Part shown: piece after piece, positions 1 through 34,312 of the stretch
How positions within the stretch are numbered: position 1 is the stretch's first letter
Layout of the letters: every line of letters starts with the position of its first letter
Position numbers and translations under genes: made by a program
Notes under the pieces: model-generated
Database searches by the model: none
The model's input: only the letters and a program-made list of their open reading frames with translations
What the model was told of the DNA's origin: nothing
Origin: a virus
Strand: one strand, 5' to 3'
Virus record (IMG/VR): IMGVR_UViG_3300042291_000236
Span: 1-34,312 of that record
Length of the DNA: 34,312 bases

Positions 1-2547
1 AATATACCTAACTATGCACCTGATTTAAGCGGTTATGTTACTTTAGCAACTGCTCAAACAATTAGCGGTGCTAAAACTCTTACAGCAAGTTTAACTATAA
101 GTAATTCTCCTGCTACAAATAATACGAATGCTTTTACAACATATACAAGATTAATATTTAATAATTCTTTTAATGACGTAGCAAGAGGTCCTAATAAAAT
201 AACATTATATGACGCAGGAGTCGATAGTCCTGCTATATACGGAATAGGAATAAATAATGCTGCATTTTCATTTTATGGAGATGGTAGTTTTGATTGGTAT
301 AAACCAACTACAAGAACTGCTTTTACAAACATAATGTCTTTAGCAAATACAGGAATATTAACTACTAATGGGTTTATTAAATCCGGCGGTACTTCAAGTC
401 AATTTCTTAAAGCAGACGGATCGGTAGATTCAACTTCTTACCAACCTGCTTTAACTAATCCTGTAACAGGAACAGGCACTAATAATAGATTCCCTAAATT
501 TACTTCTACAGGTTCTACTATTGGCAATAGTATATTAGGAGAATCGGGGGGTTATTTATTATCAATGACAATTGATAGTAATAATGCCGCAGGATTATCC
601 GTAAATAATACAAATGCAGGTGCTTCTGCTCAATCTTATATTAATTTAATAAGTGATAGTGGTGGATTTAATATGGGTAAAATAAGTAACGCCTATTCTG
701 TTCCTGGTTGGCTTGGAGTAAGCGACGCTTATTTATTTAATAGTACTTCGGGTAATATTGTTATTTATAATGGAGCTGAGGCAGGCGGTTTACACGTAAA
801 AACAGGAGGAGGTAACGCTACTAAATTCCTCGTTGCAAGCGACGGAAACGTAGGAATTGGAGTTAGCCCTAGTGTTCCGTTAGATATTAATAGGTCAATG
901 GTAGGGGATGCCATAGCAAGAATTACTAATACTAATACTTCTACGGCTGCTTCTGCTCAATTTTTCGCTTCTAATGGTACTACTGTTACTCAATTTTTCC
1001 ACTTAGGAACTGCTTATACAGGTACAGGAGTTTTAGCAGGTGCGGCAAATTCGGGAGGAATTTATAATGGTGCAAAAGATTTAATTTTTGCAGCAGCAGC
1101 AAGTATAGGTAATATAAGATTTGCGACAGGTGGATTTCCTCAAACAATGATATTAAATTCCGCAGGTAATTTAGGATTAGGTATTGACGCTCCAAATTTT
1201 GCAGCAACAAATAGAAGGGTATTAGATATTAATGGAGCAGCAACTGCAATATTAGCTTTAAGTGTAGCAGGTACCGCAAAAGGTTATTTTTACCACGACG
1301 GAAATAATAGTGCTTTAGCTAACTTTAGCATAGGAGGTATGTTAAGTTTTAACACAAGAACTGCGGCAGGAGTAGATACTACTTGGCAATCAATTACAAG
1401 TGCAGGAATGATTTTATTTAATACTGATACTTTAAGTGCATCTTTAGGTGGTACAGTTGTAACAGTTAGAGCAAGTTCTGCTAATGTAGGACAAACTGCA
1501 TTTTCTATACAAGATTATTTAAAGCGTGGTCGTTGGGCTTTTAACGGACAAAATGGTACTGATAACTATGATTATGCAATATATTCTGCACCAAATGGTA
1601 ATGGAGATTGGACACAAAGATTTACTATTCAACAAGATGGAATAGTGCATATTGGAGGTACAGTTAGTGGAGGTGGTAGATTGCAAGTAAATGGAGATGT
1701 TAATATTAACGGTAGCTTTAAGATTAACGGCACTATCATAGGAGGTGGCGGAGGTAGTGGTGTAACAGGTAGCGGTACTGCAAATTATATGACTAAATGG
1801 ACAGGTGCTTCTACTTTAGGTAATAGTCTTGTTTATGATAACGGAAGTAACGTTATTATTGGTGCTACAAGTGGAACAAACGATTCTAAGTTTGAAATTA
1901 AAGGTAGCGGTGTTTGGAGTGGTGCGGTTATAACTTTAACTAATACAGGAACAAGTGGAAAATCTTTTTCTATGTTTTCTACTAATACAAGTTTTACACA
2001 AGGTGCAAGTAGAATATTATTTTATAATGGTACCGATAATGTAGACTTAGCAGTAATTACAAGCACAGGTAGTTTATTATTAGGCAGTACAACAGATATA
2101 GGAAGTGGATATAAGCTACAAGTTACAGGTAGTATATCTATGTCTTATGCAAGTTTCTTTAACTTTAGAGGTTCAAGTGGAGCAGGGGATGTACTTGTTG
2201 ACAATAGTGGGTCAACTTTAAGAATTACAGGTAATGTATCGGTTGCAGGTTCAGTAACCGCAAGTGGTGGTTTCTTTGATACTTCGGATAGCAGATTAAA
2301 GATTGTTGTAAAAGATTACGAACAACCAAAAGGTATTGAGAATGTTGCTGCAAGAATGTATGTTAAAAATAGTAGAAAAGAGTTAGGTTATTTTGCTCAA
2401 GATGTAGAAGAAATATTGCCAAGTGCAGTCAGCGAAGGAGAAGATGGTTTCTTAACTTTGTCCTATAGTCAAGTACATACTGCAAAGATTGCTTACTTAG
2501 AAAAAGAGGTTGCAGAATTAAAAGAACTTATTAAATCATTATTATAA
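1..2547 (+). CDS. Tail fibre / tail spike, C-terminal part with S74-type chaperone domain (5' end lies at the other end of the window)
   Basis: The reading frame is open from base 1, so the first ATG at 334 is internal and not the true start. It is the continuation of the fibre gene that begins at 32244: bases 22-140 repeat the last 119 bases in the same frame. The protein is rich in Gly, Ser, Thr and Asn with beta-structured, weakly repeated segments, as expected for a trimeric fibre. The end carries an SDSRLK motif (codons from about 2284), which matches the conserved start of the Peptidase_S74 intramolecular chaperone domain. A YFAQDVEEILPS block and a C-terminal coiled coil follow, about 87 residues in all. 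In that family the Ser/Lys pair drives self-cleavage after trimer assembly; cleavage here is inferred. The stop overlaps the next start (TAATG). Confidence 0.85.
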   Translation, partial: NIPNYAPDLSGYVTLATAQTISGAKTLTASLTISNSPATNNTNAFTTYTRLIFNNSFNDVARGPNKITLYDAGVDSPAIYGIGINNAAFSFYGDGSFDWYKPTTRTAFTNIMSLANTGILTTNGFIKSGGTSSQFLKADGSVDSTSYQPALTNPVTGTGTNNRFPKFTSTGSTIGNSILGESGGYLLSMTIDSNNAAGLSVNNTNAGASAQSYINLISDSGGFNMGKISNAYSVPGWLGVSDAYLFNSTSGNIVIYNGAEAGGLHVKTGGGNATKFLVASDGNVGIGVSPSVPLDINRSMVGDAIARITNTNTSTAASAQFFASNGTTVTQFFHLGTAYTGTGVLAGAANSGGIYNGAKDLIFAAAASIGNIRFATGGFPQTMILNSAGNLGLGIDAPNFAATNRRVLDINGAATAILALSVAGTAKGYFYHDGNNSALANFSIGGMLSFNTRTAAGVDTTWQSITSAGMILFNTDTLSASLGGTVVTVRASSANVGQTAFSIQDYLKRGRWAFNGQNGTDNYDYAIYSAPNGNGDWTQRFTIQQDGIVHIGGTVSGGGRLQVNGDVNINGSFKINGTIIGGGGGSGVTGSGTANYMTKWTGASTLGNSLVYDNGSNVIIGATSGTNDSKFEIKGSGVWSGAVITLTNTGTSGKSFSMFSTNTSFTQGASRILFYNGTDNVDLAVITSTGSLLLGSTTDIGSGYKLQVTGSISMSYASFFNFRGSSGAGDVLVDNSGSTLRITGNVSVAGSVTASGGFFDTSDSRLKIVVKDYEQPKGIENVAARMYVKNSRKELGYFAQDVEEILPSAVSEGEDGFLTLSYSQVHTAKIAYLEKEVAELKELIKSLL

Positions 2548-3140
2548 TGCCTTGGGTAGATTTAGCAAATAATCAAGCAGTTAGTTTTATTAATTTATGG
2601 GATGCTTCCGAGAATACTAAAATATTTGCTTGGAGAATTCCTGTACCTACTACGCAAGAATGTGTAACCAAGTCGGAGGCTTTAACTTATATATTTTTAG
2701 ACAATTCTTTTCCTTCTTATTCCGCGAAAGCATCAAATCAACTTATTGAAAAAGAGGATATAGTACAAGCTAATGGAGTATTTTATAGCCAAGCAAGCGG
2801 AACTTATCCATTGATAGGAACTTCCGTTTCTGCTACTGGTAGAGTATGGAATTTTACAGGTTCAACTATTTATCTATTTATAGCTTTTAATAGTCAAGGT
2901 ATAAATAGCGGAACAATAAATAACGACTCAATGACAATATTTCCTTTATCTCCTATATCCGTAACAGGAACAATAACGGGATTTAATCAATTATTTTTAG
3001 GAGGATATTACACTATTTTAAATAATCAATCTTTTAATATAAATATCATAAAAAACGATGGTCTTGGGGCTGGTAGCCGAGTTTATTTAGCTTACTCTTT
3101 TAATACTTCTGGATTTCCTCAACAACCTGTATCAATTTAA
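2547..3140 (+). CDS. Hypothetical virion-associated adhesin-like protein
   Basis: This 197-residue protein starts in a TAATG overlap with the fibre stop, so it is translationally coupled to the fibre. It is rich in Ser, Thr, Asn and aromatic residues, with no signal peptide or membrane segment that I can see. The pattern suggests a beta-rich tail accessory or receptor-binding protein, but I recognise no domain. Its last codons (QPVSI) reappear as residues 5-9 of the next gene, and the DNA behind them is a 16-nt near-identical repeat. This hints at duplication or loss of a continuous C-terminal part. The call rests mainly on position between the fibre and the lysis genes. Confidence 0.6.
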   Translation: MPWVDLANNQAVSFINLWDASENTKIFAWRIPVPTTQECVTKSEALTYIFLDNSFPSYSAKASNQLIEKEDIVQANGVFYSQASGTYPLIGTSVSATGRVWNFTGSTIYLFIAFNSQGINSGTINNDSMTIFPLSPISVTGTITGFNQLFLGGYYTILNNQSFNINIIKNDGLGAGSRVYLAYSFNTSGFPQQPVSI

Positions 3141-3151
3141 AATAAAATAAA

Positions 3152-3478
3152 ATGAAAACAATTCAACCCGTATCAATTTGGGACAATGGTCAATCAAAAC
3201 AAGCAACCATTTTAAATGCTTATTCAACATTCTTAGTTTTAGGGACAAGTGCTACTTTTTACTATGAATTAAGAAATGTAAAAGAAGATGGTACTTTAAG
3301 TATGCAATTAACACAAGGCAATTTAACAATGACAGGCGAAGCCTATGCACAATGGGAAGTAGATTCTTATGCTTGGGATTGGGTAGCTAGTCAACTTAAC
3401 CTAACAATTACAGGTGATTATGTACCTCCAGTTGTAGAAGAGCCGATTGCTGAAACTCCTGAGCAATCAACACCTTAA
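3152..3478 (+). CDS. Hypothetical small tail-associated protein
   Basis: A 108-residue soluble protein with a compact, beta-like N-terminal region and a low-complexity acidic/proline tail (PPVVEEPIAETPEQ). The start is preceded by an A-rich leader (AATAAAATAAA) like that of the tail tube gene, not by a Shine-Dalgarno sequence. It shares a QPVSI peptide with the end of its upstream neighbour. Only 2 nt separate it from the spanin-like gene downstream, so it is in the same operon. A virion or host-binding accessory role is an inference from location; no family was recognised. Confidence 0.55.
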   Translation: MKTIQPVSIWDNGQSKQATILNAYSTFLVLGTSATFYYELRNVKEDGTLSMQLTQGNLTMTGEAYAQWEVDSYAWDWVASQLNLTITGDYVPPVVEEPIAETPEQSTP

Positions 3479-3480
3479 TT

Positions 3481-4062
3481 ATGAATGCTATTAAGCAATA
3501 CTTAATAATCATTGTAGCTTTCTTTGCTATGGTGTGGCTATATGAGTCATGCCATAGCTCTAATGCTGTTATTGAGTCTATAAAAACCGATACGGTATAT
3601 CAGACTAAAGTTACTACTAAATGGAAACAAGGTAAAGACATTCCTTATGTGATCATAGCTACCGATACTGTACATGATTCTGTACGTTATTTGGTACATG
3701 ATACTGTTCGTATTATGACTGATTATATGCGTACTTATGCGTATTCTGACACCATTAACGTAGATTCTAATACCTTTGTCATCAACGACACTATAAGCCA
3801 AAATAAGATCCAATCAAGGGGATTTGAGGCTAAAATAACCGAAAAAACCATACTTACCACCATTACTAAGGCAGCTAAAGCTAAGAATAGTCTTTATTTG
3901 GGCTTTAGAGGCGATTTAAGCGGCTCAAATGGCTTAGAAGTACTAAGTCCTGGAATCGTACTAAATGCCAAAAATAAGGCTCTAATAGGCCTTAACGTGG
4001 ATTTAGGTCTAAACCGTCAAATAAGGTATGGTTTAGGGGTATATTTTAAAATAGGTAACTAA
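3481..4062 (+). CDS. Membrane-anchored protein at the head of the lysis module (spanin-like candidate)
   Basis: 193 residues. An N-terminal hydrophobic segment (about residues 6-23) ending at a Cys gives one membrane anchor, or possibly a lipoprotein-like signal. A long polar region with repeated TDTVHDSVRYLVHDTVR-type heptads follows, and then a C-terminal stretch of short alternating hydrophobic beta strands ending in YFKIGN. This architecture and its position directly before two small holin-like genes and the endolysin suggest a periplasm-spanning lysis protein functionally like Rz. The beta-rich C-terminus is unlike classical i-spanins and could be an outer-membrane-contacting domain. The stop overlaps the next start (TAATG). 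Confidence 0.5.
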   Translation: MNAIKQYLIIIVAFFAMVWLYESCHSSNAVIESIKTDTVYQTKVTTKWKQGKDIPYVIIATDTVHDSVRYLVHDTVRIMTDYMRTYAYSDTINVDSNTFVINDTISQNKIQSRGFEAKITEKTILTTITKAAKAKNSLYLGFRGDLSGSNGLEVLSPGIVLNAKNKALIGLNVDLGLNRQIRYGLGVYFKIGN

Positions 4063-4262
4063 TGATTAAGTTTATAAAGGATATGTTCTCAGGAACAGGT
4101 GAAGTAAGTTCAAAAAGAGTAGCTGGTATGTTGGCTTTGTTAAGTGCAATAATTGGCATCTTTTGTGCGTTATTATCGCAAACTGCCTTTGATTCTTTAC
4201 TTATGTATTCAGCGACTTTATTGTCAGCTAGTGTTGTAACATCAATTTTTAATAAGAAATAA
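4062..4262 (+). CDS. Holin-like small membrane protein
   Basis: 66 residues with a charged, amphipathic N-terminus (MIKFIKDMFSGTGEVSSKR) followed by two hydrophobic segments at about residues 21-40 and 46-61, ending NKK. Size, two-helix topology and location immediately before the M15 endolysin fit a class II-type holin or holin partner. It is coupled to the upstream gene by a TAATG overlap. Sequence alone cannot show pore formation, and the next gene is an equally good holin candidate. Confidence 0.55.
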   Translation: MIKFIKDMFSGTGEVSSKRVAGMLALLSAIIGIFCALLSQTAFDSLLMYSATLLSASVVTSIFNKK

Positions 4263-4272
4263 CAGAATAATA

Positions 4273-4467
4273 ATGAACAATTTTGACCAAATAGATAGTG
4301 ATTTAACTCCTTTCGGATTAGTAACAATGGCTATATCATGGCTAAATATTTTAGGAATAGTAGTGTTGAATCCATTACTACAAACCATAGTTTATTTAAT
4401 GACTATTTGTTGGTTAGGAATGCAGATGTACGGCTTCATAAAAAAGCAGTTTAGAAAAAAGTTCTAA
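4273..4467 (+). CDS. Second small membrane protein of the lysis module (holin/antiholin candidate)
   Basis: 64 residues. A polar acidic N-terminus (NNFDQIDSDLTP) is followed by two hydrophobic stretches at about residues 15-35 and 37-54 and a very basic tail (KKQFRKKF), which predicts a cytoplasmic C-terminus. It sits 10 nt after the other two-helix protein and 11 nt before the endolysin. Paired small membrane proteins of this kind often act as holin and antiholin, but which is which is not visible here. Confidence 0.5.
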   Translation: MNNFDQIDSDLTPFGLVTMAISWLNILGIVVLNPLLQTIVYLMTICWLGMQMYGFIKKQFRKKF

Positions 4468-4478
4468 TTTAGTGTATC

Positions 4479-4964
4479 ATGCAAATTACAGCACACTTTA
4501 ATCTAGCAGAATTTACTCGTAGCGAATCAGCTAAAAGACATGGTGTGCCTAACGAACCAACTCCTGAGCACATAGAGAATATCAAATTACTTTGTGAAAA
4601 AGTATTAGAACCAATCAGAATGAAGTTTGGTCCTATTATACTTTCTAGTGGCTACAGATCAAAGATGCTTAATCACTTTATAGGTGGAGCATTAAAATCA
4701 GATCATAGTTTTGGTCGTGCGGCAGATATAGACCAAGATGGCTCAGGTAGCACATATACAAACAATGATATATTTCACTATATCAAAGACAATCTTAAGT
4801 TTAAGCAGTTAATAGCAGAGTTTCCGAAGGATGGTAAATTAGGTTGGGTTCATGTAGCTTATGATGCTAATAATCTAAAGCAAGAGATATTGATTGCTAA
4901 GGATAAGACAGGTGGCAGAACTAACTATGTCACTTATAAGGGTAACGAGAAGTTAGTAAAATAG
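4479..4964 (+). CDS. Endolysin, M15 family D-Ala-D-Ala/L-Ala-D-Glu-type peptidase
   Basis: 161 residues. The zinc-site pattern of the M15 peptidase family is visible: a GYRSKMLN motif near residue 58, then SDHSFGRAADID with candidate ligands His76 and Asp83, and WVHV with His125. Proteins of this family cut peptide cross-links of peptidoglycan. The length is a single catalytic domain without an added wall-binding module, as is usual for phages of Gram-negative hosts. There is no signal peptide, so export would need one of the two holin-like proteins encoded just upstream. Confidence 0.85.
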   Translation: MQITAHFNLAEFTRSESAKRHGVPNEPTPEHIENIKLLCEKVLEPIRMKFGPIILSSGYRSKMLNHFIGGALKSDHSFGRAADIDQDGSGSTYTNNDIFHYIKDNLKFKQLIAEFPKDGKLGWVHVAYDANNLKQEILIAKDKTGGRTNYVTYKGNEKLVK

Positions 4965-4986
4965 ACCAAAACCAAAACCACATATA

Positions 4987-5691
4987 ATGAGCAAGAAAAA
5001 TGTCCTAGTAATAGGCGACACTCATGAACCATTCTGTCATCCAGGCTATAAAGCTTTTTGCTATGAAGTAGCGAATAAGTTTCAATGTTCTGAGGTAGTA
5101 CACATTGGAGATGAAGTTGACAATCATGCTATCAGTTACCATGAATCTAAACCTGACGGACATGGAGCAGGTAGAGAAGCAGACTTAGCACAAGCTGCTA
5201 TGTACAAATGGTACAAACAATTCCCTAACGTAAAAGTATGTATTGGTAACCACTCAGCCCTTCATAAAAGAAAGGCTCAAACAAGCGGTTTACCAGAACG
5301 TTTCATTAAGTCCTATGAACAAGCTTGGGATGCTCCTAAAGGCTGGAAATGGGCTTTAGAATGGGAAATAGACGGTGTTCTGTACACTCATGGTACAGGA
5401 TCATCAGGACAAGCAGGTGCAATCAATAGAGCAAGAGATGCTCGACAATCAACAGTAATAGGTCATATACATAGCTTTGGAGGTGTTCTTTATAGCTCAT
5501 CTGATAAGGATATGATATTCGGCATGAATGTAGGCTGTGGTATCGATATTGATGCCTATGCTATGGAATATTCAAGACCTTTCCCCAAAAGACCCACATT
5601 AGGCTGTGGAGTTGTTCTAGATAGCGGAAGAGTCGCTATATTTGTTCCGATGCCTCTAGGCAGTAAGATTATTAGGTTGCCAAGAAAGTAA
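4987..5691 (+). CDS. Calcineurin-like metallophosphoesterase
   Basis: 234 residues with the ordered metal-binding motifs of the superfamily: GDTH (Asp11, His13), GDEVDN (Asp42), GNHS (Asn88, His89), a YTHG histidine at about 135, and GHIH (His160/His162). It begins 22 nt after the endolysin and ends just before a strong terminator, so it is the last confident gene of the main late operon. Members cut phosphomonoesters, phosphodiesters or cyclic nucleotides; the substrate cannot be told. The third motif has Ser in place of the usual Asp after the His (GNHS for GNHD/E), a common variant. Confidence 0.85.
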   Translation: MSKKNVLVIGDTHEPFCHPGYKAFCYEVANKFQCSEVVHIGDEVDNHAISYHESKPDGHGAGREADLAQAAMYKWYKQFPNVKVCIGNHSALHKRKAQTSGLPERFIKSYEQAWDAPKGWKWALEWEIDGVLYTHGTGSSGQAGAINRARDARQSTVIGHIHSFGGVLYSSSDKDMIFGMNVGCGIDIDAYAMEYSRPFPKRPTLGCGVVLDSGRVAIFVPMPLGSKIIRLPRK

Positions 5692-5713
5692 CTATAGTCT
5701 AGTAAATATAAAG

Positions 5714-5756
5714 AAAGTGTGTATTACATTGGTTTACAATGCAGTATGCACTTTTT
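5714..5756 (+). terminator. Rho-independent terminator after the metallophosphoesterase
   Basis: A long hairpin has arms 5714-5731 and 5737-5754, an 18-bp stem with three G-T wobbles and one A-C mismatch. The loop is 5 nt (GTTTA) and a T-tract follows at 5752-5756. The flanking AAA also gives a weaker U-tract in the opposite direction. Confidence 0.7.
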
Positions 5757-5777
5757 ATTTCAGTATCAATTAAATCG

Positions 5778-5785
5778 TAAATTTG
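5778..5785 (+). promoter_or_regulatory. Candidate Bacteroidota-type -7 box (TAAATTTG)
   Basis: It matches TAnnTTTG exactly and lies just after the terminator at 5714-5756, as expected for a separate small transcript. No convincing TTG -33 element is seen about 18-19 nt upstream. It is only 1 nt before the ATG at 5787, so the transcript may be leaderless or use the later ATG at 5823. Confidence 0.4.
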
Positions 5786-5786
5786 T

Positions 5787-5948
5787 ATGAACAGAGAGGT
5801 AGACGTTAAGATTAACCAATTAATGAAAGAAAAGACTCACTTAGAAGCTAGGCTTGAGTTGATTGTTAGGGAATTACGACTTACTGTACTTAAAAATAGT
5901 ATCACAAATGTTAATGCACATCATACAACTGACCGAAGAGGAAGATGA
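5787..5948 (+). CDS. Small hypothetical protein, helical
   Basis: A 53-residue open frame beginning MNREVDVKINQLMKEK, highly charged and likely alpha-helical or coiled coil in the first 35 residues, with a basic C-terminus. A second in-frame ATG at 5823 is possible because a candidate -7 box ends at 5785. It overlaps the next gene by about 41 nt in another frame. No family is recognised. The separate terminator-promoter setting supports a real short operon (morons are often placed this way), but coding status is uncertain. Confidence 0.4.
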   Translation: MNREVDVKINQLMKEKTHLEARLELIVRELRLTVLKNSITNVNAHHTTDRRGR

Positions 5949-6180
5949 AAGCTATGATTTCCAGGATAACTCTGAGGAATCAGATGCTTATATCAACATC
6001 TATCAGGTGGCGAGTGTAACGGCTGATGAAGAAAACAGTGATAGGTGTTTTGTATATATGGCTAACGAAGATTACTTCTATGTAAACGAATCTATGGATA
6101 GTTTTACTGCAAGATATCAAGCAGTCCTTTACGGATCAGTATTGACAAAGTTTTATGACACTAGAAATAGTCATAATTAA
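5908..6180 (+). CDS. Small acidic hypothetical protein
   Basis: About 90 residues starting MLMHIIQLTEEEDESYDF, strongly acidic in the first third (EEEDE, EESD), then mixed hydrophobic strands and a polar end. I chose the ATG at 5908 over a TTG at 5863, which would overlap the preceding frame further; the ATG at 5914 is a third choice. No domain is recognised. It is the last gene before the rightward terminator at 6224-6252. Highly acidic small phage proteins sometimes mimic DNA, but nothing here shows that function. Confidence 0.5.
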   Translation: MLMHIIQLTEEEDESYDFQDNSEESDAYINIYQVASVTADEENSDRCFVYMANEDYFYVNESMDSFTARYQAVLYGSVLTKFYDTRNSHN

Positions 6181-6223
6181 AATAGCTCTCATGTGTGGTG
6201 TGTGATTGTGTGTAGTTTTGGTT

Positions 6224-6252
6224 AACCCTCAGGTAAAATCTGGGGGTTTTTT
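6224..6252 (+). terminator. Rho-independent terminator ending the rightward unit
   Basis: AACCCTCAG (6224-6232) pairs with CTGGGGGTT (6240-6248): 9 bp with one T-G wobble. The loop is 7 nt and six Ts run through 6252. Confidence 0.85.
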
Positions 6253-6367
6253 ATGTCACAAATATTTCAAAAATTGTGACATAATCTGCATGAAATTTTC
6301 CAATAATTCATGCAATATGTTATACTTTTATATGTTAAAGTAACATAAGGAAATATATATGTTACTT
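6251..6367. repeat. Three consecutive inverted repeats in the convergence zone
   Basis: Between the two converging terminators lie TTATGTCACAA (6251-6261) with its complement at 6274-6284 (11 bp, 12-nt spacer); TGCATGAA (6287-6294) with 6307-6314 (8 bp, 12-nt spacer); and AAGTAACATA (6338-6347) with 6358-6367 (10 bp, 10-nt spacer). All arms are perfect. A further nested element, TTTTTGACT (6387-6395) with AGTCAAAAA (6413-6421), leads into the leftward terminator. No gene lies in this gap (6181-6474). The arms differ in sequence but are similar in geometry, suggesting operators, recombination or processing sites, or RNA hairpins. Confidence 0.65.
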
Positions 6368-6416
6368 AATGTGTCATAAAAGTCACTTTTTGACTCATGT
6401 TTATCCCATATAAGTC

Positions 6417-6448
6417 AAAAAAAGACCCCACTATGAATAGCAGGGTCT
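6417..6448 (-). terminator. Rho-independent terminator ending the leftward unit
   Basis: On the minus strand AGACCC (6448-6443) pairs with GGGTCT (6428-6423). An inner CTA/TAG stem and a TTCA loop sit inside, and seven Ts follow (6423-6417). It faces the rightward terminator at 6224-6252. Confidence 0.85.
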
Positions 6449-6474
6449 AACTATTAAACTACAAACAAAACATA

Positions 6475-6663
6475 CTACTTTTTGTTATACTGACTAGCTC
6501 CGTAACCTATAGTTACTGCAACAGATATAACGTATAAACATCTCTCATACCATTCCCAACTTGTTGGGTTATACTTATTGATAATGAAAGCAAATGGTAG
6601 ATACAAACCTACTAATAAAAGTGATAAGTTAATTAAAATATCTCTATAAATTTTTGAGTTCAT
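6475..6663 (-). CDS. Small two-helix membrane protein
   Basis: 62 residues with two hydrophobic segments (about residues 9-29 and 42-58) and a short basic end (QYNKK). It is the last gene of the leftward unit, 2 nt after its neighbour and about 27 nt before the terminator. No family is recognised. A membrane role such as superinfection exclusion or host take-over is possible but not shown. Confidence 0.55.
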   Translation of the reverse strand: MNSKIYRDILINLSLLLVGLYLPFAFIINKYNPTSWEWYERCLYVISVAVTIGYGASQYNKK

Positions 6664-6665
6664 AA

Positions 6666-6920
6666 CTAGAAGGGTAATTTTTTATCTGTTGGTTTGTAAT
6701 CACCTGCTTTAAATGTGTCCATTTCACAATAGAAATCACTTTGTTCAGGTCCTGCGTTCTTTTTGTCTTTGATAAGGATAGAACACCATCCTTTGTTAGA
6801 TGCTGCGAACTCGTTTAGTTTCTTTAAGTCCTCTGGACCGAATGATACTTTTCTGAATGATCCGTAAGCTGATCTAAGTGTGAAACATCTTCCTAAGAAG
6901 TTCTCTTTTTGTGTTGCCAT
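6666..6920 (-). CDS. Small hypothetical protein
   Basis: 84 residues, soluble, starting MATQKENFLGRCFTLRS and ending in a lysine-rich tail (TDKKLPF). It has mixed charge and several aromatic residues; two cysteines (Cys12 and Cys69) do not form an obvious metal site. The start is preceded by the leader ACCAAAACAAATATT typical of this phage's early genes. It lies in the early leftward operon beside a MazG-like small protein. The function is unknown. Confidence 0.6.
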   Translation of the reverse strand: MATQKENFLGRCFTLRSAYGSFRKVSFGPEDLKKLNEFAASNKGWCSILIKDKKNAGPEQSDFYCEMDTFKAGDYKPTDKKLPF

Positions 6921-6935
6921 AATATTTGTTTTGGT

Positions 6936-7139
6936 TTATAAACTATTTTTAATTCCTTCTTTGAATTTCTCTAAGTATAATACAGCATCCATAAGTTCTT
7001 GCTGTAAATGCTCAGCCCATTCTTTGGTGTTTAAGTCAGTCCTGTCAAGATTAGTTCCATATTTCGTAAAGCCAATGTTAGCTCTATCTTTATACTTAGT
7101 AATCACAGACTCGACTATAGTGTCATACTTATTCTCCAT
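6936..7139 (-). CDS. Small MazG-like/EXXED-helix phage protein
   Basis: 67 residues with the pattern KYGTNLDRTDLNTKEWAEH followed by QQELMDAVLYLEK. This resembles short phage proteins related to the all-alpha NTP pyrophosphohydrolases, in which an E-E-x-x-D helix binds Mg2+. Here only the QELMDA helix is seen and the protein is too short for a complete two-motif enzyme, so catalysis is doubtful. The start codon lies within the end of the preceding gene (11-nt overlap), which suggests coupling. Confidence 0.55.
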   Translation of the reverse strand: MENKYDTIVESVITKYKDRANIGFTKYGTNLDRTDLNTKEWAEHLQQELMDAVLYLEKFKEGIKNSL

Positions 7140-7341
7140 TACCTTTATATTTTCTTACTTGTTCTTTAAGTTGTGCTCTCCATTTGATGTCTACTGTACC
7201 ATCATTTAAGATGTCTTCAACTAACTTAATAGTTTCAGCAGTTACAAACTTGCTTTCCTTAGGAACTACAGTAACCTTAACTTCTTTCTTAGTAGTCTTA
7301 GTTACATTTTCTGCCTTGTTGTCTAATTCTAAATTTTCCAT
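7129..7341 (-). CDS. Small hypothetical protein
   Basis: 70 residues. A polar, Lys/Thr/Glu-rich and probably disordered N-terminus (to about residue 30) is followed by a charged helical C-terminus (IKLVEDILNDGTVDIKW...). No domain is recognised. It overlaps the next gene's start by 11 nt and begins after a leader with AAACAACAATT, which supports the chosen ATG. Confidence 0.55.
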   Translation of the reverse strand: MENLELDNKAENVTKTTKKEVKVTVVPKESKFVTAETIKLVEDILNDGTVDIKWRAQLKEQVRKYKGNGE

Positions 7342-7350
7342 AATTGTTGT

Positions 7351-7443
7351 TTAGCGTCCTTGACCACGATATGCTTTAGGTCTTGGACTATGTTTGTTAT
7401 AAGATTTCTTTGCCTTACCTTCTTTACGCTTCCCGAAACTCAC
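7351..7443 (-). CDS. 30-residue basic peptide with GTG start
   Basis: A short frame, starting GTG, encodes MSFGKRKEGKAKKSYNK..., ending PKAYRGQGR, with ten Lys/Arg in 30 residues. It overlaps the last 20 nt of the nuclease gene in another frame, and its stop lies just before the leader of the next gene, so it exactly fills what would otherwise be an 82-nt gap. The high basic charge suggests nucleic acid binding. The evidence is position plus composition, so confidence is modest. Confidence 0.4.
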   Translation of the reverse strand: MSFGKRKEGKAKKSYNKHSPRPKAYRGQGR

Positions 7444-7795
7444 CTTTATACTCGTCCCAGATGCTGATTTTGCTTTCGCCATTGTCTAAAAATATTGTTA
7501 AATTAATTGTTCCGTCTGATACTTGTTGACATACAATAGATGTGCCACCGCACATACCTAAGTGAGTTAAGAACTCTATCTGTGATACACTTAACCTATC
7601 ACCTATAGCTTTTATCTCACAAGCAATGAACTGACCATAGTTCTTATGGTAACCAATGATGTCAGGCAAGCCTTTCTTACCAATGAAAGACCTTCCCTTA
7701 ACTGCTAGGTTATTATTCCTCCATACTTCATAACCTAAACTATCTAAATATTCTAGCATCATCTTGGTTAAGTCACTTGCTGTTTTGTATGTCAT
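7424..7795 (-). CDS. VRR-NUC domain nuclease (PD-(D/E)XK fold)
   Basis: 123 residues, nearly all of it the domain. The catalytic pattern is visible as GLPDIIGY (Asp45) and ACEIKA (Glu60, Lys62), followed by DRLSVSQIEFL with a conserved Gln at about 72. VRR-NUC proteins cut structured DNA; in phages stand-alone versions are thought to serve as recombination or Holliday-junction-type nucleases. Its place in the early operon with helicase, initiator and recombination genes fits that role. Exact substrate is not visible. Confidence 0.85.
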   Translation of the reverse strand: MTYKTASDLTKMMLEYLDSLGYEVWRNNNLAVKGRSFIGKKGLPDIIGYHKNYGQFIACEIKAIGDRLSVSQIEFLTHLGMCGGTSIVCQQVSDGTINLTIFLDNGESKISIWDEYKGEFREA

Positions 7796-7814
7796 ATAAA
7801 CGAAATTACACTAA

Positions 7815-8186
7815 TTAATCGAAACGGATCATCTCCACAGTTGGAACTTTTACATATCTTATGCCCTCAACTATCTTAGTTTTACCCCATTTAAAGTGTC
7901 TTCTTGCCTTTATTCTAAGCATCTCAGCTCGTATAAAGTAGATTCTGTCCTTAAGGTCAAAGTTGATAGCAAAGAACTCTACTCTTGTATCTGCTATACC
8001 ACTAGGCTTACCATTATTCTCATATTCGAGCCACATATATTTCTGCTTTAGGGCTTTTGGTTGTTGTATAACGAGGATTTTTGTGTTCCTAGCGAACAAT
8101 AACAATGCCTGGTAAGTGCCATCTTTTGCCTTAGCTTGTTCTATGTCGAACTTACGAGTATTCTTATAGTTCCTATTTAAGTCCAC
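7815..8186 (-). CDS. Hypothetical early protein
   Basis: 123 residues, basic, starting MDLNRNYKNTRKFD. Alternating hydrophobic strands in the middle (YQALLLFARNTKILVIQQ, then VEFFAINF) and a basic patch (RIKARRHFKWGKTK) suggest a small nucleic-acid-associated alpha/beta fold. I recognise no motif set. It overlaps the end of the HTH gene upstream by 14 nt and precedes the VRR-NUC gene, which suggests a role in replication or repair. Confidence 0.55.
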   Translation of the reverse strand: MDLNRNYKNTRKFDIEQAKAKDGTYQALLLFARNTKILVIQQPKALKQKYMWLEYENNGKPSGIADTRVEFFAINFDLKDRIYFIRAEMLRIKARRHFKWGKTKIVEGIRYVKVPTVEMIRFD

Positions 8187-8403
8187 TTCTCTTAGGTAAT
8201 TTTAGTTTCTTAGCATAGTAGTAAAGTGTTTTTGTTCCTACACCAATACCAACTGCTATATCGTTTAAGTCATGAAATCTAGCAGTATCATACCATGCTC
8301 TAGTTATAATTCGTTGCTTCATGTTCTCAATGTTAAGGTCTTCACCTTGCACATATTCCACTTCAGGGAATTTTTGGTCGATTAGTGTGATGTTTTGTTC
8401 CAT
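8173..8403 (-). CDS. Small helix-turn-helix DNA-binding protein
   Basis: 76 residues. The C-terminal half has a clear helix-turn-helix pattern (DLNDIAVGIGVGTKTLYYYAKKLKLPKR), with the recognition helix at about 54-66 followed by a basic tail. The N-terminal 35 residues are polar. It may regulate early transcription or act as an accessory replication factor. It lies between the helicase and nuclease genes. Confidence 0.6.
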   Translation of the reverse strand: MEQNITLIDQKFPEVEYVQGEDLNIENMKQRIITRAWYDTARFHDLNDIAVGIGVGTKTLYYYAKKLKLPKRSGLK

Positions 8404-8404
8404 G

Positions 8405-8677
8405 TTATTTTTTTTGTGTATAAGTTTCGTTATAATAATCTTCAGCTTGTATAGGTTCTGAACTATAAGAATCTGCTTCAGTTATATAATAATTGTAAGC
8501 GTGTTCCCAACCTGCAAAATGTGCGTCTATTATCTGCTCTTTTTCTTTTTCAAGTTTTAATACTGCTTTTCTAATTATATCTTTTACTAATATTGACTCA
8601 TTTTTTGAATCTGCTTTCCATAAAATATTTTTAAAAAAATCCAATTCATAAATTAATTCTTGCATTGCTGTTTTCAT
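8405..8677 (-). CDS. Small conserved-type phage protein with YYNETY tail
   Basis: I start this gene at the ATG at 8677 (MKTAMQELIYEL), giving about 90 residues. The longer start at 8752 would overlap the helicase gene by 71 nt, and the shorter form resembles known small phage proteins that begin MKTA and end YYNETY. The body is helical and highly charged (KLEKEKEQIIDAH). The protein encoded at 17654-17869 has the same layout (MKTPLQQLMEW, then a helix and Y/N-rich end), so the two may be related. The function is unknown. Confidence 0.6.
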   Translation of the reverse strand: MKTAMQELIYELDFFKNILWKADSKNESILVKDIIRKAVLKLEKEKEQIIDAHFAGWEHAYNYYITEADSYSSEPIQAEDYYNETYTQKK

Positions 8678-8681
8678 GTCT

Positions 8682-10019
8682 TTAAATTTTATAGTCTTCA
8701 AATGTGGTTGTTTCTCCAATAAATCTAATAGGTATATTACCAGTCTTGCCATGTCTGTTCTTCTCTACCTTAACGATAACTAAGTCATCAGGATGGTATT
8801 CCTTTCCACCTATTTCTACAGGTTCTTTCATTTCGTAGTAAGATGGTCGCATAAGCATAATAACAATGTCAGCGTCTTGCTCAATACTACCTGATTCTCT
8901 AAGATCAGACAACATTGGTAGTTTATCAGCCCTTTCCTCAACCTTTCTAGATAACTGAGATAAAGCAATAATTGGCACTTCCAACTCTTTGGCTAAGGCT
9001 TTAAGGCTTCTGCTTATTAAACTTACTTCCTGCTCTCGGTTTTGGTTTGATTTGCCTTGTCCACTCATAAGCTGTAGATAGTCTAGGAATATAACCTTAA
9101 TACCATACTTCTGCTTTAGAATAGTAGCCTTAGCTCTGAGTTGTGAGATACTGATTCCGCCAGTATCCTCTATGTAGATGGGTGCTGTGATTATCTTGTC
9201 ATCGGTCTTTAAAAGTAGCTTACGTTCATAGTCATTTAAATTATTCGTTCTAAGGCGTTTTAAGGGCACTTGACTAGTTATTGACTCTAACCTTTCAACA
9301 AGCTGTTCGGAGCTCATTTCGAGGCTAAAAATAGCCGTAGGAACGCTATTTAGGATAGCTAAGTGATAAACACTTGAAAGCATCATTGCTGTCTTACCTG
9401 CACCAGGTCTTGCAGCTATAATACATAGGTCGGGTTTACACCATCCTGCTATGGTTTGGTTTAGCTCTTGGAATCCTGTATTAAATCCTAAAAGTTCACC
9501 ATTACTTGCTAAGTCCCTAGCAAAGTTGATAGCCATAACTACGTCAGTTATGCTTTTTTCATGGATATTACCAAACTCTTGTAAAGCTATAAGTTGACTA
9601 TTTAGCTCAGAAAGTAAATCTATAGCTTGACTATCGTTGTCTAAACAACTATTCTCAGCTATTCTAAGTACTTTATATGCTTCACGCTTCTTATACATCT
9701 CAATAACAATCTCGATATGGGTGTTTATGTGTGCTGTTGATGTTACATTATCAGTTAACTTAGATAGGTAAAAAGCTCCACCAACATCTTGTATGTCCTT
9801 ATCTTGGGAAAGTTTTTGAGCTACGGTAGTAAGGTCTATAGATATATTACTATCATACATTTCCTTAATAGCGTTAAAGATTTTTTGGTGCTTTAGATCG
9901 TAGAATATGTCAGTTTTTAGATGACCTATAACCAATGGGATAGTCCTTTTGTCTAAAAGCAATGCCCCAAGTATGTTAGATTCAATATCTAAGGCTTTAG
10001 GTAGGTTTATAGCTATCAT
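8682..10019 (-). CDS. dnaB: Replicative DNA helicase, DnaB family
   Basis: 445 residues, normal length. The N-terminal DnaB domain (about 8-110, beginning ALDIESNILGALLLD) is followed by the RecA-like helicase domain: Walker A ARPGAGKT (203-210), the FSLEMSSEQL motif, Walker B VIFLDYLQLMSG (309-320), then SQLSRKVEERADKLP and LRESGSIEQDADIV. It unwinds DNA ahead of the fork as a hexamer. It overlaps the small protein upstream by 4 nt (ATGA), which in turn is next to the initiator. Initiator and helicase thus lie in one coupled block, with no polymerase or primase gene in the window, so host enzymes are probably recruited. Confidence 0.95.
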   Translation of the reverse strand: MIAINLPKALDIESNILGALLLDKRTIPLVIGHLKTDIFYDLKHQKIFNAIKEMYDSNISIDLTTVAQKLSQDKDIQDVGGAFYLSKLTDNVTSTAHINTHIEIVIEMYKKREAYKVLRIAENSCLDNDSQAIDLLSELNSQLIALQEFGNIHEKSITDVVMAINFARDLASNGELLGFNTGFQELNQTIAGWCKPDLCIIAARPGAGKTAMMLSSVYHLAILNSVPTAIFSLEMSSEQLVERLESITSQVPLKRLRTNNLNDYERKLLLKTDDKIITAPIYIEDTGGISISQLRAKATILKQKYGIKVIFLDYLQLMSGQGKSNQNREQEVSLISRSLKALAKELEVPIIALSQLSRKVEERADKLPMLSDLRESGSIEQDADIVIMLMRPSYYEMKEPVEIGGKEYHPDDLVIVKVEKNRHGKTGNIPIRFIGETTTFEDYKI

Positions 10020-10228
10020 AGATTTTCTATTTGGTATTTAACTTTTAACCAATAATCATTATAGCTAGGATTAGGTCCTAAAGTATAGTCATATCTTTTA
10101 GTTGCTTCTAATAGTTCATCTACTGCTATTAATGCACAATTTTTTGCTTCAAATGGAGATAATAAATTACATTTTGAATGATAATAATACTTATTAACTA
10201 ATTCTTCTGCTTTTTGTTGTGGTGTCAT
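10016..10228 (-). CDS. Small conserved-type hypothetical between initiator and helicase
   Basis: 70 residues, beginning MTPQQKAEELVNKYYYH and containing AKNCALIAVDELLEA and YWLKVKYQIENL. The pattern is like short all-helical proteins common in phages of Bacteroidota. It overlaps the helicase by 4 nt and the initiator stop by 1 nt. The location might suggest a helicase-loading accessory role, but no motif shows this. Confidence 0.6.
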   Translation of the reverse strand: MTPQQKAEELVNKYYYHSKCNLLSPFEAKNCALIAVDELLEATKRYDYTLGPNPSYNDYWLKVKYQIENL

Positions 10229-10863
10229 TATTTAAGTTTTATTTGTGTAGTTATTTTGTTAGTTGGTACGTTTGATTGCGTATTAAATTTGCTATTATTC
10301 CTTTTCCAAGTTCTTACAGTAGCCTTCCAATCTTTCATAATTCCAGAGTTAAGTTTCCATCCTCTAGCTTCATAGTGATCACAGAAATATTCACCATCTA
10401 AAACAAAGTCTATTTCTTTAGCATAACTACTAACCTCTAAAGGCGTTGGCTTAATAAATGTCTTATTATTGTTAATTGTATTGTTGGGTAAAGATTCTTT
10501 ACCGTCTGAGGTAAACTTTTTTGACCCCTTAGGTAAACTTTCTTTACCAACGGTAAAGTGGTCATCAGCAATACCAAAACTCCTATAATCATCTATAGCA
10601 TCCTTAAAAGTACCTGCACATCTAAGATGGTTAGTCTTCTCATGCTTAGTTACCAATCCTTTTAAAATGAGACCCTTAATAATGTTTAAAATAGATTGCT
10701 TTGACAAGTCTAAATCATCTGCCATAGTTTCTCTACTCATGTAACACCAATGAGAATCGTTGTTTTGCATACGCAGTATAGTGTCTAATACACAATACTC
10801 GTTACAAGATAAATGAAAAGCCTTCCTTACTGGATGGATAATCGTTGTATAAAATTGAGCCAT
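10228..10863 (-). CDS. Winged-helix replication initiator / replisome organiser (DnaD-like)
   Basis: 211 residues. Residues 15-75 form a winged helix-turn-helix (LSCNEYCVLDTIL, SRETMADDLDLSKQSILNIIKGLILKGLV). A variable linker (about 95-140) follows, then a C-terminal module with the pattern YARGWKLNSGIMKDWKATVRTWKRN (here with preceding EYFCDHYE) that is typical of phage replication proteins. The linker is encoded by the iteron-like repeats at 10487-10558, as the lambda origin lies in the O gene. The start codon directly follows the T-tract of a terminator-like hairpin, so expression is probably controlled in the leader. It presumably binds the origin and helps load DnaB. Confidence 0.75.
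   Translation of the reverse strand: MAQFYTTIIHPVRKAFHLSCNEYCVLDTILRMQNNDSHWCYMSRETMADDLDLSKQSILNIIKGLILKGLVTKHEKTNHLRCAGTFKDAIDDYRSFGIADDHFTVGKESLPKGSKKFTSDGKESLPNNTINNNKTFIKPTPLEVSSYAKEIDFVLDGEYFCDHYEARGWKLNSGIMKDWKATVRTWKRNNSKFNTQSNVPTNKITTQIKLK
10487..10558. other. Candidate replication origin: six GGTAAA iteron-like motifs inside the initiator gene
   Basis: GGTAAA or its complement occurs at 10487, 10498(c), 10510, 10532, 10543(c) and 10552, in two similar groups of three. The motif falls in two different reading frames of the gene (Phe-Thr in two copies, Leu-Pro in two), so it is not explained by a repeated peptide. An AT-rich tract (about 10452-10486, coding for an Asn-rich stretch) adjoins it, like a DNA-unwinding element. 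The arrangement resembles the lambda ori within O. Confidence 0.6.
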
Positions 10864-10922
10864 AAAAATAAAAAAGCCCTATCAAATTCCCCCCAGTCGG
10901 ATTGGGGGTTCATATCAAGGGC
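10864..10922 (-). terminator. Terminator-like hairpin immediately before the initiator start codon
   Basis: On the minus strand an outer GCCCT/AGGGC stem (10922-10918 with 10880-10876) encloses an internal loop. Inside it is a strong CCCCCA/TGGGGG stem (10908-10903 with 10895-10890) with the loop ATCCGAC. TTTTTTATTTTT follows and the ATG begins with the very next base. The position suggests an attenuator of the initiator gene, not a plain intergenic terminator. Confidence 0.7.
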
Positions 10923-10953
10923 AATAAGTTCTTAATGAGTATCCGACACTCAT
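10915..10953 (-). other. Leader hairpin A with complementary loop, containing a possible 12-codon leader peptide
   Basis: ATGAGT (10953-10948) pairs with ACTCAT (10940-10935) around the 7-nt loop GTCGGAT, which is the exact complement of the loop of the downstream terminator hairpin. The hairpin's first ATG opens a frame MSVGYSLRTYCP ending with TGA at 10917-10915, right after the 5' strand of the outer terminator stem. A translating ribosome would therefore cover that strand. Translation of so short a frame is speculative. Confidence 0.5.
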
Positions 10954-10955
10954 GA

Positions 10956-10963
10956 CAAATATA
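10956..10963 (-). promoter_or_regulatory. Candidate -7 box (TATATTTG) for the initiator leader
   Basis: An exact TAnnTTTG match on the minus strand, 2 nt before hairpin A. Transcription would start at about 10950-10953, so the two hairpins would form the very 5' end of the initiator mRNA. No clear -33 TTG is seen. Confidence 0.55.
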
Positions 10964-11176
10964 CTACTTTGTCTTAACTATCCTAAAAATAACATCTCTT
11001 TCATTGTGCTTAAATCTACGTTTTAATAACGGATTAAGTGACTTCTTTATTGCGTCTTGTGTGATCCTTGTATTCCTTGCTGCATGAGCTAAAGACTTAA
11101 ACAATACTTCACTTTTGTCGTCAACATAAATCATCCTCACTGGTACTGAGTTCTCTAATCCTGCAATCTCCATCAT
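10964..11176 (-). CDS. Small NUMOD1-like DNA-binding protein
   Basis: 70 residues. After a hydrophobic strand (VPVRMIYVD) comes a pattern like NUMOD1/IENR1 modules: FKSLAHAARNTRITQDAIKKSLN, a helix-turn-helix, then a closing strand DVIFRIVK. Such modules usually sit beside GIY-YIG or HNH homing endonucleases, but no nuclease domain is present here. Its start overlaps the stop of the tiny membrane peptide upstream (ATGATGG), showing coupling. It could be a degenerate homing-endonuclease remnant or a small regulator next to the initiator leader. Confidence 0.55.
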   Translation of the reverse strand: MMEIAGLENSVPVRMIYVDDKSEVLFKSLAHAARNTRITQDAIKKSLNPLLKRRFKHNERDVIFRIVKTK

Positions 11177-11289
11177 ATATTCTTGAATTTACTAATTATG
11201 GTTAATGTTACAAATAAAAATATTGCTAGTGGTATTGATATTACTATAAACTTTACCAACTCGTATAAAAATATTATCGTTTGTTTCAT
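11173..11289 (-). CDS. 38-residue single-span membrane peptide
   Basis: The frame encodes MKQTIIFLYELVKFIVISI... with one long hydrophobic helix (about 13-34) and a basic end (KFKNI). It is coupled on both sides: its ATG overlaps the upstream stop (TTATGA) and its stop overlaps the start of the NUMOD1-like gene. This tight coupling is the main support for its being real. The function is unknown. Confidence 0.5.
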   Translation of the reverse strand: MKQTIIFLYELVKFIVISIPLAIFLFVTLTIISKFKNI

Positions 11290-11378
11290 AAGTTAAATAA
11301 TTTTCTAAAAATTTCGACTAATATCCAACTAAATGAAAATCCAATCATAAATTCTTTTAAGTTAAATTTATATTTCAT
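11286..11378 (-). CDS. 30-residue membrane peptide
   Basis: The frame encodes MKYKFNLKEFMIGFSFSWIL..., a basic N-terminus with one hydrophobic segment (about 10-23) and a charged end. It overlaps the next peptide by 4 nt (ATGA). With its neighbour it forms a pair of tiny membrane peptides upstream of the initiator region. A leader hairpin lies just before it (11397-11455). Confidence 0.4.
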   Translation of the reverse strand: MKYKFNLKEFMIGFSFSWILVEIFRKLFNL

Positions 11379-11396
11379 AGTTTATAGTTTAAAATA

Positions 11397-11455
11397 ACCA
11401 CCCCAAGTTCCCTAATTACTATTTTGGTTTAAAATATTTAATTTCTTGAGGTGGT
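11397..11455. other. Long-range stem-loop between the SPFH-like gene and the membrane peptides
   Basis: ACCACCCCAAG (11397-11407) pairs with CTTGAGGTGGT (11445-11455): 11 bp with one G-T wobble on one strand and a 37-nt AT-rich loop. It occupies most of the gap between two leftward genes. The T-run that follows on the minus strand is weak (TTATTTT), so it may be a terminator or a processing site. Confidence 0.55.
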
Positions 11456-11463
11456 CAAAGTTT

Positions 11464-11889
11464 TTATTTATTTCTAGCTTCTAAAATTGGTAAATTGCCC
11501 TCAGTTGGTATATAAATAACCTCATTTTTACCATCATTTAGTCCTTTTATCCATAAGTATCTTAAGTATTCATCATTACCTTTTAGACCTTCTCCAATAA
11601 TTCTATTAGCTTCTGCTGCACCTTTTGCTTGCTCAATTTCTGAAAGAGCATTTAGCTTTTCTGATTCCAAATTGGCTTTTGCTTCTTCTACTTTTATTCT
11701 TCTATTTTGTTCTGCTTTAGCAAATTCTGCCTTACCTTCCATTTCTTGCGACCATACTCTGTATCTAGGTATTAAAGCCATATACAAAATAATAAATGTT
11801 ATTATAAAGATTCCACCAATTACTGACCATATTATAATTCTAGCTTGTGCTATTTTTTCTTCAACTTCCCATTTGTTTAAATTTTCCAT
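11464..11889 (-). CDS. Small SPFH/Band 7-like membrane protein
   Basis: 141 residues. One membrane segment (about 19-42) is followed by an Ala/Glu/Lys-rich coiled coil (about 50-95, EGKAEFAKAEQNRRIKVEEA), then AAEANRIIGEGLKGNDEYLRY and NEVIYIPTEGNLPIL. The last parts look like the C-terminal end of stomatin/prohibitin proteins. The globular SPFH core is missing, so this is a minimal tail-only form. The likely place is the inner membrane, as oligomers. It might modulate host FtsH/HflKC-type complexes or membrane state, but that is inference. Confidence 0.65.
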   Translation of the reverse strand: MENLNKWEVEEKIAQARIIIWSVIGGIFIITFIILYMALIPRYRVWSQEMEGKAEFAKAEQNRRIKVEEAKANLESEKLNALSEIEQAKGAAEANRIIGEGLKGNDEYLRYLWIKGLNDGKNEVIYIPTEGNLPILEARNK

Positions 11890-11891
11890 GA

Positions 11892-12356
11892 TTATTTCTT
11901 TAAGTTAATTTTAAATGTTGTTGTGCTAATTCTAGTTGCAGGGTGTACGACTTCTCCTGATTCAGGATCAACCATAGCTGTTGGTAGTGTTCTAAGCATC
12001 TTTTCCCTTTCCTTGATAGCAAACTTCATAGATTCTAATTGGTCATTCATCTTGCTCCAAGTATAATCTTGGTCATAGATATACTTAACACCTGATTCAA
12101 ACTTAGCCATTTCGCTTCCTAAGACCTCAGCCTTGCCTCCAGGATACTTACTAAGCTCATCTAATACTAACTCTTTTAAATCGGCTCTAATGCCTTCTAA
12201 AAGCTGTACTACAGCCTCAGACTTAACGAGCAACTCCAATGGCGACTCACCAGTCTGTGTAAAGTGATCTACTATCTGCGACTTGATTAACTCAATAGCA
12301 AATTTGTTCGGTTCTATAGAACTAAGTTCTACTTTTGGTAATAATGTTAAATTCAT
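11892..12356 (-). CDS. Hypothetical protein paired with the recombination gene
   Basis: 154 residues, soluble and mostly helical, with a long charged middle and a C-terminus PESGEVVHPATRISTTTFKIN. It lies 1 nt after the putative annealing protein and 2 nt before the SPFH-like gene, so it is co-transcribed. In many phages the gene beside an annealase encodes an exonuclease or SSB, but I see neither nuclease motifs nor an OB-fold pattern. The function is unassigned. Confidence 0.6.
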   Translation of the reverse strand: MNLTLLPKVELSSIEPNKFAIELIKSQIVDHFTQTGESPLELLVKSEAVVQLLEGIRADLKELVLDELSKYPGGKAEVLGSEMAKFESGVKYIYDQDYTWSKMNDQLESMKFAIKEREKMLRTLPTAMVDPESGEVVHPATRISTTTFKINLKK

Positions 12357-12357
12357 T

Positions 12358-13035
12358 TTATTTTAGGTTTTCTTTTTTCATTTTTAATACCTTCATCAAT
12401 GTTTCATCAGAATCAAATGATTGCTTGTAAGTAAAATATGTGTCAGTTAATTGCTTAACCTTAGTACATTTAGCTACCTCCATCATGATTTCTTCTCTTG
12501 TAGGCTCATCTTGTAAGATTTCAGCTACTACTTCTTGCACTGGCTTAGAGGTTTTTTTTGGCTCATCATGTACAAAGTCCATCTCCTCAGCAGGTGTCGC
12601 TTCAAATCCAGCAGCTTTCATCAACCATGCTAACTGATTACGGAATGCTTTACCTACTGCTCTAGTCTGTGCCATTGATAAGATAGCATACTCATCAAAG
12701 AACTTTTTGCTACCCTCTTTGTTAGAGCATATTGCTATGCCTACTGATACCAACTTATTGTCTTGGTAAGATCTAACTTCGCAAGTAGCCATGTACTTGA
12801 TTTCTCCTTCCTTAGACAAGTCTTGTACGCTTGTAATGATTGGGAATAAGCCTAATGAAGCTCCAGCCATCTGCCATGCTTCTACGTTACAATAGTCCTT
12901 ACCCTTGATGTTAGATACTAAGTGTGCTTCTTTTACGAATCTTTTAAGCTCGTTAGATAAAGAAAGCATAGAGTCCTTGTTTACCATGTGGTAACTAGGT
13001 GCTTGAATTTCGTTGTTAGTTGTTTGCAGTTCCAT
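12358..13035 (-). CDS. Putative phage recombination / single-strand annealing protein
   Basis: 225 residues. The core has IKGKDYCNVEAWQMAGASLGL, a strand-rich region, and then AQTRAVGKAFRNQLAWLM followed by AAGFEATPAEEM. The last motif resembles the conserved C-terminal helix of several phage ERF/RecT-type annealing proteins. The acidic, low-complexity region after about residue 160 resembles the tails of such proteins. No known catalytic residues exist for this group, so the assignment rests on the motif and on the surrounding replication genes. It overlaps the upstream gene by 20 nt. Confidence 0.5.
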   Translation of the reverse strand: MELQTTNNEIQAPSYHMVNKDSMLSLSNELKRFVKEAHLVSNIKGKDYCNVEAWQMAGASLGLFPIITSVQDLSKEGEIKYMATCEVRSYQDNKLVSVGIAICSNKEGSKKFFDEYAILSMAQTRAVGKAFRNQLAWLMKAAGFEATPAEEMDFVHDEPKKTSKPVQEVVAEILQDEPTREEIMMEVAKCTKVKQLTDTYFTYKQSFDSDETLMKVLKMKKENLK

Positions 13036-13213
13036 GTGTTAATTGATTTTGTTGTGTAAAAAAAGTTGCTTTTTTGATTGGATATTGTTCCCACATTCTG
13101 ACCATAGCTTCCATAGTTTCAAAACTAGATTGGCTGTAGTTCATGTTGTGGATGATTTTAGCGATAAAGATTTTTTTGTCTACTTCGTTCATGTGTGCGA
13201 ATGTTGATAGCAT
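13016..13213 (-). CDS. Small hypothetical early protein
   Basis: 65 residues, helical, starting MLSTFAHMNEVDKK, with several Met and aromatic residues. The start is preceded by the leader AAACCAAACACT seen at many early genes here. The 20-nt overlap with the next gene suggests coupled translation. No domain is recognised. Confidence 0.5.
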   Translation of the reverse strand: MLSTFAHMNEVDKKIFIAKIIHNMNYSQSSFETMEAMVRMWEQYPIKKATFFTQQNQLTHGTANN

Positions 13214-13223
13214 AGTGTTTGGT

Positions 13224-13598
13224 TTAATAGTTTTTTGAATATAATTTTGGTATCTTAATCTTACTTCTTACTTGTGTGTATTGCTCCATATAGTATGGCA
13301 CAACTTCTACGTCATTTACAAAGGTGTTAATGCCATGTAGTACTGTAGTCCTATCTCTATGGAAATAAGGAGCTATCTGGGCGGCTTTTTGCTTATAGTG
13401 TACATGAAGGATATAAAAGCACATATTACGAGCTAATACCTGAGGTCTGTATCTACCTTTCTTAGTGATTATCTTAGCATCTAAATTACAAGCTTTAGCT
13501 ACCTTATTGACTAAGTTGTTTACGATGTCCTGATCTACAAACAAAGGTTTTTTCTTTAGTAAGTTTTGTCTTGGTGTTCTAAATTTCGCTGTAGTCAT
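13224..13598 (-). CDS. DnaA domain IV-like DNA-binding protein
   Basis: I prefer the ATG at 13598 (MTTAKFRTPRQ), about 124 residues, because it follows the leader AAACACAAATCA shared by neighbouring genes; an ATG at 13634 is also possible. The middle has KACNLDAKIITKKGRYRPQ, then LARNMCFYILH and PYFHRDRTTVLHGI. This is the pattern of the C-terminal DnaA-box-binding domain, including the RDxxTVxH signature. There is no ATPase domain, so it cannot be a full DnaA. It may bind DnaA-like boxes at the phage or host origin, either to start phage replication or to interfere with the host. Confidence 0.75.
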   Translation of the reverse strand: MTTAKFRTPRQNLLKKKPLFVDQDIVNNLVNKVAKACNLDAKIITKKGRYRPQVLARNMCFYILHVHYKQKAAQIAPYFHRDRTTVLHGINTFVNDVEVVPYYMEQYTQVRSKIKIPKLYSKNY

Positions 13599-13779
13599 TG
13601 ATTTGTGTTTTAAGTATTTCAAGTTTTTTGGCATAGAATGTTTTGATTAACTCGGTCATCTCGTAATCGTTATTCTTTAATCTTGTTTCGATAACGTAAC
13701 GACTATAGCCTGTTATCTCCATAATCTTCTTCATGTCGCCATACTTAAATAGGCTCTTGTAGTCTGTGATCTCTTGCAT
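13579..13779 (-). CDS. Small putative HTH protein
   Basis: 66 residues. LFKYGDMKKIMEITGYSRYVIETRLKNN has the spacing of a helix-turn-helix (a GYS turn followed by a recognition helix). A lysine-rich helix follows. The start follows AAATAAAACAA. It overlaps the DnaA-like gene by about 20 nt with the start chosen there. It may be a small regulator or DNA-binding partner. Confidence 0.55.
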   Translation of the reverse strand: MQEITDYKSLFKYGDMKKIMEITGYSRYVIETRLKNNDYEMTELIKTFYAKKLEILKTQINDYSEI

Positions 13780-13784
13780 TTGTT

Positions 13785-14015
13785 TTATTTAGTTTTAAAG
13801 TGATTGATGTGTCTGTCTATTCCTTGAACTGCGGCATCTAATGAAGCGTAATAACTACTTCGCCAGTAATACCATTTGCCATGTAGGATTTGGTTATCCC
13901 ATGTTATATACATCCCTTTGTAGGTGTATTGTTTTGACATTCTTCCGTTACTGTTTACATAGGTAAACTCTTCTTTGATACCTTTTTTCTTTTGTTCTAG
14001 GGTTAGTTTCAGCAT
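13785..14015 (-). CDS. Small hypothetical early protein
   Basis: 76 residues, basic and rich in Tyr and Trp (QYTYKGMYITWDN, KWYYWRSSYYASLD), with a central beta-strand pattern and a C-terminal helix (AVQGIDRHINHF). The start follows the leader AAACCCAAACCA. No known domain is recognised. It lies 5 nt upstream of the HTH gene. Confidence 0.55.
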   Translation of the reverse strand: MLKLTLEQKKKGIKEEFTYVNSNGRMSKQYTYKGMYITWDNQILHGKWYYWRSSYYASLDAAVQGIDRHINHFKTK

Positions 14016-14052
14016 TGGTTTGGGTTTTTAGATCTCGTCAGAGATATGATTT

Positions 14053-14262
14053 TTATTCCTCCTTAGAGGGTTTTTGATAGATTTTTGTTTCTAATACTTC
14101 TGTTGTTCTTATAGGAATACCATTGCTTAGCTTCTCAAATATTGCGTAAGCTTTGTCCTTATCAGCATTAATAGATCCACTAATAAAGACACCTTCTTGC
14201 TTTGTGTAATACATTGTGATACCTAAGACTTGGTCTGTTTCTTGTACGAACTCGAATTTCAT
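14053..14262 (-). CDS. Small hypothetical early protein
   Basis: 69 residues starting MKFEFVQETDQVLGITMYY, with an N-terminal beta pattern, a DKDKAYAIFEKL helix, a further beta strand and a polar end. The leader AAACAAACAAAC supports the start. No family is recognised. Confidence 0.55.
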   Translation of the reverse strand: MKFEFVQETDQVLGITMYYTKQEGVFISGSINADKDKAYAIFEKLSNGIPIRTTEVLETKIYQKPSKEE

Positions 14263-14299
14263 GTTTGTTTGTTTTATTGTTTATTAATTTGTTGTTAAT

Positions 14300-14449
14300 C
14301 TATTTTTCTTTATCAATTAAATAGGCATTTTTTTCGGCTTCTTCTTCTTCTTCTTCATCCTCTTCCCAATCGCAATGTTCTAAACAATCAGGACAAATAT
14401 CTATTTCAGGATAATTGGTATGAGCTCCACAGCAGGTTGAGAATGGCAT
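14300..14449 (-). CDS. 49-residue zinc-ribbon protein with acidic tail
   Basis: The frame encodes MPFSTCCGAHTNYPE..., with cysteines at 6, 7, 19, 22 and 26 (CPDCLEHC), consistent with one zinc site. An uninterrupted acidic block (EEDEEEEEE) follows and the end is short and mixed. Its start overlaps the stop of the gene upstream (TAATG), so it is coupled. Similar tiny Cys-rich proteins with acidic tails occur in phages of Bacteroidota, as I recall. The acidic run could contact host nucleic-acid-binding proteins, but this is speculative. Confidence 0.6.
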   Translation of the reverse strand: MPFSTCCGAHTNYPEIDICPDCLEHCDWEEDEEEEEEAEKNAYLIDKEK

Positions 14450-14646
14450 TATTTATTAAGTTTTTGGTGTCTTGTAAAGTAGGTTTTTGGATCACCTATC
14501 TTGGCTTTACTCATATTCTTCTCATATTCTAATGGATGAATGCAAGTTTTTGTCTGATGGTTGTAATAGGCTTGTTCGCCTTTGTCAATGATTGTGCCAG
14601 TAATACCGCACTTCATCTGATAGGTAAGTGTGATTAATTCGTGCAT
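14449..14646 (-). CDS. Small hypothetical early protein, possible metal site
   Basis: 65 residues with MKCGITGTIIDKGEQAYYNHQTKTCIHP, in which Cys13, Cys35 and nearby His residues could bind metal, followed by a lysine-rich end. The start follows AACCAAAACAAAAAACC. It is coupled to the zinc-ribbon gene. It lies directly downstream of the TTTTTG repeat region (14685-14811), which may contain its promoter. Confidence 0.55.
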   Translation of the reverse strand: MHELITLTYQMKCGITGTIIDKGEQAYYNHQTKTCIHPLEYEKNMSKAKIGDPKTYFTRHQKLNK

Positions 14647-14684
14647 GGTTTTTTGTTTTGGTTGTAGAATGTAAAATTAGGAAG

Positions 14685-14811
14685 TTTTTGTAAATATTTA
14701 AAAGTTTTTTGTTAAAATATTGTTAAAGCTTTGCAAAAGTTTTTGTCCATGCAAAAGATTTTTGCCCCAGATTTTTGTGGGTTTTTGCATAGGGTTTTTG
14801 GAGGGTTTTTG
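14685..14811. repeat. Array of eight TTTTTG motifs in a 327-nt intergenic gap
   Basis: The core TTTTTG, mostly as (A/G)(G/A)TTTTTG(T/C), begins at 14685, 14706, 14740, 14759, 14772, 14782, 14795 and 14806. The last five are spaced 10-13 bp, close to a helical turn. Two copies are preceded by GCAAAAG. The gap (14647-14973) has no credible gene. The array is upstream of a leftward gene, so a multi-site operator or upstream activating region is plausible. Confidence 0.6.
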
Positions 14812-14882
14812 TCTGCAACCGCTTTTTAGTTGCACATTTAACTAGCTTTTGCCAATATGCAAGGGCAAAGCATAGCTAAAAT

Positions 14883-14919
14883 GCATTTTAAGGCACTTTT
14901 AAGGCTTAAATTTGGCTTA
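14883..14919. repeat. Intergenic element shared with the terS-terL gap
   Basis: GCATTTTAAGGC-AC-TTTTAAGGCTT here matches 18447-18471 at 22 of 25 positions, and AAGGCTTAAATTTGGCTTA (14901-14919) matches 18513-18531 at 17 of 19. Both copies are also preceded by ATAGCTA(A/C)AATGC. Neither copy is in a gene. Confidence 0.65.
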
Positions 14920-14973
14920 TCTTATTTGGATAGTATAAACATACCAACCGCAAAGAAAGTAGCTAAAAACGTC

Positions 14974-15183
14974 TTATTTTGCTAAATAGTCATTCCATGC
15001 TTGAGACTTACCGACATTTTCTTCCCATTCAATGTCCGAAATAATGTCTTCGATTTCTTCTTCGCTTACAACTTCGTTTCTTCCATTTAGGCAATTAATT
15101 GTGCAAAAAATAGAGTCGCCAACATATAAAACGAGGTCATTTGTATGCTCGTTAACTTGGTAGCTGTCAATTTTAAAGTTCAT
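14974..15183 (-). CDS. Small acidic hypothetical protein
   Basis: 69 residues, acidic (VVSEEEIEDIISDIEWEENV) after a short beta-like N-terminus with two cysteines (FCTINC). The leader AAAATCAAACACA supports the start. No family is recognised. A stem-loop (15209-15255) lies in its 5' leader. Confidence 0.55.
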   Translation of the reverse strand: MNFKIDSYQVNEHTNDLVLYVGDSIFCTINCLNGRNEVVSEEEIEDIISDIEWEENVGKSQAWNDYLAK

Positions 15184-15208
15184 TGTGTTTGATTTTGATT
15201 AAAAATAG

Positions 15209-15255
15209 AACCATTGTCGGCAACGAACCGAATAACCTCTTCAGGTTCAATGGTT
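15209..15255 (-). other. Leader stem-loop
   Basis: AACCATTG (15209-15216) pairs with CAATGGTT (15248-15255), enclosing further short pairings such as AACCT/AGGTT. On the minus strand it is followed by TATTTTT, so it could be a weak terminator separating 15264-15560 from the next gene. Confidence 0.5.
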
Positions 15256-15263
15256 AGGGGTGG

Positions 15264-15560
15264 CTATTTAATAGCCCAAAATGCCTCGTTTATTTGTTCT
15301 TCTAATTCGGAATATTCTTTTTGTTCCCAATTGTTTAAAATGTCTAATTTATAACCAATTTGCAAAAGCTCAATTTTTAGGCTTCTTGCTTCTTGTTGAG
15401 TAGCTTCTCTGCATTCCTTAGCATAAAAAGGATGACAAGCAGAATGCTGACCGATATGAGAATAACAAGACATAGTACCATTGCTCCACTCTTCAAAAGG
15501 AAAGTAGGCTAGTAAATCTTCATTTGCTTCGTGATATAAAAACTTTACTTTAGTTCTCAT
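15264..15560 (-). CDS. Conserved-type hypothetical early protein
   Basis: 98 residues. It begins MRTKVKFLYHEANEDLLAYF, contains CYSHIGQHSACHPFY and a helical C-terminus ending AFWAIK. The CYSHIGQHSAC pattern is one I associate with small phage and plasmid proteins of unknown function; the paired Cys and His could bind metal. It lies in the early operon among other acidic small proteins. The stop is in a short palindrome (GGCTATT-T-AATAGCC). Confidence 0.6.
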   Translation of the reverse strand: MRTKVKFLYHEANEDLLAYFPFEEWSNGTMSCYSHIGQHSACHPFYAKECREATQQEARSLKIELLQIGYKLDILNNWEQKEYSELEEQINEAFWAIK

Positions 15561-15570
15561 CGTTTAAGGT

Positions 15571-15807
15571 TTAATATTTATAAAAATTGCCTAAAAAAAT
15601 AGCTTTCCCAATGTTTGAGTCAGCCAATTGAAAGGCGTCAAAATAATCATAAGTTCCGTCAATGTCGTTGATAACATAAAACTCTTGCTGGTCGCTTATG
15701 TATTCTATAGATTTAGAAGATTTAGCAAAGCCAAATGAGATAAAAAAATCTTCTTGGTTGTCTTCACACTCTTTAATTAAGTGCTCAATACTTTTAATTT
15801 GTGTCAT
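15571..15807 (-). CDS. Small acidic hypothetical protein
   Basis: 78 residues, rich in Asp/Glu and aromatic residues (QEFYVINDIDGTYDYFDAF), with a mixed alpha/beta pattern. The start is preceded by AAAAACTACAAA. No known domain is recognised. Acidity and early placement would fit an inhibitor of host nucleic-acid-binding proteins, but there is no direct evidence. Confidence 0.5.
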   Translation of the reverse strand: MTQIKSIEHLIKECEDNQEDFFISFGFAKSSKSIEYISDQQEFYVINDIDGTYDYFDAFQLADSNIGKAIFLGNFYKY

Positions 15808-15827
15808 TTTGTAGTTTTTAAAGGTTA

Positions 15828-16220
15828 TTAATCTTCAATATTATTAAAATCTATTTCATCAAATTGGCTGAAGTCTACAGAGTTCTCTATTATGTATTCT
15901 GCAATTGTTGGCACTAATTCGCAAAGGTCTTCAGCTTGAAAATAGTTAAAACTTTCAAGGTTGCCATATCCGTTAAATCTTACTAAGTCATCGGAATACC
16001 TGTAGTCTCCGTAACATATTGCACGTGCCAAGCCTGTTAAATCCTTATCAAAAAAAGTATTTAGGAAGTCATCATCGTTAAATCTTACTTCGTCATCGTA
16101 GGCGTTAATTGATTGACAATACTCGTTGTTTAATTGAATTAGTTCATCCCTATCCATGCAATGAATAAGACTAATAACTTGCTGAATTGTTTGCTGTGTT
16201 GTTTGTATTGTGTTTGTCAT
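15828..16220 (-). CDS. Acidic early protein, conserved type
   Basis: 130 residues with a very acidic end (DFSQFDEIDFNNIED) and the features DRDELIQLNNEYCQSIN, FLNTFFDKD, ARAICYGDYRY and FNGYGNLESFNY. I recall similar proteins as unannotated phage and mobile-element genes. The overall acidic charge resembles DNA mimics such as some antirestriction proteins, but no ArdA or Ocr signature is present. The leader AAACCCAACACA supports the start. It is one of the first genes of the early unit, so it is probably made soon after infection. Confidence 0.6.
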   Translation of the reverse strand: MTNTIQTTQQTIQQVISLIHCMDRDELIQLNNEYCQSINAYDDEVRFNDDDFLNTFFDKDLTGLARAICYGDYRYSDDLVRFNGYGNLESFNYFQAEDLCELVPTIAEYIIENSVDFSQFDEIDFNNIED

Positions 16221-16234
16221 TGTGTTGGGTTTAA

Positions 16235-16447
16235 TTAATTTTCTGAATTTGTGTAAAATAAAATCGACTCAAGTATTGAGTTTGTTTCGGCGTCATATAA
16301 ATCCTCACAAACTCCCGTTATTAATTCTACATCTGAGTCGTCATGCTCTCTATAATGTAGAGTAATGGTATTTAAATCCAATCCGTAATCCTCTAATTCA
16401 ATTAGATAATCCATTAATTCTTTTGCGTTTAACACTTTCTTTTTCAT
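16235..16447 (-). CDS. Small acidic hypothetical protein
   Basis: I place the start at the ATG at 16447 (MKKKVLNAKELMDYL), about 70 residues. It follows AAAACCTACAAAC, the usual early leader, and leaves room for the membrane peptide upstream; the longer start at 16483 would run through that peptide. The protein is acidic (DDSDVELITGVCEDLYDAE). No domain is recognised. Confidence 0.55.
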   Translation of the reverse strand: MKKKVLNAKELMDYLIELEDYGLDLNTITLHYREHDDSDVELITGVCEDLYDAETNSILESILFYTNSEN

Positions 16448-16458
16448 GTTTGTAGGTT

Positions 16459-16551
16459 TTATTTGTTTGTAATTTCTTGCCATATTGTTTTAGCAAGTGT
16501 GATTAATAAAGTACCGATAATAAGGTACAAAGCAAAGTCGATGATGTTCAT
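16459..16551 (-). CDS. 30-residue membrane peptide
   Basis: The frame encodes MNIIDFALYLIIGTLLITLA..., a single hydrophobic helix with a Lys/Gln end. It lies 2 nt after a second such peptide (16554-16664) and 11 nt before the next gene, so it tiles exactly into the early operon. The leader is TCAAATAAGT. Confidence 0.45.
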   Translation of the reverse strand: MNIIDFALYLIIGTLLITLAKTIWQEITNK

Positions 16552-16553
16552 AC

Positions 16554-16664
16554 TTATTTGATTTTAGTGATTAAATAATCAGTGAATAATTTAGCTATGT
16601 TACCTAGTATTAAGGTAATTAAAGCTAAAGAGTAAAGCTGTAAAAAGTTGTCTAAGTGTTGCAT
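16554..16664 (-). CDS. 36-residue membrane peptide, first frame of the early unit
   Basis: The frame encodes MQHLDNFLQLYSLALITLIL..., one hydrophobic helix (about 8-24) and a basic end (TKIK). It is the first open frame downstream of the candidate early promoter at 16697-16723. A 5' leader of roughly 25-30 nt (AAAACTTAATACC before ATG) fits. Similar tiny membrane peptides also precede the initiator region. Confidence 0.45.
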   Translation of the reverse strand: MQHLDNFLQLYSLALITLILGNIAKLFTDYLITKIK

Positions 16665-16696
16665 GGTATTAAGTTTTATTTGTTATTAATAGGACC

Positions 16697-16726
16697 TAAA
16701 GATATGTAAACAATTGCAAACAATTG
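16697..16726 (-). promoter_or_regulatory. Candidate early leftward promoter with two CAATTG boxes
   Basis: On the minus strand TATCTTTA (16704-16697) resembles TAnnTTTG, with TTG (16723-16721) 16 nt upstream. Two copies of CAATTG at 16711-16716 and 16721-16726, exactly 10 bp apart, lie across the promoter and look like an operator. Confidence 0.5.
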
Positions 16727-16769
16727 TAAATATTTATAAGTTTATTTGTTAAAATTTTGTTAACGTTTA

Positions 16770-16890
16770 TATATAAGTATTAAGTATACTAGTATTAAGT
16801 ATGTAATATCTAATTTAATATTGAATAATATATTGTATATTAATATAAGTAGTTAATACTTATATAAGTACTTTACTAATTAAATTAGTA
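16770..16890. repeat. AT-rich region with a 14-bp inverted repeat
   Basis: TATATAAGTATTAA (16770-16783) is perfectly complementary to 16853-16866. Direct copies of AGTATTAAGTAT and a second palindrome TACTAATT-A-AATTAGTA (16874-16890) lie within or beside it. The gap from 16665 to 17233 has no credible gene, and this part is almost pure A/T. It could be an unwinding or regulatory region between the divergent operons. Confidence 0.55.
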
Positions 16891-16968
16891 GGTATGTATT
16901 AATAGAATACTATCCCTGTTTTTTACTCTTGCCGTTTCAGTGCCTTGACAATCATTAAATATTTACGC

Positions 16969-16976
16969 TAACTTTG
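16969..16976 (+). promoter_or_regulatory. Candidate rightward -7 box (TAACTTTG)
   Basis: An exact TAnnTTTG match. A TTGACA sequence starts at 16945, with 21 nt between TTG and the box, slightly longer than the usual 18-19. It could drive a long transcript through the G-rich region into the tRNA and terminase genes. Confidence 0.4.
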
Positions 16977-17091
16977 ACCACCTAAAGCACCACCAATGAC
17001 CAACCGAAACGATAGGGTAGAGCAGCGTATAATATATATTATGTTAAATAGTAGGGGACAAAGTACCCTTTTCAATGTTCCACCACTGAAG

Positions 17092-17116
17092 CCCTCCCCC
17101 ACTCCACCCCCTACCC
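17092..17116 (-). other. Putative G-quadruplex motif
   Basis: On the minus strand four G-runs (3, 5, 5 and 3) are separated by loops of 2, 6 and 1 nt. This fits the G3+N1-7 rule, in a genome that is otherwise AT-rich. It lies in the non-coding divergent control region. Confidence 0.65.
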
Positions 17117-17215
17117 TCTTTTTTAGCGTAGAAGATCCAATGCCTGGCTTGTGCCCCCCAATATTCTGATATAAAACAATGATTTTAACATTTTTAAACA
17201 TTACAATATAAGTTG

Positions 17216-17223
17216 TAGTTTTG
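17216..17223 (+). promoter_or_regulatory. Candidate promoter (TAGTTTTG) for the tRNA genes
   Basis: An exact TAnnTTTG match whose predicted start (about 17227-17230) is a few bases before the tRNA-Trp at 17234. The -33 region is T-rich without a clear TTG. Confidence 0.6.
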
Positions 17224-17233
17224 GCTTTACATA

Positions 17234-17304
17234 TCCGATTTAGTTCAATGGTAGAACAATGGTCTCCAAAACCATAGATATTAGTTCGAGTCTAATAGTC
17301 GGTG
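17234..17304 (+). tRNA. tRNA-Trp (anticodon CCA)
   Basis: A 71-nt cloverleaf folds by eye: D stem GTTC/GAAC, anticodon stem ATGGT/ACCAT with loop CTCCAAA, T stem ATTAG/CTAAT with loop TTCGAGT. The acceptor stem has six pairs and a T-T mismatch at the first position, with discriminator G73 as expected for Trp. The 3' CCA is not encoded (CA only). Confidence 0.85.
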
Positions 17305-17309
17305 CAAAT

Positions 17310-17448
17310 AGTTAGGTGGCGGAATGGTAGACGCTAATGGAGTAATATAGAGTGGACATAAAAGGATTACTTAAGGTATAGGCAGCATTAAGCTGTAATA
17401 GCCTTTCCAGTGAAGACACTCAAGTAGGTTCGAATCCTGCCCTAACTG
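17310..17448 (+). tRNA. Oversized tRNA-Leu-like gene with structured insert at the anticodon arm
   Basis: Three cloverleaf parts are clear: a perfect 7-bp acceptor stem (17310-17316 with 17441-17447), a leucine-type D arm (GGCGGAATGGTAGACGC), and a T arm GTAGG-TTCGAAT-CCTGC. A short variable arm AGTG-AAGA-CACT (17409-17420) also fits type II tRNAs. At 139 nt it is about 50 nt too long, and no ordinary 17-nt anticodon arm follows the D arm. Instead a hairpin at 17361-17406 (AAAGG-ATTAC-TTAA with a matching 3' strand, 14 bp) is inserted. AATGG (17336-17340) or TGGAG (17338-17342) could pair with sequence after the insert to form the anticodon stem, implying an intron-like insert. It may instead be a decayed or repurposed tRNA. 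Confidence 0.55.
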
Positions 17449-17460
17449 CAAAATAGAAAT

Positions 17461-17652
17461 ATGAAAGATACTTACGGCAAACGAGAGTACACTTGTAAAT
17501 GTGGTACTAAGACTGATGGATATGTTTGGTTTAGTCAAATCAAGACTACACAGTTTGAATGCACTAATTGTGGCAAGTGGTTAGGTCATGACAACCTAGA
17601 TAAGAAGGTTACTAGCATAATTTCAATACGCACACCAACAAAGAATAGATAA
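17461..17652 (+). CDS. Small zinc-ribbon protein
   Basis: 63 residues with two CxC/CxxC knuckles (Cys12, Cys14, Cys34, Cys37; TCKCG and CTNCGKW) that form a likely zinc ribbon, and a basic C-terminus. It lies 12 nt after the tRNA-like gene and 1 nt before the next gene. Its role is unknown; nucleic acid binding is plausible. Confidence 0.6.
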   Translation: MKDTYGKREYTCKCGTKTDGYVWFSQIKTTQFECTNCGKWLGHDNLDKKVTSIISIRTPTKNR

Positions 17653-17653
17653 T

Positions 17654-17869
17654 ATGAAAACACCTTTACAGCAATTAATGGAATGGTTTAACGAAAGACC
17701 AGAGTATGATAAAACCTCTGAAGGTTATGAAATTATGCAGAAAGCACAAGAATTATTGAAAGCAGAATCTGATTTTGCAAGAGAAGCTTACATATTAGGT
17801 CATTATGACTCATCGCTTGACATTTATAACCCTTCCGAGTGTTATGGCGAACTAACTAAAAACATTTAA
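17654..17869 (+). CDS. Small helical hypothetical protein
   Basis: 71 residues: MKTPLQQLMEWFNE, a helix (YEIMQKAQELLKAESDFAREAYILGHYDS) and a polar end. The layout resembles the protein at 8405-8677 on the other strand. It lies 1 nt before the terminase small subunit gene. No function is recognised. Confidence 0.55.
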   Translation: MKTPLQQLMEWFNERPEYDKTSEGYEIMQKAQELLKAESDFAREAYILGHYDSSLDIYNPSECYGELTKNI

Positions 17870-17870
17870 A

Positions 17871-18428
17871 ATGAACGCACAATTCAAAGAAATAGCTAAA
17901 GAGGCTTTTATCATCGCCTACAAGGAAAACTTCGGCAATATCACCATATCGTGCGAGGCTTCTGGAGTCGGTAGGACGCAGTATAAGACTTGGTTGAAGG
18001 ATGATCCTGAGTTTGCTAAGAGGTTGGCTGAAATCGAGCCTGAGGAGATAATGCTTGACTTTGGCGAACAAAAGCTAATGGAGAGGATTGCTAGGGGAGA
18101 TACCTTAGCTACCATGTTCTTACTGAAGACTAGAGGTAAGAGAAGAGGATATATCGAGAAAACCGAGGTTGCTCACGAAGGAGATGTGGTTAAGCAGATT
18201 ACAGTCAACGTAGTTAAACCGAACCAAATTGGAGATATTATGAAACAAGTAGACGGAGATGAGCACAAAGCGTTACCTCAAGGTGAGATAATCAACTTTG
18301 ATACGCAAACAGAGCCAGGAATGGTCGTACCTGCTTACAAAGCTGGAGAAAGTGATGAAATCCCACTTTATAACCATGATAAGGGTGAATTATTAGATAT
18401 TAATGAAGATGGTGAGTATGAGGAATAG
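17871..18428 (+). CDS. terS: Terminase small subunit
   Basis: 185 residues. The N-terminus has an HTH pattern (GNITISCEASGVGRTQYKTWLKDDPEF), followed by a helical oligomerisation region (GEQKLMERIARGDTLATMFLLKTRGKRRGY). Both are typical of phage small terminases that recognise the packaging site. The C-terminal 90 residues are acidic and probably flexible. It precedes the large subunit, separated by a 193-nt gap that holds repeats and may include the packaging site. Confidence 0.75.
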   Translation: MNAQFKEIAKEAFIIAYKENFGNITISCEASGVGRTQYKTWLKDDPEFAKRLAEIEPEEIMLDFGEQKLMERIARGDTLATMFLLKTRGKRRGYIEKTEVAHEGDVVKQITVNVVKPNQIGDIMKQVDGDEHKALPQGEIINFDTQTEPGMVVPAYKAGESDEIPLYNHDKGELLDINEDGEYEE

Positions 18429-18446
18429 CTACAATGCCTTTATTTC

Positions 18447-18585
18447 GCATTTTAAGGCGATTCTAAGGCTTTTAACCCTATGTGTAGTACTATGTGTCCA
18501 CTTTGGGATTGAAAGGCTTAAATGGGGCTTAAAATAGCAAATGGGTCTACCCTTGTATAAAACCAAAAGTTTTCTAATGGAAAAC
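18447..18585. promoter_or_regulatory. Non-coding gap between terS and terL with repeats (possible pac/cos or control region)
   Basis: The gap 18429-18621 holds the second copy of the GCATTTTAAGGC...AAGGCTT element (18447-18471), a related AAGGCTTAAATGGGGCTTA (18513-18531), two direct CTATGTGT copies 12 bp apart (18478 and 18490), and a hairpin GTTTTC-TAATG-GAAAAC (18569-18585). Two T-runs then lead to the terL start. No open frame of note is present. Confidence 0.5.
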
Positions 18586-18621
18586 ACGCAACCAATTTTT
18601 TAATTTTTTTTCCTATGTCTT

Positions 18622-19758
18622 ATGAATGTAACCACAAACATCGTCTTCGAAATCCTGCAAAACAGCCAAAAAAAAATATCAGTTATGCAAGGCGGAACAA
18701 GGTCTGGCAAAACTTACAATGTATTGACCTGGTTTATCGTGAAATTATTACAAGAGAAGGGAAAAACCCTAACCATTTGCAGATCCTCGTTGCCATCCAT
18801 AAAAGGCTCAGTGATGAGAGACTTTATCGAAATACTATCGAAATATGGATTATACTCAGAAGAAAAGCACAACAAATCAGAAAATCTTTACTTCTTAGGA
18901 GGCAATGTCGTAGAGTTCGTCTCTACCGATCAGCCACAAAAAATAAGAGGTCGTAAAAGAAACTACTTGTTTATTAACGAGGCGAATGAGGTAAACTACG
19001 AATCTTGGATGCAGTTAGCATTAAGAACCACAGAAAAGATTGTAATTGACTATAACCCTTCTGATTACTACTCTTGGATTTACGATAAGGTTGTTCCTAG
19101 AGAAGATGCTGACTTTACCATCACTACCTACCTAGACAACCCATTTCTTGAAAAATCAATCGTAGATGAGATTGAGAGGCTTAAAACAGCCGACCATGAA
19201 TATTGGAGAGTTTATGGCTTAGGAGAGAGGGCAATATCCCAAGCGACCATTTATACGCATTGGAAGCGTAGAAGGAACTTCCCTGATGGCGGAGATGTGT
19301 TTTACGGACTTGACTTTGGCTTCAACAATCAAACAGCCCTTGTTAGGGTTAAGAACTTTGATGGCGAGTTATTTGTCGACCAATTAATATACGATACCAA
19401 AATGTCAACCGCTTTACTAATCGATAGGATGCGTTCTTTAGGGCTTGATAGGAACTCAGAGATATATGCCGACCCTGCTGAACCGAAAACCATCTCGGAG
19501 GTGAATAAGGCTGGATTTAACTTAAAGAGTGCTGTAAAGGATGTTTATGCAGGAATCAACAAGGTAAAATCATTTCCTTTGCATATCAGGTCAGAGTCCT
19601 TAGATTTGCTTGATGAGATTAAAAACTATAAGTGGAAGACCGATACAGATGGCAATACACTTGATGAACCTGTGAAGTTTAGAGATCACTTAATGGACGC
19701 AATGAGGTATGCCATATACACAAAATATGCGAAACCTAAAAGAGGGTGGGTTGTATAG
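18622..19758 (+). CDS. terL: Terminase large subunit
   Basis: 378 residues. The ATPase has Walker A GGTRSGKT (24-31), the arginine-rich region after STDQPQKI, and Walker B LFINEAN (116-122). The nuclease domain begins at YGLDFGFNN (Asp231), continues with IYADPAEPK and ends with HLMDAMRYAIY, whose Asp completes the metal site. It translocates and cuts DNA at the portal. The start is preceded by T-runs and has no Shine-Dalgarno sequence. An overlapping frame that starts 7 nt earlier is a shadow of this gene. Confidence 0.95.
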   Translation: MNVTTNIVFEILQNSQKKISVMQGGTRSGKTYNVLTWFIVKLLQEKGKTLTICRSSLPSIKGSVMRDFIEILSKYGLYSEEKHNKSENLYFLGGNVVEFVSTDQPQKIRGRKRNYLFINEANEVNYESWMQLALRTTEKIVIDYNPSDYYSWIYDKVVPREDADFTITTYLDNPFLEKSIVDEIERLKTADHEYWRVYGLGERAISQATIYTHWKRRRNFPDGGDVFYGLDFGFNNQTALVRVKNFDGELFVDQLIYDTKMSTALLIDRMRSLGLDRNSEIYADPAEPKTISEVNKAGFNLKSAVKDVYAGINKVKSFPLHIRSESLDLLDEIKNYKWKTDTDGNTLDEPVKFRDHLMDAMRYAIYTKYAKPKRGWVV

Positions 19759-19779
19759 CATAAAAATTTGTTACTTTTG
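19751..19779 (+). promoter_or_regulatory. Promoter upstream of the portal gene
   Basis: TTG (19751-19753), an 18-nt spacer and TACTTTTG (19772-19779) match the Bacteroidota consensus well. It overlaps the end of terL, and predicted start lies near 19785, before the GTG start at 19797. Confidence 0.7.
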
Positions 19780-19796
19780 TAAAAATAATATATAGC

Positions 19797-21533
19797 GTGA
19801 ATTTAACGGACATACTAAAGGCAGCTAACCCTTTTCAACAGAAGGCAGCTCCAAAGGTGACTTTTAACAATCCTTTTACTGATTTCGGTGGATTGATTGG
19901 CGGAAGAACACTTTATCCAGAATTAGACCAGCAAAAATTTGTACTTGACTATAAAAACAATAGTGAGGTATATGCTATCATCAAACGTATCTCTAAAACA
20001 ATTTCTACTGTTCCTTTCTATGTTTATCAAGTAAAGAACAAAAAAGAGTTGACAAGATACAAGTCTATGTTAGCAAATGCTACGTCTACCGCAGATATTG
20101 CTAAAGCGGAGCTAGTTCGTGTAAAAGCAGTTGCCGAGATTGCTGATTCCGATTTAAACACTTTGTTAGAAAAACCAAATGAATATCAATCATTCTCTGA
20201 ATTTATCGAGAGTGCTGTAGGTTATAAACTAATTACTGGTAACACTTACATTTGGGCGAATAGATTAGCTTCAGGTAAGGTTGCAGAACTTGTTACACTC
20301 CCATCTCAATACGTTGCCATTATTTCTGATGGTACAATAAATGGGGTTGAAGGTTATTCTTTTACGCTAGTTGGATGGGATCAATTAGATGCGAAAGACG
20401 TAATCCATCTAAAATACTTCAACCCTTACTTTGACACTAACGGACAACAGCTTTATGGCTTGAGTCCTTTACAAGCAGCATATAGAACAGTACAACGTAG
20501 CAACGATGCAAAAGATACATCTGTTGGTATGTTACAGAATCAAGGACCTAAAGGTATATTGTCTGCTGATGAATCAAATGATTTCGGACCAGAGGCAGCA
20601 GGAAAGCTTAAAGAAGATTTCTACAATCAGTACGGAACAAAAACTCAAGCTGGTATTGTAAAGAATGCTGGTAAGATTTTGATTGCTGGTGCAAAGCTTA
20701 ACTGGATTAACATGGGATTAAGTCCTGTGGATTTACAGTTACTAGAATCAGAGAAGATTACACTTAGAGAACTTTGTAATGTTTACGGAGTGAACTCTGC
20801 ATTGTTTAACGATCCTGATAACAAGACTTACAACAACATGAAGGAAGCTAAGAAGGAAATGTTGACTCAAGTAGTCCTTCCTGAGTTAGTAGCTCTTCGT
20901 GATGCGTTTAATAGATTCTTCTCAACAGAGATTGGTCAAGGTTACTATATCGATTTCGATTTGACTGTATTCCCTGAATTACAAGAGGACATGAAAGAGC
21001 TTAGTGCTATCCTTTCTCAATCTTGGTGGATTACTCCAAACGAGAAGAGAGCAGCTATGCGTTATGATACTATGGAAGGAACTGAAATGGATGAAATATT
21101 TATTCCAGCAGGTTACTTGCCTATAGATGAGTTGACTATGTTACAAGACCCTAGAGATGCTCAACAACAAGGAGATTATAATTTGCCACCTGTAAAAAGT
21201 GAAGGTTTTTTTTTGAGTAAGAACGAGCAAGTAGACGAAGTATTTACAAAGTACAAGGCTACCGTTAACATGAGCTACTCAGAATTAGAAGCCTGGTCAA
21301 ATACAGAGTGTTCAAAGAAAGCATCACTTGACAGAAGCCCTATCACTAGAAACCTAAGACTATTGTCTAAGAAGAAAGAAGATTGGACTACTAAGGATGC
21401 CGAAGATGCAAACAGAACTATAAGCTTTGTTAGTAGAATGAGAGGAGCAGAACAAGGTGAACCAGCAGCAGAAGGTTGTCCTTCTAAAAGAGATATATCA
21501 TTAAAAAATTGGGCGTACGATCCGTCTAAATAA
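19797..21533 (+). CDS. Portal protein with C-terminal extension
   Basis: 578 residues with a GTG start. The body to about residue 460 follows HK97-type portals: FVLDYKNNSEVYAIIKRISKT, YGLSPLQAAYRTVQ, NWINMGLSPVDLQLLESEKI and the ITPNEKRAAMRYD region. Portals form the dodecameric ring through which DNA passes. The last 110 residues are a separate module with two cysteines and the pattern LLSKKKEDWTTKDAEDANRTI, then SLKNWAYDPSK. Such a module is not part of the portal fold and I believe similar segments occur separately in other phages; this is a likely fusion. The stop overlaps the next start (TAATG). Confidence 0.9.
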   Translation: MNLTDILKAANPFQQKAAPKVTFNNPFTDFGGLIGGRTLYPELDQQKFVLDYKNNSEVYAIIKRISKTISTVPFYVYQVKNKKELTRYKSMLANATSTADIAKAELVRVKAVAEIADSDLNTLLEKPNEYQSFSEFIESAVGYKLITGNTYIWANRLASGKVAELVTLPSQYVAIISDGTINGVEGYSFTLVGWDQLDAKDVIHLKYFNPYFDTNGQQLYGLSPLQAAYRTVQRSNDAKDTSVGMLQNQGPKGILSADESNDFGPEAAGKLKEDFYNQYGTKTQAGIVKNAGKILIAGAKLNWINMGLSPVDLQLLESEKITLRELCNVYGVNSALFNDPDNKTYNNMKEAKKEMLTQVVLPELVALRDAFNRFFSTEIGQGYYIDFDLTVFPELQEDMKELSAILSQSWWITPNEKRAAMRYDTMEGTEMDEIFIPAGYLPIDELTMLQDPRDAQQQGDYNLPPVKSEGFFLSKNEQVDEVFTKYKATVNMSYSELEAWSNTECSKKASLDRSPITRNLRLLSKKKEDWTTKDAEDANRTISFVSRMRGAEQGEPAAEGCPSKRDISLKNWAYDPSK

Positions 21534-22372
21534 TGCCGAAGATACTTTATCCATCACAACAGTTTGCTTTGCAACAAAAGATTGCAAGGAAATCAATCAG
21601 AGAGTTTCAGCCTAAAATAAAAGAGGCTTTACAATCTGACTTTGATAAAGCTGCTCAAATGGTAGAGGCACTAGGGGTAGAACAAGCTGCTAATAATCGT
21701 GCAGGATTTTTTACTGGCGATAAGATTAATAATATTTTACGAACTTTGTATGAATCAACTGGCGGTTATACTGCTATGCGATACCAACAGATGTTTGAAA
21801 CGACTAAGAAAGCGGAAGAGATTGACCTTGACCCTTTAAACATTTTGGATGAGTGGTTAGTATTTATGTTATCTTATTGGACTGCGATTAGCGGACTAAA
21901 GATGCAAGGCATAGAGAATACTACTGAAAACGAAATAGCTCGTATATTCGCTAATGTTATAAAGTTTGGTCGTGAGAATGGATTGTCACAGAACGAAGTA
22001 AACAGATTGGCAATTCAAACTCTGAGAGAAGGGAAGATAAATAACGCAAGGAGTTTACTTATAGCAAGGACTGAAAGCCATCAGGCATTAAGTACAGGTG
22101 CTATAGGTGCGGTTAGGTTAGCAGGTGTTCCAGTATTAAAACAATGGATAGCTGCTGAATATCCAGCTAAGAGTGGTAAGCCAAGATTATGGCACAGGGA
22201 TTTAGATAGACAAACGAATCCTGACAACAAAGGTGTAAGAATCCCTGTTAATCAACCATTCCTAGTAAACACTCCTGACTATGGACTAATAGAAATGCAA
22301 TATGCACATGATGCAGCAGGGTTAGCAGTAAATAACTGCAACTGTAGATGCTGCACAGTTTATATAGCTTAA
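21533..22372 (+). CDS. Minor head (MuF-like) protein
   Basis: 279 residues. A helical N-terminal half is followed by the conserved SPP1 gp7/Mu gpF-like pattern: LLIARTESHQALSTGAIGA, then a strand-rich end with DAAGLAVNNCNCRCC. The terminal cysteine cluster (CNCRCC) is typical of this family. These proteins sit inside the capsid by the portal and help early infection or assembly. It is coupled to the portal by TAATG. Confidence 0.85.
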   Translation: MPKILYPSQQFALQQKIARKSIREFQPKIKEALQSDFDKAAQMVEALGVEQAANNRAGFFTGDKINNILRTLYESTGGYTAMRYQQMFETTKKAEEIDLDPLNILDEWLVFMLSYWTAISGLKMQGIENTTENEIARIFANVIKFGRENGLSQNEVNRLAIQTLREGKINNARSLLIARTESHQALSTGAIGAVRLAGVPVLKQWIAAEYPAKSGKPRLWHRDLDRQTNPDNKGVRIPVNQPFLVNTPDYGLIEMQYAHDAAGLAVNNCNCRCCTVYIA

Positions 22373-22381
22373 ATAAAAAAT

Positions 22382-23146
22382 ATGAGTAACTTTTATAACA
22401 AGAAAGCGGTAAGTGGTGCTCCAGTAGACATGGAAGATAATGGTAGAATTATCACAGTCTACTATTCTGCGTTTGGTAATGTCGACAGCGATGGCGATGT
22501 TATTGTACCAGGTGCATTCACTAAAACCCTAAAAGAAAACGGACCTAATGCTAAGAACAGAATCTGGCATTTATTTAACCACTCAACCGAGAAGCCAATT
22601 GCTAAACCATTCGAGATGATGGAAGATGGATTTGGTTTAAAGGCTAGAGTAAAGATGCCTAATACAACATTAGGTAACGATACTTATGAGTTGTATAAAG
22701 AAGGTCATATCACAGAACATAGCATCGGCTTTCAGACTATTAAGTCACAAGCGAAGTCAGGCTATAACGAAATCAATGAAATTAAATTGTTTGAGGGTAG
22801 TTCAGTATTGTGGGGTGCAAACGCAAATACACCAACAGTAGGGGTGAAGAGTCAAATAAAGTCTGTTCTTGTAGATGAGATGGGTAAAACTATCAAGTCT
22901 TTAAGAAACGGTCACTTTACTGATGAAACATTTGAATTGTTGGAACTTAAACTTAAGCAATTACAACAATATCTTGCTGAGATGGAAGATGAAGAGTCAG
23001 TCGACCTTGAAGAACAACCGCAACCATCATCTGAAGGCACAGTCGAAATGCCAGAAGATGAAGCATTGGAGGAAGAGGAAGACCCGATGGTTTCTGTTGA
23101 AATCGAGATAAACAAATATTTACAATCATTTAAAATTTTCAACTAA
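22382..23146 (+). CDS. HK97-type prohead protease (U35-like) with acidic extension
   Basis: 254 residues. The catalytic layout of prohead proteases is visible: DSDGDVIVPGAF near 36-46, FNHS with His67, and TEHSIGF with Ser114. It would cleave scaffold and capsid N-terminal (delta) segments during maturation. Residues from about 180 onward form an acidic helical extension (EMEDEESVDLEEQPQP...), unlike the bare protease, which could act as a scaffold. The gene is followed by the capsid protein with a 1-nt overlap. Confidence 0.85.
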   Translation: MSNFYNKKAVSGAPVDMEDNGRIITVYYSAFGNVDSDGDVIVPGAFTKTLKENGPNAKNRIWHLFNHSTEKPIAKPFEMMEDGFGLKARVKMPNTTLGNDTYELYKEGHITEHSIGFQTIKSQAKSGYNEINEIKLFEGSSVLWGANANTPTVGVKSQIKSVLVDEMGKTIKSLRNGHFTDETFELLELKLKQLQQYLAEMEDEESVDLEEQPQPSSEGTVEMPEDEALEEEEDPMVSVEIEINKYLQSFKIFN

Positions 23147-24312
23147 TGGTAGAAGAAATCAAAAGTGCTTTCGAAGGCGTTAAAACCGAAGTAAACGGTG
23201 CTATCGAAACATTAAAAGCTGATAACGCAGTAGCGGTAGACAGTTTAAAATCAGAATTAGAAGAATTAAAATCTCAAGTTGCTGTAGTAAAAGATGCTGC
23301 TGACAAATTAGAGGCAAAAAACAATCGTAAGACAATGAACGAAAATCAAGTAAAAGGGTTCAATGCAACTCTTGCTGAAGCAATCGAGAAGAATGCTGAC
23401 AGTATCGCAAAATTAGGTCGTGGTGAGCAGAAGCGTTCTGGCTTTATCTTAGACACTAAGGCAGTAGGTAACATGACTGAAGCAGTTAACTTAACTGGCG
23501 ACATTCAAAGACAATATGCTCCTCAAGTATATGCTCTTCCTTCTCGTAAGGTGCATTTGAGAAGCTTATTACCAGTAGGAACTATCTCTACAGGTTTATT
23601 CACTTTCCCTAAGGAAACAGGTGGTGAAGGTGATGCAGCTCCACAAGTACAAGGTTCTGCTAAATCTCAAATCGATTTCGATATCACTATGACTGATGCT
23701 CCTGCTCAGTACATTGCTGGTTTCGTAAGAATCTCTCGTCAAATGTTGGATGATGTTCCTGCTATGACTTCTTTCTTACAAGCTCGTTTGTTAGAGAAAT
23801 ATTTATTAGCTGAAGATGCTCAATTGTTGAATGGTAATGGTACTGCTCCTAACTTAACTGGTTTGACTACTGTAGCTTCTGCTTTCGGTGGTGCTGCAAC
23901 AGTTGACGTTGAGCAATTAGTACAATCTATTGCACAAGTTGAAGCTGCTAACTACAGTGCTAATGGTATCTTGATCAACCCTACAGATTGGGCTGCTATC
24001 GTAAACACTAAGAACACTAACGCTGCTTACAGCTTACCTGCTTCTACAGTTGTTACAACTGATGGTAACTTATCTATCGCTGGTGTACCTGTGTTCAAGT
24101 CTACAGCTATCGCTGCTGACAAGTTCTTAGTAGGTGACTGGTCAATGGGTGCTCAAATCATGCAAAATCAAGGTATCTCTGTTCAGTTCTCTGAAATGGA
24201 TAGCGACAACTTCCAAAAGAACTTGATTACTGTAAGAGTTGAAGCTCGTATCGCATTCCCTATCTACTACAACAGTGCGTTTGTATATGGTGATTTCGGT
24301 AACGTAGGATAA
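23146..24312 (+). CDS. Major capsid protein, HK97 fold
   Basis: 388 residues. The first 65 form a charged coiled coil, the expected delta domain, followed by the mature fold with LRSLLPVGTISTGLFTFPKETG, ISRQMLDDVPAMTSFLQARLLEKYLLAEDAQLLNGNG (split here around the A and E-loop regions), and a C-terminal part ending VRVEARIAFPIYYNSAFVYGDFG. Codon use differs from neighbours (more GCT, CGT and AAC/TCT codons), as expected of the most highly expressed gene. A strong terminator follows at once. Confidence 0.93.
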   Translation: MVEEIKSAFEGVKTEVNGAIETLKADNAVAVDSLKSELEELKSQVAVVKDAADKLEAKNNRKTMNENQVKGFNATLAEAIEKNADSIAKLGRGEQKRSGFILDTKAVGNMTEAVNLTGDIQRQYAPQVYALPSRKVHLRSLLPVGTISTGLFTFPKETGGEGDAAPQVQGSAKSQIDFDITMTDAPAQYIAGFVRISRQMLDDVPAMTSFLQARLLEKYLLAEDAQLLNGNGTAPNLTGLTTVASAFGGAATVDVEQLVQSIAQVEAANYSANGILINPTDWAAIVNTKNTNAAYSLPASTVVTTDGNLSIAGVPVFKSTAIAADKFLVGDWSMGAQIMQNQGISVQFSEMDSDNFQKNLITVRVEARIAFPIYYNSAFVYGDFGNVG

Positions 24313-24333
24313 TCTTAGATTAATCTAAAATAT

Positions 24334-24364
24334 AAGGGGTAGCCTAAAAAGCTGCCCCTTTTTT
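24334..24364 (+). terminator. Rho-independent terminator after the capsid gene
   Basis: AAGGGGTAGC (24334-24343) pairs with GCTGCCCCTT (24351-24360), 10 bp with one wobble, loop of 7, six Ts to 24364. A perfect 14-bp palindrome TTAGATTAATCTAA (24315-24328) precedes it. It would isolate capsid expression from tail genes. Confidence 0.9.
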
Positions 24365-24383
24365 ATGTCCGCTATATTTTAGT

Positions 24384-24391
24384 TATTTTTG
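24384..24391 (+). promoter_or_regulatory. Candidate promoter (TATTTTTG) for connector and tail genes
   Basis: An exact TAnnTTTG match between the capsid terminator and the next gene. The bases that follow (GTAAAAATAAT) are identical to those after the -7 box at the portal promoter. The -33 is weak. Confidence 0.6.
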
Positions 24392-24407
24392 TAAAAATAA
24401 TGGCATA

Positions 24408-24953
24408 ATGCAAATAGTAAGAGATATTACGACCACAGTAGCACCTACAGCCACAGTGGTTACTTTAGCGGAAGCTAAGAATTACCTTAGAGTAGATTAC
24501 AGCGAAGACGATACTTTGATTACATCTTTAATCAATACAGCTCAAACAAGACTTGAGCAATATGCTGGAGTTGCAATGACTCCTAGAACTTTAAGGGTTG
24601 TAGCTTATGTAGATGAATTTATAGAGCTTCCTTATGTACCTACAAACACAATATCTGTAGTAGAATATTGGGATGGCACAAATTGGGTAGTAATACCTGT
24701 AGGAGGTTACCAGGTGCTTGGCGAAACAACTAAAAAGGTATACATGACTAGCATTTATCAGAACGAGTTTAGGTTTACTTATACTTGCGGTTATTCTACA
24801 ACTCCTCAGACAATGAAGACAGCCCTTTTAAAGATGGTTTCAGACCTATATGAGTACAGAGAGTCTTCAGTTGAGGCAACTAAGCCATCAGCTAATTTGA
24901 TGACCGCATACGAGCTTATGAAGCCATTTAAACGCATAAACGTAATTATCTAA
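24408..24953 (+). CDS. Head-tail connector (HK97 gp6-like adaptor)
   Basis: 181 residues. The opening VVTLAEAKNYLRVDYSEDDTLITSLINTAQTRLEQYAGV is the recognisable N-terminal helix pair of gp6/gp15-like adaptors, followed by a strand pattern and a C-terminal helix (MKTALLKMVSDLYEYRES). The adaptor ring binds the portal. It has its own promoter candidate and overlaps the next gene by TAATG. Confidence 0.85.
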   Translation: MQIVRDITTTVAPTATVVTLAEAKNYLRVDYSEDDTLITSLINTAQTRLEQYAGVAMTPRTLRVVAYVDEFIELPYVPTNTISVVEYWDGTNWVVIPVGGYQVLGETTKKVYMTSIYQNEFRFTYTCGYSTTPQTMKTALLKMVSDLYEYRESSVEATKPSANLMTAYELMKPFKRINVII

Positions 24954-25273
24954 TGATAGGCAAATTACACAATAGGATTACATTTCAAAGCCAATCAAGC
25001 GTTTCTGACGGAGCTGGAGGTATAGTAACTACTTTAGTAGATTATTACACTTGTTGGGCTCAGATGTCTAGGAATACAAATGACAGGTCAGATATAGCAG
25101 GAAAAGATAATATAAATGATGATATTACTTTTAGGATTAGATATACTACTTCTAAAGTATTTACAAATAAACTTGTAATATCTTATAATTCAAACCTTTA
25201 TAACATAAATTCAGTTATTAATGAAGGTGATAGCAATAAGTATTTCTTAATAGGCTGTTCAACTCTTAAATAA
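24953..25273 (+). CDS. Head closure / head-tail adaptor (SPP1 gp16-like)
   Basis: 106 residues, all beta-like: IGKLHNRITFQSQSSVSDGAGGIVTT near the N-terminus and WAQMSRNT in the middle match the Phage_H_T_join type family. The length is normal. It sits between the adaptor and the gp10-like protein, both through TAATG overlaps. Confidence 0.8.
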   Translation: MIGKLHNRITFQSQSSVSDGAGGIVTTLVDYYTCWAQMSRNTNDRSDIAGKDNINDDITFRIRYTTSKVFTNKLVISYNSNLYNINSVINEGDSNKYFLIGCSTLK

Positions 25274-25740
25274 TGGCAAGATTTCAAGTTAACATAAGCG
25301 GTAAAGATGCTATAATCAATAAGTTTAAACAAGCATCTCAAATTATGACAAAAGAGGCTTCTCAAATAATTTACGAAACAGCCGTAGAAATTGAGAATAA
25401 AGCAAAGAATAGAGTCGCAGTTGATACAGGTGCTTTAAGAAGTACTATTAGAGCAACTAAGCTTTCTAATGGCTCTTCAATGATTAAAGCTGGTCTATCT
25501 AATGTAACCAACGGTAAAGGTCATTTAATCAATTATGCAGCCTTTGTAGAGTTTGGTACAGGGAAAAGTCCAAATTTAGCTTATAAAAGACTAGACAATG
25601 CTGCAATTACTACATACGCAGAAGATTTTAAAGGGACAGGCAAAAGAGAAGTAAAAAGAAGCCCAGACCCTTATTTGTTTAATTCTACCGATGATCTTAT
25701 AGGCAAAATGGTCAATAGAATAAAGAAGATAAAGATATAA
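25273..25740 (+). CDS. Neck / tail completion protein (HK97 gp10-like)
   Basis: 155 residues with the family pattern: an N-terminal helix region (IINKFKQASQIMTKEASQIIYETAVEIENKAKNRVAVDTGALRSTI) whose VDTGALRSTI is diagnostic, then YAAFVEFGTG. These proteins help join the tail tube to the neck. It shares TAATG coupling with the closure gene. Confidence 0.88.
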   Translation: MARFQVNISGKDAIINKFKQASQIMTKEASQIIYETAVEIENKAKNRVAVDTGALRSTIRATKLSNGSSMIKAGLSNVTNGKGHLINYAAFVEFGTGKSPNLAYKRLDNAAITTYAEDFKGTGKREVKRSPDPYLFNSTDDLIGKMVNRIKKIKI

Positions 25741-25751
25741 ATATATTTCGT

Positions 25752-25759
25752 TAAATTTG
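25752..25759 (+). promoter_or_regulatory. Candidate -7 box (TAAATTTG)
   Basis: An exact TAnnTTTG match 15 nt before the 25775 start. No clear -33 element is seen. Confidence 0.4.
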
Positions 25760-25774
25760 TACAAAATCAATACC

Positions 25775-25927
25775 ATGAACATTACACTAAACGAAGAGCA
25801 GGTAAAACAATTAGACGCATTTATTCAAGAAATGCCAACTAAGTTTGGTTTGCCTTTAACTCAGTTCTTATCAAAACTTGCTCAGGAGCAAAATCCTGAA
25901 GAAGTAAAAGCTGAAACAGAAGCTTAA
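25775..25927 (+). CDS. 50-residue small protein
   Basis: The frame encodes MNITLNEEQVKQLDAFIQEM..., helical and acidic, ending AETEA. It lies in the neck-tail gap and is coupled by TAATG to the tail terminator gene, which supports it being real. It could be a chaperone or assembly helper. No family is recognised. Confidence 0.55.
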   Translation: MNITLNEEQVKQLDAFIQEMPTKFGLPLTQFLSKLAQEQNPEEVKAETEA

Positions 25928-26355
25928 TGAAAGATTGCGGATTAGCTATAAGGAAGGCTTATGTAGATAAGTTAGCATCACAAAGTTTTTCTTTGGGTGT
26001 TTATGATACTATTGCGCCTGATACAGTTAATCCTCCTTTTCTGATTATAAGCAGTCAAACATCAGTTGAAAATAGCGACAAGCAGAGTTATAACTTTGAT
26101 GTTACTATACAGTTTGATATTGTTTATAAAACCAATAAGTCAGGTGAAGTAGGGCAGAAATCGGTAGACCAGTGGGCTAACGAATTGTTAGGGATCATAG
26201 GCGTTAATGTACCTGATTACCCAAGTGCTTCTCCTGACTTTAAAATAGTTACTCGTGTCATGGGTACAAACTTTGCTACATTTGATTATATAGACGAAGC
26301 TTATATCTTTAGAAGAGTAATAACAATGAATCATTTTGTAACTCAAATATTATAA
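25927..26355 (+). CDS. Tail terminator protein
   Basis: 142 residues. An N-terminal helix (LAIRKAYVDKLASQSFSLGVYD), a PPFLIISSQTS strand and a beta-rich core with late VMGTNFATFDYIDEAYIFRRVI fit the gp17/DUF3168-type tail terminator. That ring caps the tail tube where it meets the neck. Its position between gp10-like and tube genes supports this. Confidence 0.75.
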   Translation: MKDCGLAIRKAYVDKLASQSFSLGVYDTIAPDTVNPPFLIISSQTSVENSDKQSYNFDVTIQFDIVYKTNKSGEVGQKSVDQWANELLGIIGVNVPDYPSASPDFKIVTRVMGTNFATFDYIDEAYIFRRVITMNHFVTQIL

Positions 26356-26374
26356 AAAATTAAAATAAAATAAA

Positions 26375-26809
26375 ATGCCAACAACAGGAATTTTTAATGG
26401 TACAAATTTGGTAGTTCTAGTAGGAACTGAAGTTGTAGCTCATTCTACATCATGTTCTTTATCAGTAAGTGCTGACTTACCAGATTCAACAACTAAACAA
26501 AGTGGTGGATGGACTGATCATATCGCAGGATTGCGTTCTTGGTCTTTAACTACAGATGGTCTTACTACAGTTGAACCAACAGGTACAAACTATGTAGTAG
26601 GAGATATTTTTTCTGCTTTAAATGGTAGAGGTGTAGTTACAGTTAAGTTTACTACAGTTACTGGAAGCACTCCAATAGTAGGTGATTTAATTTGGTCTGG
26701 TTCTGCATTTGTTGAAAGTTTGGATATTACTGCTGATATGGAATCTCCAGTAACTTATTCTGCTGCTTTCACAGGAACAGGTCAATTAACTCAGGCTACT
26801 AACGCATAA
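26375..26809 (+). CDS. Major tail tube protein
   Basis: 144 residues, beta-rich with Thr/Ser/Gly: NGTNLVVLVGTEVVAHSTSC, then SGGWTDHIAGLRSWSLTTDGL and a closing SPVTYSAAFTGTGQLT. This matches small tail tube proteins of siphoviruses. The start follows an A-rich leader (AAAATAAAATAAA). The gene at 31518 seems to contain a related domain. It precedes the tail assembly chaperones in the normal order. Confidence 0.85.
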   Translation: MPTTGIFNGTNLVVLVGTEVVAHSTSCSLSVSADLPDSTTKQSGGWTDHIAGLRSWSLTTDGLTTVEPTGTNYVVGDIFSALNGRGVVTVKFTTVTGSTPIVGDLIWSGSAFVESLDITADMESPVTYSAAFTGTGQLTQATNA

Positions 26810-26830
26810 TAACACCAAAAACACCAAAAT

Positions 26831-27202
26831 ATGAGAGGACATTACGAACTATCCCTAAGCGATGGGACTAAGATACCTATGAGGTTTTGTACATGGTCTT
26901 TAAAAAGATTCTGTCAACTTCAAGGAATTGGTCCTGGAGAAATAGGCGAAGCACTAAGTGGTACATCATCACTTGATGCTATAACTAACTTATTTATAGC
27001 TGCGGCTGAATACCCTTTACATAAAGAAGGTATAACCCCAAGCTTTACTGATTTAGACATCTGTGATTGGATTGATGACATGGGTGGTATAGGTAGTAAA
27101 AAGTTTCAGGACGTAATGGCTGCATTAACCGAAAGCTTAAATAGTGGATTAGAAGAAACTACTACTAAGAAAGCAAATAAAGATGCGGTAAAAAAAAATT
27201 AG
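26831..27202 (+). CDS. Tail assembly chaperone, N-terminal (gpG-type) frame
   Basis: 123 residues in the unshifted form, with MRFCTWSLKRFCQLQG and a helical core, as in small tail chaperones that bind the tape measure. The frame ends KDAVKKN-stop, and a run of nine A lies just before it. A -1 slip would continue into the next frame (LEWIDIEKYTMGE...), giving a fusion of about 231 residues, as with lambda G/GT. Confidence 0.8.
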   Translation: MRGHYELSLSDGTKIPMRFCTWSLKRFCQLQGIGPGEIGEALSGTSSLDAITNLFIAAAEYPLHKEGITPSFTDLDICDWIDDMGGIGSKKFQDVMAALTESLNSGLEETTTKKANKDAVKKN

Positions 27203-27255
27203 AGTGGATTGATATTGAAAAATATACAATGGGGGAGTGCCAAGTGCTTCCCCAT
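27190..27255 (+). promoter_or_regulatory. -1 programmed frameshift site with downstream hairpin
   Basis: The unshifted frame reads GTA AAA AAA AAT TAG, so A-AAA-AAA is in the correct phase for a -1 slip two codons before the stop. The -1 frame is open from there into the next gene. A hairpin at 27229-27237 with 27247-27255 (9 bp, one wobble) lies 30 nt downstream and could stimulate slipping. Confidence 0.8.
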
Positions 27256-27525
27256 TTGTTTTGGGATATGACGATGGCTGAGTTAGATTTTGTGTGGTAT
27301 GGTTACCGTCATAAAGAAGAACAAGAATGGGTTAGAGCTAGGTGGCAAACCACTCTTTTAATTAATATGCAATTGCCTAAAGGCAAAAAGGTAAAGCCTA
27401 GTGAGCTTTTATCACTTGACTGCGATAATCGTAACTTTGTGAAGCAAAGAGTGATGACCAACGAAGAGTTGAGTGAAGTGCTTAAAAAATACGAAAACGT
27501 AAAACCAATAAAGCAAAATGGCTGA
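27229..27525 (+). CDS. Tail assembly chaperone, frameshifted C-terminal (T-type) part
   Basis: The ATG gives 98 residues, but the frame is open from the slippery run, so it is most likely made only as the C-terminal part of a fusion with the preceding gene. The conserved features LPHLFWDMTMAELDFVWYGYR match the second tail chaperone gene of many siphoviruses. It overlaps the tape measure start by 8 nt. An additional independent start at the ATG cannot be excluded. Confidence 0.75.
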   Translation: MGECQVLPHLFWDMTMAELDFVWYGYRHKEEQEWVRARWQTTLLINMQLPKGKKVKPSELLSLDCDNRNFVKQRVMTNEELSEVLKKYENVKPIKQNG

Positions 27526-29575
27526 TCAGAATATAAAAGTCAATATTAACCTAGACCTTACTGAGTTTAATAAGAATGCTAAGGCAATGTCTGATGCGTT
27601 AAGTAAGGTATTAGGCAAGGATATAAAGATGTTTGCCGATGAGATGAAAAAGGCTGAAACCTCAATTAATGGTGCTGAAAGAGCAATGGGTAATGCGGCT
27701 AAAACGGCTCAAAAAACTGGTAACAGTGTAAAGCAGTCCAATATGCAATGGACTAACTTGGCATTAATTATACAAGATTTACCTTATGGACTAAGAGGTA
27801 TTCAAAATAACATACCTGCATTAGCTGCTGGAATGGGTGGAGTTTATTTAGCAATATCTAGCGTAGTTGCAGTTCTTACTGCAATGGATATGGGTTTAAT
27901 TAGTTTTGGTAATAAGGTTAAGCTTTCAACTGATTTTAACAAAGAATTTTCATCTAGCCTTGCTGAACAAAAAGTTAAATTAGATAGTTTATACGGAATA
28001 GCTACTAATGTTAATAGGTCAATGGATGATAGGCTTACTGCAGCCAAAAAATTAAAAGAAGAATATCCTAAGCTATTAAGCAACTTTTCAGAAGAAGAAA
28101 TTGCTGCAGGTAAAGCAGTAACCGCTTATAATAAATTAAGCGAAGCTGTAATAAGATATGCAAAAGCTGAAGCTGCGCAAACAGCAATTAAAGAAATAGT
28201 AACTAAGCAAATTCAGAATGACTTAAAAATAGCTGAATTAACATTACAAAAAAAGGATGCAAATCTTTCTGCTGATAAAAGACAAGTAGAAATAGATAAA
28301 AAATCTTTAGTATATGCAGCAGGAACTATAAACTTAGAAAGAGTAAGAGCTTCTACTATTGAAGATAATATTACTAAATTACAAAAACAAAATAAAACAT
28401 TAGATACTCAGCTTCAAAAGTATGAAGATATTTATAATGTAAATGCAACATTTGATTTAGAACAAACAAAAACACCTACCACTGCTCAAGATACATCAAA
28501 GTTAGATTTATTAAAAAAGCAACAAAAGTTTTATAAGGATGATTTAGCCATGTTTTATGAATATGGAGAACTTATAATAGCAGAAGAACAAAGATTAGCA
28601 TTACAAAGAGCGCAAGTTGAAGGTAAGTCTAAAGATGAAATAAAAAGAATTACAAAAGGATTTCAAATAGATATGCTTGTAAATCAGCAAGAGTTCGGAA
28701 GAGCTCTTATGGCTGAAGCTGATAAAAATACTAAAGCATACGAAAAGAATGAAGAGGATATTTCTAAGATTATAATTAAGAATAGAGAAGATATAGCTGA
28801 AGCTATTAAGAAAATTAATTCTAATCTTAATGATGAAAATATTAAAAATGTTGAAACAGAACTACAACAAACATTAAGAGCTACTAGAGGTAGTTACAAC
28901 GCACAAAAGGAAGCTTATCAAATTGCTATTGATAAGTTAAAAGAAAAAAAGGCAGCTTTAGATGCTGCTGGTACTTCTACAGAAGAGTATCGTAAGAAAA
29001 TAGAAAACCTAGAAGCTGGAATGGAGGGATTAGTTGATCCATTAGAGCAATTAAATCAAGCAATACAGTCGGCTTTTAATCAGTTACAAATTGATATGCT
29101 TACTGGATTTGGTGAAGCAATTGGTGATATCATATCTGGAGAAAAATTTGATATGTCTGCTATAGGTAATATATTAGCTGATGCAGTTATTTCTTTAGGT
29201 AAAGCATTAATAACTTACGGTGTTACACAAAAAGCCGCAATAGCAGCCTTATCATCATTAAATCCAATTGTAGCTATAGCTGGTGGAGTTTTAGCAGTTG
29301 CTGCAGGTACTGCTTTAAAAAACAAACTAAAGCAAAACAATGCCCCTGCGTTCGCTAATGGAGGTATAGTTTCAGGACCTACTATGGGTCTTGTTGGTGA
29401 ATATCCAGGTGCTAAAAGCAACCCAGAAGTTATTGCTCCATTAGACAAATTAAAGTCAATGATTGGTGGAGGAGGAGGTGGTACATTTGTACTTAGAGGA
29501 CAAGATTTATTATTAGCTACAAATAGAGCGCAAAAGGCATCAAATCTTAAAGGACAAAACATTAGTTTAGCATAA
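27518..29575 (+). CDS. Tape measure protein
   Basis: 685 residues, helical and Lys/Glu-rich with long coiled coils (about 320-510), a hydrophobic patch near residues 85-125, and another at about 565-600 (LSSLNPIVAIAGGVLAVAAGTALKN). It ends with FANGGIVSGPTMGLVGEYPGAK and a PLDKLKSMIGGGGGG linker, typical of phage tape measures. Its length sets the tail length and implies a tail on the order of 100 nm if about 0.15 nm per residue applies. It comes right after the chaperones. Confidence 0.9.
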   Translation: MADQNIKVNINLDLTEFNKNAKAMSDALSKVLGKDIKMFADEMKKAETSINGAERAMGNAAKTAQKTGNSVKQSNMQWTNLALIIQDLPYGLRGIQNNIPALAAGMGGVYLAISSVVAVLTAMDMGLISFGNKVKLSTDFNKEFSSSLAEQKVKLDSLYGIATNVNRSMDDRLTAAKKLKEEYPKLLSNFSEEEIAAGKAVTAYNKLSEAVIRYAKAEAAQTAIKEIVTKQIQNDLKIAELTLQKKDANLSADKRQVEIDKKSLVYAAGTINLERVRASTIEDNITKLQKQNKTLDTQLQKYEDIYNVNATFDLEQTKTPTTAQDTSKLDLLKKQQKFYKDDLAMFYEYGELIIAEEQRLALQRAQVEGKSKDEIKRITKGFQIDMLVNQQEFGRALMAEADKNTKAYEKNEEDISKIIIKNREDIAEAIKKINSNLNDENIKNVETELQQTLRATRGSYNAQKEAYQIAIDKLKEKKAALDAAGTSTEEYRKKIENLEAGMEGLVDPLEQLNQAIQSAFNQLQIDMLTGFGEAIGDIISGEKFDMSAIGNILADAVISLGKALITYGVTQKAAIAALSSLNPIVAIAGGVLAVAAGTALKNKLKQNNAPAFANGGIVSGPTMGLVGEYPGAKSNPEVIAPLDKLKSMIGGGGGGTFVLRGQDLLLATNRAQKASNLKGQNISLA

Positions 29576-31515
29576 TGGCTTACGGTAAAAAATATACGAT
29601 AACTCAAAAGACGCATGATTGCGTAGACTTGGTAGTAGATATTTATGAAAAAGACTATACTGGTTCTATAACAAGCTATCAAGCAGTATCAGTAGTATTG
29701 CAACCTAATTCATCAGAAGAAGACCCTATTGCTTCAATTGTATCATCAGAACTTGATATACAGTTTACAATATCAACAGAAGCAGATTATGCTAATTTTT
29801 TGACCCTATTAGATTTTGATGATACAAAATATTACGTTGAATTAGTTATAAACTCGGCAGTTAAATGGAAAGGCTTCTTATTTAATAACTATGCTCAAGT
29901 AGGATTTACAGGAGGCATACAACAAGTATCTTTAAATGCCATTGATGGTTTATCATTATTAAGATATACATTCTTTGACGGATTTGAAAATACAAATAAC
30001 AATGTCAAATTATTAAACATAATAGGTACTTGCTTAAACAAATTACCTTATAATGGGATGTCGTTCTTTTACTCTCTTTGTTCTTATTATGCAGAAGGTA
30101 TGTTTGATAGAGGTGATGCTGCTGGAGATGAACCATTCAGCCAAACCTACCAATTTAAAAGAGATTTTGTAGGATTAGATTACTATACAGTTTTAGAAAA
30201 TATAATGAAATCTTTTGGTTGTAGACTATTTCAAGCAAATGGTGATTGGTATATATTACCTATGAACCAAATGGCTACAACATTATACTATACAAGATAT
30301 GTAGTTGAAGATGTGCCAACAATATCAGGAACTGGTACATTTAACAATAATATTACTATACAACCATACGCACAAAATAATGTTCATTTTATAGGGGGAG
30401 ATCAAGTTAAGATTGTTAAAAAGGGTTATCCAACAATACAAGCTGAAATAGATATTGCATCAGCAAGTAATTATATATATAATGGTTCATTTAAAAACAT
30501 AAGTTCTCCTCTATCTGCGGCAGGATGGTATGTTACTAGGTTGGGTTCTCCACTTGGCACAGTTCTTTTTGTTAATAGTGATGATGCACAGTTAAATGTA
30601 TGTCAAATGGCAGCAGGTCCTGGCAGAGAAGCTAGAATAAGTAATAAGTTTCCTGGTCCTACTGGAATATATGAATATACTCCTAAAATGTATGGTCCTG
30701 GAGCTGCTCTTTCATTTGAATTAAGAGGTAGATTTAGATTATATGTTATGGTTTTGGTAGGTTCAACAACTTATTATTTAAACAGTAGCAGCGAATGGGT
30801 AACATCTGCAGCATTTAGAGATGTAGGTGGTGGAACTAATTTAGATTATGAAACTATATCTGTAGATATACCACTTGGATTATCAGTAGGCGGATCTATC
30901 ACATATGAAGGTTATGTAAATGTTGAATTTTGGGCAGTAGATGGAGCTCCTGGTGGATTTCTTAGAAATATTAAAATGACTCAAAATGCCCCTGCTATAC
31001 AAGAGGTAATCATTACAAGGGAGATAGAAGAAACAAATTCAGTAGCAAAGTCAATTGATATACCTTATGGAATTGTTTATAATAAATCTAATACAATAAA
31101 CAATCTCGTTAATAACTTGGGGTTATTAGTTGACGCAAATAGAAATCCACTTATTAATTGGTATAGTTATAGCTATCCTTCATTAACGTATGAATCATTG
31201 CCATTTTTAATAATGAGGCAATATTCTAACTTGCTAAATAAGAATATAGCAACTTTAGAAGGAAATTTAGGAGCATATCAATCTACTGCAGGACTTATCT
31301 ACTTAGATAAAGTATATTTAGTAGAGGACTCTCCAACAGGAGCAATGACTTATAATGGAAAGAAATTTTTAATGAATAGAATGGATTTAGACGCTGCAAA
31401 TGTACAGGTTGGTGGTATCCAGTTAATAGAGGTTACAAACGCAAATAATGCATCTGTAGAAAGCGTAGAATACATAGGAGATATTCAAGTAGTTAAACCT
31501 AAAAGATATTTTTAA
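29575..31515 (+). CDS. Tail tip / hub protein (distal tail-like)
   Basis: 646 residues. The N-terminal about 130 residues begin YGKKYTITQKTHDCVDLVVDI and have a beta pattern with KWKGFLFNNY, like Dit/Tal-type baseplate proteins. The middle has helical and beta parts (FKRDFVGLDYYTVLENIMKSFGCRLFQANGDWYILP is a helix-strand unit). A later Gly/Ser/Thr-rich stretch resembles a carbohydrate-binding beta-sandwich, and the end again looks structural. It directly follows the tape measure (TAATG), so it probably closes the tail tip. Which hub component it is cannot be fixed. Confidence 0.65.
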   Translation: MAYGKKYTITQKTHDCVDLVVDIYEKDYTGSITSYQAVSVVLQPNSSEEDPIASIVSSELDIQFTISTEADYANFLTLLDFDDTKYYVELVINSAVKWKGFLFNNYAQVGFTGGIQQVSLNAIDGLSLLRYTFFDGFENTNNNVKLLNIIGTCLNKLPYNGMSFFYSLCSYYAEGMFDRGDAAGDEPFSQTYQFKRDFVGLDYYTVLENIMKSFGCRLFQANGDWYILPMNQMATTLYYTRYVVEDVPTISGTGTFNNNITIQPYAQNNVHFIGGDQVKIVKKGYPTIQAEIDIASASNYIYNGSFKNISSPLSAAGWYVTRLGSPLGTVLFVNSDDAQLNVCQMAAGPGREARISNKFPGPTGIYEYTPKMYGPGAALSFELRGRFRLYVMVLVGSTTYYLNSSSEWVTSAAFRDVGGGTNLDYETISVDIPLGLSVGGSITYEGYVNVEFWAVDGAPGGFLRNIKMTQNAPAIQEVIITREIEETNSVAKSIDIPYGIVYNKSNTINNLVNNLGLLVDANRNPLINWYSYSYPSLTYESLPFLIMRQYSNLLNKNIATLEGNLGAYQSTAGLIYLDKVYLVEDSPTGAMTYNGKKFLMNRMDLDAANVQVGGIQLIEVTNANNASVESVEYIGDIQVVKPKRYF

Positions 31516-31517
31516 TA

Positions 31518-32228
31518 ATGGCATCAGTAGTAAACGGAAGTAACATAGTATTATATTATTATGACCCTATAACAGAAGAGGGAATACCATTTGGAGCAGC
31601 CACGAACTGCTCTTTTGAGGTTTCTGTAGATCAGCTAGAAGTATCTTCTCAGTCTTGTGGTTACTTTAAGGTTTTTAAGCCAGATATGGCTACCTGGAAA
31701 GTAGATTGTGATGGATTTATAGCATTAAGAGATTATTCATATTTATTCTTAGCGAATCTGCAGCTTTCAAGAGCACAGATTTTAATTAAGTTTCAAATTG
31801 ATAATGACAATGGCGATGGTAGCGATATTTTAGGATATACTGTTTTTAATGGTGCTGCAAACCTTGCTTCTCTTAATATTACTGGAGGTGTAGAGGACTC
31901 GTCATCTTATAGTGTTTCACTACAAGGCACAGGACCATACACAATAACAGGAACTCAAGTTGATCCAGGTGGAGTTGTTGTAGTTGGTTCAAACGTAGTT
32001 ATGTTTGACTATACGGCTTCAGGAGGAGAAACATCTATTACTTGGGTTGGTGCTATTGGATTGAGTTGTGTTACTGTTACAAGAGGAGGTATTGAAGTAA
32101 GAGGTATTGCAGCTACAGGTACTCCTACGGGCGAGAATGTAAGATTTAATTCATCTACAGGAACGCTTACCTTTGCATCGACAAGGGCATTAGAGGCTGA
32201 TGAGTTTGTTCGTGCATTATTCAAATAA
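31518..32228 (+). CDS. Second tail-tube-like protein with a C-terminal beta domain
   Basis: 236 residues. The N-terminal about 145 residues (NGSNIVLYYYDPITEEGIPF, CGYFKVFKPDMATWKVDCDGF and the closing SYSVSLQGTGPYT) follow the pattern of the tail tube protein at 26375 (NGTNLVVLVG, HIAGLRSWSLTTDGL, TYSAAFTGTGQLT). A second beta-rich domain, Ig-like in pattern, occupies the rest. It could cap or extend the tube at the tip or decorate the tail. The similarity is by eye only. Confidence 0.6.
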   Translation: MASVVNGSNIVLYYYDPITEEGIPFGAATNCSFEVSVDQLEVSSQSCGYFKVFKPDMATWKVDCDGFIALRDYSYLFLANLQLSRAQILIKFQIDNDNGDGSDILGYTVFNGAANLASLNITGGVEDSSSYSVSLQGTGPYTITGTQVDPGGVVVVGSNVVMFDYTASGGETSITWVGAIGLSCVTVTRGGIEVRGIAATGTPTGENVRFNSSTGTLTFASTRALEADEFVRALFK

Positions 32229-32243
32229 TTAAGATATATATAG

Positions 32244-34312
32244 ATGAGTCAACAAATACAAATAACAGGCGGAGCTAAAGTAAGGAATTTAGAAGGTGTT
32301 TTAACTGGCACAAGTGGTGTTGTTAATGCTTTAGGAATTAACGTACCAAGTGGTATTCCTCAATTAGATGGTAGTGGTAAAATATTAGTATCTCAGTTAC
32401 CTAACTCTGTAATGGAGTACAAGGGTACTTGGAATGCTGCAACTAATACGCCTACATTGGCTAACGGAACTGGTAACGCAGGAGATGTTTATTTGTGTAA
32501 TGTGGCAGGTACGGTTAATTTTGGTGCTGGTCCTATTACCTTTGCGGTAGGGGATCAAGTTTTATATAGCGGCACAACATGGGAAAGGGCAAGTGGTGCT
32601 ACAGGTACAGTTACTTCCGTAGCTGTTACCGAAAGTGGCGATGCCTTGTCAATCACAGGTTCTCCAATTACAACAAACGGTACAATCAATATAGGCTTTG
32701 CTGGTACTGGTGCGCAATATATCAAAGGTGATGGTACTTTAGCTACTTTTCCTACAACTATAGATCAAGCTAAAAAGTTAATTACAGAAGTATATAATTC
32801 AACAGGTGCAACTTTAGCAAAGGGTAGTGTAGTTTATATCAATGGTGGTCAAGGGAACTTGCCTACCGTTACTAAGGCTATTGCTACTGGAGATGCTACA
32901 TCAGCTCAAACTTATGGAGTAGTGCAATCTGACATTACCAATATGAATAATGGTTTTGTTGTTGTTTTAGGGTCATTAAACGACTTAGATACATCTGCTT
33001 ATACTGTAGGTACTCAACTTTATTTAAGCGGTACAACGGCAGGAGAATGGACTTCTACTAAGCCTTATGCACCTATTCACTTAGTGTATGTCGGTATAGT
33101 GGTTAGAAGTCATCCAACTCAAGGTGTAGTTGAAGTTAGAATACAGAACGGATATGAATTAGATGAGTTACATGATGTGTCTGCTCAAAGTCCTACAAAC
33201 GGAGATATTTTACAATATGTATCAGCTACTGACTTATGGACTAAAACCGCAGGTACTACAACTAATATAGCAGAAGGTACAAGGCTTTATTATACTGATG
33301 CAAGATCAAGGGCAGCTTTATCTTTTTCGGCTGGTAGTGGTGCTTACAATAGCACTACGGGTGTAATAACAATACCTACAAATAACAACCAAATCACAAA
33401 TGGCTCTAATTTTATAACCTTAGCTTCTTTAAGTGGAGGTACAGGAATTAGCTACAATAATACAACAGGGGTTATCACTAACTCTGCTCCAGACCAAACT
33501 GTTTCTTTAACTGCAGGTGCAGGGATATCAATTAGTGGTAGTTATCCTTCGTTTACGATAGCTTCTACGATTACTCAATATACAGATGCATTGGCTCGTG
33601 CTGCATTGTCATTTACAGCAGGAAGCGGTGCATATAACTCTACAACAGGTGTTATTACAATTCCAACTAATACAAATCAATTAACAAATGGTGCTAATTA
33701 TATTACTTTAGCAAGTTTAAGTGCAGGAGCAGGGATTAGTTATAATAACACAACAGGTGCTATTAGTTCTACAATAACACAATATACGGATGCTTTAGCA
33801 AGAGCAGCAATTAGCTTAACCACAACAGGCACAAGCGGTGCAGCTACTTACAATAACACAACAGGTGTTTTAAATATACCTAACTATGCACCTGATTTAA
33901 GTGGATATGTAACATTATCTACTGCTCAAACAATTAGTGGCGCAAAGACATTTAGTTCAGCAGTTACTGCAACGCAATACACAAATACAAGTCAACTTGC
34001 ATTTTTATTAAATAATAGTGCTGCAAATAATGACTTCCGTATGGGAAGTGCATCAAGCACATTTAGAATTGTAAATGCAGCTAATACATTAGGATTATTA
34101 ACTATTGATAATTTAGGTGTAACTACATTTTCTTCAAGTATAACTGCATCTAACTTTAGCGGCTCATCAACTGGAACAAATACAGGAGACCAAGATTTAA
34201 GCGGTTATGTTACTTTAGCAACTGCTCAAACAATTAGCGGTGCTAAAACTCTTACAGCAAGTTTAACTATAAGTAATTCTCCTGCTACAAATAATACGAA
34301 TGCTTTTACAAC
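32244..34312 (+). CDS. Tail fibre, N-terminal part with tandem repeats (continues at base 1)
   Basis: It starts ATG at 32244 (MSQQIQITGGAKVRN...) 15 nt after the tube-like gene and stays open to the end of the window. The N-terminus probably attaches to the tail tip. From about 33280 it has repeated modules: QYTDALARAALSFTAGSGAY... types occur three times and DLSGYVTL(A/S)TAQTISGAKT twice, with GTNTGDQ before the second. Joined directly over the 119-base overlap with the gene beginning at base 1, it would be 1491 residues, the longest protein here. The joint is uncertain because the repeats could hide extra modules. Confidence 0.85.
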   Translation, partial: MSQQIQITGGAKVRNLEGVLTGTSGVVNALGINVPSGIPQLDGSGKILVSQLPNSVMEYKGTWNAATNTPTLANGTGNAGDVYLCNVAGTVNFGAGPITFAVGDQVLYSGTTWERASGATGTVTSVAVTESGDALSITGSPITTNGTINIGFAGTGAQYIKGDGTLATFPTTIDQAKKLITEVYNSTGATLAKGSVVYINGGQGNLPTVTKAIATGDATSAQTYGVVQSDITNMNNGFVVVLGSLNDLDTSAYTVGTQLYLSGTTAGEWTSTKPYAPIHLVYVGIVVRSHPTQGVVEVRIQNGYELDELHDVSAQSPTNGDILQYVSATDLWTKTAGTTTNIAEGTRLYYTDARSRAALSFSAGSGAYNSTTGVITIPTNNNQITNGSNFITLASLSGGTGISYNNTTGVITNSAPDQTVSLTAGAGISISGSYPSFTIASTITQYTDALARAALSFTAGSGAYNSTTGVITIPTNTNQLTNGANYITLASLSAGAGISYNNTTGAISSTITQYTDALARAAISLTTTGTSGAATYNNTTGVLNIPNYAPDLSGYVTLSTAQTISGAKTFSSAVTATQYTNTSQLAFLLNNSAANNDFRMGSASSTFRIVNAANTLGLLTIDNLGVTTFSSSITASNFSGSSTGTNTGDQDLSGYVTLATAQTISGAKTLTASLTISNSPATNNTNAFT
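33281..33950 (+). repeat. Tandem sequence modules in the fibre gene
   Basis: At protein level YYTDARSRAALSF..., QYTDALARAALSF... and QYTDALARAAISL... begin at about 33289, 33580 and 33781, each followed by AYNSTTGVI/ATYNNTTGVL and the first two by N-x-TNG-x-x-(F/Y)ITLASLS. DNA similarity between copies is high in places, with a 29-nt segment at 33873-33901 identical to bases 1-29 of the window. Confidence 0.75.
34194..34312 (+). repeat. Terminal direct repeat (copy of bases 22-140)
   Basis: All 119 bases are identical to bases 22-140 and keep the same reading frame. This indicates a circular or circularly permuted molecule or an assembly overlap. The bases just before each copy differ (AACTATGCACCT against AGGAGACCAA). 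Confidence 0.9.

Follow-up and report, generated by a model that had tools for sequence, protein, structure and literature searches.

Plasmid attenuators of the pT181 and pIP501 type control a replication initiator by means of a leader with a terminator at its end. They depend on recognition between kissing hairpins, with an interior loop beneath the kissing hairpin, and the partner is an antisense RNA transcribed separately, from the opposite strand. Immunity conferred by the CI RNA of phage P4 and by the c4 antisense RNA of phages P1 and P7 involves RNA pairing and termination within a leader; c4 RNA is the Rfam family RF01695. Kissing loops are also found in ColE1, in which RNA I and RNA II control an RNA primer, and in TAR/TAR*, an artificial kissing pair. 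In intrinsic terminators and riboswitch-type attenuators, a GC-containing stem and, behind it, a U-tract lie between a promoter and a gene. The c4 RNA has been reported from Proteobacteria and phages that infect them (PMC2864571), and engineered loop-loop attenuators also require an interior loop below the kissing hairpin (PMC3753616).

Here we describe a leader in the virus record IMGVR_UViG_3300042291_000236 (34,312 nt; the whole of this stretch was analysed and is called the window), which lies on the minus strand at positions 10963-10864. Its anatomy resembles that of plasmid replication-control leaders, as the original prediction had suggested, with a terminator-like stem between promoter and rep gene, loop-loop recognition and, as in pT181 and pIP501, an interior loop under the kissing hairpin. 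Unlike those attenuators, the phage device carries both partners in one transcript, one of them on the terminator. By analogy with P4 CI and c4, a phage leader-derived RNA may pair with a transcript of the same type and stop phage genes (replication genes, in the case of P4), but the phage device is a single compact promoter-hairpin-terminator unit. Its loops resemble those of ColE1 RNA I/RNA II and TAR/TAR* in that 6-7 nt are paired at every base (e.g., CCGTAC/GTACGG and GTCGGAT/ATCCGAC), whereas ColE1 regulates a primer and the phage device precedes an initiator mRNA. In contrast to riboswitch-type attenuators, the device has a compound terminator, the loop of its second hairpin kisses the 5'-terminal hairpin, and the family is without an invariant sequence that resembles a ligand pocket.

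None of 4227 Rfam covariance models matched the leader, and RF01695 gave no match in the window and 11 loci at E values of up to 1. Such a device had been proposed to be undescribed for phages of Bacteroidota, and we likewise found none for these phages in the open-access literature. Both kissing partners lie in one leader, at its very 5' end and on its terminator, and this arrangement appears to be new, as do its scale and its phylum. The plus strand between 10292 and 12330 contains no TAnnTTTG and thus no consensus antisense promoter, with a non-consensus promoter being possible. Because the 5' ends of the rep genes differ among families, there is no conserved antisense promoter in that region.

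A structured leader abuts the initiator gene of a phage replication operon

The leader and its neighboring genes comprise the following features.

8682-10019, minus strand: DnaB-like replicative helicase, same operon (PHROG 19, E=2e-105; Pfam DnaB/DnaB_C)
10228-10863, minus strand: replication initiator / helicase-loader-like protein, 211 aa, HTH_36-like (PHROG, Pfam)
10864-10875, minus strand: T-tract TTTTTTATTTTT, predicted end of a terminated leader RNA of about 80-88 nt
10876-10880, minus strand: 3' arm of the outer (terminator) stem, AGGGC, paired with GCCCT
10890-10908, minus strand: hairpin B, CCCCCA/TGGGGG with loop ATCCGAC, inside the terminator (sequence, fold, covariation)
10896-10902, minus strand: loop B, ATCCGAC, kissing partner 2, reverse complement of loop A
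10918-10922, minus strand: 5' arm of the outer (terminator) stem, GCCCT (pairs kept in all; U-A/U-G alternation)
10923-10934, minus strand: A/T-rich unpaired linker TAAGAACTTATT, conserved and near-invariant in A2
10935-10953, minus strand: hairpin A, stem ATGAGT/ACTCAT, loop GTCGGAT (sequence, fold, stem covariation)
10941-10947, minus strand: loop A, GTCGGAT, kissing partner 1, 100% complementary to loop B across relatives
10950-10951, minus strand: predicted transcription start at the foot of hairpin A, from the 4-5 nt spacing in F. johnsoniae (PMC6847099)
10956-10963, minus strand: promoter -7 element TATATTTG (sequence; Bacteroidota primary sigma consensus TAnnTTTG)
10964-11176, minus strand: small upstream ORF, 70 aa, whose stop codon TAG abuts the -7 box; not in all relatives

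The box, hairpins A and B, outer stem, T-tract and ATG were all found where they had been predicted, correct to the base, and the initiator ATG at 10863 follows the T-tract TTTTTTATTTTT without a gap. The perfect complementarity proposed for the two 7-nt loops also holds: GTCGGAT and ATCCGAC are exact reverse complements in the window, and the loop 7-mer occurs within it only at the two leader sites. RNAfold returned a minimum free energy structure that consists of hairpins A and B and the outer stem. However, the fold alone is not significant for the window leader (z = -1.6, RNAfold), and TAnnTTTG occurs in the window at the frequency expected by chance (49 versus 51.5 expected). The single-sequence case for the window leader is suggestive only, and the proof is comparative.

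The gene behind the leader had been called a replication initiator, an assignment borne out by PHROG and Pfam, which indicate a protein of the replication initiator or helicase-loader type with DnaB encoded next. The 211-aa product matches PHROG 270/428 (replication initiation) and PHROG 186 (DnaD-like loader), with an HTH_36 match that falls just under the cut-off. We saw no integrase among the window proteins tested, which suggests that classical lysogenic immunity may not apply.

The loops of hairpins A and B covary among relatives

We compared 51 contigs (L001-L051) that were picked by similarity of the initiator protein only, with matches covering the initiator start. A complete leader was present in 46 of the 51, and its loops were perfect reverse complements in every one of the 46, which include several loop types. 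The upstream flanks of relatives show identities of 0.46-0.97, and the T-tract pattern TTTT-A-TTTT is conserved among close relatives. The leader of L034 is truncated, and four contigs (L002, L003, L018 and L019) have none, which indicates that the leader is dispensable. In L018 and L019, the upstream ORF continues straight into the initiator; in L002 and L003, a deletion that is possibly an assembly artefact fuses the upstream ORF to the T-tract.

Pattern scans raised the total to 191 copies that represent 62 distinct leaders, in which 13 maximal complementary words coincide with the terminal loops of hairpins A and B; the T-tract, whose complementarity to the A-linker confounds the comparison of cis with trans pairing, was excluded from this test. 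The same B stem, CTACCA/TGGTAG, carries the loops ATCCGAC, ATGCGAC, ATACGAC and AAACGAC, which are matched by the A loops GTCGGAT, GTCGCAT, GTCGTAT and GTCGTTT, respectively. Within the gap-poor subset of leaders, the kiss was 100% paired and showed a covariation of 0.239, as compared with 0.042 for shuffled pairings (0/500 reached the true value) and at most 0.049 for slid pairings, and double changes were also observed in stems A and B. In the outer stem, U-A and U-G pairs alternate and pairs are kept in all leaders, which suggests that selection acts on the RNA rather than on the DNA. The search for paired changes that had been put forward as a check on the kissing model therefore revealed loops that always change together, and independent divergence was not found among the relatives. 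On this comparative evidence, covariation demonstrates the structure of the leader and its kissing interaction, and the leader is a genuine RNA family rather than a single-sequence curiosity.

Template-free scanning uncovers a wider family

Our covariance model, R1, represents the main subfamily only and missed most of the distant members, and for this reason we wrote a scanner that uses no sequence template. It searches for a box, hairpin A, hairpin B, at least six complementary loop bases, an enclosing stem and a T-rich tail. The scanner returned 197 matches versus 0 in 3.5 Mb of reversed sequence, and 118 of 131 distinct matches scored at least 34, as compared with a best score of 33 in a reversed control of 5.26 Mb. 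After contigs of more distant initiators had been added, 113 of 190 loci contained the device; these loci are a mixed set, in which some had been known before. When devices from whole contigs are included, the set amounts to 119 distinct devices; their kiss words number 67, of which 59 are not nested in one another. Because the scanner itself requires six complementary bases, the unbiased support for kissing comes from the protein-selected set and the empty control. In these sequences, the device stands at the start of the replication operon in hundreds of phages of Bacteroidota-type bacteria, with dozens of matched loop pairs.

Complementarity had been claimed to stop at the loop edges, and this feature extends to the wider family: the base immediately beyond the kiss forms a pair in only 20/119 and 13/119 devices. 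None of the kiss words is self-complementary, and non-cognate kiss words seldom cross-pair (72/3422 with at least 6 complementary bases). One major class combines a 14-nt A loop, N6-A-C-A-Y-Y-A-U-A, with a 10-nt B loop, A-N-G-U-N6', so that the loops contain extra unpaired bases besides the kiss. Among 33 devices of this class, 262 of 264 kiss cells are Watson-Crick and 2 are G-U; variation affects six of the eight kiss positions and leaves the A-C/G-U pairs constant. Linkers of the AAGGAATTATT type in distant members resemble the window linker.

Beside hairpin B, devices contain constant internal-loop motifs, TGAA/GGAT or AGTA/GAA, the latter of which resembles the bulged-G consensus. The constancy of these motifs suggests a fixed three-dimensional shape. 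The arrangement TTAGTAG-B-CGAAA in L074, L304 and L357 is akin to the bulged-G (sarcin-ricin, AGUA/GAA) motif, and the TGAA-B-GGAT class possibly forms tandem G-A pairs.

BLASTN with the window leader found no match among GenBank phages, and a concatenated query of several leader types led to the cultured Cellulophaga phage phi18:3, in which the device lies ahead of gp007-gp006 and gp006 is a DnaD-like helicase loader. In a scan of 21 records, including phi18:3 and the window, most of those with a convincing match contain a single device, which usually lies at the replication operon. We found no convincing leader match in a plasmid collection. A scan of a genome collection gave a single match, on a Firmicutes contig, which is apparently due to chance.

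A promoter box and a predicted terminator frame the hairpins

The -7 element of Bacteroidota promoters is TAnnTTTG, which in F. johnsoniae lies 4-5 nt from the transcription start and is accompanied by little signal at -33 (PMC6847099). TAnnTTTG, with variable nn, occurs in every complete leader of the protein-selected set. In a scan without the box condition that covered contigs to L286, the box was found in 57/59 high-scoring devices against a background of 2.7%, mostly 3-8 nt ahead of stem A with a mode of 5; nine boxes overlap stem A as the scanner extends the stem. An upstream -33 TTTG motif was not evident on inspection by eye. From the spacing of 3-8 nt, transcription is expected to begin at the foot of hairpin A, and a start downstream of hairpin A, which would have undermined the original prediction, is contradicted by the box spacing in those 57/59 devices, with the start position itself being predicted. 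With a spacing of 4-5 nt, the window transcript would start at about 10951-10950, in which case the RNA may lack the two outermost A-U pairs of stem A. Judging from the promoter type and from phi18:3, we infer that the leaders belong to phages of the phylum Bacteroidota.

At the other end, the outer stem of the window is only 5 bp long and contains a large internal loop, which makes it a weak terminator alone, and the window terminator was missed by a simple terminator scan because it is compound. Distant members have outer stems of 8-14 bp followed by T-runs, which strengthens, in terms of anatomy, the claim that the outer stem is a terminator. The median energy of the terminator hairpins is -17.7 kcal/mol. 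Termination presumably occurs in vivo, and the terminated leader RNA should be about 80-100 nt long.

Leaders behave as exchangeable cassettes

The genes that follow the leader encode initiators of at least five kinds: the unrelated HTH_36, Lin1244_N, DUF1376 and DUF6291 kinds and the MSGW-type. Furthermore, the initiator of the window is 96% identical to that of L005 and the upstream sequence is 95% identical, whereas the two leaders share only 61% identity and differ in type. The contigs L228, L327, L329, L352, L366 and L380 each carry two devices, whose kiss words differ. By sequence comparison, the leader is exchanged as a cassette unit.

In L228, which has devices at about 7122-7230 (+) and at 3023, the word GTCGGAT precedes the initiator and the word GTACCAG precedes a NUMOD4/HNH-like endonuclease ORF. 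An endonuclease ORF lies exactly between leader and initiator in other contigs, of the HNH type in L099, L160 and L197 and of the GIY-YIG type in L203 and L174; these inserted ORFs occupy the ATG position of the leader, with the initiator directly after.

A proposed kissing attenuator that may act in trans

We propose, with about even confidence, that the device is a transcription attenuator of the replication operon that contains a kissing complex, and that the terminated leader most likely serves as a negative, type-specific RNA in trans. Transcription would start at the foot of hairpin A and continue through the linker into the compound terminator, which carries hairpin B at its tip. Loops A and B pair fully over 6-8 nt, and kissing would set how frequently the terminator forms, i.e., the balance of termination versus read-through. 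Most transcripts would end just before the initiator ATG, such that initiator and helicase are expressed from read-through only. Because the terminated leader carries both loops, this RNA, capped by its 5' hairpin, could pair with leaders of its own type while these are being transcribed from other genome copies, and it would most likely function as a negative, copy-number-sensing immunity RNA specific to its type. We infer that kissing switches initiator expression; it may either favor or prevent formation of the outer stem, and action in trans is presumed here.

A role in trans immunity, comparable to plasmid incompatibility and to the RNA immunity of P4 and P1, would explain the diversity of loop pairs and the swapping of leader cassettes. 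Intramolecular kissing alone also results in covariation, so that the case for trans action is built on analogy, the swapping of cassettes and the diversity of types. Somewhat more tentatively, leaders could be both target and inhibitor, with the terminated leader silencing the replication operon of all genomes in the cell that share its loop type, in which case the loop types would be immunity (incompatibility) groups under diversifying selection in Bacteroidota phages. Across 21 disjoint close pairs, kissing bases and stem A show 0.023 and 0.021 changes per base, respectively, and this lack of acceleration leaves faster diversification of specificity unsupported in close pairs.

The same rates are in line with a switch that works in cis only, which we consider rather unlikely. 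According to this explanation, loops A and B kiss within one transcript, and a phage or host protein (in the way that Rop/Rom recognizes the shape of ColE1 kissing complexes) or the transcription machinery reads the resulting complex, which times the replication genes; the loops would covary merely since they must fit each other. Both partners do lie in one RNA in all devices, and the constant scaffolds (the ACA-Y-Y-ATA portion of loop A, TGAA/GGAT and AGTA/GAA) look like one fixed three-dimensional fold. However, a cis-only switch by itself leaves about 60 specificities unexplained, and it does not account for wholesale type swaps between near-identical genomes or for contigs with two devices of distinct words. 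Control of translation, by which the structure and the U-tract at the AUG would govern ribosome access instead of transcription, is improbable in our estimation. In the window and its close relatives, 11-12 nt separate the end of the structure from the AUG, which follows the T-tract immediately, and secondary structure is known to tune initiation in F. johnsoniae (PMC6847099), but the start codon of distant members lies 18-52 nt past the outer stem while the order of stem and then T-tract stays constant, and the U-rich stretch ahead of the window initiator differs from the A-rich starts of neighboring genes.

Two further explanations do not involve control of the mRNA. The near-constant association with the replication operon, together with the AT-rich linker and T-tract, could point to a DNA element of the phage replication origin, with strand-exposed hairpins or an AT-rich unwinding region by the initiator gene; the G-U pairs of the outer stem, the presence of the T-tract on one strand only, the strict position just behind a promoter box and the occurrence of devices before HNH and NUMOD genes make this very improbable. 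We give still less credence to a self-assembling structural RNA that acts elsewhere in the phage life cycle in the manner of phi29 pRNA, whose molecules assemble into a ring through complementary loops. An RNA with two complementary, non-palindromic loops could in principle form chains, and the kiss words fit such a scheme in that none is self-complementary, but the device accompanies replication genes, with a terminator before their ATG, and not packaging genes, and the large terminase encoded in the window is ordinary.

If the proposed trans action is true, the leaders would constitute a system of dozens of types that governs immunity and copy number through RNA, which would explain which related phages can share one cell. 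The family, which is missing from Rfam, stands before the replication genes of a large and poorly understood group of phages, and one device belongs to Cellulophaga phage phi18:3, which is in culture together with its host. In addition, about 60 kissing pairs tied to terminators form a natural library that is useful for orthogonal RNA regulators.

Additional observations in the window and in other contigs

In the window, a tRNA gene (17234-17304, plus strand; Rfam RF00005) separates the early minus-strand genes from the terminase region, and the product of 7424-7795 (minus strand) weakly matches phage endonuclease and Holliday junction resolvase families (PHROG 93, 5702). Contig L230 contains a model match at 1450-1555 with 9-nt complementarity (TGCCACCAC/GTGGTGGCA) followed by an ORF; it has no clear hairpin A, was excluded from the device set for that reason, and is possibly a loop-linear relative. 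Longer devices with a kiss of 8-10 nt occur in L321/L322 (2631), L347 (437) and L348 (2536). A very stable hairpin B (AAGCCACAG/TTGTGGCTT) itself stands just before the T-run in these devices, which may represent a second architecture with B as the terminator.
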